From NCBI RefSeq assembly GCF_024611995.1, contig NZ_CP102509.1:8308001-8372000 (forward strand): a stretch of 64,000 nucleotides of DNA, in the 5' to 3' direction. Position 1 is the first letter of the stretch. Every line of letters begins with the position of its first letter. The position numbers and the translations under genes are program-made. This document shows, in pieces, positions 1 through 64,000 of the stretch. This DNA is from Streptomyces sp. NBC_00162 (GTDB lineage Bacteria > Actinomycetota > Actinomycetes > Streptomycetales > Streptomycetaceae). The notes beneath the pieces are model-generated. The model was given only the letters and a program-made list of their open reading frames with translations. It did not search any database and was not told where the DNA came from.

Positions 1-3000
1 GCGCCGTCGGGGATGTCGCTGGTACGGGTGTCGGTGTGGTCGGGGGCGTGGTCGGGGCCGCCGGTGTCGGAGTACTCGTGCCAGGCGGCGCCCTCGGTGA
101 GGACGGTCGGCTTGCCGTCGGGCGTGATGCCGATGTGATGGGCGGTGACGAGCGCAGTGTCGGCGCCGGTCGTGGGGACGACCCAGACGGGGCCGTCGGC
201 GGCGATGGCCTTGAGGGTGTCGGGGGTGGAGCTGGTCTCGCCGACGGCCCGGTGCTTCCACAGGCCGCTCATGACGGTCTTGACGGTGGCCTCGTTGACG
301 GGCGCGGCCAGGCTGCAGGCGGTGAACTGGATCTGGGTGATCCCGTCGAGCTCGCCGGTGTCGTGGGCGGTGATGAGCGCCTTGAGGGTGGTGGTGGCGT
401 CGGGCGCACCGTGCGGGCCGGTGTGCATGCCGACGACGAACACGCCGGACCGTGCGGGCAGTTGCTGGAGTGCCTTGAGCTGGGCGGCGCTCAGGTCGCC
501 GACGGCGATGCCGGCGGGGATGGCGGGGGCGGGCGCGTCCGGCGCCGGGGGCGTGTCGTCGCCGTCGTCGTCGCCCGGCGGAGGGGTGTCCGGCCCCTCG
601 GGGGTGGCGGTGACGAACGTGCCGTCGGGGTCGTCGCCGCCTCCGCTGGTGTCGGTGCCGGCACCGGCGTCGGCGACGGTGCTCCCGGAGTCCGTGTACG
701 CCGACTCGACGACGACGGCGGTCAGCGGCGTGTGGGCGGTTGCCGGGGTGACCACGTCGACGGTGCGTTCGGGGCCCTCGCGGAGGACCGGCCCGCCGGG
801 CGCCGTGGCGGTCTGCCCCTCGCCCGCGGGCCGCTGCCGGGTGTCCTCGGAGGTGAAGGGGTTGTCGCCGCCTTCGGTCTGCAGGAAGGCCGGGTGCGTG
901 AGGTCCTCGTCCGCGAGGGAATCGTCGTCGTCCACGATGAGCATGTCGAACTCGGGAGCGGAGGAGACGGTGTCCGGCGGAGCGGTGGTCCCGTTGTCGG
1001 AATCGGCCCCGAACAGCGGGTGGTCGGCGAACTCCTCGCTGAAGGGCCGGTCCGGGGTGATGGTGGGCAGGTCGAACCCGCTGCCGGTGTCGCTCTCGGT
1101 GGCGACGTTGGGTACGTCGTCCAGCGACCCGGAGGCCGGGACGTCCGCGTGAGGCGAGTCTGAGAAGAACGAGGTACCGGTGAAGGGGTTGGAGAAGACC
1201 CACTTCACCATCGCCTTCATCTCGGCGGTGACGCTGGGGTCCGGGGTCTGGGAGGTGGGGCGGGGTACCGGCCAGGGCGCGGGGTTGCCGGTCATGTTCG
1301 CGACGAACGAGGCGATGTTGATCGGGTGGAGCAGGCCGAAGTACTTGTTGTCGTTGGGGTTCTCGGAGTACTGGTGCTTGAGGACCCAGTCCTGGTACTT
1401 GACCATGACGGGCTCGAACATCCGGTGCAGACCGCTGCCGAGCAGGCTCATCGACACGCCGGCGGCGAACGGCCCGCCGCTGACCTCGAACGTCCCGTCC
1501 CCGAAGACCACGTTGTAGAAGCCCTCGCTGAGCATCTCGTGGGTGCCTTCTTGCAGGGTCGACGCGATGGCACCGCCCAGCTGGTACAGGGGGTTGCCCT
1601 GTAGGGGGTTCTCCTGGAACAGGACCCGCTGGAAGAAGCCCTTGTGCTCGGAACGGTTGAAGAGGTTCGGCATCGCGTCCGCGAGGTTCCTCAGCGGCTG
1701 GACGTGCGCCAGATCGCCGAGGGCCTTGGTCAGGGACTCGGAGAGATCGCTGTGGTCGGCGCCGAGACGGACCCACTTGCGGGCCAGCATGTCGCCGAAG
1801 TCCTTGCCGGCGGCCTTCATCTCCGCCTTCAGCGCCGCGTCGGCGCCCTCCAGCGCCAGGTGCTTGGCGAAGATGTCGCCCATCTTGTCGGCGAACGCGT
1901 CCGCGATGGTGCCCTCGCCGAACCGCAGGAAGCCGGTCTCCAGCTGACGGTTGACACTGCCGAGGAGATCGCCGACTTCGTTGGAGAAGTCCTGCCGCGC
2001 CTGCTTGGTGGCCAGCAGGGATTCCAGCCGCGGCGGCACCTCGACGTCGGCCTGGCGGCCGGCGCTCCCGGCTGCCCCGGAGCTCTTCGAGGCCGACCCC
2101 GCAGGCTGGGTGGCGGCGTTGTCCGCCGCGCCGGTGCCGCCCGGCTTGGCCGTGACGGGGGCATCCGGCCGGCCGGCCGAACCCGCCGAACCCGCCGAAC
2201 CGGGCGTGCCGGGCGCCGTGCCCGCCGCCGCGCCGGGGGCTTCCGGCCGGCCGGCGGGGGGCGTGGTGACGGCGTCACCCGCGGTCTCGGTGCGTACCGG
2301 GGTCGGCGGAGCGTCGTCCGGGACCTTGTTGACCGGCGTCTTCGCCGGCAGCTCCGGCTTGTCGATCGGCTTGGGGCCGTCCAGCTTGGATCCCGCGCCG
2401 GCCGCGCCGCCCGGCACGTCCTTCCCGGCGTTCGAGGCACCGTTGCCGGGGGTCTTGTCGAGCGTCTTGTTGATCTTGTCGTCGGCCTTGCCCTTGAGCG
2501 CGTCGTCCACCCGGCGGCTGAGGATCGAGGCCGGGCTGCGGCCGCCCAGGAGCCTGCCGAGCAGCTTGCCGCCGTAGTGGAAGACGATCTCCAGCGGGCC
2601 GCCGACCAGACCGGTCAGCGCACCCTGCTTGATGGAGTCGATCATCGACTCCATGTTCCACTCCTTGGTGTGGCCCGCGCCGAGCTGGTACAGCTGGATG
2701 ACCAGGTCGCGGAAGATGCCACCCGTGATGCCGATGAAGGTCTGGCTGAGGATCGTGCTGAGCAGCCACATGAAGAGGCCCTTGAGGCCCTCACGGGTCA
2801 TCGCGAACATCACCGACACGGGTCCCCACACCGAACCGAAGGTGAAGACGGAGAAGATCGTGGCGAACAGGATCTGCGCCAGCAGCTCCACCAGCTGCAG
2901 GATCGCCATGATCTTCGTGTACTCGACCTGGTTGGCGACCTTCAGAGCCACCTCGGAGAGCTGCTGAGCGAGCTCCGCCGTCTGCTCCAGCTGGTTCGCA

Positions 3001-3245
3001 CCCGCCGTCTGGCCCGTCAGGTCGTTCATCGACACGACGAACGAGGAGGCCGCCTCGCCCTTGAAGTCGCCCTTGACGATCGGAATGAGCTCCAAGACGT
3101 AACCGGAGAGCGTCGTGAGGTCCTTCGCGATGTCGGCGTAGTGCTCCGACACCCGCCGCATGAGGTCCTCGTCGGCTTGGGGCCACTCCATGCCCGTCAC
3201 GAATCCGAGGAAGTCGGCGATTCCCTTGGGCGGATTGATGGACAT
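1..3245 (-). CDS. Very large type VII-associated WXG-like protein, putative polymorphic toxin (C-terminus beyond window)
   Basis: The frame is open from the ATG at 3245 (GGAGG nine bases upstream) to the left edge, at least 1,081 codons, so the C-terminus is missing. Residues 1-110 form a helical WXG100-like region. Residues about 110-240 contain several hydrophobic helices, like the N-terminal domain of the big type VII effectors. A Pro/Ala/Gly linker follows (about 260-400), then a second helical domain (about 410-660), then an acidic low-complexity stretch. At about 930-1,060 a segment carries MHTGPHG and FTACSLA, a His and Cys spaced as in caspase-fold self-processing domains; that reading is inference. 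Last gene of the secretion operon, so a secreted toxin or effector is the likeliest role. Alternative: a structural substrate without enzyme activity. Confidence 0.8.
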   Translation of the reverse strand, partial: MSINPPKGIADFLGFVTGMEWPQADEDLMRRVSEHYADIAKDLTTLSGYVLELIPIVKGDFKGEAASSFVVSMNDLTGQTAGANQLEQTAELAQQLSEVALKVANQVEYTKIMAILQLVELLAQILFATIFSVFTFGSVWGPVSVMFAMTREGLKGLFMWLLSTILSQTFIGITGGIFRDLVIQLYQLGAGHTKEWNMESMIDSIKQGALTGLVGGPLEIVFHYGGKLLGRLLGGRSPASILSRRVDDALKGKADDKINKTLDKTPGNGASNAGKDVPGGAAGAGSKLDGPKPIDKPELPAKTPVNKVPDDAPPTPVRTETAGDAVTTPPAGRPEAPGAAAGTAPGTPGSAGSAGSAGRPDAPVTAKPGGTGAADNAATQPAGSASKSSGAAGSAGRQADVEVPPRLESLLATKQARQDFSNEVGDLLGSVNRQLETGFLRFGEGTIADAFADKMGDIFAKHLALEGADAALKAEMKAAGKDFGDMLARKWVRLGADHSDLSESLTKALGDLAHVQPLRNLADAMPNLFNRSEHKGFFQRVLFQENPLQGNPLYQLGGAIASTLQEGTHEMLSEGFYNVVFGDGTFEVSGGPFAAGVSMSLLGSGLHRMFEPVMVKYQDWVLKHQYSENPNDNKYFGLLHPINIASFVANMTGNPAPWPVPRPTSQTPDPSVTAEMKAMVKWVFSNPFTGTSFFSDSPHADVPASGSLDDVPNVATESDTGSGFDLPTITPDRPFSEEFADHPLFGADSDNGTTAPPDTVSSAPEFDMLIVDDDDSLADEDLTHPAFLQTEGGDNPFTSEDTRQRPAGEGQTATAPGGPVLREGPERTVDVVTPATAHTPLTAVVVESAYTDSGSTVADAGAGTDTSGGGDDPDGTFVTATPEGPDTPPPGDDDGDDTPPAPDAPAPAIPAGIAVGDLSAAQLKALQQLPARSGVFVVGMHTGPHGAPDATTTLKALITAHDTGELDGITQIQFTACSLAAPVNEATVKTVMSGLWKHRAVGETSSTPDTLKAIAADGPVWVVPTTGADTALVTAHHIGITPDGKPTVLTEGAAWHEYSDTGGPDHAPDHTDTRTSDIPDG

Positions 3246-3312
3246 GGCGTGGTGGTCCTCCGGTCGGGCGGGTGGCTGTGCCCGATGGAACGGAGACGGC
3301 CACCCGCACGGT

Positions 3313-3627
3313 TCAGAAGGTGTCCACGTGCTGCCCGGCCTCGTCGTCCGCGTTGTTCATCGTGTCGACGGTGTCGTTGCCGGCGCTCACCACCGTGCCC
3401 AGCTTCTTCCTGATGTACGCGACGGTCTCGGTCAGGTTCTCGGTGGGCTTGTCGACCTGCTGGTGGTAAACCTGGCCGATCTCGTCCTGGCCGGCCGACT
3501 CCTTGTTGATCCGGTTGATCTCGACGATCTTCTGGTTGAGGTCGGTCAGGCACCGCTGGTAGTCGTCGTAGTAGGCGAACTTGTCCTTGAGGTCGCTCAG
3601 TACCTTGAGGTCCTCTCCCTCAGCCAT
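3313..3627 (-). CDS. Small helical type VII locus protein (WXG100/EspC-like size)
   Basis: 104 residues, acidic and predicted mostly helical, beginning MAEGEDLKVL. It has no signal peptide and no membrane segment. Its size and its place between the YbaB-like gene and the giant toxin gene suggest a small WXG100-related partner or chaperone for the downstream effector. I see no clear WxG turn and cannot assign a family. Its start overlaps the end of the upstream gene (3620-3627), so translation is probably coupled. A function in escorting the large protein encoded next is inference from position only. Confidence 0.75.
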   Translation of the reverse strand: MAEGEDLKVLSDLKDKFAYYDDYQRCLTDLNQKIVEINRINKESAGQDEIGQVYHQQVDKPTENLTETVAYIRKKLGTVVSAGNDTVDTMNNADDEAGQHVDTF

Positions 3628-4183
3628 TGAAGACCTCCTGCTTCCCGGTGGGGATCCTGCTCTCCGACTCGGCCGCGAACTCCTCCTGCTTCTTGTGGTG
3701 TTCGGACCTCGCGCGCGCGGCCTCCTCCTCGGCGGCGAATTCCTCCTGCTTGGCGGCCTTCGCCTCCTCGCTCGCCTCTTCCAGGCCGAACGAGGAGCCC
3801 ATCGCGCGCAGCGGCTTCATCAGCTCGTCCAAGTCGTCGGGCATGCCGGTCAGGCCGGTGACCATGCGCAGGTGCTCGCCGAAGTTGTCGAAGCCCTTGA
3901 TCCGCTCGATCACCTGGGCGCCCATCGTGGCCCGGGCGTCGTTGAGTACGGTGACCAGCGCGGCGGACAGCTCGGCCGGTGCCATCGCCTGGTACGCCTT
4001 GGTGTGGAAGGTCATCGAGACGACCTGGCCCTGGGGGCCGACGGTGACCGACACCATGCGGTCCTTGGACGTGGCGGAGGCCGTCGCCGAGTCAAGGTCG
4101 CGCTTGGCCGCGAGCATCCTGTCCCGCTGCTCGTGCAGCGCCGACATCGCGTCTTTGATTTTGCCCTCGAAGTCGATGCTCAT
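3620..4183 (-). CDS. YbaB/EbfC-like protein in the type VII operon
   Basis: 187 residues. Residues 1-105 look like the YbaB/EbfC family: a helical start, then a beta segment reading VSVTVGPQGQVVSMTF, then a long helix. Classical YbaB proteins are about 110 residues and bind DNA as dimers. Here a charged C-terminal tail of about 80 residues is added, containing the element KQEEFAAE twice. YbaB-like proteins are recurrent in actinobacterial type VII loci, where their role is not established. The gene overlaps the next one by eight bases. It could be a locus regulator, a structural partner or a secreted protein; the sequence does not decide. Confidence 0.8.
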   Translation of the reverse strand: MSIDFEGKIKDAMSALHEQRDRMLAAKRDLDSATASATSKDRMVSVTVGPQGQVVSMTFHTKAYQAMAPAELSAALVTVLNDARATMGAQVIERIKGFDNFGEHLRMVTGLTGMPDDLDELMKPLRAMGSSFGLEEASEEAKAAKQEEFAAEEEAARARSEHHKKQEEFAAESESRIPTGKQEVFNG

Positions 4184-4256
4184 CGGTCACCTTTCGGATG
4201 GTTGGTGGAGTGTTTGGTGGATTGGTTCGGTGGTGTTCGGGGCGGCCGGGGGCGGA

Positions 4257-6378
4257 TCAGCGGCCGATGACTCCGCTGACCGAGCCGGTGTCCGTGCCCC
4301 AGACCTCTTCGTCCTCGGTCAGCCAGGTGGTGCGCTGCCGGTCCTTGCCCTGGTTCGGCTGCCCGCCGGCGCCGCCCGCGCCGGGGCTCATCGGCGGCAT
4401 CATCGGAGACTGCGGCGGTGCCTGGCCCTGGAGGGCGTCCCGCTGCTGCTGGGCGGCGGCGTTGGCCGCGGCCGCAGCCGGGTTGCCCGCCACGGAAGCG
4501 CCCCTCTGCGTCCCCCACTCGCCGATCCCGGTCATGCCGCCGACGGTCGCCGCGATGCCCTTGGGCTGCGCGCCGTTGACCAGGCCGCTGCCGGAGCCGC
4601 CGCCGGAGCCGAGACCGTCCAGGCCGGGGAACCTGCCTCCCCCGAGGTGCCGCCGCTCTTGAACTCGAAGCCCGTGAGGCCGCCGGACTGGGTGTTGGGC
4701 TTGGGGACCGGACGCGAGTTGAGGGCGTGCTCGGCGTTCGTCAGCAGCTGGTTCGTACGGCTGATCGGCTTGCCGTCGGCGCCGACGACGATGCCGTCCT
4801 TGACGGTGGCTCCCTTGGGCAGCGTGTAGGGATTGCCGTTGGAGTCGAGCAGCGGCTTGCCGTTGGCGTCGACGACGGTGCCGTTCTCCAGGACCTTCGC
4901 CCCCTCGGGGAGCCGGATCTGGTCGTACGGGCTGCTGCCCGGCTGCAGCGGGCCCTGGGGCGGCCCGCCCGGAGGCAGCTGGCCCACCTTGGCGCCGGGC
5001 GGCGCGATGACGGGCTTGCCGCCCGGCCCCAGGACCGGATTGCCCTTCGGGTCGTAGACCTTGCCGTCCTTGCCGATGCGGGACCCCGGCGGCACCAGCA
5101 CCGGCTTGCCGTCGGGACCGAGGACCGGCTTGCCGTTCTTGTCGAGCAACGGCACGCCCGCGCCCGTCCCGGAACCGCTGCCGGGCTTGAGGCTGCCGGG
5201 AAGGCCGCTCGGAGGCTTGTTACCCGGGCCGGCGCCCCCGCCGGGCTTGAGCTCGGGGGGCTTCTTCGGCCCGCCGGGGCCGCCGGCCCCGCCCTTCCCG
5301 TCGAGGGGGTTCTTGCCGCCCGGGTTGAGGGGGTTGTTCTGGGGGTTGGGGGCGGCGTCGGACCCGTGCCGCCGCCGGGCATGCTGATGTTGGGCTGGTA
5401 GACGCCCTCCTTGAGCGCGCCCGCGAGCTTCGAGTACGCGGTGTCCAGCAGGCCGAGGTGGTTCTTCGCGGCCGTGTCCAGCTTCTCCAGGTTCGCGATC
5501 CAGAGCGCCTTCGCGGCGCTCTCGACCCCGTCGAGCCAGTAGGCCTGGCTGATGTCCGACTTGTCGTTGTCGACGATCTTCCAGACGTCCGGTTCATAGC
5601 CGTACGTGTCGCCGTACGAGTAGGCCTTCCAGGTGACCTGGAGCTCCGCTTTGGACATGACTTTCCAGAACGCGTCGTGCAGCACGTTCAACCCATTGGC
5701 GTTCCGCGTCACGTACCACTCGTCGAAGGCCGTGTTCATGCCCGTTGCGGACGCCTTGAGCTGGTCCTTGGCCGTCGTGATCAACGCCGCGTAGTCGCTC
5801 GGCGCCGTGATGTCGAGCCTGACCTTGCTCATCTCCACGTGGATCACGTTCAGGAACTTCTTGAACGCGCCGGCCGCGCTGCCCTTCCACTCGTCGGTGC
5901 CGGAGTCGACGGCGTCGCCCCATTTCTTGATGGTCGGCAGCCACTCGTCGAACCAGCCGACGATGCTCGTGACCTGGGCCGCCGCGTGCTCGAACGAGAG
6001 GGGGTTGACGACTTCGTTCTTGAAGGGCGAACCCACCAGCGGTGCGAGGTTCTTCTTGGGGTCGCTGAACCACAAGTTCCACTTGGATGTGGGGCTGTCG
6101 AACACGTTCTTCTTGTCGATGTTGAAACCCGCCACGAAGTGGACGGGGCTGGCGACGTTCTGGCCGTTCGCGTCCTGCAGCGTCGCGACACCGGTCCAGA
6201 ACACGTCGAACGTCTTGGACCAGTCCTGGTTCGGATTGATGTCCTTGAGGACGCGGACGCCGTCGGTCGTGGTCCATCTGGCGGAACCGGGGCCCGCCAC
6301 CGAATTGCGGTCCGCCAGCGAACCAGTGTCGGCCATGAAGACCTTGAGGGCTTCTTCCCAGTTCTTGTTCACCGGCAT
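4257..6378 (-). CDS. Large WXG-like type VII protein with GKPV-repeat C-terminus (two frameshifts)
   Basis: One gene of about 707 codons read in three frames. Residues 1-335 form a conserved N-terminal region with a WXG-type segment DEWKGSAAGAFKKF near residue 165 and no signal peptide, consistent with a type VII substrate. It is followed by a Gly/Pro/Lys-rich linker and a tandem array of units like NGKPVLGPDGKPVLVPPG, then a Gln/Met/Pro-rich tail ending VSGVIGR. The frame shifts at the C run 5363-5365 and again at 4639-4643. Adding one base to each run restores a continuous protein, so assembly error is likelier than decay. It sits between a small helical gene and the YbaB-like gene in the operon. 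Confidence 0.75.
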
Positions 6379-6420
6379 GATCGCGCGGAACTCCTGTCCG
6401 TGGGGCTGGGGATGTCTCGT

Positions 6421-6873
6421 CTACTTGGTGGGAGCCGAGGGTCCGGGGCTCTGCGTCTTGGCGCCCTGCTGGATCGAGTTGAGGATCTCCCACATCTCGG
6501 TGACGCTGACGGCGTCGTCGGCGGTGTTGTCGAGGATGAGCTTGATGGTCTTCAGGGTGAGGAAGCCGCTGTCGGCGACGCCGCGGAACACGTTCAGTCC
6601 GCTGACCACTTGGGCGCACATCGCCTTGAACCCCTCCTGCACCTCCTTGGCGCTCTGCAGCTGACCCGTGTTGCCCGGAAGGATCTTGCCGTCGTCGCCG
6701 ATGGAGTTTCCCTGCGCCCACTGGGTCAGGCCCGCCACGGCCGGGTCCTCCCCGAGGTCCTTGAGGAGGGTCTCGAACTTGTCCGCGAAGTCCAGCAGGA
6801 CCTGTTCGGTGATCTTGAACGATCCCTTGTCGCCCTCGTCGTCCGAGTCTTCGTTGGGGGGCTTGGCCGCCAT
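6421..6873 (-). CDS. Hypothetical type VII locus protein, helical
   Basis: 150 residues with an acidic, disordered N-terminus (about 1-18), a predicted helical hairpin (about 20-135) and a short Pro/Ser tail. No transmembrane segment, signal peptide or catalytic motif is visible. Size and position directly after the WXG100-like pair suggest a further secreted or accessory helical protein of the ESX type. I do not recognise the family. The preceding gene ends about 135 bases upstream and the next starts 42 bases downstream, in the same direction, so it is probably in the same operon. Confidence 0.75.
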   Translation of the reverse strand: MAAKPPNEDSDDEGDKGSFKITEQVLLDFADKFETLLKDLGEDPAVAGLTQWAQGNSIGDDGKILPGNTGQLQSAKEVQEGFKAMCAQVVSGLNVFRGVADSGFLTLKTIKLILDNTADDAVSVTEMWEILNSIQQGAKTQSPGPSAPTK

Positions 6874-7008
6874 GCGCGCTCTCCTGCCTTCGGGTGGGCC
6901 GTGAGTGTCCGGCAGGAAGAACGGGGCCCCCGCGCCGCCCGGTTCACCCCCGGTACGGGAAACCCGGCCCGCGCGCGAGCGCCGTCGGGCCGGGTCCGGG
7001 AGCGCGGA

Positions 7009-7305
7009 TCAGCGCTGGAACAGGTAGGCGCTCTTGCGGTCGCCGTTGCGGATGATGCCGTGGGCGTCGGCCAGGAGGTCGGCCCCCTTGTCGAACTGGG
7101 AGGACAGGCTCGCGTCCAGGCTGTTGACCGCCTGCTTGAACTCGGCGAACTCCTTGGCCGCCTCACCGGTGAACTCGGTCCTGATGGCATCGAGCCGCTG
7201 GACGATGGTGTCGAGGGCGCCGTTCATGGTCGCGGCGACCTGCTTCATCCGGTCGTTGGCGTCCTGGAGCGCGCCGTGCTTGATGTCCATGTCCATTTCG
7301 CTCAT
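7009..7305 (-). CDS. WXG100 family protein, EsxB-like
   Basis: 98 residues, the standard WXG100 length, predicted as two long helices joined by a turn. At the usual WxG turn the protein reads FTGEAAKEF, so Trp is replaced by Phe, as in many EsxB/CFP-10-side partners. No signal peptide, as expected for export through the EccC ATPase channel. It follows the EsxA-like gene by 65 bases, so the two probably form the exported heterodimer. I see no obvious C-terminal YxxxD/E signal. Confidence 0.88.
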   Translation of the reverse strand: MSEMDMDIKHGALQDANDRMKQVAATMNGALDTIVQRLDAIRTEFTGEAAKEFAEFKQAVNSLDASLSSQFDKGADLLADAHGIIRNGDRKSAYLFQR

Positions 7306-7370
7306 GGCGATTCCTTACGTCAGTGGGGAGGGACGGCCGAAGACGTCGGCGTACGAGCGCCGACCGGGGC

Positions 7371-7709
7371 CTACTTGCCGAGGATGTCGTAGACGTCGCC
7401 GGACCAGAGGTCCATGTTCGACTCCGCCTCACCGGCGGTGTCCGTCATGACCCTGCTGGTGACGCCGACGGCCTCCAGGAGGTCCTTGTACTCGGCCATC
7501 ACCGAGCGGTAGCCGCGCTGCCAGTTCTCGATCTTGGCGACGAACTTGGTGCCGGCCGCCGACACCATGCTCTGCGAGACCTGGCCCGAGATGTCCTCGG
7601 ACTCCGTGTAGGCCCGCTCCATCGTCTGGAGGTGCCCCTCGAGTTCGTTGAGGGTCTGTGTGAGTACCGCGGACGAGACTTTGAGGTTGTCACCGGGGTT
7701 TTCGGGCAC
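7371..7709 (-). CDS. WXG100 family protein, EsxA-like
   Basis: 112 residues, helix-turn-helix architecture. The turn region is replaced by SAAGTKFVAKIENWQRGY, so a canonical WxG is not obvious, but size, helical pattern and the paired neighbour support membership of the WXG100 superfamily. It is encoded directly downstream of EccB and upstream of the EsxB-like gene, the usual place for the exported small pair. Expected to form a four-helix heterodimer with its neighbour and be recognised by EccC. The second helix contains Trp near residue 64, which could be the displaced WXG tryptophan. Confidence 0.85.
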   Translation of the reverse strand: MPENPGDNLKVSSAVLTQTLNELEGHLQTMERAYTESEDISGQVSQSMVSAAGTKFVAKIENWQRGYRSVMAEYKDLLEAVGVTSRVMTDTAGEAESNMDLWSGDVYDILGK

Positions 7710-7812
7710 CTGATCTCCTTGGTCGGATCGTGTGTGGCGTGGGGTTCCCAGCAGGGTGAACGGGGCGGCACGGGCTCGGGGTTCACCGCCGGAGCAGAGC
7801 TTGCGGGGCCGG

Positions 7813-9279
7813 TCAGCCGCTCGCGGCGGCGCCCGGGCACGGCGCGTCCCCGGATCCGGGGAGGGGCTCCACCAGGCCCGCCGAGGCCAGCGCGGCCGGG
7901 TCCAGTCCGGGCCCGGTCGGCAGCAGGGCCAGGAGCGCCGAGGGCACGCCCGCCACCCGTGCGCCGCCGTAGCCGAGGGTCTTCACGGCCTCCGGCGACG
8001 GCAGCGCGTACTTCACGCCGTTGTCCGCCACCAGGTACGTCGTCCCGCCCGCGCCCGCTCCGGACAGCGCCCGCACCAGGGCCCCGCCACCGGGCCGTAC
8101 GGAGATCCGGTCGGCCGTACCGCAGCCGAGCACCACGCCCGGCTGGGGCGCGGGCGGCAGGCCCGCGACCGCCGCCGCCTCGACGACGCTCACCAGGGTG
8201 CGGGGCCCGCCCGGCGAGGGTTCCACCGCCGTGCACACGCTCTGCCCCGCCGCCGGTGCCACCAGCTTCGGCGGCGCCTCGGGCAGCCCGGAACCCGGCA
8301 GGGTCCCGGCCGTAGCCGGATGGGCCGCCAGATCGGCCGCGCCCACCGCCGCGGCGACCGCCGGCGCCCCCGCATACGCCTCCCGCTGCGTCCGGGGGTC
8401 CCCGCGCAGCAGCTCGAAGAGGGTCTGGTTCAGCGGCGCCAGCCCCTGCTGGGTCAGGACGTACGGCTCCCCGGCCGGACCTGTGAACAACTGGCCGGTC
8501 CGGGTCTGCTGCCCGGCCAGCGCGGGCCCGGCCGAACCGCGCCCGGAGATCTCCGGCGGTGACAGATCGGGGCCGGCGGGCAGGGAGTTGAGAAAGGACG
8601 GGGGCACCGCGAAGGGGGTGGCGGAGCCGTAGCCGAGCGCCGTGCCGGCGCCCGCGGCGACGTCGAGCCGCAGCCGCCTGCCCTGCCACAGCACGTGCCG
8701 GGTACCGTCCGCGGTCGCCACCAGCAGGCCCTGCCCGGGCGACAGGGCAAGGCCCGGCGAGCCGTTCCCGACGGCCACCGAGAGCAGCGGCGCGGCCTGG
8801 CCCGACGCGGAACGGCCGGGCAGCCCGCAGACCAGCCAGGACCCCTCCGTCAGTGAGGACTTGGCGGGCAGACCGTCCGGCGCGCCGACGATCCCGACCG
8901 GCCCGCCGCGCGGCGCCGCCTTGAGCGAGTTCAGACCGACCTGGGAGACGGTCATCTTCTCCCCGGCCACCAGCCGGGCGCTGGCCTGGTTGAGCACCGG
9001 GCGCAGCTCCCCGCCGATGAACAGGTACCGCGCGCCCGTCTCCTTCACCACCACCAGGGTGCCGGGCTTGGCCCAACCGGTCGCCCCGCCCGGCTTGATG
9101 GCCCCGTACAGGCCCATGACCAGGGCGATCAGCATGGCGATGAACAGCCCGGTGCGGACCCCGCGGGTGGTCCGCCGGGTCGGGAGGTCCGGTGCGTCGG
9201 GTTCGCCCCGCAGCATGCCGGCCCCGAGCCTGCTCATCACGAACAGGTGCGCCTGTACCTGGTCGCGCCTGGACTGCAT
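7813..9279 (-). CDS. eccB: Type VII secretion protein EccB
   Basis: 488 residues from the ATG at 9279, chosen over upstream codons because GGAGGAG lies five bases before it and because EccB proteins begin like MQSRRDQVQAHLF. A cytoplasmic N-terminus is followed by one transmembrane helix (about 45-65, GLFIAMLIALVMG) and a large extracytoplasmic domain of degenerate repeats (LVVV..TG.RYLF, FLNSLPAGPDL). EccB is a core subunit of the ESX membrane complex, anchoring it and extending outside the membrane. Length is typical. It follows eccD by 83 bases and precedes the EsxA-like gene. Confidence 0.95.
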   Translation of the reverse strand: MQSRRDQVQAHLFVMSRLGAGMLRGEPDAPDLPTRRTTRGVRTGLFIAMLIALVMGLYGAIKPGGATGWAKPGTLVVVKETGARYLFIGGELRPVLNQASARLVAGEKMTVSQVGLNSLKAAPRGGPVGIVGAPDGLPAKSSLTEGSWLVCGLPGRSASGQAAPLLSVAVGNGSPGLALSPGQGLLVATADGTRHVLWQGRRLRLDVAAGAGTALGYGSATPFAVPPSFLNSLPAGPDLSPPEISGRGSAGPALAGQQTRTGQLFTGPAGEPYVLTQQGLAPLNQTLFELLRGDPRTQREAYAGAPAVAAAVGAADLAAHPATAGTLPGSGLPEAPPKLVAPAAGQSVCTAVEPSPGGPRTLVSVVEAAAVAGLPPAPQPGVVLGCGTADRISVRPGGGALVRALSGAGAGGTTYLVADNGVKYALPSPEAVKTLGYGGARVAGVPSALLALLPTGPGLDPAALASAGLVEPLPGSGDAPCPGAAASG

Positions 9280-9361
9280 GTGAACTCCTCCGCAGATAAG
9301 GTCCTGTCGGGGCCGTGGCACGGCCGCTCCGGGCGGGTGCGCGCTCCGGCGCGCCACCCGG

Positions 9362-10768
9362 TCAGCCGCTGAGCCCGCGCACCCAGGCGAAGACGCCGGC
9401 CACGGCCAGCGCGAGCGGGAGCAGGCTCAGCGCCAGCGCGCTGTGCAGCAGGTCGCCGGCCCGGCCCCAGTACGGCAGCATCCGCCGCCCCGGCACGGTC
9501 CACGAGGCGATGGCGAGGGCCGAGGCCACGGCCGTCAGCCCGGCCAGCAGCCCCAGCCGGCCGGTGCCGCCGAGCGTGAGTGCCCACTGCCCGGTCAGCA
9601 GGGCCAGACCGTAGGCGCCGGGCAGGACCAGTGCCAGACGCTGCCACAGGGAGCCCACCTCGCGGGCGTGCAGGATCAACAGCAGGGACAGGGCCGCCGT
9701 CATCGCCGCGGGCGCCCAGCCGGACGCCGCGGCGACAAGGGTGAGGCAGCCGGCGCAGAGCGCACCGGTCACCACGTGGAAGGCCGTCAGGTAGCCGTCA
9801 GCCACCGCGCTGCGGTCCAGCACGTCCTGTGCCGGGTACGGCTCGATGTCCTCCTGGAGCTCGTCGGCGGTGCGCGGCAGCGCCGGGAGCTTCAGTCCGG
9901 ACAGCCGGAAGGCGAAGCCGGGGAGGAACGCGCCGAACGCCACGACCAGCACGGCGAGCACCGCGGCCGTTTCCACGGCCGAGAGTCCCGCCAGCGTGAT
10001 CGCCCCTGCCACGGCACCGGTCGCCGCGGTGATCAGCAGCCCCAGGAAGAGCGGAGCCGAACAGGCCACGGCCGAGAGCGCGAGGACCGCCGCGCCGGCA
10101 GCCGCCGAACTCCCCGCCAGCAGCCGGGCGGCCGTCACATCATCGCTGCCCGTCGGCAGCAGCGCACCGGCCAGGGCGAGGTAGGGCACCGCCGCCGCGC
10201 CGAGCGCCGTGCCCGCCCCGGCGTCGCCCACCGCCCGTGCGGCGCTGGCCGCGCCCAGCAGCAGCAGTCCGCCGATCGCGCCGGCCGTGACCCCGCGCAG
10301 CGGCCCGATGTCGCCGGACAGGGCCAGCAGGGCCAGCCCGCCCGCCAGTGCGGCCAGCGCGAGGCCAAGCGCCACGTGGTGGGTGAGAGCGGGGCGCCAC
10401 GAGTCGCCGCGCTGTTCCAGGCCGACCGCGACACCGTCGATGAGGTCGTCGAAGTGGACCGGCGGCAGCGTTTCACGACGCAGCCGCAGGAACAGCTGAT
10501 CGCCGTCCTGCAATCCCAGGGCCTCCGCCGACCGCTCGTCGTCCAGGGGCTCCTCACCGAGCCGCTGGAGCACCCAGCCGCCCGCCTCGACGGCCTCCTC
10601 GTCGAGGTCGTCCCCGGCGTAACCGATGATGGTCGCCAACAGGTCCGCCAGTGGTACGTCGCCCGGTACGGAGAGCTCCACCACCTTGTGCGGCCCGTGG
10701 AATCTCAACCGGCACAGTCCCGCCACCGCGCTACCGCTCACTGCCCGCGTGTCCTTCCCGCTGTCCAT
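9362..10768 (-). CDS. eccD: Type VII secretion integral membrane protein EccD
   Basis: 468 residues. Residues about 18-100 form a ubiquitin-like domain (CRLRFHGPHKVVELSVPGDVPL...), followed by about eleven hydrophobic helices (about 128 to the end) rich in Ala, Leu and Gly. This is the EccD layout: the channel-like membrane subunit of the ESX core complex with a cytosolic ubiquitin-like domain that contacts EccC. The start ATG at 10768 has only a weak Shine-Dalgarno; a GTG at 10741 is possible. It lies 54 bases after the small gene at 10823-11245 and 83 bases before eccB. Confidence 0.93.
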   Translation of the reverse strand: MDSGKDTRAVSGSAVAGLCRLRFHGPHKVVELSVPGDVPLADLLATIIGYAGDDLDEEAVEAGGWVLQRLGEEPLDDERSAEALGLQDGDQLFLRLRRETLPPVHFDDLIDGVAVGLEQRGDSWRPALTHHVALGLALAALAGGLALLALSGDIGPLRGVTAGAIGGLLLLGAASAARAVGDAGAGTALGAAAVPYLALAGALLPTGSDDVTAARLLAGSSAAAGAAVLALSAVACSAPLFLGLLITAATGAVAGAITLAGLSAVETAAVLAVLVVAFGAFLPGFAFRLSGLKLPALPRTADELQEDIEPYPAQDVLDRSAVADGYLTAFHVVTGALCAGCLTLVAAASGWAPAAMTAALSLLLILHAREVGSLWQRLALVLPGAYGLALLTGQWALTLGGTGRLGLLAGLTAVASALAIASWTVPGRRMLPYWGRAGDLLHSALALSLLPLALAVAGVFAWVRGLSG

Positions 10769-10822
10769 CCGGGGCGAGGCGCCCTCAGCGGCCAGATGAA
10801 CGGGCCGATCCCAGCGGTGGGT

Positions 10823-11245
10823 TCAGCGGGCCCGGCGCAGTTCGCGCAGCAGGGCCTCGACGCCCTCGTCACCGCGCCGTCCGATGAGCACGGCGATCCA
10901 GCGGGTCACGACCTCCCGCTCGTCCTCGGTCCAACCGGCCGATGAGGGATGCTCCTCCACCACCAGCACGCGCGCGAGCAGGCACAGCTCGTCGAAGGGC
11001 GCCGCGGACCGGCTGTCCGGGGCACCGGGCACGGCCGGCGGTACGGGCCGCTCACCGGGCGCCGCGGACAGTCCCAGGAGCCGGGTCACCGCGTCGGTCA
11101 CCTGGGAGGCGGCGGCCTCCGGCACGTCCAGGCCGGTCCCGGTGGCCGCAGGCTCTGGATCCTCTTCCGCGGGGACGGTGTCCCGTAGCCAAGAGCGCAG
11201 CAGTGAGCGGACCTCGTCCGCCGCCGCGTCATCGTCCCCGTACAC
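10823..11245 (-). CDS. Hypothetical protein heading the type VII operon
   Basis: About 140 residues from a GTG at 11245 with GGGAG just upstream; the frame extends further upstream but that part is low-complexity Arg/Gly and unlikely to be translated. The protein is acidic at the N-terminus (GDDDAAADEV) and predicted helical (EVRSLLRSWLRDTV, EREVVTRWIAVLIG). No membrane segment or known motif. As first gene of the minus-strand type VII operon it may be an accessory or regulatory factor, but I do not recognise the family. Confidence 0.65.
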   Translation of the reverse strand: MYGDDDAAADEVRSLLRSWLRDTVPAEEDPEPAATGTGLDVPEAAASQVTDAVTRLLGLSAAPGERPVPPAVPGAPDSRSAAPFDELCLLARVLVVEEHPSSAGWTEDEREVVTRWIAVLIGRRGDEGVEALLRELRRAR

Positions 11246-11541
11246 CGGTCTCCCACCGCCGACGCCGCCACGGCCAAGGCGCCGGCACCGCATGCTCCGC
11301 CTCGTCCGCCGTGGCGGCCGGCCGGCGCGATGGCCCGGTGACCACCCGTAGATGCACACACTCTCTCACCGCTAACCGTTCACCGCTTCCGCTCCGTCTG
11401 CGAACTCAACGTGTGCCCGGATCCCGGGGTTCACCGGCCGCCTCGGTGGTGCGTTGAACCGCCCCCCGCCATCCACCCGTTCCCCCTGGGCGAGGAGACC
11501 GCCGAACACAGTCGGCCGGCGAGGCGTGAGGAGCATTTTCG
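11246..11541. promoter_or_regulatory. Divergent intergenic region of the type VII locus
   Basis: About 300 bases separate the minus-strand operon from plus-strand eccC and must hold the promoters for both directions. No recognisable gene is encoded. The ribosome binding site of eccC (GTGAGGAG) lies at 11526-11533, about nine bases before its TTG start. I see no clear operator. Confidence 0.5.
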
Positions 11542-14500
11542 TTGAGCGTGGTGCTAGTCAACCGCCCACCACGGCGGCCGGGCCCCGAGATGCCGGACGG
11601 CGAGATCCAACTGCAGGAGCCGCCCGTACTGCCCGAGAAGCAGAGCGGGATGGGCAACATCATCACGATGGTGCCGATGGCGCTGTCCTCGCTGTCCATG
11701 GTGTTCATCTTCCTGCGGCCCAACGGCGGCCTCATGACGTACGTCGCGATGGGCACCATGGCCGTCTCCGCGATCGGCATGGTGGTCACCCAGATCATCC
11801 GGGGCAACACCGACCGCAAACAGGAGCTCACCGCCGAGCGGCGCGACTACCTGCGCTACCTCACCCAGATGCGGCGTCAAGTACGCAAGGACATCCGCAG
11901 CCAGCAAGAGGCGCTGGCCTGGCGCAACCCGGCCCCCGCCGAACTGGCCTCGCTGGTGCGGACGTCACGGCTCTGGGAGCGGCGCGCCTCCCATCCCGAC
12001 TTCAGCGACGTACGGATCGCCGTCGGGTCGCAGCGGCTCGCGGTGCGCCTCGCCCCGCTCGCCACCAAGCCCGTGGAGGACCTCGAACCGCTCACCGCCC
12101 ATGCCCTGCGGCGATTCATCCACGCGTACGCGACGGTCGCCGGGCAACCCGTCGCGATCCACCTGCGCGGCTTCGCGCAGGTCCTGATCCGTGCCGGGTC
12201 GGCGGAATCCGGGCCCCCGACCGCGCGGACGACAGGGCGGCGGCCGAGACCGGGCCAGCGGCCGGAACCGGGTCGACGGCCGGAACCGGGCCGGCGGCGC
12301 GGCCCGAGGAGCAGGTTCGCGCGCTGGCCCGCGCCGTCCTCGCCCAACTGGCCACGCTCCACGCACCCGACGAGCTGCGCATCGCCGTGGTCGCCGCGCC
12401 CGACCGCCGCGCCCACTGGGAGTGGATCAAGTGGCTGCCCCACGCGCTGCACCCGACCGAGACCGACGGCGTCGGCCCGCTCCGGCTGGTCGCCGGCACC
12501 ATCGGCGAGCTGGAGCAGCTGCTGGGCGACGAATTCGGCGCCCGGCCGCCCTACGAACCCGACGCGACCCCGAGCCGCGACGAGCCGTACACGGTCGTCG
12601 TGCTGGACGGGGCGACGTTCGCCGCCCCGCACCGGGCGGCCCTCGGCGGCTACCGCAACGCCACCGTGATCGACATCGGCTCCACCCTGGACTGGAAGCA
12701 CAACCGGCTCACCCTCCGGCTGCGGATCACCGGCGGCTCGGGCGGCGCGGACAGCTCGGAAGGCACCCTGGAGATGGTGGGCGCCGACCGGAACCGCAAG
12801 GACGAGATCACCGTCCTCGGCTCCGCCGACACCCTGTCCCACGCCGCCGCCGCCCGGCTGGCCGCGCTCATGGCCCCGTACCGGCTGGGCGACAGCGTCG
12901 ACGCGGGCGAGCCGCTGGCCACCGACTTCGACCTGACCGCCCTGCTCGGCATCCACGACCTCCACCGTTTCGACGTCATACAGCAGTGGGCGCTGCGCAA
13001 CCAGGCGAACAAGCTGAAGGTCCCGCTCGGCCTCGGCCCCGACGGCACCCCCATCGACCTCGACATCAAGGAATCGGCGCAGGGCGGCATGGGCCCGCAC
13101 GGCATGCTGATCGGCGCCACCGGCTCCGGCAAGTCCGAGCTGCTGCGTACGCTGGTCCTGGCCCTGGCCCTGACCCACTCCTCGGAGATCCTCAACTTCG
13201 TTCTGGTCGACTTCAAGGGCGGTGCGACCTTCCTCGGCCTCGACCGCCTCCCGCACACGTCCGCGGTCATCACCAACCTCGCCGACGAGGCCGAGCTGGT
13301 GGACCGCATGCGCGACGCCCTGCACGGCGAGATGATCCGCCGGCAGGAACTCCTGCGCTCCGCCGGAAACTACTCCTCCCTCCTGGAGTACGAGACCGCC
13401 CGAGCCGCAGGTACCCCGCTGGACCCCCTGCCCACCCTCTTCGTGGTGGTCGACGAGTTCTCCGAACTGCTGGCCGCCCACCGCGACTTCATGGACCTCT
13501 TCGTCATGATCGGCCGTCTCGGCCGCTCCCTCGGCGTCCACCTCCTGCTCGCCTCCCAGCGCCTCGACGAGGGCCGCGTCCACCAGCTCGAATCCCACCT
13601 GTCCTACCGGATCGGCCTGCGCACCTTCTCCGCGATGGAATCCCGGGGCGTCCTGGGCGTTCCCGACGCCTACCAGCTGCCCTCCCAGCCCGGCAACGGC
13701 TACCTGCGCAGCGACATCTCCACCCTCACCCGCTTCAAGGCCGCCTACGTCTCCGGCTCCTACAAGCAGAAGCGGCAGCCGGCCGCCCAACGAGCCCTGA
13801 TCGAGGGCCAGGTCGTGGCCTTCGGCACCGAGTACGTCGCCCCCCGTACGCTGCCGGCCGCCGCATCGGAGGCGACGGAGGAGGCACAGGAGCAGGAGGC
13901 CGAGGAGACCCGCACGCTCCTCGACATCGCCGCCGAACGCCTCCTCGACGCGGGCCCGCCCGCGTACCAGGTGTGGCTGCCGCCCCTGGACGTACCGCCG
14001 ACGCTGGACGAACTGCTGCCTCCGATCGCACCCCACCCCGAGTACGGGTTCACCGTCGAGGGCGGGCTGCGCGGGGCCCTCAAGGTCCCGGTCGGCCTTG
14101 TCGACCGCCCCTTCCAGCAGGTACGCGACCTGCTGGTGGCAGACCTCGGCGGGGCCGACGGGCACATCGGCGTGGCGGGCGCGCCGCAGTCCGGCAAGTC
14201 CACCCTGATCCGAACCCTGGTGGCGGCCCTCGCGCTCACCCACACCCCGGCCGAAGTGCAGTTCTACTGTCTGGACTTCGGCGGCGGCACCCTCTCGGGC
14301 CTGCGGGGCCTCCCACACGTAGGCGGGATCACCGGACGGCACGACCCCGATCGGGTCATCCGGACCATCGCCGAGGTCAATTCGGTCATCACCCGCCGCG
14401 AGAAGTACTTCGCCGAGCTCGGCATCGACTCGGTCGCCGCCTTCCGCCGCAAGAAGGCGGCCGGGGACCTGCCCGACGACCCGCACGGAGACGTGTTCCT

Positions 14501-15665
14501 GGTCATCGACGGCTGGAACACCCTGCGCCAGGAGTTCATGGACCTGGTCCAGCCGCTCACCCTGATCTCCCAGCGCGGCCTCAACTACGGAGTCCACCTG
14601 CTCGTCGGCACCACGCGGTGGGGCGAGATCACCGGTGCGCTCCGCGACCAGCTCCAGACCCGGTTCGAGCTGCGCCTCGGCGACCCGGTGGACTCGGTGG
14701 TCAACATGCGGGCGGCGGGCAAGGTGCCCAAGGTGCCGGGGCGCGGGCTGACGGAGGACCAGATGCACTTCCTGTGCGCGCTGCCGCGGATGGACGGCAT
14801 CGGCACCGCACACGACCTGGGCGAAGGCCTCGGCGACCTGGTCGACGTCGTCACCGACCACTGGACGGGCCCGCGTGCCCCCGAGGTCCGCATGCTGCCA
14901 CTGGTACTGGACGCCGCCGAACTGCCCGAACCGCACGGTTCGTTGCGGATTTCCCTCGGCCTCGAGGAACAGGACGTCCAGCCGCTGTGGCACGACTTCT
15001 CGCAGGACCCGCACCTGATCGTCGTCGGCGACAGCGAGTCCGGCAAGACCAACCTGCTCAAGCACATCACCACGCAGATCATGCGCGCGTACACGCCCGA
15101 CCAGGCCCGCATCATGCTGGTCGACTTCCGGCGTGAGATGTACGAGACCGTGCCCGAGGAATACCGGCTCGGCTACGCGGTCTCCGCCGACCCCGTGCGG
15201 CAGATGGTCACGGGGGCCGCGAGGGCGCTGGCCAACCGGGTGCCGTCCGCCGACATCACCCCGGACCGGCTGCGGGCGCGCGACTGGTGGAGCGGGCCGG
15301 AGCTGTTCGTGATCGTGGACGACTACGACCTGGTCGGCAGCGCGGTGTCGGCACACCCGTTCGCCGCGGTCCTCGACCACCTGGCCCAGGGCGTGGAGAT
15401 CGGCCTGCACGTCATCGTCGCCCGGTCCGCGAACGGGGCAGGCCGCGCCATGGGGGACCAGCTCCTGCGCAAGCTCCAGGACGTCAACACCCCGGCCGTG
15501 CTGCTGTCGTGCCCGCCGACGGAGGGCTATCTCTTCGGCGGCACCAAGCCGAAGGTGCTGCCGGCCGGGCGCGCGCTGCACATCACGCGGCGCCGCACGG
15601 TGCAGCTGCAGACTCCGCTGCTCGACTCCGACAGCCAGAACCCGCAGATCGGAACCGACGGATGA
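11542..15665 (+). CDS. eccC: Type VII secretion protein EccC, FtsK/SpoIIIE-type ATPase (one frameshift)
   Basis: About 1,374 residues, typical for a fused EccCa-EccCb. TTG start at 11542 with GAGGAG upstream. Two transmembrane helices (about 36-55 and 62-82) are followed by three P-loop ATPase domains: GATGSGKSE near residue 525, GAPQSGKST near 880 and GDSESGKTN near 1,160. EccC is the motor that recognises WXG100 substrates and drives export. The frame shifts at 12211-12218 (a run of three G then five C); adding one base restores RAGSAESGAPDRADDR and the full protein, so the gene is probably intact. The stop overlaps the next start (ATGA). Confidence 0.93.
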
Positions 15666-18072
15666 TCACCCAGCCGCTCACCTCCATCGATGCGCCCACC
15701 GGATCGAGGCTGTGGCCCGTCGGCCCGCACTTGGTCATCGCCCCGGAGGAGGCCGAAGCCGCTCTGACGGCGGCCCTCGGCGGGCTGGACCCGCTTCCCG
15801 ACGCCGTGCTGGTGCTGGCTGCGGCGCCGGACGCGGCGCCGGTTCTGCGCCGCGCCCTGCGGGAACTCGTCGACCTCGCGGCCGGACGCGGCGCGGCCCG
15901 TCTGGTGCTGGCCGCGTCCGGGCTCGCCGCGGCAGGCCCGGATGGCCGTCGGCCCGTCGAAGAGGTGGCGGCAGCGGCCCGCTTCCCGGTGATCGCCCCC
16001 GACGGCATGGTCACCGTCGACCCCGACGGCTCCCTGCAGGTCGCGCCGCCGGGCACCTGGTGGCTGTCCGAACCGGGCGTTCCCTCCCGCCGACTGGGCC
16101 CGGCCTGGCCGCCGGAGGTACCGGGAGGCGGACCCGATGGGGGGCGGTTCCGGACCCGCGGTCGGACCTGCTGCCGGACCTGCTGTCGGGCCTGGAGACG
16201 CCGGAAGCGCCGGAAGAGCCGTCCCCGGACGGGGATCCCGCCGTGCAGACGCCCGTCGCGGAGCCCGCCGAGCCGGCCGTGGGCACTGAGCCCGAGGAGC
16301 CCCCGCCGCCCGCTCCGCCCGTACCCGTCGTGGCCGAGTCCCAGGACGGCGCTCACGGGTCCGGGACCGACCCAATCGGCGTCGTACTGCGCTCCGGTCC
16401 CGGGCACCGGCCGGTCCCGGGCGGGTTCTGGCTGGGCGGGGTTCCGGAGGGAGTCGAGGCGCTGATCGGTGTCAGGCCCGGTGACCTCCTCCTCGGGGTG
16501 GGTTCACCGCAACGGCCGGTGCTGCCCGCCGCCGAGCTGCTGGACCTCGTACCCGAAGCCGCTGCGGAGCGGAACGGTCTGCTGCTCAGCGCCCCATGGG
16601 CCGCCCCGGCCGAACTCACCGCCATGGCCGTGGAGCTGGCCGCCCGGCTCGGCCGGGACGTGCGCGCGGCCATCGGCCTGCCCGTGCGCACCGCCGACGA
16701 CTACGCCACCTCGTTCCTCGACGAGCGGGGCGCGCCCGCCTGGCAGCCCCTGCTGGTCGAGCTCACCGCCTCGCCCGGGCACCGTCGCGTGGTGCCCTCG
16801 GCGTGGCTGCGGCTGCCCGGACTCGACGCACTCGGCCCGGCCGTCCACCGGACCGGGACCGAGGGCTGGGTGCTGGAGACCGTGCCGGCCGGGCTCTGGC
16901 TGCGCCCGGTGGGCCGCTCGGCCAACCCCTGGCCCAGGATGCTGCACCGGGATCCGGCCCGGCCGGTGCTGGTGGTGGGGGAGCGGGACCGGGACATCGC
17001 CCCGGAGGTATGGGAGGCGCTGCCCGAGGTGCTGGCCGCACTGCCGGATCTGGGCGCGGCGGCTCCGTACGGCCTGCTGGTCCAGGGCAACCGGGCCGAC
17101 GAGTCCGCGACGCGGGCGTTCGCCACGGCGCACGGCCTGGACTGGCTCGGTCAGACCCCGGCCCGGCCCGCGCCGCGCACGTCCGCCCCGGGGCCGACCC
17201 CCGATTCCGCGCCCGCACCGGCGGCGCAGCCCGCGCCGTCACCGTCCCCCGCCTCCACGGAAGCCGTCCCCGCCCAGGCGGCCCTGGGACCGGGCGGTCA
17301 GAGCGGGCCCGAAGACCGGGCCGCCCTCAAGGAGCTGCTCGGCCAGCGCTATCACCTCCTTGCCAGCAAGACCGAATTGCTCGCCACCCGGCTGCCCGCT
17401 CTCCGCTCCACCCCGCAGGACGACCTCAAGCCGGACATGGTCGCCATCGCGCTCTACCAGGCCGACACCCCCGAACCGGCCTCCCGAGCCGACCTGGCCG
17501 CGGCCGCCCGAACCGCGGAGCCCGGGCCGTTCACCCCGCTGCTGCGCTGTCTCGGCTCGGGCCTGCGCCGCCTGCCCGGCCACTACGGGGCCGTCATGCT
17601 GGCCGCCCCGGCCGGAGAGGTCCCGTTGGACCGGTACATGCCCGGCTCCCTGCTCGTCGAGCATGCCCCGGTGGCTGCCATTGCGGCGTGCGACGCCGAC
17701 CTGGAGGGTCCCGTCGAGTTCGGCATCTGGTCCACCACCGGCCGCCGTACGTCCGTGTTCGCCGGCCCGGACGCCGAGCCCGAGGTGGTGTTCCCACCGG
17801 GAACCGCCTTCTCCGTCCTGGCGCTCAGCCCGCCGGACGACGACGAAGGGCCGATCCGGGTGCTGCTCCGCGAGATCTCGCCCGCCGAGGCCGAGTCGGC
17901 AGGTCACGGCACGACACCCTCCGGCGCAGCCGACGGCCGGTCCCGGGAACGGGACGAACAGGCGCGAGCCCGGCTGACCGCATGGTTCGAGCGCAGGGAC
18001 ATGCTCCCACCGCACGAGCGCCGCCCGCTGCCGGACCCGATCCGCTTCCACCTGGCTCCGGGAGCCGGCTGA
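15662..18072 (+). CDS. Type VII-associated protein with ADP-ribosyltransferase-like C-terminus (one frameshift)
   Basis: About 803 residues, start codon overlapping the eccC stop (ATGA), so translation is coupled. The N-terminal 430 residues are unrecognised and contain no membrane helix; a Pro/Ala linker is at about 500-540. The C-terminal 200 residues follow the layout of actinobacterial ADP-ribosyltransferase-fold proteins: GLRRLPGHYG, then the strand WSTTGRRTSVF, then EVVFPPGTAFSVL, then IRVLLREI. The usual catalytic Arg after the GLRRLP element is not evident (AVMLAAPAG), so it may be inactive. The frame shifts in the six-G run at 16139-16144; one extra G gives DGGAVPDPRSDLLPD and a continuous protein. 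ART-fold assignment is inference. Confidence 0.75.
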
Positions 18073-18142
18073 GCAGTCAAGACCCTGAGCCGACGACCTG
18101 CGCCGTTGAGAACCGTTTCGCGAACTCATGGGGGCGCGGAGG

Positions 18143-18508
18143 TCAGCGGGTGGGCTGGACGAACTCGGGCTGGTCGAGGAGGCGCAGCCAGCTTCCGTCA
18201 GGCTGGCGCCGGACGACCTGGGCCTGGGCGCCGGCCCCGTCCTTCGGCGGGGTCGAGGTGAGGGCGATGTCGCCGCTGATCAGCGTCGGCAGCGGTTGTT
18301 CCGGCTCGAAGCGGGGACGGTTGGCCAGCACCTTTTCCCACAGCGCGCGGATCGCCTGCCGGCCCACCGTCTGGCTGCCGGGCGGGTAGGCCATCACCGC
18401 ATCCTCTTCGTAGAGTGCGGCGACCCCGGCCGCATCACCGGCGTTGGATCGTGCGACGAACAAGCGGGTGATGTCCTCGGGCCGCATGGCCTTCTCATGC
18501 TCCGGCAT
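18143..18508 (-). CDS. SnoaL/NTF2-like small protein (YybH/SgcJ type)
   Basis: 121 residues beginning MPEHEKAMRPEDITRLFVARSNAGDAAGVAALYEEDAV, the start of NTF2-fold proteins: a helix, then an Asp/Ala-rich turn, then Ala-Leu-Tyr-Glu-x-Asp-Ala. The remainder gives the usual curved sheet. Such proteins are ketosteroid-isomerase-like enzymes or ligand binders; no specific substrate can be read. A perfect AGGAGG lies six bases upstream of the ATG. It is divergent from a LysR gene with a palindrome between them, so it is probably that regulator's target. Confidence 0.85.
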   Translation of the reverse strand: MPEHEKAMRPEDITRLFVARSNAGDAAGVAALYEEDAVMAYPPGSQTVGRQAIRALWEKVLANRPRFEPEQPLPTLISGDIALTSTPPKDGAGAQAQVVRRQPDGSWLRLLDQPEFVQPTR

Positions 18509-18568
18509 GGGTTCCTCCTGACGTCGGGCTTCAGCGCTTCCCAGCGTGGGCGCCCAATGATCAGAAGT

Positions 18569-18588
18569 CCAACAGATGAGTCTGCTGG
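18569..18588. promoter_or_regulatory. Inverted-repeat operator between NTF2-like and lysR genes
   Basis: CCAACAGA, four bases, TCTGCTGG: eight-base arms with one mismatch, in the 98-base divergent gap. Position and symmetry fit a LysR-family site controlling both genes. Confidence 0.6.
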
Positions 18589-18592
18589 AAGC

Positions 18593-18607
18593 TAGAATCT
18601 GCAGTCA
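18593..18607 (+). promoter_or_regulatory. -10 box of a probably leaderless lysR transcript
   Basis: TAGAAT at 18593-18598 lies eight bases before the ATG at 18607 and no Shine-Dalgarno is present, so transcription likely starts at or next to the start codon. Confidence 0.45.
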
Positions 18608-19496
18608 TGGAGCTGAGGCAGCTGGAGTACTTCGTGGCGGTTGCCGAGGAGCAGAACTTCACCCGGGCGGCCGAGCGGGTGCACATCAGTCAGTCCGGCG
18701 TCAGTGCCCAGATCCGTCAGCTGGAACGTGAGCTCGGTACCGAGCTGTTCGACCGGTCGCCGCGCACCGTCACCCTCACAGTCGCGGGAAGGGTCGCGCT
18801 CGAACACGCCCGCGCCGCGCTCGCCGCCGCTGGGGCCCTCGGTCAAGCGGTGGGCGAGGTGACCGACCTGATCCGAGGTCGGCTAACCGTGGGGATGGTC
18901 ATGGGCTGCACCCTCACGCCGCTGTTCGACGCCCTCGCCGCGTTCCACCAAGCGCATCCCGGTGTGGAGATCTCGCTGCTGGAGGACAACTCCGACCGGC
19001 TCGTCGAGGGGGTGCGCGCCGGCGCCATCGACCTGGCACTCATCGGGGCCGCAACCGCCACCCCCGACGGGCTGGACGCGCTGACCATCATCAGCGAGCG
19101 GCTCGTCGTGGCAGTCCCGGCCGGGCACCCCTGGCGGGACAGCGGCGGGTCACCCTGCACGACCTGGTTGCCTACCCGATCGTGTGCATGCCGCCCGGCA
19201 CCGGCCTGCGCACGGTATTCGACCAGGCCTGCGCCGCACAGAGCCTCCGACCCGCGATCACCCTGCAGGCCAGCGCCGCGGATGCCATTGCCGACCTCGC
19301 TGCCCGCGGGCTCGCCGTCGCCGTCCTCAGCAACTCCATGGCCGCGCGCTACCGCGACCGCCTCACCGCCCGCACCATCGATGACCTCGAAACACCCGCG
19401 TTGCTCGCCCTGATCTGGAAGAGCACACACAGCCCCGCGGTGCGTGAGTTGCTCGTGCACAGCCGACAAGCATTCACCGAGCCCGACCCTGCTTAG
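18607..19496 (+). CDS. LysR-family transcriptional regulator (one frameshift)
   Basis: About 296 residues, the normal LysR length. Residues 1-60 are a textbook winged helix-turn-helix (MELRQLEYFVAVAEE, FTRAAERVHISQSGVSAQIRQLE, LFDRSPRTVTLTVAG). The rest is the periplasmic-binding-like effector domain. The frame breaks at the GGG at 19147-19149; adding one G gives SGGVTLHDLVAYPIVCMPPGTG and reads through to the stop at 19496. Divergent from the NTF2-like gene, with an operator-like palindrome between them. Likely an activator or repressor of that neighbour. Confidence 0.88.
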
Positions 19497-19499
19497 CGG

Positions 19500-20215
19500 G
19501 AACACCCCTGTCAGATCCGCTCGACATGTGTGCGAATCGTGGTCGGAGAGCAGTTCGACAATGACCTCTGGCGGCAGGGCCGGATGCCCGGCAGCCACCC
19601 GCCGTGCCTGCCTGTCCGCCAAACAGGCGAGCAGCGCTGGGCCGGTCGCGTCGCGGTGCCGGGCGACCTCGCGCAGTGCCTTCTGAGCGGGCGGTATGTG
19701 TCTGGTCAGGTCCTCCGGCAGGGCGGGCCAGGACCTGCGGTGGTGTCGCCTCGTTGGCCGCTACCGCGCGGCGGACCTCGGCATGGGGGTGGGACCAGAC
19801 GGGTCGCCAGGTCCGCTGTGGTCCACAACGCGAGTTCCGCGACGACCCGTACGTCCGGATCGGCGGCGAGTGTCTCGCGCGCATCGGACGGAAGCCCGGG
19901 ACAGGCGGCCGGCTTCGCCCGGTGCCAGGCGTCGGGGTGCTGGGCGAAGAGCCGCCCACTCCGGGTCCCGGAACACTCGTCGAGCAAGGCGAGTGCGGCC
20001 TGCGGCTGTGTGAGGGGGTTGATGTCGGCAGCGGCCAACCGGCCCTCATACGCAAGTCGTACAGCGCTCTCCTCGACTCTCGTGGCCAGGTCGACCGCCT
20101 GCTCGCGGCTGAGGTCCGCGCGGCTGGCGAGGCCGTCGGCGACGTCCGCGTCCGCGACCGCGATCAGGCGCCCGACCGGCTCGCAGGGCAGAGCCCATCG
20201 GCGCCGAGGCCGCAC
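19500..20215 (-). pseudogene. Leucine-rich-repeat-variant (LRV) protein, frame-disrupted
   Basis: Three minus-strand frames together spell repeats of the LRV type: RETLAADPDVRVVAELALW, then HPHAEVRRAVAANEATPPQVLA, then DRQARRVAAGHPALPPEVIVELL. Such proteins in Streptomyces are about 200-500 residues of helical repeats with unknown partners. Shifts occur near 19785-19795 and near 19735. The second is repaired by removing a C, unlike the missing-base pattern elsewhere, so the gene may be truly decayed. The start is uncertain (codons near 20215) and the stop is unclear because the last frame runs into the region antisense to the LysR gene. Confidence 0.5.
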
Positions 20216-20260
20216 ATCATTCCCGCTCGTCCCGCGCTTGTCTCACCGTGGGCGCAAGCC

Positions 20261-20277
20261 GTACGCATGATGCGTAC
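20261..20277. promoter_or_regulatory. Perfect palindromic operator upstream of serine hydrolase
   Basis: GTACGCAT, one base, ATGCGTAC: eight-base perfect arms, about 65 bases before the ATG at 20343. A second related half site, GTTGTACGCA, lies at about 20317-20326. TetR-type symmetry; no adjacent tetR gene. Confidence 0.55.
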
Positions 20278-20342
20278 AACGGTCCGACCTGAGTGCAGTG
20301 TTCGCAACGAGGGAATGTTGTACGCACCAGATGGGAGCAGGC

Positions 20343-21797
20343 ATGTCGAACAATGTGGGCTGGGACGAGCGGGGCAACTGGGACGCCACGGGCGCGTGGG
20401 GGTCCCGGGATTCTGCGGGCCGGAATCTGGACCTCGCCCACTGGCAGGCCCGCCTCGATGCTCTGCGCGCCAAGCATCACGTCCCGGGCGCGTCTCTCGC
20501 GCTCCTCGTCGACGGGACCGTCCACGAACTGGCCAGCGGCGTGCTGCACCGCGGAACGGGCGTGGAGGCGACGACCGACTCGGTCTTCCGGATGGGCTCG
20601 ATAGCCAAGGTCTACACCGCCACCCTCATCATGCAGCTCGCCGAATCAGGTGAACTGGACCTGGATGCCCCGGTCGTGGACGTACTGCCGGAGTTCTCGG
20701 TCGCCGACCCCGAGGCGACCAGGGCGATCACCACACGCCAGTTGCTCAGCCACACCGGCGGTCTCACCTGTGACTTCACGCACGACAGCGGACGCGGTGA
20801 CGACTGCCTCGCCAAGTACGTCGAGGCCGCGAAGGGCGTGGCGCTCGACTGCCCGCCCGGCACCGTGATCTCCTACAGCAGCGTCGGCTACAACGTGCTC
20901 GGCCGGATCATCGAGGTGGTCACCGGCAAGATCTGGGACCAGGCGCTGAAGGACCTGCTCCTGACCCCGCTCGGCCTGACGCACACCATGACGCTGCCTG
21001 AGGAGGCGCTGCGGTTCCGCGCGGCGATGGGGCACTTGGGCGAGCCGGGCCAGGACCCGGACCCTGCACCGGAATGGGACCTGATGCCGCGCTCGGCGGG
21101 ACCCTACGGCAGGGTCATCGCCACTGCCGGAGACCTCGCCCGGCTCGCGCGGATGCACCTGGCCGGTGGCGTGGCCGAGGACGGCACGCGCGTGCTCTCC
21201 GAGGAGACGGTCGCGCTGATGCAGCGCCGGGTGGTGGACTGTCCCGACAAGTGGACGGTCAGCTCGGACGGCTGGGGCCTGGGCTGGACCCTGTACGACT
21301 GGAACGGCGTCCAGGGCTACGGGCACGACGGCGCCTCGATCGGGCAGTACGGCTACCTGCGCGTGGTGCCGTCGGCGGGCGTCGCGGTCGCGCTGCTCAC
21401 CAATGGCGGTGGCGCACGGGAGGTGTACGCGACTCTCTACCGCGAACTCCTCGCCGACCTCGCCGGGGTGACCATGCCGGAGCCCTTCGCCCCGCCCGCC
21501 CAGCCGCCCGTGGTCGACTTCGCACGGCTGGTCGGCACGTACCGTCGTGAGGGCGTGGTCATCACCGTGACCGAGCGGGACGGCGCGGGCCACGCGCTGT
21601 ACGAATTCGTCGACGGCATGAAGGATTTCTCCGAGCCCCTTCAGATCGATCTGCTGCCGGTGACGGAAACGGTCTTCGCCGGTACGGGAGTGGGCGCGGC
21701 ATTCAGCGAGGACTACACGCCCGTGGTCTTCTCCACGCTGCCCGACGGCACGGGCTGCGTCTACATCGGCATGCGCTGCGGCCCCAAGAGCGCGTAG
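20343..21797 (+). CDS. Serine hydrolase, class C beta-lactamase family
   Basis: 484 residues from the ATG at 20343 (GGGAG upstream). The beta-lactamase/D-Ala-D-Ala-peptidase fold is clear: nucleophile motif SIAK in VFRMGSIAKVYTATLIMQ (about residue 85), the SxxK Lys three on, the YxN-like YSSVGYN near 180, and a HDG motif (GYGHDGASIG near 340) in the HTG/KTG position. No signal peptide, so probably cytoplasmic or an esterase rather than a beta-lactamase. A C-terminal domain of about 110 residues follows, as in many actinobacterial esterase-type members. The palindrome upstream suggests repressor control. Confidence 0.9.
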   Translation: MSNNVGWDERGNWDATGAWGSRDSAGRNLDLAHWQARLDALRAKHHVPGASLALLVDGTVHELASGVLHRGTGVEATTDSVFRMGSIAKVYTATLIMQLAESGELDLDAPVVDVLPEFSVADPEATRAITTRQLLSHTGGLTCDFTHDSGRGDDCLAKYVEAAKGVALDCPPGTVISYSSVGYNVLGRIIEVVTGKIWDQALKDLLLTPLGLTHTMTLPEEALRFRAAMGHLGEPGQDPDPAPEWDLMPRSAGPYGRVIATAGDLARLARMHLAGGVAEDGTRVLSEETVALMQRRVVDCPDKWTVSSDGWGLGWTLYDWNGVQGYGHDGASIGQYGYLRVVPSAGVAVALLTNGGGAREVYATLYRELLADLAGVTMPEPFAPPAQPPVVDFARLVGTYRREGVVITVTERDGAGHALYEFVDGMKDFSEPLQIDLLPVTETVFAGTGVGAAFSEDYTPVVFSTLPDGTGCVYIGMRCGPKSA

Positions 21798-22104
21798 AAC
21801 CCGGCTGCGCCGACCGGAGCTCGGGTGGTGGTGAATGGTTCGAGGACGCCGGACTTCGCGGAGATGGGCCAGGACGACTTCCAGCCACAGTCGCCTGCGC
21901 AGGGCGGCCTGCGCCGTACGCAGGCCTGCGGCATCAGCACCTGCCGGCGCTGGCCGAGCATGGCGCGGCGTACCGAACCGGGGCTCGAGATCGCCGGCCT
22001 CCTGCCGGTGCCCCTCCTGTGAATGAACCGCCCCTACCCGGGCAGGCGCAGTACGGGGCGGGTGGATCCTGGTGCCCCGGTCATGAAGTGGAGGCGAGTT
22101 GCGC
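21798..22104. other. Gap with no supported gene
   Basis: About 300 bases between the serine hydrolase and a small gene. Short open frames exist on both strands but none shows recognisable domains or ribosome binding sites. Confidence 0.4.
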
Positions 22105-22341
22105 ATGACAGAGAGCGCGAGCCCCTACATGCCCACGGCGCGGGTCACGGTACTCGGCGTGCAGCCCGGTGACCCGCCGTTCCGGATCGTGGAGATCGAC
22201 GGCGAGGTGGTCAGCACCGCCCGGTCCATGACGGACGTGCTCCTGATCGCCGCGCGCGGCGGCATCACGATCCACGACCTGGACGACCAGGACGAGGTCA
22301 GGTGGGTCGGCGGCGGGAAGTTCCGCTGGAGGACACGCTGA
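22105..22341 (+). CDS. Small hypothetical protein
   Basis: 78 residues from the ATG at 22105, with GGAGGCGAG about eight bases upstream. The protein is acidic and beta-rich (ARVTVLGVQPGDPPFRIVEIDGEVV), with no Cys, signal peptide or membrane segment. A small conserved-looking fold is plausible but I do not recognise it. Surrounded by remnants, so it may be a survivor of a larger deleted segment. Confidence 0.6.
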   Translation: MTESASPYMPTARVTVLGVQPGDPPFRIVEIDGEVVSTARSMTDVLLIAARGGITIHDLDDQDEVRWVGGGKFRWRTR

Positions 22342-22461
22342 AGCGGTGTTCACGCTGTGTGTGCTCACGGGCCGACTACGTGCTCATGAGGCCGTACTGG
22401 CCGCGCAGGACCCCGTGGACCGCCAGGACCGGTTCCGTAGCGCCGCCGGGGCGCGGCCGGG

Positions 22462-22830
22462 TCACGGTGAGTCCGGCGGCCCGTCCACGGTCAGGGACTC
22501 AGCGACTGATCTGTAGGTCCGCAAATGGCTGCCGGAGGTGGGCGGGCTGGGGGTACAGGTGTTGAGCTGGTGGGTGAGGGCGTCGCCGAGAGCGGAGTCC
22601 AGAGGGCCGGTCTGGTCAATGCCGAGCTGGATGGCCAGGTCCGTGGCGTGGAGGCGAGCGGCGGCTTCCAAGAGTCGGGCGTAGGCGCCGGTGGCGCTGC
22701 GGAGGCGGTATCTGGCAGTCAGGGCGAGCACAGCGACGAGCGGGGCAGCAGGCCACCACCATGCACTCAGCGGGGCGTAGAGCAGGGCCCAGCCGCCGAC
22801 CCTCGACGAGGCGGTCCGGGGCCCGGTCAT
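22462..22830 (-). pseudogene. Membrane-associated hypothetical protein, N-terminus replaced at a junction
   Basis: The reading frame is coherent from about 22795 to the stop at 22462: a hydrophobic stretch (ALLYAPLSAWWWPAAPLVAVLAL) then a helical domain (GAYARLLEAAARLHATDLAIQLGI). The apparent start at 22830 lies inside a LysR remnant on the other strand, so the native N-terminus has been lost. Function unknown. It is probably a fragment. Confidence 0.45.
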
Positions 22831-23134
22831 CAGCTACGGCCCCGACAGCGGCGTGCACGCGTACATCCGCGAGGCCTTCGCCGCGAAGGCACTGAGGCTG
22901 GACATCGCCTACGCGACGAACGACGTCGCCCTCCAACTCGCGCTGGTCGCCGAGGGTATCGGCATCGCTCTCACCTCCCACGCAAGTCCGGTCCTCGCCG
23001 CAGACCCGCGGTTCGTCGTCGTGCCGCTGGAGCCCGCCATCCGATTGCGGAAGGTGTTCGTATGGCGCGCAGGTACCCGGCCGAGTGCGCCCCTGCGGGC
23101 GTTCCTTGACCTGTGGACGGAGCTGTTCGAGTAG
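22801..23134 (+). pseudogene. LysR effector-domain remnant
   Basis: The frame reads VISYGPDSGVHAYIREAF, then TNDVALQLALVAEGIGIALTSHAS, then PLRAFLDLWTELFE and a stop: the last 110 residues of a LysR-type effector domain. The DNA-binding half is absent; upstream sequence belongs to an unrelated minus-strand frame. A deletion or rearrangement joined the two near 22800. Confidence 0.7.
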
Positions 23135-23239
23135 CGCGAGCCGTCCGCAAAGAACAGGTCCAGCGCCCCCGGGACACTGCCGCAGCTGCTGGACGCAGCG
23201 CGGGTGAGCGCTGCGTCCTCTACACGTCCGCCGTGCACA

Positions 23240-23974
23240 TCACCAGGGCACTTCGCCGGCGTCCTCGAAGAACGTGCCGGTCGGACCGTCGTCGTGCAGC
23301 GTGGCGAGTTTGATGGCGATGGCCGCGCCCTGTTCGGGGGTGCGCACGCCGCGGAAGCCGTTGAGGTCAGTCGCGACGTAGCCGGGGCAGCCGGCGTTGA
23401 TCAGGATGTTCGTGCCGCTCAGCTCGCGGGCGTACTGGAGGGTGACGGCGTTCAGGAAGGTCTTCGATGGCGAGTACGCGACGGCCACCGGCCCCGTCGT
23501 CTGCTGCTCAGCAGCGGTTCCCGACTGCCGGGTGAGGGAGCCGACACTGCTGGACATGTTCACGATCCGAGGTGAGGCGGAGCGTCGCAGCAGCGGCAGC
23601 ATGGCGTTGGTGACGCGGATGACGCCGATCACGTTGGTCTCCACGACCGTACGGATGGTGGCGGGATCGACCCGGGTGGGTTCCTGCGGCATGCCGCCGG
23701 TGATGGCGGCGTTGTTGACCAGCACGTCGAGGCGTCCGGCTTGTTTCTCGATCAGTCGTGCGGCGGCGGTCACGCTCGCGTCGTCGGTCACGTCCAGTGG
23801 TACGCCGAACGCGTCGACGCCGGCCGCGCGCAGTCTCGCCACGGCGGTAGTACGGCGCTGATCGTCGCGGGCGCCGACGCCGACGCTCCAGCCGAGGGCG
23901 CCCAGGCCTGCGGCGATCTCGTAGCCGATTCCCTTGTTCGCGCCGGTGACCAGCGCAATCGTTCGTTCGTTCAT
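23240..23974 (-). CDS. SDR-family NAD(P)-dependent oxidoreductase
   Basis: 244 residues, classical short-chain dehydrogenase. Cofactor motif TGANKGIG at residues 10-17, NNAA near 88, catalytic Ser in NMSSSVGS near 145, and Tyr-x-x-x-Lys as YSPSK near 169. An Arg after the first beta strand (GARDDQR) suggests NADP preference. Substrate unknown; likely a carbonyl or quinone reductase. Divergent from a LysR gene, whose operator-like repeat lies in the 94-base gap. Confidence 0.93.
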   Translation of the reverse strand: MNERTIALVTGANKGIGYEIAAGLGALGWSVGVGARDDQRRTTAVARLRAAGVDAFGVPLDVTDDASVTAAARLIEKQAGRLDVLVNNAAITGGMPQEPTRVDPATIRTVVETNVIGVIRVTNAMLPLLRRSASPRIVNMSSSVGSLTRQSGTAAEQQTTGPVAVAYSPSKTFLNAVTLQYARELSGTNILINAGCPGYVATDLNGFRGVRTPEQGAAIAIKLATLHDDGPTGTFFEDAGEVPW

Positions 23975-24031
23975 GGGGCCATGCTGTCCTCGTGCCCCGG
24001 TGGGGGTCCAAGACCGATAAGGTGGTCATCG

Positions 24032-24046
24032 ATACCGGCAGGGTAT
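24032..24046. promoter_or_regulatory. LysR box between SDR and lysR
   Basis: ATACC, five bases, GGTAT: a perfect inverted repeat containing the T-N11-A pattern of LysR sites, 22 bases before the lysR ATG and 57 before the SDR start. Confidence 0.55.
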
Positions 24047-24068
24047 GGAACCGGATGGGCGTAGCCGT

Positions 24069-24929
24069 ATGGAGACCCGGGAACTGCGATATTTCGTCGC
24101 TGTCGCCGAAGAGCTGCACTTCGGGCGCGCCGCGCAGCGGCTCGGGATCTCGCAGCCGCCTCTGTCACGGGCGATCCAGCAGCTCGAACGCCGGCTGGGG
24201 GCAGCACTGTTGGATCGGACCAGCCGCACTGTCACGCTGACTGAGGCCGGTTCGGTGCTATTGGCCGAGGGCCGGGCGGCGCTCGAGGCGGTCGACGCGG
24301 CCGAGCGCCGGACCCGCCGTGCCGCCCTTTCCGTGCCCGGCCGTCCTGGCCTGGTCCTGGTCGCGAAGGCCAGCGCGTCCCGCGAACTGCTGGCGAAACT
24401 GCTCGATGCGTACGCCGCCGAGCCCGGCGCGGTTGCTGTCGACGTCATCCTGTGTGGTCCGGCCCAGCAGGAGCAATTTCTGCGGGAGGGCCGGGCCGAC
24501 GTGGCGCTGCTGCACCGTCCGTTCGACTCGACGGCCGGGTTCGACACGGAAGAACTCGGCACGGAGAATCAGGTCGTGGTCCTGCCTGCCGGGCATCCGC
24601 TCACGGCTCGGCCCCATGTGCGCATGGCCGACATCAGCGGGCTGCCCGGCCTGCCGCTGCCACGCTGGCCCAACCCCGACGGCACCTACCTGCCCGGTCC
24701 CGGGCCGCAGGTGCGCGACCACGCGCAGTTGCTGCAGCTCGTCGCGCTCGGCCGTGCTTGCGCGGTCTCTCCGGAGTCGTGCCGAGCCCAATTGCACGAT
24801 GACCTCGCCGCCGTGCCCGTGCTGGATGCGCCGCCAGTCACCACCGTGATCGCATGGCCGCCGCACAGCCGGTCCAGAGCCGTTGCCGACCTGGTCCGAA
24901 CCGCGACACATCTCCAGCCGTTGTGTTGA
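24069..24929 (+). CDS. LysR-family transcriptional regulator
   Basis: 286 residues from the ATG at 24069 (METRELRYFVAVAEELHFGRAAQRLGISQPPLSRAIQQLE), a standard LysR helix-turn-helix, then an effector domain with VDVILCGPAQQEQFLREGRADVALL. No strong Shine-Dalgarno; a start 24 bases upstream exists but would precede the conserved beginning. It is divergent from the SDR gene and has an inverted repeat in the gap, so it probably regulates that oxidoreductase and itself. Confidence 0.92.
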   Translation: METRELRYFVAVAEELHFGRAAQRLGISQPPLSRAIQQLERRLGAALLDRTSRTVTLTEAGSVLLAEGRAALEAVDAAERRTRRAALSVPGRPGLVLVAKASASRELLAKLLDAYAAEPGAVAVDVILCGPAQQEQFLREGRADVALLHRPFDSTAGFDTEELGTENQVVVLPAGHPLTARPHVRMADISGLPGLPLPRWPNPDGTYLPGPGPQVRDHAQLLQLVALGRACAVSPESCRAQLHDDLAAVPVLDAPPVTTVIAWPPHSRSRAVADLVRTATHLQPLC

Positions 24930-25283
24930 CCACGAACCTTGCTGGATCAGGCAGACAGGATGCGTCGTAGGGGACGCGGGTCGTGCCGGAGAACCCAGCG
25001 TCGCCGGCGACTTGGACCGGACTTGCCGCAGCCAGAGCCAGGCGGACGGCCCCTGGGCCGTGACCGCCCGGTCCGCTTTACCGCTTGATGCGGTGATGAC
25101 GACACGAGGCCTGATCTAGGCCACGACCGGTTCCACTCTCCCGGGATCACGTAGGTCGAGGGCCGGCCACGCGCCGGCGCGAGCGATCCCGGCGTCGGTG
25201 TCCTCCCGAGCATCCGCGTGCGTGAGGAACTGTTTTTCAGTGCAGGGGAGTTGTCGGCCCGCTGTTCCCGTGAAACCCTTTCA
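24930..25283. other. Gap with no supported gene
   Basis: About 350 bases between lysR and the secreted protein gene; only short low-complexity frames are present. It ends in the promoter region of the secreted protein. Confidence 0.4.
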
Positions 25284-25305
25284 ATGTTTGCAGAAAAGTC
25301 TTGCA
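25284..25305 (+). promoter_or_regulatory. TTGCA direct repeats, MalR/Reg1-like site
   Basis: TTTGCA at 25287-25292 and TCTTGCA at 25299-25305 with an A-rich spacer, an AT-rich island about 85 bases before a secreted-protein gene. It resembles repeats ahead of Streptomyces amylase and chitinase genes bound by LacI-family regulators; this identity is inference. Confidence 0.35.
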
Positions 25306-25387
25306 TGACGTCACGGTACGGCTTCCATCCGGCCCGGCTCGAGTCGCTCCACGGTCGGGTTGCTCCCCTGAAGAGAAGGAAGAGTTC

Positions 25388-25750
25388 ATGTCGTTCCTGC
25401 GGAAGACCAAGCAGCGCCTGGCCGTAGTGGGCGCCTTAGGCGCCCTGGCTGCATCGACGGGCGTCGTGGCGACTGCCACTCCGGCCGCCGCGTTCGCCGG
25501 TGTCTTCATCTACGCCAACCCCAATTACTCCATCCCGGTCTACCCCAGCGGCGCTCCCGTCCAGGTCGCCGAGCTCACGGGGTCGGGGAAGGACACCACC
25601 TCCTCCATAGGCAACAGCACGAACCTCTCCATGTGCTTCTACGAGCACAAGAACTACGGCGGTCTCGAGTTCAGGATCGGCCCCGGCGAGTGGTGGGCCA
25701 CGATCCCCTCCTGGATCGACAACAAGATCTCGTCCTACCGGCCCTGCTGA
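25388..25750 (+). CDS. Small secreted beta/gamma-crystallin-like protein (peptidase inhibitor I36 type)
   Basis: 120 residues from the ATG at 25388 (AAGGAAG upstream). Residues 1-36 are a Sec signal peptide ending ATPAAAFA. The mature part has the crystallin Greek-key pattern typical of Streptomyces metalloprotease-inhibitor (SMI, family I36) proteins: CFYEHKNYGGLEFRIGPGEW and a C-terminal NKISSYRPC. Two Cys (near 93 and 120) may form a disulfide. Likely an extracellular inhibitor or structural protein. Preceded by TTGCA repeats. Confidence 0.85.
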   Translation: MSFLRKTKQRLAVVGALGALAASTGVVATATPAAAFAGVFIYANPNYSIPVYPSGAPVQVAELTGSGKDTTSSIGNSTNLSMCFYEHKNYGGLEFRIGPGEWWATIPSWIDNKISSYRPC

Positions 25751-26095
25751 CCGAGGGGCACCTGCTCAGGGCTTTGGCGCCGGTCGAGCCGATCGGGTGA
25801 ACCAGGAACTGCGCGCCTGCGGCAGCCCCGGCTGTACGGCTCCCCGCGGCGAGACTGTGGCCCAGTCTCCGGGAACCGTCTCCACCCACCTCTACCCTCT
25901 GCCAGCTCTTCTTTGGAGCCGGAGTGACCTCCCGGGCCGGAACGGTGCGACGCGCTGATGCGCCTGGAGCGGCAGTGCCACCCGGGCGTCCGGCACCCGG
26001 AATTACGACAGACAACCGGAGCGGCGAAATCGGCCGCTTTCGTATCTTCGCCGCACGGCCCGAGCGGACCGGTCCCGCAGAGCACTGGAGGAAAG
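25751..26095. other. Gap with no supported gene
   Basis: About 345 bases. Near 26020-26060 the sequence can fold into GCGGCGAAA/TTTCG-type hairpins; otherwise nothing is recognisable. The ribosome binding site GGAGGAAAG of the next gene is at its end. Confidence 0.4.
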
Positions 26096-26640
26096 ATGAC
26101 CGACGACGCACCGCGCGGGAATGTCGTGCTCGTCCACGGTGGGTTCGTGGACGGCTCGGGTTGGCAGGGCGTGTACGACGCCCTGAGGGCCGACGGCTAC
26201 CACGTGTCCGTCGTGCAGAACCCACCCTCTCCCTCGAAGGCGACGTGGCCGCCACCCAGCAGGTGATCGACCGCCTTCCGGGACCGGTGACCCTGGTCGG
26301 CCACTCGTACGGCGGCGTCGTGATCACCGAGGCCGGCAACTACCCGAAGGTGAACGCGCTCGTCTACGTTGCCGCGTTCGCCCCCGACAAGGGCGAGTCG
26401 GTCAGCACCCTGATCGCCGACCCGCCCCCAGCCGCCCCCGTCCCGCCGATCCTGCCCCCCGACGAGGGCTTCCTCTTCCTCGACCGCGATAAGTTCGCCG
26501 ACTCCTTCGCCGGCGACCTGCCCCGCGCTCAGGCCGAGTTCATGTCCGACTCTCAGGTCCCGTGGGGCGTGGAAGCGCTGGGCGGCGCGGTGTCCCGGCC
26601 CGCCTGGCGGTCCAAGCGGGCCTGGTACCTGATCGCCACT
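26096..26640 (+). pseudogene. Alpha/beta hydrolase, one shift and C-terminal truncation
   Basis: Starts MTDDAPRGNVVLVHGGFVDGSG at 26096 with GGAGGAAAG upstream. The frame breaks in the CCC at 26221-26223; one extra C gives VVQNPTLSLEGDVAATQQ and the frame continues with nucleophile motif GHSYGG and YVAAFAPDKGES. It is a salicylate-esterase/RsbQ-like hydrolase of about 230 residues in intact relatives. After RAWYLIAT (about 26640) similarity to the family ends, so the acid and His of the triad are lost. Truncated by rearrangement. Confidence 0.7.
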
Positions 26641-26866
26641 CCTCCAAGCGGTTTCGCAACGACTTCGACAGCCACGCAACAGCGTCATGGGGATTCCGTC
26701 TGCTCGTGGGTGGACAGCAGGTCCCTGGCCCAGCGCTGCATCAGCACTGGCAGATACGCGCGAACATCCGCGCACCGGAGCTCCTCGCCGAGCGGTGCCG
26801 CTCTCCGGTCTGTGCTCCGCTACACCGTTGAGCTGTGAGCGGGCCATTCTGGCAGCGGCTTCTGCC

Positions 26867-27241
26867 CTAGAACGGCTGACGGATCTCCGTGACGATCGTG
26901 TAGAGCTCGATGATGACGCCGTCCCTGGTGCGGGCGATGTCCATGCCGCTGATCATCGGTGGTTGACCGTCGGCCGGGCCGTACTGGAAACCGAGGTGGC
27001 CGATGTCGTCGAGCCCCGAAGCGGCGCCTGCGGGTCGGAAGACCCAGTCCGGGTTCTCGGCAAGCAACTCTGTGGCGCGGCGCGCGAAGTCCGTGAGCCC
27101 ACGGTTGATGTGGTCCGGTTCGTGCCACACCACGTCCTCGGCGTAGTTCTCGGCGATGACCGCGGCCCGGCGGTCCGGGTCGGGTTCGTTGAAGACCTCG
27201 AGAAGGTTGACTCGCATCAGATCGGCGGGGGATCTGGTCAT
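26867..27241 (-). CDS. SnoaL/NTF2-like protein
   Basis: 124 residues beginning MTRSPADLMRVNLLEVFNEPDPDRRAAVIAENYAEDVVWHEPDH, the NTF2-fold signature (helix, then Tyr-Ala-Glu-Asp-Val-Val). The rest (FRPAGAASGLDDIGHLGFQYG) completes the cone-shaped pocket. Probable ketosteroid-isomerase-like binder or enzyme of unknown substrate. It lies 71 bases downstream of the FMN reductase gene in the same direction, so the two are likely one transcript concerned with a small aromatic or quinone compound (inference). Confidence 0.88.
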   Translation of the reverse strand: MTRSPADLMRVNLLEVFNEPDPDRRAAVIAENYAEDVVWHEPDHINRGLTDFARRATELLAENPDWVFRPAGAASGLDDIGHLGFQYGPADGQPPMISGMDIARTRDGVIIELYTIVTEIRQPF

Positions 27242-27312
27242 GGTGAGTCCGTTCGTGTGGGCTGGTCGGTTGGTGTGGCGGAGGGCCACTGCGGTCGACG
27301 CGGCCGAGCCGG

Positions 27313-27888
27313 TCAGGTCGCGACGGCGGGGGCGGTCCGTAGCGGGGCGAGAGCCGCGGTCCAGGCGATGACCTGGTCGAGCATGGTGTCCAGCGCATGA
27401 AGGTTGTGGTCGCCGGGTTTGAAGACGCTGAAGTTCTCGAAGTCGGTGTGCAGAGAGAGCACGACTTGCTGGCGTACGTCGGCCATCTGGAGTTCGGCGG
27501 CGACCAGGCGCAGTTGTTCGGCGGATCGTGCGCCGCCCGCAGCCCCGTAGGAGACCAGGCCGAGGGCTTTGTTGTTCCACTCGGCGTACAGGTAGTCCAG
27601 GGCGTTCTTGAGCACACCGGGGATGTCGTGGTTGTACTCGGGGGTGACGATGACGAATCCGTCGTACGCGGCGATGGTCTCGGCCCAGCGCCGGGTGTGC
27701 TCGTTCTGGTACTGGCCGAGGGAGGGCGGCATCGGCTCGTCGAGGTGGGGGAGGGGGTGCTCGCGCAGATCGAGCAGATCGAAGCCGGCGTCGGTCCGGC
27801 GCGAAGCGTGGTCGAGGACCCAGCGTGCCACTTGGTCTCCGACGCGGTTGGGTCGGGTGCTGCCGACGATGATGCCGATGGTGGGCAT
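27313..27888 (-). CDS. NADPH-dependent FMN reductase family
   Basis: 191 residues from the ATG at 27888 (AGAGGCAGG upstream). Flavodoxin-like start MPTIGIIVGSTRPNRVGDQVARWV (phosphate loop), then LDLREHPLPHLDEP and the FMN-contact element TPEYNHDIPGVLKNALDYL, and LVSYGAAGGARS. These match NADPH:FMN or azo/chromate/quinone reductases. Usual length. Upstream is a long gap and a truncated FAD-binding gene on the opposite strand; downstream is the NTF2-like gene. Confidence 0.93.
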   Translation of the reverse strand: MPTIGIIVGSTRPNRVGDQVARWVLDHASRRTDAGFDLLDLREHPLPHLDEPMPPSLGQYQNEHTRRWAETIAAYDGFVIVTPEYNHDIPGVLKNALDYLYAEWNNKALGLVSYGAAGGARSAEQLRLVAAELQMADVRQQVVLSLHTDFENFSVFKPGDHNLHALDTMLDQVIAWTAALAPLRTAPAVAT

Positions 27889-28331
27889 GGTGGGCCTGCC
27901 TCTTCGTGGTGCCGTGCGTCTGCGGGACACGCGCTGCCCGGATCGTTGGTGACGGGCAGGCGCGGTGACCAGTGCAGCAGCACGTTGCGGGGGCGCGCGG
28001 AGCGGTTCGGTCAGCTCGGGACGGCGGCTGACGCCGTGACGGCGGAGGTGGCCGGGTGGTCGCGGTGCTCTTCGGTGCTTCGCGGTCATGCGGGAGTCCG
28101 GCACCTTTCCCGGATCCGCCCCGCCAGCAGCCTGGTCGGTCCGGCGACAGCGACCCTTCGGCGGGGAGGCCGGCGCGTGTTTCGGCCAGCAGAGCGGCGA
28201 GCCGTGCTCGCCTCTCCCGGCACCGAGGACCCGCTCCAGTACCTGGTCACCCGCGCCCACGGCGTGCGGACCAGCCCGCCGCGGTGACCACCCGCCCGCG
28301 GACCGGCAACGAACCTCCCCGCGAGGCAGCC
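27889..28331. other. Divergent gap without a gene
   Basis: About 440 bases between the FMN reductase and the FAD-binding remnant. No coherent product on either strand; probable promoters for both directions. Confidence 0.4.
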
Positions 28332-28618
28332 ATGAACACCACCCACACAGCACCCCCAGGCCGCCCCTGCCCGCGGCCCTCGAATCGATCGCGGTACTGC
28401 GGGGCGACCCGGCTTACGACGACCTGCGGCACACTTACACCCGCCGCGGCTCACCCGCCGCCGTACTGCGCGTGCGCGGCCCTGGGGACATCGCCACCGC
28501 CCTCGCCCACAGCCGGACGGCGGGCCTTTCGTTCGCCGTGCGCAGCGGGGGCCATGGGATCAGCGCGCGGTCCACCGACGACCGCGGCCTGGTCGTCTAC
28601 CTGTCCCGGCTGGACGAG
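28332..28618 (+). pseudogene. FAD-binding oxidoreductase N-terminus, cut by an IS scar
   Basis: From the ATG at 28332 the frame shifts at the five-C run 28353-28357; one extra C gives MNTTHTAPPRPPLPAALESIAVLRGDP. It then reads VRGPGDIATALAHSRTAGLSFAVRSGGHGISARSTDDRGLVV, the start of the PCMH-type FAD-binding fold (berberine-bridge-like, with the conserved GGH for flavin linkage). It stops at about 28616 where transposase sequence begins. Intact relatives have about 450 residues. Confidence 0.7.
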
Positions 28619-28860
28619 GGTGGTGGAGTCGATGCTGACCAGGGACAGCTCCACCTCGCCCGGTTTCGCCGCCTCCGCGATCAGGTCCTCCAGCAGGGCT
28701 TCGAACACTCCTGCGGCACGCCACTGGCGGGAGCGGTTGGAGACGGTTGACCAGGCGCCGAACTCGCTCGGCATCTACGGGCCGTACTCGCCGATCGGCA
28801 GGTGCGGCTCTATGAACTCCCAGTCTTCGTCCGTCAGTTGCGCGCGTGTCACGCACGACG
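28619..28860 (-). mobile_element. IS5-family transposase remnant (DUF4096 type)
   Basis: The minus strand from the GTG at 28853 reads VTRAQLTDEDWEFIEPHLP and IGEYGP, then a stop and immediately MPSEFGAWSTVSNRSRQWRAAGVFEALL and VSIDSTT, where it ends. About 25 residues normally between the two blocks are missing and everything after the first catalytic Asp is gone. It truncates the FAD-binding gene. Confidence 0.75.
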
Positions 28861-28921
28861 GTCTACCGGGATAGGGCCTGGAACGGGGCGAAACCACGGA
28901 CTGATCACGGCCCGATCCGCG

Positions 28922-29347
28922 CTAGGCGGGCTGCGGGGCGGGCGTTTCCGGAGCGGCCGCGACGTTGCGGGTCTCGCGCATGATCAGCAGGCCGTTGACC
29001 ACCATCAGTGTCGCGGTCAGGCAGTGGACGCCGAGCGCGGTGGCCACGGAGCCCTGGTGGGCCAGCACGTTGGCCATGTCGCCGTACGCGGCGAGGGCCT
29101 CCACCAGCAGCGCCCAGCCCAGCGCCCGGCGGTGACCCGTCACCAGCAGGATGCCCAGGACCAGGGCCATGACGACGTCGCGGATTCCCTTGATGATCAG
29201 GAAGCCGTCGCCGTCGCCGGACGGCCAGCTCGGCAGGCCGTAGCCCGGCGCTGTCGTTTCCGGGCTCAGGATGTACTCCGTCCCGAACCAGAGGATGAAG
29301 AGGATGAAGGCGGCGGCCAGGACGGTGTTGATCTTCTTCAGCGACAT
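28922..29347 (-). CDS. DUF4267-type four-helix membrane protein
   Basis: 141 residues with four hydrophobic helices: LAAAFILFILWFGTEYIL, GIRDVVMALVLGILLVTG, ALGWALLVEALAAYGDM and ALGVHCLTATLMVVNGLLIM. The pattern IKGIRDVV in helix two is typical of DUF4267 proteins, small membrane proteins of unknown function common in actinobacteria. No adjacent operon partner in the same direction within 300 bases. Confidence 0.85.
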   Translation of the reverse strand: MSLKKINTVLAAAFILFILWFGTEYILSPETTAPGYGLPSWPSGDGDGFLIIKGIRDVVMALVLGILLVTGHRRALGWALLVEALAAYGDMANVLAHQGSVATALGVHCLTATLMVVNGLLIMRETRNVAAAPETPAPQPA

Positions 29348-29667
29348 TGATCTTCTCCATGCGAGTCTTCGTCAGATTGGTGAGCTTCGTGGAGCCTGCC
29401 GAGTCGTGTGCAGCCTGATCAGGCCGCGTGGACGCGGCCGATCGAGGGCGCAGCTTGCCGGGGTCGCAGTTGTGGGATCTGAGCGGCAGCTGCATTCCCG
29501 AATGTCGGGATTTCGGTGGCCAGCCGCCCCCGAGGAGTGGGGACTGGCCACCGGCGCGGCCCCGGCCCGCGGGGTCGGAAATCCGATGCCCTCTCCGGCC
29601 CACCCGACAGGGCAAAAGCCGTCGATATGCAGGGGGCGCACCAGTGCATGTCGGGGCAGCGGTGGTA
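29348..29667. other. Gap with hairpin
   Basis: About 320 bases between two membrane-protein genes, with no supported gene. It contains TCCCGA-ATG-TCGGGA near 29496 and the larger hairpin annotated separately. Confidence 0.4.
29515..29552. terminator. Hairpin downstream of the DUF1772 gene
   Basis: GGTGGCCAG and CTGGCCACC are perfect nine-base arms with a 20-base loop that itself contains CCCC/GGGG. No T run. Lies about 115 bases downstream of the minus-strand DUF1772 gene. Confidence 0.4.
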
Positions 29668-30114
29668 TCAGGCGAGGGCGGCGACCAGCAGGGTGAAGGC
29701 GGCGATGATGACGGCGACGCGGACGTAGTGGAAGCGTTCCCAGCGGTGCAACTGCTGCTTCCAGTCGGCGGGCCGGTTCTCGGGGGTCCAGGTCTTGTTT
29801 CGGTTGTTGATCGGGACGAGCAGCAGGATCGACATGACCACGCTGAGGATCAGCAGTCCGGCGGCGGTGACGACGAGTCCGGCGCCGTGGTGGTGCCATC
29901 CGGCGACGGCCCAGATCGCGCTGAGGACGAGCGAGCCTATGTACCAGAACGGCATCAGGGCGCCGAGCATCCGGCCGCCGTGAGCGTGGCCGAGCTGGCC
30001 GCTGTCCTCGGGAAGCGCGTCCAGGATCCGGTTCATGATGAAGGCGACGGAGAACTCCACCCCCACCATCAGGCCGACGACGACGGTGGTGACGACCTCG
30101 AGTGCGTCGAGCAT
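29668..30114 (-). CDS. DUF1772-type membrane protein
   Basis: 148 residues from the ATG at 30114. Four hydrophobic segments: VVTTVVVGLMVGVEFSVAFI, LGALMPFWYIGSLVLSAI, GLVVTAAGLLILSVVMSILLLV and VRVAVIIAAFTLLVAALA, with NNRNKTW between helices three and four, the DUF1772 (anthrone-oxygenase-like) hallmark. Function in this family is mostly unknown. It is divergent from a TetR gene and shares CTAGC operator repeats with it, so expression is probably under that repressor. Confidence 0.87.
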   Translation of the reverse strand: MLDALEVVTTVVVGLMVGVEFSVAFIMNRILDALPEDSGQLGHAHGGRMLGALMPFWYIGSLVLSAIWAVAGWHHHGAGLVVTAAGLLILSVVMSILLLVPINNRNKTWTPENRPADWKQQLHRWERFHYVRVAVIIAAFTLLVAALA

Positions 30115-30131
30115 GACGATCCCTCCGTGAA

Positions 30132-30195
30132 CTAGCGTTGCTAGATGATGAGGCAACGCTAGTACTACTAACGCTCGGATGTCTAGCGGTGCTAG
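30132..30195. promoter_or_regulatory. TetR operator repeats (CTAGC-N3-GCTAG)
   Basis: Two perfect inverted repeats, CTAGC-GTT-GCTAG at 30132-30144 and CTAGC-GGT-GCTAG at 30183-30195, with another half (CAACGCTAG) at 30154-30162, all in the 90-base gap between the divergent DUF1772 and tetR genes. Confidence 0.7.
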
Positions 30196-30204
30196 GATCG
30201 AATC

Positions 30205-30783
30205 ATGTCGGTACAAGAACGCAAGGAGCGCGAACGGGCGGAGCGCGAGCGCCTCATCGTGGCGACGGCCCGCGAACTCGCCGAGCAGCAGGGCTGGGAC
30301 GCAGTCACCACCCGCCGGCTCGCCGAGCGCATCGAATACAGCCAGCCCGTCCTCTACAGCCACTTCCGCGGCAAGCGCGAGATCATCGGCGCCGTCGCCC
30401 TGGAAGGCGCCGCCGAGATGGCCGCGGCGGTGCGTGCCGCGGCATCCAGAGCGAACAGCCCGCGCGAGCGGGTCGCCGCCCTCGCTCGCGCCTACCTCGA
30501 CTTCGCCGAGCACAACCCGGCGGTCTACGACGCCTTGTTCCAGCTCGACGGCGGCCTGGCGTACGCGCAGGAGGACACCCCCGAGCCGCTGAAGGACGCC
30601 TTCGCCGCCCTGCTCGAGTGCCTCGCCGAGGTCGCCGGCGACGGCGTCCACCCGGGTATGTTCACCGAGGTGTTCTGGGCGGCTCTGCACGGCCTGGCGA
30701 CCCTGACCCGAGCGGGCCGCCTGATGCCCGAGGACGCTGAGCCGAGGGTGGAGCTGTTGGTGGACCGGCTCGCCATGATCTGA
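30205..30783 (+). CDS. TetR-family transcriptional regulator
   Basis: 192 residues. The N-terminus holds the TetR helix-turn-helix: RLIVATARELAEQQGWDAVTTRRLAERIEYSQPVLYSHFRGKREIIGAVALEG. The ligand-binding part includes AYLDFAEHNPAVYDALFQLDGG, typical of the TetR C-terminal WHG subfamily. No strong Shine-Dalgarno. CTAGC-type repeats upstream suggest autoregulation plus control of the divergent membrane protein. Ligand unknown. Confidence 0.92.
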   Translation: MSVQERKERERAERERLIVATARELAEQQGWDAVTTRRLAERIEYSQPVLYSHFRGKREIIGAVALEGAAEMAAAVRAAASRANSPRERVAALARAYLDFAEHNPAVYDALFQLDGGLAYAQEDTPEPLKDAFAALLECLAEVAGDGVHPGMFTEVFWAALHGLATLTRAGRLMPEDAEPRVELLVDRLAMI

Positions 30784-30903
30784 CACACCGTCCCGGCGGG
30801 CACGCAGCCGGGGTCCTCGGGCTCCGCCCGCTTCCTGCCTGCGGCAACGCTTCCGGTCACTCGCATCCACACGGCGCAGCCGGAGATCGCCGGGTCCCGC
30901 ACC

Positions 30904-31530
<627 letters not shown>

Positions 31531-31642
31531 GGGAGGCCACGAGGTCTCCGATGTCTGGTTCTTCTTGGTCGATGAACCCTTACCGGAGACCTCATTCCTT
31601 CCCGATCAACACGCCGCCGCTCAGCTCACTTCGAAACGCGGC

Positions 31643-32056
31643 CTACTGGTCGCGCTTGGCCCAGATGGGGCCCTGATCGGTCCAGATGACACCCTTGTTG
31701 CGGCAGAGGCAGAAGGGGTGGCCAATGGGGTCGGCGTAGACGCGGAAGCCGTAGCCGTCGGGGCCGATGCAGTCCCGCTGCAGGGTCGCGCCGAGGGCCA
31801 GGACGCGGCGCTGTTCGGCCTCGATGTCGTCGACTTCGAAGTCGAGGTGGAACTGCTTGGGGTGCTCGCTGTCGGGCCACTGCGGGGCGCGGTAGTCCTC
31901 CACCTGGATGAAGGCCAGTTCGATCTCGCCGAATTGGATACCGGCCCAGTTCTCGTTACTGCCCTCCTTGACCGGGAGCCCCGTCACCTCAGAGTAGAAG
32001 GCTGCCAGCTTCATCGTATCCGGGCAATCGACAATGAAATCGGTTAGTCGTAGCAT
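31643..32056 (-). CDS. VOC/glyoxalase-family protein
   Basis: 137 residues from the ATG at 32056. It begins MLRLTDFIVDCPDTMKLAAFYSEVTGLPV, the classic VOC opening, then QFHLDFEVDDIEAEQRRVLALGAT and a C-terminal YADPIGHPFCLCR. Likely one domain-swapped dimer enzyme or resistance-type binder. Metal ligands look partly conserved (His in FHLDFEV). Shine-Dalgarno is weak. Single gene between two scarred regions. Confidence 0.9.
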   Translation of the reverse strand: MLRLTDFIVDCPDTMKLAAFYSEVTGLPVKEGSNENWAGIQFGEIELAFIQVEDYRAPQWPDSEHPKQFHLDFEVDDIEAEQRRVLALGATLQRDCIGPDGYGFRVYADPIGHPFCLCRNKGVIWTDQGPIWAKRDQ

Positions 32057-32461
32057 CCCGCGATCTTGCCACAAGATCAAATGAGCCGGACTTTGAGAAG
32101 GCCCTAGCCGCCTCGCGGCGGTACGGCCCTCCGCCTGTTCGTCGGAAGGAGGCAGCGGAGCTCTTCGTACGCCGTCTGCACTGAGCCTTGCACGACGCCG
32201 GCGTCCAGGTGCGGGCGCGCCTCCTTCCCCGGGAGGCCCGGCCCTGACTGACTGTCAGGGCCGGGCGTTGAAGGCGGGGACATCTTGTACCCAAGGTTTG
32301 GTGTTGACCGATTGACCACGATGCTGTCGGTTCGTGAAGGGGATGCGGCAGCGGAAGCCCTACCGGCTCGGGTTCCGCGGGTGGTTCAGGCTCCGCCGCC
32401 GCGACACCACCGAAGGGATCACCGGCGCCGGTCACCGGTGCCCCCTCGCACCGGGCGGTGC
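32057..32461. other. Gap with no supported gene
   Basis: About 400 bases. A short minus-strand frame near 32104-32319 shows no family. Probably remnant sequence next to the broken serine hydrolase. Confidence 0.35.
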
Positions 32462-33180
32462 CTACTGCTTCAGCCGTGCGTCCGGCACTCCGGCCGCTCC
32501 GATGAACGTCGGCGCGAGCGCCTGTTCGGGCGTGAGACCGAAGCCGAGACCGGTGCCGTAGACCGCCGTGGCGAGGGCCTGAAACGCCGGGGGAGGCGTG
32601 ATGGCGTTGGGGTTCTTGGTGGAGACCACCTCGATCGCCGTGCGAAGCGTGGGCGAGTACATGGTGGTGGATTCGTAGCCGGCGAAGCTGCCTTCTCCGC
32701 CGATGAACCCGCCGGACTCGACGAAGCCCAGTCCGTACCGCCACTTGCCGGGCCCGTTGTAGTTCCTTGTGAAGACGAAGGGGATCGGGTTCTTGGTCGG
32801 TTCGGCCCAGACCGCGGGCTTGAGCAGCGCATCGGTCGCCAGGGCGCGGGACCAGAGCCGCATGTCGGAGAGCGCCGAGACCATGGCTCCGTGCGCCCAT
32901 AGGCACGACGCCGGGATGGCCGTCGCGTCATCGGCAGCGGTGGGTGCCTAGGTGGGGCACACATCACCCAGTCCGTACCCGTGGGTGAAGGGTGTGGTGA
33001 GGCCGTTGCCAGAGGTCGGGAGCAGGGTGCGGTGGAGTCCGAGCGGCCGGGTGATGCGCTGCTGGACCGCGGTGCTCAGATCCTGGCCGCCGGCCAGCTT
33101 CACGACACGGCCGAGCAGGTTGTAACCGTAGTTGCTGTACGACCACTTGGCGCCGGGAGCTGCGACAGGGGGAACGGGCC
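32462..33180 (-). pseudogene. Serine hydrolase (beta-lactamase family), truncated and with an in-frame stop
   Basis: Reads KWSYSNYGYNLLGRVVKLAGGQDL (the YxN block of class C-like hydrolases), RITRPLGLHRTLLP, then TAG at 32948-32950 in the same frame, then MVSALSDMRLWSRALATDALL and a normal C-terminus. The N-terminal part with SxxK is missing upstream of about 33180, where a recombinase fragment begins. Both a nonsense codon and 5' loss, so inactive. Confidence 0.75.
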
Positions 33181-33244
33181 CAGGACTCGGCGAGCAGGGA
33201 TTTATCCGTGCTGAATCTTCCAGCCTCAATGACTGCCAGGCAGA

Positions 33245-33299
33245 GTGCGTTGCCGAGGGTGTCGATGGCCTGCCGCTGGAGGCGGAGGCGTACGTGGGC
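33245..33299 (-). pseudogene. Tyrosine recombinase C-terminal piece (left of insertion)
   Basis: The minus strand reads AHVRLRLQRQAIDTLGNAL, which in Streptomyces integrases directly follows the catalytic Tyr. The missing preceding part is found across the two IS elements at 35554-35665. Confidence 0.6.
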
Positions 33300-33302
33300 T
33301 TA

Positions 33303-34249
33303 GAGGGCATCTGATCTAGGTAGTTGGTGTTTTGGGATGTTCTTGTGACTGCACGCGCCGGTGGTCGTTGCCTGGGGTATGAGTGCTCGGCGTGCGTATC
33401 GCAGTGACGTCTCGGATGCCCGCTGGGCCTTGATCGAGCCGGTGTTCGTCGCCTGGCGGGCCGCAAGATCAGGGCCCGGTACCGCAGCGCGGGTGCACGA
33501 CCTGCGAGAGATCGTGAACGCGATCCTGTACGTCAACCGCACCGGTATTCCGTGGGAGTACCTGCCCCACGACTTCCCGCCGTTCAAGACCGTCTACGAC
33601 TACTTCGCCAAGTGGGAGGCGGACGGAACAACCGAGCTGGTCCATGACCTCTTGCGTGACCGGACCCGCCGGGCGAACGCTCGAAGCGCCGAGCCGTCCG
33701 CAGCCGTGGTGGACGCGCAGAGCGTGAAGACCTCGAGCAATGTCTCCGAAGCCAGTCAGGGCATCGATGCCGGCAAGAAGATCAAAGGACGCAAACGTCA
33801 CCTGATCACCGACACCCTCGGACTGGTCCTGACAGTCCTCGTCACCGCCGCCTCGGTCCACGACTCCGTCGGCGGCAAGCAGGCTCTGACCGAGTTGGCA
33901 GCGGCCCATCCGAGCGTGACCAGGGTGTGGGCCGACGGCGGCTACCAGACCAGCGTGATCCAGCACGGCGCCGGCCTCGGGATCGATGTTCAGGTAGTGC
34001 AGCGACCGCGCGTGAAGGGCTTCCGGCCGCTGCCCAAGCGGTGGGTGATCGAGCGGACCTTCGGCTGGCTGATGCAGCACCGCCGCCTGGCACGTGACTA
34101 CGAAGCCCTACCTCAGAGATCCCGCACGATGATCCACTGGGCCATGGCTAACAAAATGAGCCGTGAGCTCACCGGAGAATCGTCACCAACCTGGCGAATC
34201 GAAACGGACATCCCGTTCACAACCATATGAATGTTGATCAGATGCCCTC
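33303..34249 (+). mobile_element. IS5-family insertion element A, complete
   Basis: 947 bases bounded by perfect 14-base inverted repeats GAGGGCATCTGATC (33303-33316) and GATCAGATGCCCTC (34236-34249), flanked on both sides by TTA, a three-base target duplication as used by IS1031-like elements. One intact transposase gene. It interrupts the tyrosine recombinase. Confidence 0.88.
33379..34230 (+). CDS. IS5-family transposase (element A)
   Basis: 283 residues from the ATG at 33379. N-terminal DNA-binding part SDVSDARWALIEPVFVAW, then the DDE triad: Asp in AVVDAQSVKTSSN (about residue 113), Asp in VWADGGYQTS (about 182), Glu in KRWVIERTFGWLMQHRRLARDYE (about 223). Length and motifs are complete and the frame is unbroken, so the element may be active. 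The stop lies 19 bases from the right inverted repeat. Confidence 0.93.
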   Translation: MSARRAYRSDVSDARWALIEPVFVAWRAARSGPGTAARVHDLREIVNAILYVNRTGIPWEYLPHDFPPFKTVYDYFAKWEADGTTELVHDLLRDRTRRANARSAEPSAAVVDAQSVKTSSNVSEASQGIDAGKKIKGRKRHLITDTLGLVLTVLVTAASVHDSVGGKQALTELAAAHPSVTRVWADGGYQTSVIQHGAGLGIDVQVVQRPRVKGFRPLPKRWVIERTFGWLMQHRRLARDYEALPQRSRTMIHWAMANKMSRELTGESSPTWRIETDIPFTTI

Positions 34250-34331
34250 TTAGAGGTCCTAACAGAATGACTCGCTCGGCGTCTTCACGGCCCCTGTGAT
34301 GGGTGGTGCACGTGGTTGCTAGTGTCCGGGC

Positions 34332-34667
34332 GTGACCCTGACTGACCTCAGCAACGGCTTTCGTGACGACGAACAGAGACGGCGAGTCCGGGCGGTCATT
34401 CATGATCGCCTGGCAGATGACCGTGATCCACAGGAGTGTCGTTACCTCATGCGGTTCTGGTGGCAACTGAGCATGCCGTACAGCGAGGTGTCGATGCAGG
34501 ATCTAAGGCTGAACGTCCACCAGCGGAAGTTTGACGTGGTGGAGGAGCTGATCAACGCCATCAGGTCGTCCCATGCTCGGATCGATGTGTGGACTGCCAG
34601 TGCTGAGCAAGCCTTCGCGGTCATCGAGGACCGTGGTTTTCGGGGTGCCCCGGACACCGAGAGCTAG
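34332..34667 (+). CDS. Hypothetical passenger protein of element B
   Basis: 111 residues from a GTG at 34332, beginning MTLTDLSNGFRDDEQRRRVRAV. Charged and predicted helical; contains CRYLMRFWWQLSMPYSEVSM. No membrane segment, signal peptide or known motif. Its stop overlaps the convergent transposase stop by four bases. It lies inside the inverted repeats of element B, so it may be carried by it. I do not recognise it. Confidence 0.55.
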   Translation: MTLTDLSNGFRDDEQRRRVRAVIHDRLADDRDPQECRYLMRFWWQLSMPYSEVSMQDLRLNVHQRKFDVVEELINAIRSSHARIDVWTASAEQAFAVIEDRGFRGAPDTES

Positions 34668-35483
34668 GACAGCAGCAGTGCCTTCAACCTGCGCCAGCAG
34701 ATGAGACTGCAGGCGAGGCTGAGGAAGGCTTCGTGGATGTCGTCCCGGATCTCCCAGCGGATCCGCAGGCGGCGGAACCAGTGCAGGTGGGCGAAGGCAC
34801 GTTCAACAACCCAGCGTTGGGTGCCGAGTCCGGAGCCGTGTTCGGTGCCGCGGCGGGCGATCCGTGGTTTTACTCCGAGGCCCCAGACCAGGCGGCGGTA
34901 CTTGTCGTGGTCGTAGCCACGATCGCCGAGCACGACGTCGGGGCGGCGCCGGGGCCTGCCGCGCTTGCCCCGCACGGGTGGCACGGCCTGGAGGAGTGGG
35001 ATCAGCTGGGTGACGTCGTTGCGGTTGCCGCCGGTCAGGGTGACGGCAAGCGGGATGCCGGTGGCATCGGTGATCAGGTGGTGCTTGCTACCCGTTCTGC
35101 CCCGGTCAACTGGGCTTCGTCCGGTCTTGGACCCCCTTTAACGCTCGGATGTGGGAGCCGTCGACCGCAGCCAGGGAGAAGTCCAGGGCGTTCGCGCCGC
35201 GCAGCTTGGCCAAGAGTTCCTCGTGGAGCCGGGGCCACACGCCGGCCTCGGTCCACTCGGCCAGGCGGCGCCAGCACGTCATGCCCGAGCCGAAGCCGAG
35301 TTCCTGCGGCAGGTGTTCCCAGGCGATCCCCGTGTGCAGCACGAACAGGATGCCTTGGAATACCAGCCGGTCCGGATGCCGCTTGCGACCCGGATGCCGA
35401 GGCCGACGCTCCACCTTGGGCAGCAGCGGCTCGATCACCGCCCAGAACTCGTCATCGACTTCCCACGGTTTCGGCCGAGCCAC
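34664..35483 (-). CDS. IS5-family transposase (element B, one frameshift)
   Basis: About 273 residues: MARPKPWEVDDEFWAVIEPLLP, GIAWEHLPQELGFGSGMTCWRRL, Asp in AAVDGSHIRALKG, then a shift at the five-C run 35132-35136 (GGGGG on the coding strand). One more base gives RALKGGSKTGRSPVDRGRTGSKHH, the conserved run-on of this group. It then has Asp in VVLGDRGYDHDKYR and Glu in QRWVVERAFAHLHWFRRLRIRWE. The shift goes to +1, not the -1 used for programmed shifts in this family, so under-calling of the run is more likely. Confidence 0.82.
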
Positions 35484-35553
35484 CCCACACCCCCGGATCA
35501 GCGCTCCTGGAGTGATCCAACCACCTCGAAGATCATTTCGTTAGGAGTTCTTA

Positions 35554-35665
35554 GACGCCGGCGGTGACGCCGATGTGGGCGTGGCCGAGTAGTTCCTTGA
35601 TGACGACGAGATCGACGCCTTGCTTAAGGAGCAGGGTGGCGGTCGAGTGTCGCGGCGACTCAGGT
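35554..35665 (-). pseudogene. Tyrosine recombinase catalytic core piece (right of insertion)
   Basis: The minus strand reads RHSTATLLLKQGVDLVVIKELLGHAHIGVTAGV and then the TTA junction. It holds the RH and LGHA blocks of the catalytic domain. The next residue in relatives is the nucleophilic Tyr, exactly at the insertion point. The upstream part is lost. Confidence 0.65.
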
Positions 35666-35741
35666 GGGGACTGGCGTGGCCCCACACCAGGGCGTGGTTG
35701 TACAGCTCGCCGGGCAGGAAGCGAAGGCGTGGGCCCGACTT

Positions 35742-36229
35742 GGGACCGCCGACGCGTCGAGGTGGCGCTCGATCGTGGGCGCAACCTGCTCGAAGGGACG
35801 CCGCACCCGGAGAACCTCGACAATCACTTCGTGGTGTACCCGGGTGTACCCGGCGAAGTTCGACTTCTACGCCATGGACTGCTACCGCCTGGTCGGCGAG
35901 GACGAGCTAGCCCGGGCGCTCACGGAAGAAGTCCTTCGGGCGGGCACGGACTTCGACGGCACGGAGCGCTCACCACCCATGCGCAACGCCGAGGCGCGGG
36001 TAACGCTGGAAGTGACTGCCGCGCGGGAGGGCGACTCGGAACAGGCGCTCGTCATGGGCGAGCGCGCCCTCGAAGGCGAGCGCCAGTCCGTCCCTTCGCG
36101 CTCATCATGACGAGCCGCGAGTTGGCAGCCGAGATGAGGAACCGATACGCGGCCGAGCCTGCCGCTCAGGACTACCTCGCTCGCCTCCGCGAGCTTGGGC
36201 AAGGAACCCCCGGCTTCTTGCCTCAGTAA
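35742..36229 (+). pseudogene. TPR/regulator C-terminal remnant
   Basis: Pieces RVEVALDRGRNLLEGTPHPENLDNHFVVYP, then KFDFYAMDCYRLVGEDELARAL and AREGDSEQALVMGERAL, then MTSRELAAEMRNRYAAEPAAQDYLARLREL match the C-terminal TPR part of Streptomyces XRE-type regulators. A ten-base tandem duplication (GTGTACCCGG twice, about 35834-35853) causes the first shift; a second shift is near 36095. The N-terminal half is absent. Confidence 0.65.
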
Positions 36230-36434
36230 CAGAAGGTGCGGCCTACAGCCGCGCAAACCCTGGCAGCTCGCTGCGCTCGCGTGCGACGGCGTTCAGGAGC
36301 TCCCGCCCCCCGCGTGCTTCCGGGCCGACTCGGACCTAGCGTGCCCGACGGGTCGGCACAGTCCCTGCGACTCTCCCGGCTACGCTCGCGCGGGAGCGCC
36401 CCGCGGCGCGTGGCTGCGGGGCGCCTTGTGGGGT

Positions 36435-36644
36435 TTAGTCGACTTGCTCCCCGTCGTACATACCGCCCTTGCAGTAGTTGCCCGCCTCATTGACCGCGGG
36501 CGTTCCGCCGCCCTGCTTGCACTCGGAAGGGGTGACGACGGATGGGGCACCCTGTGCGGTGGCGGCGGTGGCGGCGCCTGTGAGGCCGAATCCGGCGAGG
36601 GCTGCCGTGGCGATGACGGCGGCGAGGATTCGTCGAATGCGCAT
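36435..36644 (-). CDS. Tiny secreted two-Cys protein
   Basis: 69 residues with a Sec signal peptide (MRIRRILAAVIATAALAGFGLTGAATA) and a mature part of about 40 residues containing SECKQGGG and NYCKGG. AGGGGA precedes the ATG. Related to the gene at 38203 (same MRxRRIL start and Glu-Cys-x3-Gly-Gly then a second Cys). The mature peptide is probably disulfide-closed. Function unknown. Confidence 0.75.
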   Translation of the reverse strand: MRIRRILAAVIATAALAGFGLTGAATAATAQGAPSVVTPSECKQGGGTPAVNEAGNYCKGGMYDGEQVD

Positions 36645-37559
36645 TTGGTTCCCCTTTCACGGATTGCCTCAGTTGGGGCACTAGTTAGTTTCTCACCCAT
36701 GTGGGTGGCACGTCATGTTGAGCCATTCGCGTGACAGTGCTGTCGGGTGCGGGTGCGGTGACGCGACCCGTCGGACAGGCCCTGGACGAAGAGACCACCC
36801 GGCCGGATGGGTGGTCTCTTCGTTGTTCCGGAGGCGGCAGCGTTCGCAACCGGCCCAATGCCAAGAGCCGGGGCTGGTCCGGAAATGGTCCGAATCTTGG
36901 GACGCTGGGGAGGGGCGCTGCCGTCGACGCCTGCCTCGGGGGCCGCCGTACCCGCGACACGCCCGCGCCCACAGCGTCCCGGTCCGGTGTGGCGACATGC
37001 CGGAGACATGCATAGGCCGCGCCGCCCTCGCGGCCCTTCCGGGCTTCGCTCTCCCCGGCGACACCTTGGCCTCCCATCGGCGCTCACCGTGAAGTGCCAC
37101 CGCAGTGGCGGCCCAGCACCTCGGGGGAAGCGAAGGCCGGCCGCCTCCCCGGCCGAGCCGCGCCCGGCGGTGTGCAGGGGACAGGCCGGGCGGGACGCTG
37201 GGCCGTCCGATCCACCTGGTCGGCCTGACGGGCCGGCTACCGCGCTTCGCGCAATCGCAGTTACTCAGCGCGGCCGCCCCCCCGGGTGCCCAGGACGGGC
37301 GGGGGAGAGGATGCGACGCTGGAGTGAGGGCCCGCGAGTGGAGGTCCGAGTGCGTCCCATCCGGTCCGCGGCCCTCTCCTTCGGCCTGGCGACCATGTCC
37401 CGGTGCGGCTCAATGGATGCGACGCAGAATCGTGCGGTCAGTCTGTGAGCCCGTCGGCCGGGGGCACCACTCACCGAGAGTCGCCAGGCGGCCTTACCGC
37501 GTGGATCCGGCCCGCCGGGACCAGGACCGCGCGACCAACCCGGAAGGCAGGTGCGTCCC
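36645..37559. other. Long gap with one strong hairpin
   Basis: About 900 bases without a supportable gene. Long open frames exist on both strands but are low-complexity Arg/Pro/Gly products of high GC. The hairpin at 36788-36821 is the only clear element. Upstream sequence of the gene at 37560 lies at the end. Confidence 0.4.
36788..36821. terminator. Perfect 13-base hairpin
   Basis: GAAGAGACCACCC, eight-base loop, GGGTGGTCTCTTC, perfectly paired. Lies about 145 bases upstream of the 36644 start codon, so it may end a plus-strand transcript or shield the secreted-protein promoter. Confidence 0.6.
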
Positions 37560-37832
37560 ATGCGCACGTCGACCCGTATCGCCGGTGCCCTCGCCGGCCT
37601 GACCCTCACCCTCGGCGGTGCGGTCGCCGCTCCCGCGGTCCGGGCGGACATCCCCGCCTGCACACAGATGGCCGAACTGGCCGGTGCCACCGATTCCGAC
37701 TCCGTCACAGCGGCCTGCAGCCGTGGCGTGGCCGGAGACCTGCAGAGTTGTGTGACCGGGCTGACCGGGGCCGGAGTGGCGGGCGGCGCCGCGACCGGTG
37801 CCTGCCGGGCGGCGGCCCACGAACCGCGTTAG
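37560..37832 (+). CDS. Small secreted protein, four-Cys
   Basis: 90 residues from the ATG at 37560. Signal peptide MRTSTRIAGALAGLTLTLGGAVAAPAVRA, mature part of about 60 residues with Cys in IPACTQM, TAACSRG, LQSCVTG and TGACRAA, and Gly/Ala-rich helices. Length and the evenly spread Cys recall small secreted Streptomyces proteins of unknown role. A GGAAGG lies upstream. Confidence 0.65.
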   Translation: MRTSTRIAGALAGLTLTLGGAVAAPAVRADIPACTQMAELAGATDSDSVTAACSRGVAGDLQSCVTGLTGAGVAGGAATGACRAAAHEPR

Positions 37833-38202
37833 AGGACCGCGCGCGGCAGCCGCCCGCCGCCACCGGTCGGAGGCAGGTACGGCCCGTCTCCTCCTCAATC
37901 CCCGGCCTGCCCGGAAACAACGCGGCTCCGGTGGGCAGTCTCGACGCCAAGGACATCGACGTCGCCCCGCTTCTATCGACGTCGCCCCGCTTCTATCGGC
38001 GCGCACGCGGCGTACCGATGCGGCCGGTCGAGGTCGGTGACGTCATACCTCTCCGGGGCCGGGCAGTCACGCCCGGGCGCGGCGCCCAGCCTCGCCTCGC
38101 GGGCCTCATGCGGAGCGCCCATGCTGAGTAAGAGGGCGCCGTCGTCTTGAGACTTGTCCTTCCCGCAGGCCGAACGAAGGCGCCTGAGAGGAGGAGGAAG
38201 TC
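37833..38202. other. Gap with a short tandem repeat
   Basis: About 370 bases with no supported gene. The ATCGACGTCGCCCCGCTTCT unit is repeated directly at 37957-37998. The Shine-Dalgarno GAGGAGGAAG of the next gene is at the end. Confidence 0.4.
37957..37998. repeat. 20-base tandem duplication
   Basis: ATCGACGTCGCCCCGCTTCT occurs twice head to tail (about 37958-37977 and 37978-37997), followed by ATCGGCG. Confidence 0.8.
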
Positions 38203-38409
38203 ATGCGCATGCGAAGAATCCTGGGCCTCGCCCTGGCCGCGGCAACCCTTGCCGGCGCGAGCGCCGTCGGCGCTGTCAGCGCCGGGGCCGCCTCGTCTCC
38301 GAACATCTCCAGAGACGAGTGCACGGCCGCCGGCGGACAGATCGTTTCACGCCCCTACGCCAGCGACGCCTGCGCGCTGCCTGACGGGACCAGGCCGGCG
38401 ATCACCTGA
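38203..38409 (+). CDS. Tiny secreted two-Cys protein (paralogue)
   Basis: 68 residues with signal peptide MRMRRILGLALAAATLAGASA and a mature peptide of about 40 residues containing RDECTAAGG and SDACALPDG. AGGAGGAAG lies just upstream of the ATG. Pattern Glu-Cys-x3-Gly-Gly, then a Cys 12-14 residues later, is shared with the gene at 36435. Unknown function; secreted signalling, inhibitory or structural peptide are possible. Confidence 0.75.
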   Translation: MRMRRILGLALAAATLAGASAVGAVSAGAASSPNISRDECTAAGGQIVSRPYASDACALPDGTRPAIT

Positions 38410-39247
38410 CCCGTCGGCGCACGGCTGGGCAACCAGTCCGGCCGGTGCACCGGGCGCGGTGCGTATGGGGTGACCGCCCCCGGTCCACCGTTGGGTGGAT
38501 CGCCCGCGCCCGTCTCGACACCGCGGCACTCGCGATGGTGGACGCCGACCGTCTCGAAGCCAAGGCCGTCACCGCTTCGAGACGGTCCGCGCCGTCCTGA
38601 ACACCGTGCTCGCCGCCGTCCTGAACGGCCTCGCCATGTCGTCATACATTGACCGACGAGGTCGTTTCGCATTTCCTGGCTGTATTGATTTCGGATTTCC
38701 CAGCTGTATTGATCACGAGCATCGTTGACACTCGGCAGGTCTTGAACAGGCGCAGAAGAACGAGCAGTCCCGCCGGCCTCGAGCCTGGATGTGCCGACGG
38801 TGATGGAGTCTTCCTTCTGGCGCGGGCGATGATCGCGCCGCTGTGCGCACTGACGTGGCCCATTGCCGATGCCCTGACTCATTCCCACCGTGGAAGAGGT
38901 CCAGCAGGTCATCCCGCTCCACCAACCCGTCTGAGCCAAGGCCGACCCCGCCGGCATCGCCAACCGGCACGCGGCCCACGGCCCTCTCCAGGGACCTACG
39001 AGACGGCCCCGTAAAAGCACGACCAAGGAGCCGACCGGCACGGTGCACCCGCCGGTCGGCTCCGCCGTGCTCCTCGACGGCCCCGGGGATGACTCCGTCG
39101 TTCGGCCCATCAAGGGCACCGGCTGCAACGCCGAAAAGGACCAAGTGGAGTCGCCCCACCCTCGCGTTCCGGTAAGCCTCCGCGCCCCAGGCCGCCCCGA
39201 TGACGGCGGTCCCGTACCCCGGCCGACAGGCCCGGAGGAGATCCCGC
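38410..39247. other. Gap with no supported gene
   Basis: About 840 bases. No coherent protein; one direct repeat is annotated separately. The promoter of the Asp-box gene is presumably in its last 100 bases. Confidence 0.4.
38673..38719. repeat. Direct repeat around CTGTATTGAT
   Basis: ATTTCCTGGCTGTATTGATT and ATTTCCCAGCTGTATTGATC lie 27 bases apart (start to start), unusually AT-rich for this genome; possible regulator sites or scar. Confidence 0.6.
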
Positions 39248-40719
39248 ATGCGCGTCTGCCTGCCCCTGACCGCCGTCACCACCGCCGCGCTCCTGCTCGT
39301 CACGGTCACCGGCGTGACTCCCGCCGCAGCAGACCGGAACCCCGACGGCACACCACTGGTCAAGGTGTCCCACGGCGACCCGTACGCGGACTGCACCATC
39401 GGAGCGATCTCCCCCGAGAGCATCGTCTACCCCGGCACCGAGGTCGAGCCGTACCTGTCCGTCGATCCGCGCGACCCGAAACGCGTGGTCACCGTGTACC
39501 AGCAGGACCGCTGGAACGACGGCGCCGCCCGCGGCCTGGTGGCCTCCTGGACCACCGACGGCCACACCTTCCACCGGAGCCCGCTGCCGTTCAGCCTGTG
39601 CGCCCCCGGCGGCGCGGACTACGAACGGGCCTCCGACCCCTGGGTGAGCACCGGACCGGACGGCACCGTCTATGCGAGCGGGGAAGGCGTCGACTTCACC
39701 AAGAGCACGCGCAGCGCCCTCCTGGCCGCCACCTCCCGCGACGGCGGCCGCACTTGGCAGAACCTCACCACCACGCACGTCGACGAGCAGCCGTTCTTCA
39801 ACGACAAGCCCTCGCTCACCGCCGACCCGATCCGCGAAGGCACCGCCTACCAGGTCTGGAACCGCCTCGACAACGACCCGCCCGGCCCCAGCTCCCTCGA
39901 CGGTCCCGGCTACATCTCCCTCACCCGCGACGCCGGCCGCACCTGGAGCGAGGCCCGGCGGTTCGTCGACACCGGCGCCGTGCCCAACACCCAGACCATC
40001 GGCCATGTGATCGTCGTCGACCGGCGCACCGGCACCCTGTACGACTTCTACGACCGGATCACCTACTCCGACGACCTGAGCACCGTCACCGAAGCCCACT
40101 ACGAGGTGGTCACCTCCACCGACGCCGGAGAAACCTGGAGCGCCCCGGCCACCGTGGCCCGCGACACCTCCGTACCGGAGGTCGACCCGAACGACCCCAC
40201 CAAACTGCTGCGCGCCGCGTCCACCCTGCCCAGCCCGGCCGTCGACCCCAAGTCAGGCACGCTGTACATGGCCTACGAGGGCTCGGACTTCTCCGGCGGC
40301 AGGTTCGACTCCGTCCAGCTCGTGCGCTCCACCGACGGCGGACGTACCTGGGGGACCCCCGAGCTGATCAGCCCTGAGGACGTGCCGGCCTTCTCCCCGT
40401 CGATCGCGGTCGACGAGCGGGGCACGGTCGCACTCACCTACTACGACCTGCGCTTCCTCAAGCCGGGCGACACCACCACCCTGCCCACCGCCTACCAGCT
40501 GGCCACCCTGCCGCACGGAAACCCGGAGCTCCGGACCGAACGACGGATCTCACGGGTCTTCGACTGGCTGCAGGCGCCGTTCGCCGGGGGCTACTTCCTC
40601 GGCGACTACCAAGGCCTGGTCGCAGACGGCAAGGGGTGCGGGCGGTGCTCACCGAAACCAACTCCGACGCACCCCAGAACCGTACGGACGTGTACACCAG
40701 CAGTCTCCGCACCCGCTGA
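39248..40719 (+). CDS. Secreted Asp-box (sialidase-like) beta-propeller protein (one frameshift)
   Basis: About 490 residues from the ATG at 39248 (GGAGGAG upstream). Signal peptide MRVCLPLTAVTTAALLLVTVTG ending AAA. Four BNR/Asp-box repeats, Ser/Thr-x-Asp-x-Gly-x-Thr-Trp: SRDGGRTWQ, TRDAGRTWS, STDAGETWS and STDGGRTWG, hence a six-bladed propeller as in exo-sialidases and other secreted glycan-active or binding proteins. No full sialidase Arg triad is confirmed. The frame shifts at the GGGG 40633-40636; one extra G gives KGVRAVLTETNSDAPQNRTDVYTSSLRTR and a stop at 40719. Confidence 0.85.
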
Positions 40720-40854
40720 CCGACGGGGACGCCGTCGGCCGACCCGACCGCCGGCGGCTGCAGACAGGCCTCGGACCCACTCCGTGACCACGTTGGGCGG
40801 GGAGGTTTGGCTGAGTCCCGCCCGGCGGGGCGGTCCTGCTGCTCTGGGGTCGCG

Positions 40855-41470
40855 TGAACGCGGTTTGGTCGTGAACGAGGCGCTCGGGATCACCCACCGG
40901 GTGCGCCAGAACATCGACCACGCCCAACGCGCGGATCCCGCGTCGTCGCAGGTGGGACCGGATGGCACAGGTGGAGCAGGCCGGTCCGCGAGCACGGCCA
41001 ACGGCCGGGTTCGGGGCCTGCCGGGCCCGCTTCGTGGCACGCGGATGCGGGCCATGACCGCTTCGAAGGCGGGTGCGTCGCCGGCCTGGCCCGCGGTGAC
41101 GGTCAGGGCCAGGGGCCGTGCACGGTCGGCGGGCTCGCTGCGGCTTTCGGCCCCCTATTGCGTGCTCCGGCGGAATGCTGGTGGGCGCGGACGACGGTGG
41201 AGTCGACCGAGACGGTCCAGCCGATGTCGTCATCGGCGTCCGCGGCCGCCAGCACGGCGGTCAGGATGTTCTGCCAGGTTCCGTCGATGGCCCATCTGAT
41301 CAGCCGTTTGTGGGCGGTCTGGAACGGGCCGAGCCCGTCGGGCAGGTCCCGCCAGGGCGAGTTGGTGCGGTACTTCCACGCGATGGCCTCGAGCGTTCGG
41401 CGGTGATCAGCCCACTGCCGTCCACGGACCGGATCGGTCCTGGCCAGGAGACCCCAGTCGGCTGCTCCCG
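40855..41470 (-). mobile_element. IS5-family transposase remnant
   Basis: Minus-strand pieces: ADHRRTLEAIAWKYRTNSPWRDLPDGLG and KRLIRWAIDGTWQNILTAV, then IGWTVSVDSTVVRAHQHSAG (first Asp), then AIRSHLRRRGIRA (after the second Asp), in several frames. The Glu block is absent. Inactive scar downstream of the Asp-box gene. Confidence 0.7.
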
Positions 41471-41489
41471 CGGGGCAGTCGGGCCCTGG

Positions 41490-42125
41490 TCAGATCGTGA
41501 CCGGGCCGTGGGCGGTGGCGAACTCGACCGAGACCAGGCCCGGTTCCTCATCCTCGACCCAGGTGACGTCGATCTGGTCGAGGGGGTGGTCGGCCGGTTC
41601 GCCGAGGAATTCGGCGATGGAGGCGGCGTCGCCGGCGATGGAGACCCCGTGGATGGTGGTGGAGGTGCGCGGGTCGGCGCTCGGGCGCTCCTCGATGGGG
41701 ACCAGCCACTGAAGGAAGTAGGGCAATTGCGGGTCCTCCAGCAGTTCCAGCAGGCCGATCTGCTTCCACCTCAGGTCGAACCCGTCGGGGCGGACACGGT
41801 GGCCCTCGGCCGAGGCGCGGCCGAGGCGGGCCTCGACCGGAGCGATGTCGTCGACGGAGACCACCCAACCGAGCCAGCCGCCGCCCTCGGCGGCGCGGCG
41901 CGCGACCGCCTGGCCGAAGGGTGCGCGGTCGGCGGCGGGGTGGTCGAGTGTGGTGACGACCTCGACGTAGGTGCCGCCGCTCAGCGGGAGAATAAAATTG
42001 CGGGTGCCGAATCGCGGGTGCACGCCCCCGTCGACGAACCCGGCGCCGAGGGCCGATCCGATCCACTGGACGGTCGAGACGAAGCTGTCGCGGGCCACCG
42101 CATAGGACACGTGATCAAGTTGCAC
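41490..42125 (-). CDS. VOC/glyoxalase-like protein
   Basis: About 211 residues. Reads VQLDHVSYAVARDSFVSTVQWIGSALGAGF at the start, then the second element GGTYVEVVTTLDHPAADRAPFG and GFDLRWKQIGLLELLEDPQLPYFLQWL, the glyoxalase-like (DUF4062/VOC type) layout with one N-terminal and one C-terminal half. GTG start at 42125 chosen because it begins the conserved LDHVSYAV strand; an ATG in another frame is not. Weak Shine-Dalgarno. No metal-binding triad confirmed. Confidence 0.75.
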   Translation of the reverse strand: MQLDHVSYAVARDSFVSTVQWIGSALGAGFVDGGVHPRFGTRNFILPLSGGTYVEVVTTLDHPAADRAPFGQAVARRAAEGGGWLGWVVSVDDIAPVEARLGRASAEGHRVRPDGFDLRWKQIGLLELLEDPQLPYFLQWLVPIEERPSADPRTSTTIHGVSIAGDAASIAEFLGEPADHPLDQIDVTWVEDEEPGLVSVEFATAHGPVTI

Positions 42126-42865
42126 TGCGCCATCATCACCCGACAACCCGCACAAATCCCGACGCCACGCCCGCCGCCCCGGCCGCGTCCGCCGTGGATC
42201 CAGCCGTGGAGCGGATCGATCGTCGTCATCCCGGCGGGGGAGGCCCGGTCGAAGCCAGGCAGCAGCGCTGCCGCCTGGTCGAGGCCCACGACCCGCTCGA
42301 TCAGCCGCTGCGGGGCAAGCGCTGCTGCCACAGGATTTCGATCCGGCATGCAGCACCTGCGCACCGCACTTCCAAGAGACAGGCTCTAGTCTCGACAGGG
42401 AGCCCCGTGGACTCGACGGAGTACGACTGCCAGCGCAGGCCCCTACTGCCTTCCACCCGGTAAAGAGGGCCCGTCCGACCAGCCGGCCCACCGCTGTTGG
42501 CGGCCTGCGGAGCAGGTGATGGGGATTCTTGAAAACGGCTGTGACCGCGCTTGCGTGATGGCTACGGCTGTCGTCGGATCGGGGCATCCTTACAGGGACT
42601 CTTTTGACCGCGAAGATCACGGGCGTGGCAGGATGAGGGCATGACTATCCGAAAGGCTCATGCCGCGTAGGTCCCCCGGCCGAATCAGACGGGAAGTGCC
42701 ACGTCCTGCCGTCGGATCCGGCGACAGCCGCCATCAGCGCAGTACCACGCGACGCTTGAAGTGCCGAAACAAGCTGGGCCACATTCCGGAGCCGGGATAT
42801 CCGTGAACGGATATCCCGGCATGCGAAGTGCGCCTACCTAGGAATCTGGGGTTTTGCTCGCAGAT
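42126..42865. other. Gap with a strong hairpin
   Basis: About 740 bases between VOC gene and the ABC cluster. A nine-codon frame (MTIRKAHAA, 42641-42670) is the only small peptide; its reality is uncertain. The hairpin at 42791-42820 lies just downstream of the minus-strand cluster. Confidence 0.45.
42791..42820 (-). terminator. Perfect 14-base hairpin ending the ABC cluster
   Basis: GCCGGGATATCCGT, two bases, ACGGATATCCCGGC: a perfect stem just past the last gene of the minus-strand cluster. No T run. Confidence 0.7.
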
Positions 42866-43471
42866 TTACCTTCGGAGGAAGGTTTTTCTTCGCCACGGGG
42901 TGGCTGCGGTTGCAGTCACGCCGAGGGACAAAGCGAGCACCGCTACAGCCCAGCTGAAGCGGTCGGTCGCCGAGTTTGACGTCCAGTCCCACCAATTGTG
43001 GGGGTACCAGATCAAAAAGAAGGCCGAGGCCAGGGGAATGGTCCAGCCAAGTTGGTGGCCGAGCAGCCTCACCGACAGCAGGGCGAGACCGAGCCAGATC
43101 AGGAGGGATCGGATGAAGACGACCCCAGCTTCCGTGCTGACGGCGAGTGCCTCAGTGATGAAGGACAAGACGCAAGCTGTCAGTGTCAGGCCAATGCAGT
43201 AGTTGAGGCGGAACCGGTGCATCGCGGATGCACCCATTTCGTCATGTTCCGACATGGCTCCGTCGAGAGCCGCAGTGAGGAAGACGGCTGACAGAAGCGG
43301 GAGTTCGTGTCGGAAGGGCACACCGGTGGTGACTCCTCCGCTGCCGATGGAAGGCAGCGCGATAGGGGTGCCGCCAAAGAAGGCCGAGAGGAGGGCAATA
43401 GCGGCCGTCGCTGCGAGGATTGCTATGCCCCGGTGCACTCTTGCGTAACGGAGCAATTCAGAACCGGTCAT
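42866..43471 (-). CDS. Multi-pass membrane protein of the ABC/peptide cluster
   Basis: 201 residues from the ATG at 43471. About five to six hydrophobic helices: GIAILAATAAIALLSAFF, LPLLSAVFLTAALDGAM, YCIGLTLTACVLSFITEAL, GVVFIRSLLIWLGLALLSV, IPLASAFFLIWYPHNWW and FSWAVAVLALSLGVTATAA. No catalytic motif. Last gene of a five-gene minus-strand cluster; it overlaps the previous gene by 14 bases. Could be an immunity or transport subunit; not recognised. Confidence 0.78.
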   Translation of the reverse strand: MTGSELLRYARVHRGIAILAATAAIALLSAFFGGTPIALPSIGSGGVTTGVPFRHELPLLSAVFLTAALDGAMSEHDEMGASAMHRFRLNYCIGLTLTACVLSFITEALAVSTEAGVVFIRSLLIWLGLALLSVRLLGHQLGWTIPLASAFFLIWYPHNWWDWTSNSATDRFSWAVAVLALSLGVTATAATPWRRKTFLRR

Positions 43472-44185
43472 CAGGCTTGCACCAGGAAGGGTCTCGAATA
43501 ATGTGGCTGCGTTCCTCAGCGAGCCATTCCTGCTGCTCGGCTGCGGGCATCCGTGCAGCCTTGGTCGCCTCGCGCTGGGCGGCGGAGACACCTTCCATGT
43601 GGAGTCCCTGGTCGGCTACAGCCGGGTCTTGGCCGGTGGAGCGGTACTCGAGCCATAGGTGGATGTTGTCCATCGCCTGCCAGGCCCGGCTCTCCTCTTG
43701 CGGAGGGCGGCAGAGGCCCAGCGACTGGGTGAACACCTGGTCGGCCATGGCGATCGCTGCGGTACGGACGTGTCCCTCGGCGATGTCGAATCCTCGGTCG
43801 CCCCACTTGGTCCGCCGGAGCCCGAACTCGTAGAACGCTTCGGGTGACTTCAACCAGGATTGGTCGGGCTGGCCCAAGCGCTGGGCCATGGCCGTCAATT
43901 CGGGCAGGTACTTGCGGTGCTCGGGCCACACGCACACCTGTGGCGCGCCCCCTCGGCACGGTCGCACAGGGGCGCTGTCGCCGACGCCGGGCGCTCGACC
44001 CGCAGTTCGCCGCTGGCTGGCATCGCAAAAACCAGTGCGATGAGGGAGGCTGCTGTTGCCCCGATGGCGGCAGTGCGGGTGGGCAGGGACGTTGCCCGGC
44101 GCGGCATCTGGCGCTCGGCGCTGCTCCGCAGTCGCGGTGCTGTCACAGCCAGCGTGGCGAGGGCGAGCGCAAACAGCAGCCTCAC
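43458..44185 (-). CDS. Cluster protein with one N-terminal membrane segment (one frameshift)
   Basis: About 242 residues from a GTG at 44185, overlapping the previous stop (GTGA). Begins VRLLFALALATLAVTA, then a second hydrophobic segment (AAIGATAASLIALVFAMP) and a soluble domain: VCVWPEHRKYLPELTAMAQRLG, GLRRTKWGDRGFDIAEGHV and PAEQQEWLAEERSHI. The frame shifts at the five-C run 43948-43952 (G on the coding strand); one extra base gives DRAEGGAPQVCVWPEH. Unknown family; extracytoplasmic partner of the ABC permease is possible (inference). Confidence 0.72.
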
Positions 44186-44760
44186 GGTGACTGGAAGGGG
44201 CGTAGGTGCTGGTCCGGCGGCCCCGCGAGGACATTGAACTTGAAGGGGAGCGCCAGCATGCTGATGAAGCAGCCCAGTGCGCAGACGATGGGGGTGAAGG
44301 TGGCGGAGGGCCACCATCGGCCGGCCAGATGGCCTACGGACGCGAAGATGATCAGGGTCGAGGCGCCGAGCAGGAGGTAGGAGGGCCACAGGAATCCGGG
44401 GCCCGCCTCGCTGAACGAGATGAACGCGGCGGTCAGGCATCCGACCGCGTAGGCGAGGAACCCGAGGGTGAGAGTGGCGGCCAGACGTGCGGCCTCGATC
44501 CGCCAGATTGGTCGGGCGGCCGCAAGCACGGTCTCGGGCATTCCCACGCGGGAGGAGCGTCCGGCCTGCCAGGCTGAGACGCCGGCGAGGACGGGCCCCA
44601 GGAAGAGTGTGACGACCTGGGCTGCCACACTGGCTTCGGGCCATACCCCGATCCAGTACCGGGACCGACCGAAGAGCACCAGCAAGTCCACGGCGATCAT
44701 CACGGGAAAAGCTGTCAGCAGCGGCGAGCGGCGCAGCTCGATGCGGTAGGCATTCAGCAT
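44182..44760 (-). CDS. ABC transporter permease-like membrane protein
   Basis: 192 residues with about five hydrophobic helices: TAFPVMIAVDLLVLFG, VAAQVVTLFLGPVLAGVSAW, LAATLTLGFLAYAVGCLTAAFI, LWPSYLLLGASTLIIFASVGHLAG and TPIVCALGCFISMLALPF. Starts MLNAYRIELRRSPLLT, overlapping the ATPase gene by seven bases. ABC-2-like small permease; substrate unknown. Overlap on both sides indicates a tight operon. Confidence 0.82.
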   Translation of the reverse strand: MLNAYRIELRRSPLLTAFPVMIAVDLLVLFGRSRYWIGVWPEASVAAQVVTLFLGPVLAGVSAWQAGRSSRVGMPETVLAAARPIWRIEAARLAATLTLGFLAYAVGCLTAAFISFSEAGPGFLWPSYLLLGASTLIIFASVGHLAGRWWPSATFTPIVCALGCFISMLALPFKFNVLAGPPDQHLRPFQSP

Positions 44761-45530
44761 GCGGCCCCCTCGTTGGGTCGGCGGTTGCCGAGTACCGTCA
44801 TGTAGCCGCGTTCCAGGGGGCTGTCGCCTGGGGCTGCGGGGGTTGCCAACTCTGCCAGCTGCTGAGGTGTGCCGCTGTGGCGCAGTTGGCCGTCGCTCAG
44901 CACGAGGACGGTGTCGCAGGCGGCGCCGACGTCCTCAACCAGGTGCGTGCTGAGGAGGACGGCCGTTCCTGCGTGGGCGAGGGAACGAATGAGCTCACGG
45001 AAGTCGAGACGCTGCGCGGGGTCGAGACCGACGGTCGGCTCATCCAGCAGAAGCAGGGAGGGGGAGCCGACGATGGCCGCGGCGATTCCGGCCCGGCGGA
45101 GCATGCCGCCGGACAGCGACTTCATGCGGTCCCGGGCCCGGTCGGCCAGGCCCACAGCCGCCAGTGCCTCCTTGGTCGCAGAGTCGGCCTTCTTGGAGGG
45201 GACCTCACGCAGCCAGGCGCAGTAGCGGACGAAGTCCGTTATGGAGAAGGCCGGGTAGTAGCCGAAGTCCTGCGGGAGATAGCCGATGCGACGGCGGACA
45301 TGCCGCGCTTGCCGTTCGTTGGTGACGGGGCTGCCGAACAACTCCAGCTGCCCGCTTTGTGGCGGCGCGATGGTCGCGAGGGTACGGAAGAGCGTGGTCT
45401 TGCCCGCGCCGTTGGGGCCCAGCAAGCCCGTGACACCGGGCAGGATGGACAGGTCGAGATTCTCGATGATGGTTCGGCCGCTGTAACCCTGCGTGAGGGT
45501 CGTCAATCGAGCGACAGGGTATGTCGTCAT
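44754..45530 (-). CDS. ABC transporter ATP-binding protein
   Basis: 258 residues. Walker A GPNGAGKTT near 38-46, Q-loop YLPQDFGYYP, signature LSGGMLRRAGIA near 139, Walker B LLLLDEPTVGLDP near 158, H-loop STHLVEDV. This is the multidrug/ABC-2 type ATPase. It follows the secreted peptide gene on the same strand, separated by a strong hairpin at 45551-45584, and overlaps the permease. Together with the permease it could export or protect against the peptide. Confidence 0.95.
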   Translation of the reverse strand: MTTYPVARLTTLTQGYSGRTIIENLDLSILPGVTGLLGPNGAGKTTLFRTLATIAPPQSGQLELFGSPVTNERQARHVRRRIGYLPQDFGYYPAFSITDFVRYCAWLREVPSKKADSATKEALAAVGLADRARDRMKSLSGGMLRRAGIAAAIVGSPSLLLLDEPTVGLDPAQRLDFRELIRSLAHAGTAVLLSTHLVEDVGAACDTVLVLSDGQLRHSGTPQQLAELATPAAPGDSPLERGYMTVLGNRRPNEGAAC

Positions 45531-45550
45531 TGGCAGAATTCCCTGAAATA

Positions 45551-45584
45551 AAGGATGGGCCCGCCATTCAGGCGGGCCCTCCTT
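45551..45584 (-). terminator. Strong hairpin between the peptide and ABC genes
   Basis: GGGCCCGCC, five bases ATTCA, GGCGGGCCC, extended by AAGGA and TCCTT. Just downstream of the peptide stop at 45603 and upstream of the ATPase start at 45530, so it could let the peptide be made in excess over the transporter. Confidence 0.75.
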
Positions 45585-45606
45585 GACTAGCTGACTAGCT
45601 GACTAG
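45585..45606. repeat. Tandem CTGACTAG repeats across the peptide stop
   Basis: Almost three copies of CTGACTAG (GACTAGCTGACTAGCTGACTAG). On the coding (minus) strand they give several TAG/TCA codons, making a multi-frame stop region. Confidence 0.75.
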
Positions 45607-45947
45607 ACAGCGTAAGTCACATGGGTCTTGTTGATCTTGAATGTGCACTCGTGGGTGTCATACTTTCCCACGTATCCGCTGTGCAGGTGGTCCCAGTGCT
45701 CCGTATCGAGCTCGACATTGCAGTCATACTGCGTAATGTACGTGTAAGACGGGTAGTTCGACGCGCTGGAGCAGTAGCCGTGACCGGAGGTGCTGTACCA
45801 GTATCCCCGGCATCCCTGCTGCCAGGTTGACTCGTAGGACGCGCTCGCTATCGGAGCCGTCAGGCCGATGGCGGCAGCTGCCAGGGCACCTACGACAACA
45901 CCCTTGGCAACCTTCGAACCGGCTATGCGTGACGCAATGGAATTCAT
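45603..45947 (-). CDS. Small secreted Tyr/Cys-rich peptide
   Basis: 114 residues from the ATG at 45947 with AGGGGGA upstream. A signal peptide (about 1-36, VAKGVVVGALAAAAIGLTAPIASA) precedes a mature peptide of about 78 residues, rich in Tyr, Ser, His and with four Cys (QGCRGYWY, HGYCSSAS, QYDCNVEL, HECTFKI), probably two disulfides. No Gly-Gly leader. Followed by a hairpin and an ABC ATPase/permease set: a bacteriocin-like or signalling peptide with a transporter is a possible reading, but family is not recognised; Lactococcin 972 likeness is superficial. Confidence 0.8.
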   Translation of the reverse strand: MNSIASRIAGSKVAKGVVVGALAAAAIGLTAPIASASYESTWQQGCRGYWYSTSGHGYCSSASNYPSYTYITQYDCNVELDTEHWDHLHSGYVGKYDTHECTFKINKTHVTYAV

Positions 45948-46190
45948 GGATTCCCCCTTGGGAATAGAATGACGGAGGCGTAAAAAACTGCCCCGCAGCT
46001 ATGAAATGCAAAGCCAACAAGCTGAACGATCTTGAGTCAAGTCGATAGCGAAATTCGACCTTCCGTCATCGCCCATTCTCGCAAAAGGCAATTGGCAAGC
46101 TTCTTCCTGTGCTCATCAATTACCTACTTCACTAACAGCGCATCCGCCAACAGGTAAGTTGATCATGGTGGTGATATTCGTTAGGCGCCC
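45948..46190. promoter_or_regulatory. AT-rich upstream region of the peptide gene
   Basis: About 240 bases clearly richer in A and T than the rest of the window, presumably the promoter; no obvious operator. It fits a horizontally acquired cluster. Confidence 0.45.
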
Positions 46191-46421
46191 GACATGGCCT
46201 GCACAAGCCAGGCGCCAGGACAGCCTCTACGCCTCCAGGACAACCACCCGCCGCGCATCAATCTAGGCTCACGCGAGGTCCACGAGTGTGCGTGGTGTGC
46301 AGGGATTCTGTGCAACGCGCGCTACTATGGCGCGCCCAGGGAGCTCGCACAGTGTTCGGTGGGGATGATTCCGTAGGCCCAAAGCCGTGACCTCGCCGCG
46401 CCACCGGCTCTTTGGGATCGC
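46191..46421. other. Gap with no supported gene
   Basis: About 230 bases between the peptide promoter and an NlpC/P60 remnant; nothing recognisable. Confidence 0.35.
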
Positions 46422-46720
46422 CTACGCACGGGTCGCGCCGTGGTAATCGGCGGCGGGCATGGCGGAGTCGAGCGGGGCGACCTCGACTTGGCGGCCAGTT
46501 CGGGGTGCGTGGAGACCTGGCCGGAGCCCGCGTAGAGGCCGACGTGGCAAATGGAGCCGCGATCGAATTCGCCGAGATCTGCCTGACGGGGTCCCCGCAC
46601 TGCGCCCGGTGGTCGACCCCGCGCCCGCGGGGATGGTTCGGACGCGGTCCCCTCCCAAGGGTCGATGTCGACTTGGCCGGTGCGAGCGGAGCATCCCGAT
46701 CAAGCACACGACCCCCGAGT
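46422..46720 (-). pseudogene. NlpC/P60 cell-wall peptidase remnant
   Basis: Minus-strand pieces ADLGEFDRGSICHVGLYAGSGQVSTHP and QVEVAPLDSAMPAADYHGATR with a stop match the C-terminal NlpC/P60 domain (the His of HVGLY is catalytic). A shift separates the two pieces and the upstream Cys part is not found. Probably inactive. Confidence 0.55.
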
Positions 46721-46963
46721 CGCGGGGCTCGCCAACGGCATCGCAGAACTATCCAATGGCGCTGTGGTTCGGCCACGTCCCTCCTGGCCATCCCTGCGTG
46801 CCGGTTGTCCATCGCTGCGGGCCGATTCCCAGGAGTGGGCTGGGGCATCACCCCGGCGTCCGCAGCTCTCTCGCCTGGTGAGATCGAGACCTGGCAGCCA
46901 ACGGGAGGCCCGAGATAACGGATTCAACGTCATGTCCAGGGCTGTCGGGAGTCGGCGGGATGC

Positions 46964-46982
46964 TTAGGTTAGCCTGCCCTTA
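46964..46982 (+). promoter_or_regulatory. Iron-box-like operator overlapping the start of the CopD-like gene
   Basis: TTAGGTTAGCCTGCCCTTA matches most of the DtxR/DmdR palindrome TTAGGTTAGCCTAACCTAA. TAGGTT within it could be the -10 box, and no Shine-Dalgarno precedes the ATG at 46982, so a leaderless iron-repressed transcript is plausible. Confidence 0.55.
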
Positions 46983-48160
46983 TGCATTCCATACCTCTGG
47001 CCGCCGAGGCCGGCTACGCCGTGCCGCCGCTGTGGCGCATCCTCACCAAGTCCGGCTACTTCATCGGCCTGTCCGGAGCCATCGGCGCGACGGTAACCTA
47101 CGCGGCCTCCATCCGCCCCGCACTGCGCGTACCGGAGAACGACCGCGGCGACGTCGACGTCATGAGACGAAGAACGGCCGGCTACCTCGCCTGGGCGGGG
47201 GTCGTGCTGTTGGTCGCGGGCTACTTCCAGCTCGCCGGTCGCCTGGCGCGGGCAGGTAAGGGCATGCCATTCGGTGACGCCCTCGCGCCGGGCCGGATCT
47301 GGGACTTCTTGATGGCGCCGGTGGCGAAGGGGGCCTGGATCGCGCAGGGCACCATCTACCTGGTCCAGAACGTCGTACTGGTCCTCGCGTCCGCGGTCCT
47401 GATCTCCCTGTTCCTTCCCCGGGCGCGCCGACACCTGAACGCTGTCGTGTTGACCGCCCTGCCCCTGACGCTCGCGGTGACGCTCGTCGGCGCGGTTCCG
47501 GCCACCAAGCCGAAGGACGGGGACAAGTGGCTGGACCTGGTGTTCGTCCAGTCCCACATCGTCAGTGGCGTGGTCTGGGTCGGAGGTCTGGTCCTGCTCG
47601 CCGTCCTCGCCGGTGCGCGCGGCCGCCTGAGCGAGGACGCGGGCGCGCTGTGGGCCGACATCTGGCGCCGCTTCGCCTTCGTCGCCCTGATCTGCGTGGG
47701 TGCGGTGTTCACCTCCGGCCTGTGGATGAGCTGGAAGCACGTCGGCTCCGTCAGCCAGCTCTGGACCACGACCTACGGACTCTTCCTGCTCGTCAAGATC
47801 CTGCTGGTCCTCGGCATGGTCACGGCCGGCGGCGTCAACCAGTTCTGGCTGATGCCCCGTATCGCCCGGGCCCGCCGCGAGGATGCCACGTCCTCGCTCC
47901 TGCACCTGACCCTGCGGCACTTCCCGAAGGTGGTCTGGGCCGAGGTGGCCCTCGGGATCGCCGTCCTGGCCATCGTCCCCTTCCTCGGCGGATCGGCCCG
48001 CTCCGAGGCGGGAAGCCCCCCGGCCGTGTCGAGCGGCAGCGTCTTCGCCATGGGCGCCGTCCTCGTCCTCACCCTCGCGGCCTCGCTCTACGTCACCGTC
48101 AGGACCTCCGACACGCTCGCGCGGCGCGCGGCCGGGGCAGCGACCGCCGCAGTGTCATGA
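46982..48160 (+). CDS. CopD-like integral membrane protein
   Basis: 392 residues with eight to nine hydrophobic helices: YFIGLSGAIGATVTYAA, YLAWAGVVLLVAGYFQLA, WIAQGTIYLVQNVVLVLASAVLI, AVVLTALPLTLAVTLVGAVPA, SHIVSGVVWVGGLVLLAVLA, FAFVALICVGAVFTSGLWM, YGLFLLVKILLVLGMVTAGG and WAEVALGIAVLAIVPF. The CopD/YcnJ-type His in SHIVSGVVWVGG fits copper handling. Start ATG 46982 adjoins an iron-box-like operator. Likely copper or haem related. Confidence 0.85.
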   Translation: MHSIPLAAEAGYAVPPLWRILTKSGYFIGLSGAIGATVTYAASIRPALRVPENDRGDVDVMRRRTAGYLAWAGVVLLVAGYFQLAGRLARAGKGMPFGDALAPGRIWDFLMAPVAKGAWIAQGTIYLVQNVVLVLASAVLISLFLPRARRHLNAVVLTALPLTLAVTLVGAVPATKPKDGDKWLDLVFVQSHIVSGVVWVGGLVLLAVLAGARGRLSEDAGALWADIWRRFAFVALICVGAVFTSGLWMSWKHVGSVSQLWTTTYGLFLLVKILLVLGMVTAGGVNQFWLMPRIARARREDATSSLLHLTLRHFPKVVWAEVALGIAVLAIVPFLGGSARSEAGSPPAVSSGSVFAMGAVLVLTLAASLYVTVRTSDTLARRAAGAATAAVS

Positions 48161-48587
48161 CGCCCGCCGGAGAGCGGCGGAGATCATCGGCGGGTTGAGG
48201 CGCGCGAAGCCTTCCTGCCGCTCGTACGGGAAGTACCCGTTACGGGTGGAGCGTAAAGGAGCAGCCCGGGGAACCGTCCTGGCCGGAGTGCGAGTCAGAC
48301 AGGGCAGCGCCTGCCCTGAGGGCAGGCGCTGCACGCCGGGCCCCTTTGGAGGCGCTTCGCGCCGGGGCCCGCCCTATGGAGTGAAGGAAGCAACCCGCCC
48401 TGCTCCCTCAGGCAGTGAGGCTAGGGTTCGGGCAGCCCGTGCCGATATGGCGTGCGCGGGTGAGGCCCGGTGCCCAGATGCGCTGTGCGAGCAGCAGTAC
48501 CACCGGGCCGCTCACCGGGCGCTGTGCGAGGCAGGCGGGCTGGGCGGTCCGGCGTGGTACTCGCCGACTTGTGAGGGGGTCAGGGGT
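48161..48587. other. Gap with a terminator hairpin
   Basis: About 430 bases between the convergent CopD-like and HIT-like genes, with no supported gene. Contains the hairpin at 48304-48332. Confidence 0.45.
48304..48332. terminator. Perfect 13-base hairpin downstream of the CopD-like gene
   Basis: GCAGCGCCTGCCC, three bases, GGGCAGGCGCTGC. Perfect stem between two convergent genes; probably a shared terminator. Confidence 0.65.
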
Positions 48588-49205
48588 TCATTGGCCCATC
48601 GGTGTCTGCGCGGTGCCTCCGTACGAGGCGGTGAGGGTTTCGGCAACGGTGGTTGCATCTGCGTCGGCTACGTCTGCCGGGTATTCGGGCAGCAGGTCGT
48701 CCCAGACGGGCAGCCACGACCCGTACAGCTGGGTCTGTCCCTCCGGCCGGGCGAAGAACCACACGTGCAGGTGTGCGGACCCGTCCCCGATCCGGTAGAC
48801 GTGGGCTCGGCAGATGTTGGCCAGTGCCTGCACATGGCGGACGATGTGAGCGGTGAGCACGCCCAGCTCGGCGGCCAGTTCGTCGGGCAGGTCGGCCATG
48901 TCGTAGTGGTCGCGTGGGTACAGCATCAGCACCAGCGGCACACCGACGCCCGGTATCCGGGCCAGTCGCCAGCGGTCGTTGAGCCAGATGCCTTCGTCGC
49001 GGGAGCGGCACTCATCGCAGTCCGCCGGGTCTTCGCCGTGCCGCCGCGGCTCGGGCACAACGGGCGGGCGGAGCGCGGACACGCGTAGTCCATCCGCCTC
49101 GAAGGGGCTGATGTCCCATCCGGTCATTCTTGCCAACGGAAGCCGAAACTCATCATCCGCAGCCGCACGTGCGTGGTCGTAGAACTCATCGGGTCGCAAG
49201 GCCAT
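48588..49205 (-). CDS. HIT-like (histidine-triad) family protein
   Basis: 205 residues from the ATG at 49205. The frame is continuous; MALRPDEFYDHARAAADDEFRLPLARM at the start, then CRSRDEGIWLNDRWRLARI with a Cys pair near 69, and in the second half RAHVYRIGDGSAHLHVWFFARPEG, where HLHVW resembles the His-triad core (His-x-His) of diadenosine-polyphosphate hydrolases. The full HxHxHxx is not strict. Upstream a 7-base tandem repeat sits in its promoter region. Confidence 0.8.
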   Translation of the reverse strand: MALRPDEFYDHARAAADDEFRLPLARMTGWDISPFEADGLRVSALRPPVVPEPRRHGEDPADCDECRSRDEGIWLNDRWRLARIPGVGVPLVLMLYPRDHYDMADLPDELAAELGVLTAHIVRHVQALANICRAHVYRIGDGSAHLHVWFFARPEGQTQLYGSWLPVWDDLLPEYPADVADADATTVAETLTASYGGTAQTPMGQ

Positions 49206-49220
49206 GATCGTAAGACTAGC

Positions 49221-49249
49221 TGCGCCCTGCGCCCTGCGCCCTGCGCCCT
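49221..49249. repeat. 7-base tandem repeat (TGCGCCC x4)
   Basis: Four uninterrupted copies of TGCGCCC, about 16 bases upstream of the HIT-like start codon, a simple repeat that could vary in copy number. Confidence 0.8.
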
Positions 49250-49339
49250 GCACGCTGCTGGCGGCCCGCTGGATGACAGAAGCCACGGATCTTTCATAGG
49301 TCGGCTGCGGCCGCTGCCGGCGCTGGAGCCGGCCCCGCG

Positions 49340-49814
49340 GCCCGTTGCCGACGTCGAGCGCTTGTGGATCGTGGACGGCATCCTCGTCCGCGACCGCGCC
49401 GTAGGTGCCTCCTTCCGCAACTACCGGTTCTCGGCGAACGTGTAGGTCATCATCGATGTCGGCATCCGTCTGGTCGTCGCGGGCGCCCGCCCGGCGCCGG
49501 GCAACAAGGCCGACGCCCACGTCTGGCGGGAGTCGGACCTCCCGGCCGCGGCGGCCGGGACGACGGTCATCGCGGACGGCGCCTTCCTGCGCGCCGGTCT
49601 GATCGTCCCGCACCGCAGAAGGGCCGGACGTCCCCTCCTGCGTGGACAGGAGGAGGACAACGCCGAGCCCCGCCGGGTCCGCGCCCGCGTCGAGCACACC
49701 TTCGCCCGCATGAAGAACTGGAAGATCCTCCGCGACTGCCGCCAGAAGGGAGACGGCCTCCACCACGCCGTCCAGGCCGTCGCCACCATGCACAACCTCG
49801 CTTTGGCACGGTGA
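49340..49814 (+). mobile_element. IS5-family transposase remnant with stop codon
   Basis: WIVDGILVRDRAVGASFRNYRFSANV, then TAG at 49443-49445, then in the same frame VIIDVGIRLVVAGARPAPGNKADAHVW, VIADGAFLRAGLIVPHRR and RARVEHTFARMKNWKILRDCR. All three DDE positions are visible but the stop (from CAG in relatives) and the missing N-terminus make it inactive. Confidence 0.75.
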
Positions 49815-49920
49815 AACAGCAGGTCAAACACCACTCAGGCCTGCCCGAATCGGACCTTCTGCAACAACCTCTAGCTCTCCTCGGAGGTTGAGGGGCTCGT
49901 CGGTGCAGAAGGCAGCGGTA

Positions 49921-49948
49921 GAGAGGGTTCGAATCCGTCCACCCCGCT
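49921..49948. other. tRNA 3'-end-like sequence, possible attachment site
   Basis: GAGAGGGTTCGAATCCGTCC then ACCCCGCTCA: a T-loop TTCGAAT with a mostly paired stem and a CACCCCG acceptor-like end, as in proline tRNAs. No complete tRNA is upstream, so it may be an integration scar. Confidence 0.35.
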
Positions 49949-50142
49949 CATTGATGAGCCCACCACGCGGCCCCCACTCCGCCGGCGGTTGTGACCAGCG
50001 AGACGAGCCACGTGGGCACGCGCTGAATGGTCAAGTGGAGTCCACCGCAGCGTAGTTCCAGGGCTGGAGGCGCAGTGTGGTTACCTGCTCTGACACTCAT
50101 GTTGGCGTCCTCTTTTCGGGCCTTGTCCTGCTTGGTCTGCAT
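49948..50142 (-). CDS. Small protein with C-terminal membrane helix
   Basis: 64 residues from the ATG at 50142 (AGAGGAC upstream). Charged N-terminus MQTKQDKARKEDANMSV, then the pattern ALELRCGGLHLTIQRVPTWLVSLVTTAGGVGAAWW, a short tail-anchored membrane protein common in Streptomyces near small regulators. Function unknown. Longer upstream in-frame starts exist but lack a ribosome site. Confidence 0.65.
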   Translation of the reverse strand: MQTKQDKARKEDANMSVRAGNHTAPPALELRCGGLHLTIQRVPTWLVSLVTTAGGVGAAWWAHQ

Positions 50143-50711
50143 GTCCTCTGGCTCCTGTCGCGCGTCGTTGCGTGACGTTGGTGAGGGAAGGAGCACAATG
50201 CGACGACGCGGGTGGGTCGCCATCGACGCTATGCAGTCATGAGAGATGACCGGGGCGTAAGCGGCCAACTCGGATGCTGTCAAAGGGGGTTTGGAGCACG
50301 CTGAGCAGCGGGGTCACCTAGGCACGGAGCCTGTCCAAGCACACGTCAACGGGCTGTATTGCCCCGCGACGTATCGCCCTGAGGACGATTTCAGGCTACT
50401 GCCAGCCCCCGGGGTCGTCGCTGTCAGCTTGTGTGCAATCCGGGGACTCCAATTTGACCCTTTGGCCAGCGCGGCGCGTTGCTGCCCCACCTTGCTGAGC
50501 TACAAAGGGGCTGATCGGGGCGGCGTGCAGGTAATAGCTGGAGGTAAACGCGTCGGCCCCCCAACGGTGTGCAGGTAGTAGCGCTGGAGGTATCCCGCTT
50601 GGCACCGACCTGCCACGATGTGTACTCGGCAAGGGGCGGTCGAACCCTGCGACGCGCCGGATGTGTCCGGTGAGTAAGGGGCTTCGGTACCCCTCCGGAA
50701 TATCGCGCTGA
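50143..50711. other. Gap with direct repeats
   Basis: About 570 bases without a supported gene. Holds the direct repeats annotated at 50526-50592 and part of those at 50701-50745. Confidence 0.4.
50526..50592. repeat. Direct repeats TGCAGGTA(A/G)TAGC
   Basis: TGCAGGTAATAGCTGGAGGTA at about 50526-50546 and TGCAGGTAGTAGCGCTGGAGGTA at about 50570-50592: near-identical units 44 bases apart, of unknown role. Confidence 0.6.
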
Positions 50712-50745
50712 TCACGTCATCGGAGCTATCGCGCTGATCAAGTCA
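50701..50745. repeat. 19-base direct repeat, period 26
   Basis: TATCGCGCTGATCACGTCA (50701-50719) and TATCGCGCTGATCAAGTCA (50727-50745), one mismatch. It sits exactly where the glutamate dehydrogenase fragment ends, so it may mark a rearrangement point. Confidence 0.65.
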
Positions 50746-50910
50746 CGGCGGACGACGACCTGCGGGTGGATCACGACGTGGATGCCGCGGCCCTGGCGGG
50801 ACAGCTCGTTGGTGACGGAGTCCACGAGGAAGGGCATGTCGTCGGTGACGACCTCGACGACGGAGTGGCTGGAGGTCCAGCCGTTCTCTTCCACCGTGGG
50901 GGTGTGCACC
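50746..50910 (-). pseudogene. NAD-glutamate dehydrogenase N-terminal fragment
   Basis: The minus strand reads HTPTVEENGWTSSHSVVEVVTDDMPFLVDSVTNELSRQGRGIHVVIHPQVVVRRDL, an N-terminal piece of the 180 kDa bacterial glutamate dehydrogenase. Everything upstream and downstream is missing, so it is a small remnant. Confidence 0.75.
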
Positions 50911-51092
50911 CCACCGTGCCCCGCAGACCCCCCGCTCCCTGCTCAGTACCCGGAGGGTCAGGGGGACGTAGACACGCATGGCCCCCGCCTTGCGGCGTCG
51001 AACGCCGGCGCCTCGGCAACCGCGCCCCCGGCCGAGAGCACCGTTGCGGCCGTCGCCGACTGACACAGGCTCCGGCGTCAGCCTGGAACCGG

Positions 51093-51359
51093 TCAGGTCT
51101 TGGTTGTGCCGGCTGGTCGTCCGCCGGTGGGAGCCCGCCGGGAGAGGTTGGCGGCGTAGGAGCTGGCGGTGCCGGTTTCCGCTGTCCAGTTGTCGGCGGT
51201 CTGCTGGGCGAAGCCGAGCAGCCGGCTGAAGACGTAGGCGGGCAGTTCCCGGGCGAGCTCCATCAGCGAGGCGTTGCGGGCCGGGCCGACCCGGATGCCG
51301 AGGGCTGTGAGGCGCAGGGCCAGGCGACGCGAAGGAGAGCCGCGCGGGTACGACGGCAT
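51093..51359 (-). pseudogene. Recombinase C-terminal remnant
   Basis: RLTALGIRVGPARNASLMELARELPAYVFSRLLGF and TADNWTAETGTASSYAANLSRR resemble the C-terminal segment of large tyrosine recombinases common in Streptomyces. It is on the strand opposite the next remnant, indicating an inversion or a second copy. Confidence 0.5.
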
Positions 51360-51905
51360 CCGCCGCTACCTCGTCGTCTCCAGCCGGTCCTCACCCACTG
51401 GACCGCGACGGTCGGAGTGAGCTCGCTGCGCCAGGTCACGAAGGACCACGTCGACGACGCCGTGGCGGAGTTGTCCGGTATGGCCAGCCGAAGTCTGCCA
51501 CCGTCCTGCGCAGTTTGTTCCGCGCGCTCAAGAGCCGGCGGGTGATCTTCCAGAATCCGGCCCGTTACCTCCCCGTCGGCGACCTCACCGGCCTCCCGAG
51601 GTCCATCCCCTCCGACCGACTGATGGGCCTGCTCGACCCAGGCCAGGACACCGCTCGGCCCGGCTCGTCGTCGCCTTGGCCGCCATCCACGCCCTGCCCG
51701 GCAGCGAGATCCCGACCCTGCAGTCCAGTTGGCCTCGACCTGTCCCGCGGCACCCTGGAAGGGCGGCGGGGCCTGCTGCGCACACCCTCTACCTGGAGGA
51801 GCTCACCCACCAGCTCGCCGCGGACTGGAGCGCCTACCGCCATCGCCGGTGGCCGGCCTCGGCCAATCCCCACCTCTTGGTCAGCTGCGGGCCCACCCTG
51901 AGCCC
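51360..51905 (+). pseudogene. Recombinase core remnant, frame-shifted
   Basis: Plus-strand pieces in three frames: RRLQPVLTHWTATVGVSSLRQVTKDHVDDAVAEL, FRALKSRRVIFQNPARYLP and DRLMGLLDPGQ, VALAAIHALPGSEIPTLQ, HTLYLEELTHQLAADWSAYRHRRWPASANPHL. They match the order of a Streptomyces tyrosine recombinase without the final catalytic part. Inactive. Confidence 0.55.
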
Positions 51906-51970
51906 GATACCGCAGCTAAAGCCCGTGGCGGGTGTGGCAGCGGATCCGGCATTATCCCCGTGTGATCGTG

Positions 51971-52591
51971 ATGCAACCCGTTCTGGAGATCGTTGCTGTC
52001 GACGACTTCGCGCTCTGGCCGGTTGGCGAGCACGAATCGTACGGCTACCTCGTACTGGACGGGGAGCTGACTCCGGCTGAGGTCGGCACGGCCGTTATGC
52101 GAATCGCCGACTGCAACGACTTCGAGCCGGAGGAGGAGCACGGGCCATGCCCGACCGACCCGCTCGGCACATACCTGCACGGGCTGCTCACCATGCCTGA
52201 TCTGTTTGCCGCCGGCGGGTTCCGGGTGACCGACAACGCCACCAACACCGTCTTCGTCGAGCTGGGCTGCTGCAACGGCCTGGAGACCTGGCGGGACTGG
52301 CTGGAGGTACTCGACGCCACCGGCTGCTCCTACTTCGGCCACGATCCGTCCTCGATGGCCGAACGCGTCGGCGACATCGTCCGGCTGACGTTCGACGCCC
52401 ACGGGACGGACGGCAGCCCGGTGATCGAGCTGCCTGTAGACCAGGTGCGCACGCTCGTCGCCGGCGCCCAGCAGGATTTGCAGGACTTCCTCAGCCTTGC
52501 CGGAACCTGGGCTGAACAACACCTTCCGGCACACGCCGCCGCCGTCACTGCCGCCCTGGCACGGGCACTGGACCTGGCGCCCACACAATGA
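51971..52591 (+). CDS. Hypothetical protein, first gene of a two-gene operon
   Basis: About 206 residues from the ATG at 51971; GTG at 51962 or 51968 is equally possible. Begins MQPVLEIVAVDDFALWPVGEHESYGYLVLDGELTPAEVGTAV, then GLLTMPDLFAAGGFRV, VFVELGCCNGLETWRDWLEVL and a helical C-terminus. No signal peptide or membrane helix; Cys-Cys near 100. Not recognised. It overlaps the next gene by four bases, so the two are co-translated and functionally linked. Confidence 0.75.
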   Translation: MQPVLEIVAVDDFALWPVGEHESYGYLVLDGELTPAEVGTAVMRIADCNDFEPEEEHGPCPTDPLGTYLHGLLTMPDLFAAGGFRVTDNATNTVFVELGCCNGLETWRDWLEVLDATGCSYFGHDPSSMAERVGDIVRLTFDAHGTDGSPVIELPVDQVRTLVAGAQQDLQDFLSLAGTWAEQHLPAHAAAVTAALARALDLAPTQ

Positions 52592-53241
52592 CCAGCTTCC
52601 TGACCCACCGAGCGCACGTGCACGATGCCCGACTCCCCCTCCGTCGCCGGCACAGCGCGCTGCGGACCTGCATCACCCTCTTCGCGCCGTACGGCTTCCG
52701 GGCGACGTACCACCACCTCACGCTCAGCGCCGCGATTCCCCGGCGTCTGGAGGCGGACCCGGGCGCGCTGGTGCGGGCGGTGGAGGAACTACATGAGGCG
52801 CGGGTGCTGTGGCTTGCGCGAGCGGAGGAGTACACCGCGCAACGCCGGGCAGAGAAGCGGGCCGGGCGGCGTGCTGTACCGAACCCGCGACCGTGGTGGC
52901 TACGGAGCAGGTGGGACGGCCCGGACCGCGCCTGGCACCAAGACCCGTTTCGTCACCCGTCACTACGACTGTCCGAGTACGTCCGGAGACAGAACGCGAT
53001 TCTGGACGGCGCCGAGCCCCCCGGCTGCCCGGCCTGTGGGGATGAAGGACCGCGGGGGCTGAGCTCGACCGGGCACGGCTGGCTCGAACTGTGCCGTCGG
53101 TGCGCGTGGGTGCTGGCGCCATGTCCGTGCGGGCAGCGACACCGGTTCGTGCCTGAGATCCCGTTCAGCTGGAACGGGATCTGGCAGCGAGCGCACATGA
53201 GCGATGACGGCGTGCCGAACCCTCACTGGCCTGCGGGCTAG
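52588..53241 (+). CDS. Hypothetical zinc-ribbon-like protein, second gene of the operon
   Basis: 217 residues, ATG overlapping the previous stop (ATGA). The N-terminal 120 residues are basic and helical (HARVLWLARAEEYTAQRRAEKR). Near 155-190 a Cys array CPACGDEG, CRRCAW and CPCGQRH looks like a zinc ribbon or treble clef. Function unknown; partner of the upstream gene. Nucleic-acid binding is a reasonable guess from the basic region and zinc motif (inference). Confidence 0.75.
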   Translation: MTSFLTHRAHVHDARLPLRRRHSALRTCITLFAPYGFRATYHHLTLSAAIPRRLEADPGALVRAVEELHEARVLWLARAEEYTAQRRAEKRAGRRAVPNPRPWWLRSRWDGPDRAWHQDPFRHPSLRLSEYVRRQNAILDGAEPPGCPACGDEGPRGLSSTGHGWLELCRRCAWVLAPCPCGQRHRFVPEIPFSWNGIWQRAHMSDDGVPNPHWPAG

Positions 53242-53400
53242 CCAGTTGGATGCGGCACGGCGAACGCTCGGAACATCAGATCCCGTCAGCCAAGCCGGAA
53301 CCCGCACGCGTGGCACCGCCGCAGCCATCAACTGGCACGCAGGTTCCGGCTTACCAACGTTCAGGATTCCGGGAACCCGCGCGCTTCGGCCCGCATCAGC

Positions 53401-53631
53401 GTGAAGATCGCCCCGCTCCACCCGGATAGCACCGAGTGCGACCACGCGGTCAGCCCCTCCGGCAAGCCCCGCGACCTCGCCTCCGGATGCGTCGGCCGCC
53501 GCTCCTACGCCGTGGTGTGCAGCGCCTGCGGCCTCGTCGGTGACCCCCACAGCCTCGGGGTCCTCGCCGAGCCGGCGCAGACCCGGCACCGCGACAGCCA
53601 CAAGACCACGCTCGTCCCGGCCACCCGCTGA
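53401..53631 (+). CDS. Small Cys-containing hypothetical protein
   Basis: 76 residues from a GTG at 53401. STECDHAVSPSG, then SGCVGRRSYAVVCSACGLVGDPHSLG: four Cys spaced like a zinc finger. It may be a small transcription-linked protein; not recognised. Ends 155 bases before the strong terminator at 53789. Confidence 0.55.
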   Translation: MKIAPLHPDSTECDHAVSPSGKPRDLASGCVGRRSYAVVCSACGLVGDPHSLGVLAEPAQTRHRDSHKTTLVPATR

Positions 53632-53968
53632 CCCCCACCCACCCGGCATCCGGGAGCAATTGGTCCCGGATGGCCCGTCGAAACCCAAGCCGCGGCAGGA
53701 AGCCGGGCCACCCCGGCGACCACCAACTGGTCACCGGACCCGGTATAGAGCCCGACCTCATGCTAGAACGGTGACCGGCTCATACACGAAGGCCCCTCAC
53801 CACCCCGATTGTTCCGGGTGGTGAGGGGCCTTTTCGCTGTGCCGGAGCTGTTGCCCGAAGGCAGCCGCTACGTCATGAGGCCGGCAGCTCGAAGGCCGAA
53901 GACCGGCCGGCACGTCGGCTTCGGGGCGAGGACCGGCTCCGCCCCCTCCGGAGCCGGTGACTTCTCGA
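53632..53968. other. Gap with a strong terminator
   Basis: About 340 bases between convergent genes; no supported gene besides the terminator. Confidence 0.5.
53789..53834. terminator. Strong intrinsic terminator
   Basis: AAGGCCCCTCACCACCC and GGGTGGTGAGGGGCCTT are perfect 17-base arms with a ten-base loop, followed by TTTT. Bidirectional, between convergent genes. Confidence 0.9.
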
Positions 53969-54421
53969 TCACAGCAGGGCCGTCAGGCGCTGAACGCTGC
54001 GGCTGCCCTCACGACGTACGCCCAAGGGGATCAGGGCGGCATGGGTCGGCAGGCGCACGCCCCCAGTGAACGCAACCCTAGTGCCTGGGCCTTCTGGCGC
54101 CGCCGCCACGCCGATCAGCAGGAACCGGCTCTGTAGCCAGCACCAGCCGGGCCGCTGCACCCCGCGCAGTCGTGCCCGCATCCCGTACCTGCTTCGCACC
54201 GTCGCCTCTACGCGCTCACCGTGCCGACCGACGACGCGCAGCTGCTCCATGTCGGGCACGACCTGCCCGAACGCTCCCTCCAGGTCGCCCAGCAGGTCCC
54301 AGACCCGTTCGAAGGGGGTGTCGATGTGCGCCTCGGTCACGTGGGCGCCGCGAATACCGCTGGCCAAGGCGTGCAGGCGGCGTACAGGGTCGAGGTCGGT
54401 GATGGGCCAGGGCTCGTTCAT
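53969..54421 (-). CDS. SRPBCC-family (START-like) protein
   Basis: About 150 residues. The start ATG at 54421 overlaps the stop of the sigma factor gene (ATGA), so it is translationally coupled. EAHIDTPFERVWDLLGDLEGAFGQVVPDMEQLRVVG is the typical SRPBCC opening, followed by GERVEATVRSRYGMRARLRGVQRPGWCWLQS. Lipid- or ligand-binding helix-grip fold. Being encoded with an ECF sigma factor, it could be its partner or target (inference). Confidence 0.85.
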   Translation of the reverse strand: MNEPWPITDLDPVRRLHALASGIRGAHVTEAHIDTPFERVWDLLGDLEGAFGQVVPDMEQLRVVGRHGERVEATVRSRYGMRARLRGVQRPGWCWLQSRFLLIGVAAAPEGPGTRVAFTGGVRLPTHAALIPLGVRREGSRSVQRLTALL

Positions 54422-54939
54422 GACGTCCACGCCTTCCGGAAGATGTCGCGGGCCCGGTGCAGCCGCGACTTGACAGTGCCCGTGCGCACGCCGAGCAAGG
54501 CTGCGGCGGTGCGCTCGTCCAGGCCTTCGACGTCACGCAGCATCAGCACCGCGCGGTGCTCGGGGGAGAGCCGTTCCAGTACGTCCCGGATGTCGGCGGA
54601 GAGTTGCGGGTCGCCACGGGCGGGGAGCGCGCTGAGATCGGCCGGTACGGTGCGGGCGGCGCGGTGCGCGGTGCGGACCGCCTCCCGTACGGCGATGGCA
54701 CGGACCCAGCCGTGCAGTGCAGCGGGGTCCTTGAGGGTGCGTAGCGACTTGAAGACCGACACCAGGGTCTCCTGCGCAGCGTCGGCGCCTTGGCCCAGGG
54801 CTATGGGCGCGCAGACGCGGCCCACGTACGGGGCGAGGACGTCCAGGAGTTCGGCCATGGCTAGGGTGTCGCCACGCTGGGCGGCTCGCACGAGGCGGAC
54901 CGTCCGGTCACCGGATCGTTCATCGGGCACGGTCCGCAT
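54418..54939 (-). CDS. ECF-type RNA polymerase sigma factor
   Basis: 173 residues. Region 2 (AAQRGDTLAMAELLDVLAPYVGRVCAPIALGQGADAAQETLVSVFKSLRTL) and region 4 (LERLSPEHRAVLMLRDVEGLDERTAAALLGVRTGTVKSRLHRARDIF) are complete, so it can bind core polymerase and a -35/-10 promoter. No anti-sigma gene is adjacent. It overlaps the membrane protein gene upstream (54920-54939) and the SRPBCC gene downstream, so a three-gene operon. Confidence 0.93.
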   Translation of the reverse strand: MRTVPDERSGDRTVRLVRAAQRGDTLAMAELLDVLAPYVGRVCAPIALGQGADAAQETLVSVFKSLRTLKDPAALHGWVRAIAVREAVRTAHRAARTVPADLSALPARGDPQLSADIRDVLERLSPEHRAVLMLRDVEGLDERTAAALLGVRTGTVKSRLHRARDIFRKAWTS

Positions 54940-55372
54940 CCTTCCACCGCGCCACGCGCAGAGCGGCGACGGTCAGGACGGCGCACAGTGGGGTGTAGAG
55001 CATGAGGTTGAGCCAGTAGAAGGCAGTGCCGGTCTCTTTGGCGAACAGCCAGTAGATCCCCGCCAGGGCGCGCAGCGAGAGGCCTGCTGTCACGGCCAGG
55101 GTGCCGAAGCGGAGTAGCAGGTGGCGCGGTCGGCGAGAGTGGGCAAGGACGAAGGCGGCGGCGGTGAGGAGCAGGACGACAAGAGGAAGCAGGATCGATG
55201 GTGTGAACGGCACGTCTGTACCGAGAACAGCTTGGGAGAGGCTCCTGTCGTCGGCTGCGGGCCATGTGGCTCCCGTCGTCCAGTAAAGGTGGAGCACAGC
55301 GTCCACGGTGAGCACCGAGGCGACGAGCGCAGCGGCGCGGGTCGGGGCGGTGGTGGCAGGCCGGTACAGCAT
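54920..55372 (-). CDS. DUF3995-type membrane protein
   Basis: 150 residues with four helices: AALVASVLTVDAVLHLYW, ILLPLVVLLLTAAAFVLAHS, FGTLAVTAGLSLRALAGIYWLFA and FYWLNLMLYTPLCAVLTVAALRVA. The first helix with HLYWTTGATWP is typical of DUF3995. Located upstream of, and overlapping, the ECF sigma gene, it may act as a membrane sensor or anti-sigma-like partner; this is inference. Confidence 0.8.
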   Translation of the reverse strand: MLYRPATTAPTRAAALVASVLTVDAVLHLYWTTGATWPAADDRSLSQAVLGTDVPFTPSILLPLVVLLLTAAAFVLAHSRRPRHLLLRFGTLAVTAGLSLRALAGIYWLFAKETGTAFYWLNLMLYTPLCAVLTVAALRVARWKDADRAR

Positions 55373-55766
55373 GGGTCCTCCTACGCGGCGAGGGTTTCCG
55401 TCGGTCTGTTGAGGAGCCGCGCACGCGAAACGTTCCCTCGGGCTGCGTAAATTTTCGAAGATGTGCGAAGCCCACCCGGGCCGAGCTGTCGAGCCGCTTC
55501 CGGTGCCGCGGCGATCAAACGCGTCAGCAGCAGGGCTGAGGCTGCCATCAGCGTTTCGCTCCCTCGGTCGCCGGCGTTGGACGAGTCGGTGGGCGGCCTC
55601 GCCCGTCCCGTCGGCTTCTGGAACGGCCCCGGAGTCCTGGCTCAGACACCCGCCGCAAGGTAACCGTCGAGTGGCTTGCGCGTCGTGAGATAGCCCCGTT
55701 TCCCGGCCTTGGGCGCCTCGTTGGGCTGATCGAGTGATGCGAGGGTCGGCGAGTGAGGGGCGGGGC
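55373..55766. other. Gap with no supported gene
   Basis: About 390 bases between the DUF3995 gene and the Tn3 transposase; possibly the left edge of the transposon. No 38-base Tn3 end was recognised. Confidence 0.4.
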
Positions 55767-57623
55767 GTGCGCCAAGAGTGGTCGCCAGAAGAGCTGTTAG
55801 CGAGCTGGACACCGGTGGACAGCGACTGGAAGAAGAAGGTCCGCGGCAAGGAAGGCATCCTCTTCAAGCTGGCCGACGCCGCGATCGGCAAGCCGGACGA
55901 GATCGTGCGCACGGCCCTGTACCCCGTGGTCGGCGAGAAGCCACTGCGCGACCTGGTCGCCGAGGCGAAGGCGAACGAGAAGGTCTTCAAGGCCAAGGTC
56001 CGCACCACGCTGCGCTCCTCGTACAGCTCGTACTACCGGCAGATGCTGCCGCCGCTGCTGACCATGCTGGCCCGGCGACTTCGAGGCCACCCGCACCGTG
56101 AACTACGCCGCGATCCGCCGGCCGATGGACCCGCAGGCGTTTATCACGGACCTGAAGCAGCGCATGACGGCCGGCCTGGACCGGCTGTCGGCCGCGCTCG
56201 CGGACGGCTCCGCGGGCGGGGTGAAGGTCACCACCCGGCACGGCGAGCCGTGGATCACCGTTCCCAAGCTGGAGAAGCTGGACGAGCCCACCGGCCTCCA
56301 AGCGCTCAAGGACGAGGTCGTACGACGCTGGGGCGTCCTCGACCTCCTGGACGTGGTGAAGAACGCCGACTTCGCCACCGGCTTCACCGACGAGTTCGCC
56401 TCCGTCGCCGCCTACGAGCGCATCGACCGCGCCGTCCTCCAGCGTCGGCTGCTGCTCGCCCTGTTCGCGCTCGGTACGAACATGGGCATCCGCGCCATCG
56501 TGGCGACCGGCGAGCACGGCGAGACCGAAGCCGCGCTGCGGCACGTGCGCCGGCACTTCATCACCGTCGACAACCTGCGCGCCGCCGTGACGAAACTGGT
56601 GAACGCCACCTTCGCGGCCCGCGACACCGCATGGTGGGGGCAGGGCAGGGCACGGCATGCGCGTCGGACTCGAAGAAGTTCGGGTCCTGGTCCTCGAACT
56701 TCATGACCGAATACCACGCCCGCTACGGCGGCAACGGTGTGATGATCTACTGGCACGTGGAGCGGAAGAACGTCTGCATCTACTCCCAGCTCAAGAGCTG
56801 TTCGTCGTCCGAGGTCGCGGCCATGATCGAGGGCCTGCTGCGGCACTTCACGGACGCCGAGATCGAGTCCAACTACGTCGACACCCACGGCGCGAGCGTC
56901 GTCGGGTTCGCCTTCACTGAGCTGCTCAACCTCCGGCTGCTGCCCCGGCTGAAGAACGTCGGCAGCGTCCGCCTGTACCGGCCCGACGACGATCCGCCCG
57001 GCTGGCCGGCGCTCGGCGGCTCCCTGACCCGCTCGATCCGCTGGGACCTGATTGCCCAGCAGTACGACCAGATGGTCAAGTACGCCACCGCCCTGCGCCG
57101 GGGCACCGCAGAGGCGGAACAGGTGCTGCGGCGCTTCACCCGCGGCGGCCCCAAGCACCCGACCTACCAGGCCCTCGAAGAGCTCGGCCGCGCGGTGCGC
57201 ACGATCTTCGCGTGTGACTACCTCGCCAGCCCCGGCCTGCGCCGCGAGATCCACGGCGGGCTCCAGGTCGTGGAGCACTGGAACAGCGCGAACACCGTCC
57301 TGCACTACGGCAAGGACGGCGCCCTGACCGGCCCGGACAAAGAGCACGCCGAGACGTCGATGCCCGCCCTGCACCTGCTCCAGTCGAGCCTCGCACACAT
57401 CAACACACTGCTGCTTCAGCAGGTCCTCGCCGAGCCGGTCTGGGCGAAGAAGCTGAGCGACGAGGACCGGCGTGGGCTGACCGCGCTGTTCTGGTCGAAC
57501 ATCAACCCGTACGGCACGTTCCGCCTCGACATGAACAAGCGCCTGGACCTGTCGGGCGTGACCGTTCCCGGTCAGCGTGCCGCCGTGAGCGAGCGAGCCG
57601 AGGCGCCCCCCGCCACCCGCTGA
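55767..57623 (+). pseudogene. tnpA: Tn3-family transposase, internally deleted and frame-shifted
   Basis: Starts GTG at 55767 ([20 protein letters not shown]) and then jumps directly to [20 protein letters not shown]: about 200 residues missing. A second gap with a shift near 56075 joins LPPLLTMLA to [15 protein letters not shown] five-base duplication (about 56641-56650, GGGCAGGGCAGGGC) shifts the frame before the first catalytic Asp in [15 protein letters not shown]. The rest is intact: NYVDTHGAS (second Asp) and [11 protein letters not shown] (Glu). Intact relatives are about 1,000 residues. Inactive. Confidence 0.88.
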
Positions 57624-57648
57624 GGATTATGATCACTCACCAAGATTA

Positions 57649-57686
57649 GTAGACAGTGTCTACGGCGCATGGTAGACACTGTCTAT
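57649..57686. promoter_or_regulatory. TetR operators and leaderless promoter
   Basis: GTAGACA-G-TGTCTAC (57649-57663) and GTAGACAC-TGTCTAT (57672-57686), the second overlapping the ATG at 57685. TAGACA at 57650-57655 and again at 57673-57678 are spaced as -35 and -10 boxes (17 bases), placing the start site at about the ATG. Confidence 0.7.
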
Positions 57687-58341
57687 GAGTGATGAGAGCT
57701 CCCTTCGGGAGCGGTTGATCGATGTCGGGGTCGACCTTGTGCTGACCGAGGGCTCCGCGTCCGTGGGCCTACGGGAAATAGCCCGTCGAGCGGGGGTGTC
57801 GCACGGGGCGCCGCGTCGGTACTTCCCCACGCACCACGCGCTGCTCTCGGCCATCGGCCGTCGCGGCTTCGAGGATCTCGCAGCCATGTTCGAGGCCGCG
57901 GTCGCCGGCACGACCACACCGCGCGGCCAGTTGGAGGCTCTCGCGCGGGCGTACGTCGGGTACGCAATGGAACGCCGCGGCATGTTCGAACTCATGTGGC
58001 GGCACGACCTGCTCGACGGCGCGGCGCAGGCTTCAGACCAACCGAGGCTGCGCGAGTCGACCCTCCCGCTGTTCGGACACTTCACCGGACTCGTCGCCCG
58101 ATGCCGATCGGAGCGGGATGCCGCGCGACACGCCGACGGGCCGAACGAGGCCGCACCGCCGCCTGCGGTGACCGCTGCCGCCCTGTGGTCAAACCTGCAC
58201 GGCATCGCCCAGCTGTGGGCCTGGGGCAGCTTGCAGCTCGCCCTCGGCGCCCCACCGCTGGACGGCGACCCCGGCGACAACCAACGCGACCGGCTCATCG
58301 CGGCAGTTCTGGACGCCCATCTCGGCCCGGTGACCTCATGA
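57685..58341 (+). CDS. TetR-family regulator of the efflux cassette
   Basis: 218 residues. Helix-turn-helix SASVGLREIARRAGVSHGAPRRYFPTHHALLSAIGRRGFEDL; ligand domain with MFELMWRHDLLDGAAQ, typical of the TetR_C_13/WHG type. ATG overlaps a palindromic operator and there is no Shine-Dalgarno, so the mRNA is probably leaderless and autorepressed. Its stop overlaps the MFS gene start (ATGA), so the two are one operon: a drug-induced repressor and its pump. Confidence 0.92.
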   Translation: MSDESSLRERLIDVGVDLVLTEGSASVGLREIARRAGVSHGAPRRYFPTHHALLSAIGRRGFEDLAAMFEAAVAGTTTPRGQLEALARAYVGYAMERRGMFELMWRHDLLDGAAQASDQPRLRESTLPLFGHFTGLVARCRSERDAARHADGPNEAAPPPAVTAAALWSNLHGIAQLWAWGSLQLALGAPPLDGDPGDNQRDRLIAAVLDAHLGPVTS

Positions 58342-59765
58342 CCGCACCCGCACAGCGGCACATTGCACTTCTGGTCAGCGTGGTCGGCGCGATGATCGTC
58401 GCACTGGACGGAACCATCCTGCTCATGGCGCAGCCCGGCATGCAGCGTGATCTCGGCGCGAGTGTGGCGCAGATCCAGTGGACGAGCACCAGCTATCTGG
58501 TCGCCGTGGCCGCGTTACTCGTGGTCGCCGGGCGCCTCGGGGATCGGTACGGGCACCCGCGCCTGCTATTCGTCGGCGTCCTCGGTTTCGGGGCTGCCTC
58601 GGCCGGGATCGCGCTCGCGCCGGCCGTCGGCTGGGTGATCGTTCTGCGCGCGGTGCAGGGCGGGTTTGCCGCGTTCCTGCAACCTGCGACGCTCGCGCTG
58701 CTACGGCTGGCGTATCCCGCGGACCGGCTCGGCACGCCGATTGCCATCCGCACCAGTGCGATCGCGGTAGCGGCAGGGTCCGGTCCGCTCCTGGGCGGTG
58801 TTCTCGTGGCTCATCTGGGATGGCACGCCGTCTTCTGGGTCAACGTGCCCCTCGCGTTCGTCATCGCCGTTCTCGCCGTCGCCGTACGGACGCCGGCACC
58901 TCAACGTGCCAACTCTCCACGGCTCAACCTCACCAGCGCGGGCCTGCTAGCGGTCGCGCTCGCAACCCTGGTCCACGCCTTGTCCGATGTACCCGCGCGG
59001 GGGTGGACCGCCACGCCGACGCTGCTCGAATTCCTCGCCGTCATCGGCGTCGCAACGGTGCTCACCTGGCACGAACGCCGCACCACGCACCCGATCGTTC
59101 CACCAGCCGTAGCGCGGTCCGTACCGGTGACGGCGTCGATGGCGATCCTGCTGGTCACCGCCGCCGGCGTGTTCGGCGCGCTATTCATGGCCACGTTCTA
59201 CCTCCAGGACGTACTTCGCCTCGACCCACTCGCCAGCGGTCTGCGCGTGCTCCCGCTGACCGTGCTCATGGTCCTCGGCTCACCCGCCGCGGTCGCCGCA
59301 CTGCGCCGGTACGGTGCGCGCCGCACCGCGATCGCCGGTACGGTCCTCGTCGTGGTCGGCATCGCGGGGCTGTCCCGGCTCGGTCCCGCCAGCACATGGA
59401 TGGCCATGGCTGCAGTCTTTGCCGCCATCGGTGCCGGGTTCGCCACCGTGATGGTCACCGCCACCGGGACCGTCGTCGGTGACGCGCCGCCCGGGTACGC
59501 CGGAGTCGTCGGCGGGCTCAAGCAGACCGCCATGAACATCGGGCCGACCTTCGGCATCGCCGTCGCGGCCAGCGCAACCGGCTCGGCTGTTCCAACCATG
59601 AGTTCCACTCTGCTGATCCTGGCCTCACTCGCCGCTCTCGGCCTGCTGCCCGCGTCGCGGCTGCCCCGGCGGCCGGCCCACCAGGAAGGAGACGACACGA
59701 CCGCCTCACGCCCGGCGCAAGCACCAACACCACAGGCGGCACCCGCTCGACACACAAACAGTTGA
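58338..59765 (+). CDS. MFS transporter, DHA2 (14-helix) type
   Basis: 475 residues from the ATG at 58338, overlapping the TetR stop. Motif A GRLGDRYGHPRLLF after helix two, motif C-like AGSGPLLGGVLVAHLGWHAVFWVNVPLAF (DHA2 drug/H+ antiporter signature), and about 14 hydrophobic helices. Likely exporter of a hydrophobic drug or metabolite. Located between a Tn3 transposase and resolvase, so probably a transposon-carried efflux gene. Confidence 0.94.
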   Translation: MTAPAQRHIALLVSVVGAMIVALDGTILLMAQPGMQRDLGASVAQIQWTSTSYLVAVAALLVVAGRLGDRYGHPRLLFVGVLGFGAASAGIALAPAVGWVIVLRAVQGGFAAFLQPATLALLRLAYPADRLGTPIAIRTSAIAVAAGSGPLLGGVLVAHLGWHAVFWVNVPLAFVIAVLAVAVRTPAPQRANSPRLNLTSAGLLAVALATLVHALSDVPARGWTATPTLLEFLAVIGVATVLTWHERRTTHPIVPPAVARSVPVTASMAILLVTAAGVFGALFMATFYLQDVLRLDPLASGLRVLPLTVLMVLGSPAAVAALRRYGARRTAIAGTVLVVVGIAGLSRLGPASTWMAMAAVFAAIGAGFATVMVTATGTVVGDAPPGYAGVVGGLKQTAMNIGPTFGIAVAASATGSAVPTMSSTLLILASLAALGLLPASRLPRRPAHQEGDDTTASRPAQAPTPQAAPARHTNS

Positions 59766-59816
59766 GCACCGCCGAACACACCCAGGCTGATCCGGTCATG
59801 TACCAGACCGATCTTC

Positions 59817-59940
59817 AGTGTCGGCAACGATCGCCTGCCGACACTTGGGGACGTGATCAAGAACCCGCAGGTGGGCAGTGTCGGCAACTCGCGTCGGAAG
59901 ACAACGTCGGTGAACGGTGCACCCGAGAGATTCCGACACA
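59817..59940. promoter_or_regulatory. res-like resolution site and resolvase promoter
   Basis: AGTGTCGGCA, nine bases, TGCCGACACT (59817-59845) is a perfect ten-base inverted repeat; further half-sites AGTGTCGGCA (59877-59886) and TTCCGACACA (59931-59940) follow with growing spacing, like the three subsites of Tn3-family res sites just upstream of tnpR. Confidence 0.7.
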
Positions 59941-60548
59941 TGCTCATCGGCTACGCGCGGGTCTCGACCGCCGACCAGAACCCCGATCATCAGATCGACG
60001 CCCTGCTGCGGGCCGGTGTCGACCGCGACAACATCCACGTCGACACCGCGAGCGGCGCGAAGGCATCCCGGCCGAAGCTCGACCTCGTGCTCCAGTTGTT
60101 GCGCGAGGGCGACACGTTGAAGGTCACCCGGCTCGACCGGCTCTCCCGCTCTGTGCTCCACCTGGTGACGCTCGGCGCCGACCTGCGCGAGCGCGGCATC
60201 GGGCTGCACGTGATCGAGCAGGGCATCGACACGTCGACGATGGAGGGACGGGCGATGTTCGGGATGCTGTCCGTGCTGGCCGAGCTCCAGCGCGAACTGA
60301 TCGTGGCGAACACCAACGACGGACTTGCCTCCGCCCGCGCCCGCGCCCGGGGCCGGGTTGGCGGGCGCCGGCCGAAGCTCACCGAGGACCAGGCCGGGCT
60401 CGCCCAACGGCTCTACGACGAGCGAGAGAAGACCGTCCAGCAGATCGCCGACATGTTCAGCGTGCCAAGGTCGACGGTGTACGGGTACCTCGACAAGACC
60501 AAGACCGTGCCCCGCCAACCCAAGAAGACCGCGGTCACGAAGTCCTGA
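59940..60548 (+). CDS. tnpR: Serine resolvase/invertase
   Basis: 202 residues from the ATG at 59940. Catalytic domain MLIGYARVSTADQNPDHQIDAL with the nucleophilic Ser in RVSTAD, Arg-rich LKVTRLDRLSRSVLHLV, and GRAMFGMLSVLAELQRELI; then a helix-turn-helix SVPRSTVYGYLDK. Typical Tn3-family TnpR length. Upstream lies a res-like array. Frame is intact, so it could still resolve cointegrates or act on sites elsewhere. Confidence 0.95.
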   Translation: MLIGYARVSTADQNPDHQIDALLRAGVDRDNIHVDTASGAKASRPKLDLVLQLLREGDTLKVTRLDRLSRSVLHLVTLGADLRERGIGLHVIEQGIDTSTMEGRAMFGMLSVLAELQRELIVANTNDGLASARARARGRVGGRRPKLTEDQAGLAQRLYDEREKTVQQIADMFSVPRSTVYGYLDKTKTVPRQPKKTAVTKS

Positions 60549-60611
60549 TCGCTACTTTGCGGCTGGTGTCTGAGCTAGGACTCCAGGGCCGGAACGGTCT
60601 GTCGCTGTCCC

Positions 60612-60697
60612 TCTCAACGAACCGAGTTCAGTTCACACGTCTCACCCAGTACCGTCCACGCAGGTAGGCGGCATATGGACGACTGGCTTCGTTGAGA
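60612..60697. repeat. Inverted repeat downstream of resolvase
   Basis: TCTCAACGAA at 60612-60621 and TTCGTTGAGA at 60688-60697; the similarity extends outward as CTGTCC. Could be a transposon end or terminator. Confidence 0.45.
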
Positions 60698-60959
60698 CAG
60701 GACAGCTACCTCCGGCCCTGACCCCCGTGTCTTGTGCCATCGAAGTCTGAGCGCGTGCCACCGAAATTTGAGCACCTGGGATGCCGGGGCCGACGGCTGG
60801 CTTCACACGTCGATGGTCCTTCGAGCGTGTTCAACGAACTGGGCGCGCTTCGATGATGCGTGGTCCGGGAACAGTCTGACCCCCTGGGACTCCCTCGCAA
60901 CGTAGGGACCGCCGCCCTGCCCGAGGGTGGCAGCGCTGATGGCGGCGATGCAGGCCGGG

Positions 60960-61203
60960 CGACGGCGGCCATCGCCAGAGGGTGCAGGGACTGCCGGAGC
61001 AGGGCGCCGATCCCGCCGACGAACAGGGCCGCGTCGGCGTGCACCCGCCGCACCGGATGGTCCGGCCCGAACCAGCGCGGACCGGGCGTGAGGTGGATCC
61101 GGTCCCGGGTGGCCGGGCGCTCGGGTCCCGCCACCCGCAGGAACAGTGCCTCGCCCAGCCGCGCACGGGCACCTGTGACAACCGTCCTCCACTGGCCCAT
61201 GAG
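60960..61203 (-). pseudogene. DUF2236/MpaB-like oxygenase remnant
   Basis: The minus strand from about 61200 reads MGQWRTVVTGARARLGEALFLRVAGPERPATRDRIHLTPGPRWFGPDHPVRRVHADAALF and GIGALLRQSLHPLAMAAVA, an oxygenase-MpaB-like segment including an HADAALFVGG motif. The family has about 280 residues; the remainder is absent. Confidence 0.55.
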
Positions 61204-61215
61204 AACAGTATGCTC

Positions 61216-61572
61216 ACCGGCCGGCTCCACCTGGTGGCCACGGTCTGGCCGCTGCACGACAGGGGCCGAGGGCTGAACCGGGCTCTCGGCCCGGCGGCTG
61301 GCGGACGGCGGGCGGCCGCGCGGGGCCAGGGTGCTGCCGTCCGGGCCCGCAGCCCGGGGGCGGCAGCTGAAGCGCCGTCGCCGGGGGTTCGCCGGCTGCC
61401 CTGATCCTGCCGGGGGAGGGGAGTCGGGGCAGCCGGGTGCCGTGCGGATCCTGGCGGCAGCCCGTCGTGCGGCCGGGCCCCTGCCGCGTGCCGTCGGGGG
61501 AGGTGCCGCGCGGCAGCGGCCCGGTGCGAAAGCGCCTCACCCCCACGGTGTGGGCTTTCGTCATCCCGCGTG
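61216..61572. other. Gap with no supported gene
   Basis: About 360 bases with only low-complexity frames. Confidence 0.35.
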
Positions 61573-61911
61573 TTACCCGTCGACTTCTTCGCAAACGCCC
61601 CCGGTTGACAGTGAGCGGCGTCCTGAGACTCCCTCAGGCAGAACAGGCGCCGCCCGGGACCAAGGCGCGTCGACGCCGTCGGATTCCGGCCGCACCCCGA
61701 GATCGCGCAGCTGATTGGCCGCCAGCATGGCGGTGAACATCGCATCCGGGTTGGCGCCGCCGCCCCCAAATTCGGCGAAGCATTCCGCGTAGTGGGTCGT
61801 GAACGCGCTCGGCCGGACCTGCCCGCTCTCCCAGGTCAGCCCGAGTGCCGCCTCCTGCAGGGCGGTTGCAGGGACCGGCCCGGTCCGAGGGGCAGCTGCA
61901 CGGTGGTCACG
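61573..61911 (-). pseudogene. Possible gene fragment
   Basis: The minus strand contains a coherent-looking segment, ATALQEAALGLTWESGQVRPSAFTTHYAECFAEFGG then MFTAMLAANQLRDLGVRPES, predicted helical. Flanks are low complexity and no family is recognised, so it may be a fragment or a real small gene. Confidence 0.3.
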
Positions 61912-62024
61912 CGGCGGGCCCGGCACTCTCCGCGCTGGCTGATCCCCTGCGCGCCGAGTGGTGCGCGAGGACTACTGGGCATCGTGCCGGCCGAGTGAGC
62001 TCAGGGCGCCGGTCGGTACGTACG

Positions 62025-62074
62025 GGTGCGCCTCGGTCCCGAACCCGTCGAGGGGTTCGGGACCGAGGCGCACC
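62025..62074. terminator. Perfect 22-base hairpin
   Basis: Arms at 62025-62046 and 62053-62074 (GGTGCGCCTCGG... and its complement) are perfectly paired over 22 bases with a six-base loop. About 55 bases past the csbD-like gene; terminator without T run. Confidence 0.85.
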
Positions 62075-62128
62075 AGCGGTATCCGCGGGCGGCAGTGGCA
62101 TCCGCGGTGCGGTCAGGTCACCGGCAGG

Positions 62129-62302
62129 TCACCGCTTGAACATGTCCTTGATCTTTTCCTTGGCCTCGCGGGCATCGCCCTTCGCCCCTTCGGCGCGGCC
62201 TTCGGCAGTCAGTCGCTCGTTGCCCACCGCGCGGCCGGCCGTCTCCTTGAGCTTGCCCTTGGCCTGCTCCGCCTTGGCCCGGCCCTTCTCATTCGTCGAC
62301 AC
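62129..62302 (-). CDS. CsbD-family stress protein
   Basis: 57 residues from a GTG at 62302 (GGGAGTG upstream). Reads STNEKGRAKAEQAKGKLKETAGRAVGNE then LTAEGRAEGAKGDAREAKEKIKDMFKR: the CsbD pattern of Lys/Ala/Glu repeats forming a small helical bundle. Such proteins are general-stress products of unknown mechanism. Too small to be noticed without the family pattern. It follows the PRC-barrel gene by 101 bases on the same strand, so likely one stress operon ending at the 22-base hairpin. Confidence 0.85.
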   Translation of the reverse strand: MSTNEKGRAKAEQAKGKLKETAGRAVGNERLTAEGRAEGAKGDAREAKEKIKDMFKR

Positions 62303-62403
62303 AGCTGATCACTCCCTGAGGGTGCGGGAAATGCCTTGCTCTTCGCGTCTGACCCCGATCGCACCCCGCAAACGTGAGCCGCGCGGGCAGGTCGGGAATC
62401 CGG

Positions 62404-62769
62404 TCAGGCGGGCGGGACGCCGAACGGCATACCGGAGAGGTAGTGCGTACCCAGGGCCTCGCGATGGTCCGCGTTCCCGAGGTGCTCGTCCCGACGGAAC
62501 TCCGGAGCGGCCTTGATCTGGTCCTTCGTACGGTCCACGTAGACCTTCTCCGCCGTATGGTCGATGCGGGTCACCAGACCCGCCGGCAGCAGGACCTCCT
62601 TGCCGAGGATCCACACGCCGGTGTCGACGACCAGATAGGCGTCGGTGACCTCGTCGGAGTGCTTGTCGACCTTGCCGATGCTGCCGTCGAGCGCCTCGAC
62701 CCCGTAGCTGGTGAGGTCGACCGCGAGGTAGTCGACGCCGACGCTGTAGGCCCAGACGTTCTCCGTCAT
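62404..62769 (-). CDS. PRC-barrel-domain protein
   Basis: 121 residues from the ATG at 62769. VGVDYLAVDLTSYGVEALDGSIGKVDKHSDEVTDAYLVVDTGVWILGKEVLLPAGLVTRID is a PRC-barrel (small beta barrel as in RimM and photosynthetic reaction-centre H), then a tail DQIKAAPEFRRDEH. Typical of actinobacterial stress-linked small proteins adjacent to CsbD-like genes. Function unknown. Confidence 0.87.
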   Translation of the reverse strand: MTENVWAYSVGVDYLAVDLTSYGVEALDGSIGKVDKHSDEVTDAYLVVDTGVWILGKEVLLPAGLVTRIDHTAEKVYVDRTKDQIKAAPEFRRDEHLGNADHREALGTHYLSGMPFGVPPA

Positions 62770-63291
62770 GCGAAACAACTCCTTCGATCGGAACTGTGGC
62801 CCCCTCCATCCCCGTGGCCCCGGGTATGGAGGGACCTCCGTCGATGGCGCGCCTGCCCAGAGACCCGCGCTTCCACCCCCTCCTCTGTGTGCGGGACCGC
62901 CCGCTGACTCCGAGAAAAAACTGCGCTCCGACGGTTTGGGCCGACGGAGACCGGCCATAAGCCTGGTCACGGGAGTCCGCGACGGTGAGCGGCGCGGGTT
63001 CCCCAGCGGACCCGGGCCGCGTGGTGGCATCCCCCGCCATCACGCGGCCGGGCTCCTGCGTACCCCGGGGTCCGTACCAGGGGCACGACGTACTGCCCTC
63101 GGCGGCGTACGGAAACCGGACGCTGCCTCGGTAGGCGCTCTTTCCGACCGAGCCCCTCCCTGTCGCCTCCCCGATGCCTCGCCCGTCCGACCTCACTCCA
63201 GCGCCCGGTGTCCGGCGGCCGCTCATCGGACGGCTTGGATGCCGTCGGTGGCGCCGTCGGTGGCGCCGTCGGAGTGGACAGCGGCCGATTC
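62770..63291. other. Gap with hairpin and short tandem repeat
   Basis: About 520 bases without a supported gene. Contains CCCTCCAT/ATGGAGGG arms (62802-62809 and 62826-62833) in the leader of the PRC-barrel gene and a 12-base tandem repeat (GCCGTCGGTGGC) near 63240-63272. Confidence 0.5.
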
Positions 63292-64000
63292 TCAGGGCGG
63301 CGGCCGTACGCCCGGATCGGTCCAGGCCGCCAGGGCCTCGCCGTCGACACAGACGATGCCGCACGTGGCGGCGTAGTCGAGGGCCGGTGCGGTGAAGGAA
63401 CCGGTGGTGACGACGATCGCGACGTCGGCGTCGTGGACGGCGAAACACGTCCCGCCGAAACGCTGCAGGTCCTGCGAGCCGACCCGGTTGTCCTCGGCGT
63501 AGTGCTTGCACTGCACTATGACGCGCAGCCCGTCTGCGTACGGGACGACTGCACCCCGGTGGAAGTGGTGGGCGGCGCTGGCGACCTGGGCGCCGACGTG
63601 ATCGTCACAACCCGGAGCGCGGCGACGCAGTGCTCGAAGCCGTCGGCATCGACCGCGGCATGGTCCAGCGCGTCGGCTCCCATATCCGGTGGATCCGTCG
63701 AGGGGCGCACGCTTGCTGACGGCCGCACGTCCTTCGCGGAGCGCACGCCCGGGTCGGGCTGTGCCGTGGGGCGCCGCCTGACGGGGGAAACGCTCCATCC
63801 GGCGAACGCCACGCCGATCAGCAGTACCACCGCCGCCGCGGCCACGGGCAGGACCGGCATCCGCGTCCCGGCCGCCGCGGTGACCTTGACAAAGACGGCC
63901 AGCCCGCCCACGGCGGTCCCGGCGAGTCCCACGGCGAGCACCAGATCGCGCCCGAGCAGTGCGCCGCGGTGCCGGACCCCGCTCCTGTCCTTCCTCGATG
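63292..64000 (-). pseudogene. Mrr-like restriction endonuclease with an inverted active-site segment (5' end beyond window)
   Basis: N-terminal part with two hydrophobic helices (LVLAVGLAGTAVGGLAVFV and VAAAAVVLLIGVAFAGW) then ALDHAAVDADGFEHCVAAL, which is the start of Mrr-type nuclease domains. The C-terminal part RVIVQCKHYAEDNRVGSQDLQRFGGTCF holds the Gln-x-Lys of the PD-(D/E)xK site. Between them, 63545-63610 makes sense only on the other strand, where it reads VEVVGGAGDLGADVIVTT, the missing block with the catalytic Asp. Flanks CGGG and CCCG suggest a micro-inversion. One base is also missing near 63611. The start is not in the window. Confidence 0.75.
63545..63610. other. 66-base inverted segment inside the Mrr-like gene
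   Basis: Read on the plus strand with the flanking CGGG, it gives RDDCTPVEVVGGAGDLGADV and IVTT, which fits between VAAL and PYADGLRV of the minus-strand gene. 66 is a multiple of three. CGGG at 63541-63544 and CCCG at 63611-63614 flank it. Confidence 0.7.

Follow-up and report, generated by a model that had tools for sequence, protein, structure and literature searches.

A putative bacteriocin-like secreted protein with a candidate ABC immunity transporter of new type in an apparently mobile Streptomyces cassette

A cassette encoding a secreted protein and an ABC transporter lies at positions 42789-46086 of the window (the whole stretch of 64,000 nucleotides analyzed), on the minus strand of a chromosome of Streptomyces type (9.02 Mb). 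It consists, in order, of the gene for the secreted protein, a hairpin, the genes for an ABC ATPase, a permease and a membrane protein and, at its end, a perfect hairpin (Table 1). On balance, the cassette probably encodes a Sec-exported bacteriocin-like protein together with a new type of ABC transporter for immunity, is mobile and works in the manner of lactococcin 972; both the toxicity and the immunity are inferred from sequence. A bacteriocin with ABC immunity would fit a Sec-type, fast-changing and sometimes multiplied protein, a transporter that in some genomes outlives its peptide, and movement as a cassette. No title or abstract opening in the literature covered, which excludes most subscription journals, describes this arrangement.

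An earlier note on this DNA had proposed an AT-rich promoter, a secreted four-Cys peptide of no known family, a hairpin, an ATPase and further transporter genes with overlapping starts, and a perfect 14-base terminal hairpin. The peptide was confirmed as an ORF of 114 aa (45947-45603, minus strand), its signal peptide being recognized by inspection, and the ATPase and both hairpins were found as described. The peptide stop and the ATPase start are separated by 72 nt, within which the first hairpin lies. The starts do overlap: that of the permease (ATG at 44760) with the ATPase stop, and that of the membrane protein (ATG at 43471) with the preceding stop (43458-43460). The terminal perfect repeat is also present in the closest relative, L004, and was not obvious in five other relatives inspected; no known RNA family was detected within the window. 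As to the promoter, the AT-richness was upheld, the GC content being 69.7% for the whole window as against 49% upstream of the peptide gene and 57% within it, but the promoter scan located no sigma-70-type site upstream. A possible -35 box is TTGACT at 46035-46040. The peptide gene is preceded by a ribosome-binding site in the form of a G-run (GGGGG at 45953-45957); the aligned upstream regions of relatives likewise have a G-run ahead of the start codon, but no -35/-10 elements common to them were convincing.

Table 1. Features of the cassette, with positions in the window
Feature	Position	Strand	Basis
Upstream region common with closest relative L004	45948..46086	-	blastn to L004 reaches 46086
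Signal peptide, residues 1-36	45840..45947	-	By inspection; cleavage site inferred from conserved A36
Mature secreted protein, 78 residues; C46, C59, C76 and C101 of the precursor invariant	45606..45839	-	Alignment, model
Intergenic hairpin between peptide and ATPase genes	45557..45579	-	9-bp all-GC stem, 5-nt loop
ABC transporter ATPase, 258 aa	44754..45530	-	PF00005, 1.8e-29
Permease gene with C-terminal DUF7224 domain, frame disrupted here	43458..44760	-	PF23866, 33.4 bits
Multi-pass membrane protein, 201 aa, no named family	42866..43471	-	104 homologues
Perfect inverted repeat at cassette end, arms 42791-42804/42807-42820	42791..42820	-	Sequence

Four genes had been counted downstream of the peptide, including one for an unknown membrane-anchored protein. 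There are three, since that protein corresponds to the 3' portion of the permease gene, with the DUF7224 domain. The permease is a single ORF of 421-435 codons in 16 of the 18 relatives with a permease match, the exceptions being L010, which ends at a contig end, and L012, which is itself broken (194 codons); two separate genes were rejected on this basis. The DUF7224 match passed the gathering score (PF23866 cut-off 27) in the window and also in L004 (32.3 bits). Nor is the transporter set intact in this sequence, as had been supposed: the first permease frame ends at 44182, and the DUF7224 part lies in another frame up to 43458. Eight relatives, selected for their intact permeases, align to the window permease in three successive frames, which for L004 correspond to residues 1-189, 188-277 and 271-433. 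Three more genes of the window shift frame midway, namely those for a LysR regulator (from 18607), an alpha/beta hydrolase (from 25924) and a BNR-repeat protein (from 39200). Because such changes recur in the window, the break in the permease is probably an assembly error.

About seven transmembrane segments were predicted N-terminal to DUF7224 in four relatives, and four Cys of this domain were invariant in ten; for these two reasons the domain is probably extracytoplasmic. The best NCBIfam subfamily for the ATPase was drrA, under its cut-off, and the protein is of the separate-subunit drug export kind, without a peptidase domain. Neither the permease nor the membrane protein, for which 4-6 transmembrane segments were predicted in relatives, matched NCBIfam. 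A role in anti-phage defence was considered and rejected, the ATPase matching only generic ATPase types and the other three proteins none.

The four-Cys secreted protein represents an unnamed family. Its homologs fell into 52 clusters, those with a named organism all being from Streptomyces; cluster P0001, 96% identical, probably contains the window's own protein. Fifteen columns were invariant across 53 sequences, including the four Cys and the motif GCRGYWY. No fitting family was obtained for the window protein from Pfam or NCBIfam, nor from Pfam for 53 relatives, in agreement with the earlier note; a sub-threshold match to DUF7155 spans the signal peptide and the residues just after it. A profile including diverged members recovered 68 proteins among 8000 scored. 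Sequence searches for relatives of solved structure gave insignificant matches only, mostly to the signal peptide. A phage origin was rejected, as the 17 pattern matches in viral contigs included none that encodes a relative; the viral fold library returned nothing at E <= 0.001.

Among 392 genomes of the same genus, the window's own included, the peptide was identified in 11 and the membrane gene in 31. Both were present in 10 (Fisher p = 2e-11, uncorrected for relatedness), so that the predicted co-occurrence of peptide and ABC set in other genomes was borne out; the eleventh peptide genome, G105, has a degraded cassette with no membrane-gene match. Of the 33 membrane-gene places, 28 were retrieved together with their surroundings. 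In 30 of 42 cassette loci a small ORF for a secreted product was counted immediately ahead of the ATPase, compared to 34 of 254 control genes, using a crude filter which 13% of control genes pass. As 19 of the 42 loci are the window itself or were found via the peptide, the 23 others may be considered separately, and 14 of these have such an ORF. One further locus passing the filter, L082, was left out as its ORF is the tail of another gene. The 12 loci without a counted ORF include L012, L014 and L015, which have peptide remnants, L079, where an ORF like that of L078 was missed by the filter, and L125, which begins 94 bp from a contig end. The gene order of the cassettes is fixed, and by sequence the secreted protein and the transporter are inherited as one unit.

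This unit is apparently mobile. The DNA identity to L004 (93.6%) extends over the whole cassette and stops at its two edges, and neither of the flanking genes tested (CopD, glyoxalase-like) turned up, at E 1e-10, in the loci retrieved over 8 kb. Plasmid copies were encountered in Streptomyces sp. HU2014 (according to the record name) and in CP109147, where the cassette adjoins a SUKH-4 immunity gene and transposases.

The contents of the peptide slot differ between cassettes. Besides the type found in the window, it contains distant four-Cys types (L036, L037, L070, L072, L076, L077, L084, L123 and L128, of which L123 and L128 come from other families of the class) and two-Cys types (L071, L073, L074, L080 and L081). 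Three tandem, diverged four-Cys copies share one transporter in L034. In other cases the peptide is reduced to residues 1-39 (L015) or 67-110 (L014), or none was seen (L068, L069), and all three transporter genes can still be recognized in these four loci.

The mature part of the protein evolves fast, with dN/dS below 1. Between the window and L004, dN/dS was 0.76 for the mature protein, 0.12 for the signal peptide, 0.15 for the ATPase and 0.25 for the membrane protein; the corresponding values against L013 were 0.78, 0.25, 0.22 and 0.14. In the five other peptide-bearing pairs the ratio for the mature part was 0.29-0.46; that of L006/L007 was the same as for the signal peptide (0.33). The mature protein exceeded DUF7224 in all four pairs where both could be compared.

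These observations bear on two other explanations for the linkage. The protein could be a secreted subunit or carrier that passes a ligand to the ABC complex for import or export, which would account for the near-strict linkage, the fixed order and a DUF7224 domain that probably lies outside. We regard this as improbable, given that transporters have been retained without the peptide (L015, L068, L069), that the mature protein changes faster than DUF7224, that one transporter accompanies three diverged peptides in L034, and that no lipobox or anchor was seen in the precursor. The protein could alternatively be an extracellular signal, with the DUF7224 ABC complex as its receptor in development or envelope-stress sensing; the probable outward orientation of DUF7224, the strict gene order and the invariant core of the protein are consistent with this. 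It is an unlikely explanation all the same, for the cassette contains no kinase or regulator and the common DNA stops at the hairpin of the membrane gene, while the patchy occurrence (11 of 392 genomes) and the tandem diverged copies of L034 also argue against it. A peptide/immunity pair is preferred to signalling based on the fast mature domain, the tandem paralogues, the transporters outlasting their peptide and the plasmid copies.

The intergenic hairpin has been retained through compensatory changes. Pairing was kept in 88.5% of 191 cells from 16 relatives, and six of the 12 pairs have changed on both sides. The covariation score of 0.254, versus 0.159 in shuffles, was reached by 0 of 500 shuffles, and the score was at most 0.150 when slid; the result for further pair types was less clear, 43 of 500 shuffles reaching it. 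Distant cassettes have stems of unrelated sequence at the same place. Of 25 intergenic stretches, 19 beat single-base shuffles at 0.005, including that of L084, which is only 19 nt long; the six that did not were L010, L012, L013, L015, L070 and L128. By terminator scan alone the hairpin is unremarkable (3 sites versus 1.8, sd 1.4, in shuffles). Its tail is not a long U run, and termination, processing and transcript protection are therefore all possible. It is plausible that the hairpin favors peptide over transporter. Such unequal expression, implied by the conservation of the hairpin, is one argument against the ABC set exporting or maturing the secreted protein. That role would explain the linkage of peptide and ABC genes, and is nevertheless very unlikely in view of the precursor's ordinary signal peptide of Sec type and of an ATPase of the kind described above.

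Under the bacteriocin interpretation, the secreted protein would leave by Sec, fold with two disulphides and act on neighbouring actinomycetes at their envelope, in the way that lactococcin 972 acts on lactococci. The ATPase, the DUF7224 permease and the membrane protein would constitute the immunity transporter, which may use DUF7224 to recognize the protein extracellularly and may remove it from the membrane or from its target. The hairpin would end or protect the peptide transcript, giving more peptide than transporter, and the permease would read as broken in this strain most likely owing to the assembly. More tentatively, the cassettes may represent a new modular class of actinomycete protein bacteriocins. 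In such a class one chassis (ATPase, DUF7224 permease and membrane protein), with DUF7224 recognizing outside the cell a cognate secreted protein that is folded and disulphide-bonded, would serve several proteins that look unrelated to one another but occupy the same slot, and the whole would be traded as cassettes of about 3.3 kb.

If this is correct, actinomycetes own folded protein antimicrobials with built-in self-protection, which would be easy to test as no modifying enzymes are encoded in the cassette. The uncharacterized DUF7224 permeases would gain a function, and it would become apparent how an ABC immunity pump can recognize a folded protein outside the cell. Even without a toxin role, the pairing of secreted protein and ABC set, conserved together with its hairpin, offers a clean experimental target.

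Three known systems invite comparison. Tendamistats are small secreted beta-proteins of Streptomyces with two disulphides, and the cassette protein resembles this family (PF01356) in being small, secreted, from Streptomyces and equipped with four Cys. It might thus be an enzyme inhibitor of the tendamistat kind, the ABC set serving another purpose, and the peptide of L037 did give a sub-threshold PF01356 match (E 0.051). This was the only such match among 29 diverged relatives, and there was none for the window protein. Profile comparison (18 of 27 places used) gave insignificant probabilities of 24% and 4%, and none of 27 PF01356 loci had ABC genes of the cassette type within about 1.5 kb. 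An enzyme inhibitor is accordingly a rather remote explanation. Tendamistat entries were absent among the structural matches listed, an absence that does not count against kinship.

In LanFEG systems one ATPase with two unlike membrane subunits is encoded beside a peptide gene, and the cassette has the same composition. Its ATPase matched TIGR03740 (LanFEG type) at 3e-36 and 125 bits, far under the cut-off of 309.75 and weaker than drrA. Unlike these systems, the cassette has no lantibiotic modifying enzyme, and its permease has a DUF7224 domain, the predicted placement of which is extracytoplasmic.

Lactococcin 972 binds Lipid II and inhibits septum formation. Neither PF09683 nor TIGR01653 matched the window protein, and in Pfam PF09683 matched none of 53 relatives; one of the 29 diverged relatives matched TIGR01653 below its cut-off (E 0.0056, 16.9 bits versus 32.1). 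Profile comparisons with lactococcin 972 (18 of 26 places used) gave 9-33% probability, resting partly on the signal peptide, and descent from it was not established by them. The permease and membrane protein, being without NCBIfam matches, are not of the lactococcin 972 type. Matching neither family model, the cassette would not be filed as a member on sequence. Two confident structure models revealed six-stranded beta folds (pLDDT 95.1 for the window protein), and lactococcin 972 (PDB 2lgn) was among their best structural matches, though a weak one: it came fourth and second in two second-look structural searches, and 64 of its 66 residues aligned with each of the models. PMC11796350 describes lactococcin 972 as a beta-sandwich. 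Operons of its type, according to PMC4055356 and PMC11796350, encode a secreted folded peptide followed by ABC-type transporter genes held to give immunity, which one of these papers calls experimentally unverified. The cassette is like the lactococcin 972 family (PF09683/TIGR01653; streptococcin B) in this order, with a secreted protein predicted to fold and, downstream of it, ABC-type transporter genes for an ATPase, a permease and a membrane protein.

Since three genes of the window (listed below) and the DUF7224 permease gene of the cassette all change frame midway, frame errors in the assembly are suggested as the cause of the breaks in all four.

Genes of the window whose reading frame is broken
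Gene	Window position	Frame
LysR regulator	18607-19500	switches to another frame partway
Alpha/beta hydrolase	25924-26838	switches to another frame partway
BNR-repeat protein	39200-41299	switches to another frame partway

Elsewhere in the window, large ORFs at 9362-15665 may, on inspection by eye, belong to a type VII secretion locus, the candidates being a membrane protein and an FtsK-type ATPase.

Alignment of the upstream regions revealed a run of G residues, often seven, a little way 5' of the start codon of the four-Cys peptide gene, both in the window (45953-45957) and in the aligned relatives. This run may act as a ribosome-binding site of unusual strength or of a special kind. A homologue of the peptide (cluster P0004) was labelled "Peptidase inhibitor family I36" by one source, but comparison of the 53 relatives with Pfam gave no match to such a family.

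The cassette was also located on a linear plasmid of Streptomyces globisporus (locus L184, CP109147.1, 5057-9084), where its neighbours include transposases and an immunity gene of the SUKH-4 family, and where the peptide gene is without annotation in the incomplete gene table of that record. A single transporter is common to three diverged four-Cys peptides encoded in tandem at locus L034 (about 9000-10100). The ATPase is preceded, not followed, by the DUF7224 permease and small membrane protein at four loci (L120, L122, L124 and L130).

ABC genes were found beside other secreted proteins too. At five loci (L071, L073, L074, L080 and L081) a different, two-Cys protein of about 135-143 amino acids is encoded 5' of related ABC genes; the two of these proteins which were scanned (L071 and L081) gave no Pfam match. 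Another secreted two-Cys type lies 5' of ABC genes near DUF7224 permeases at L111, L112, L116 and L119, the first two loci each encoding two similar proteins of this kind.
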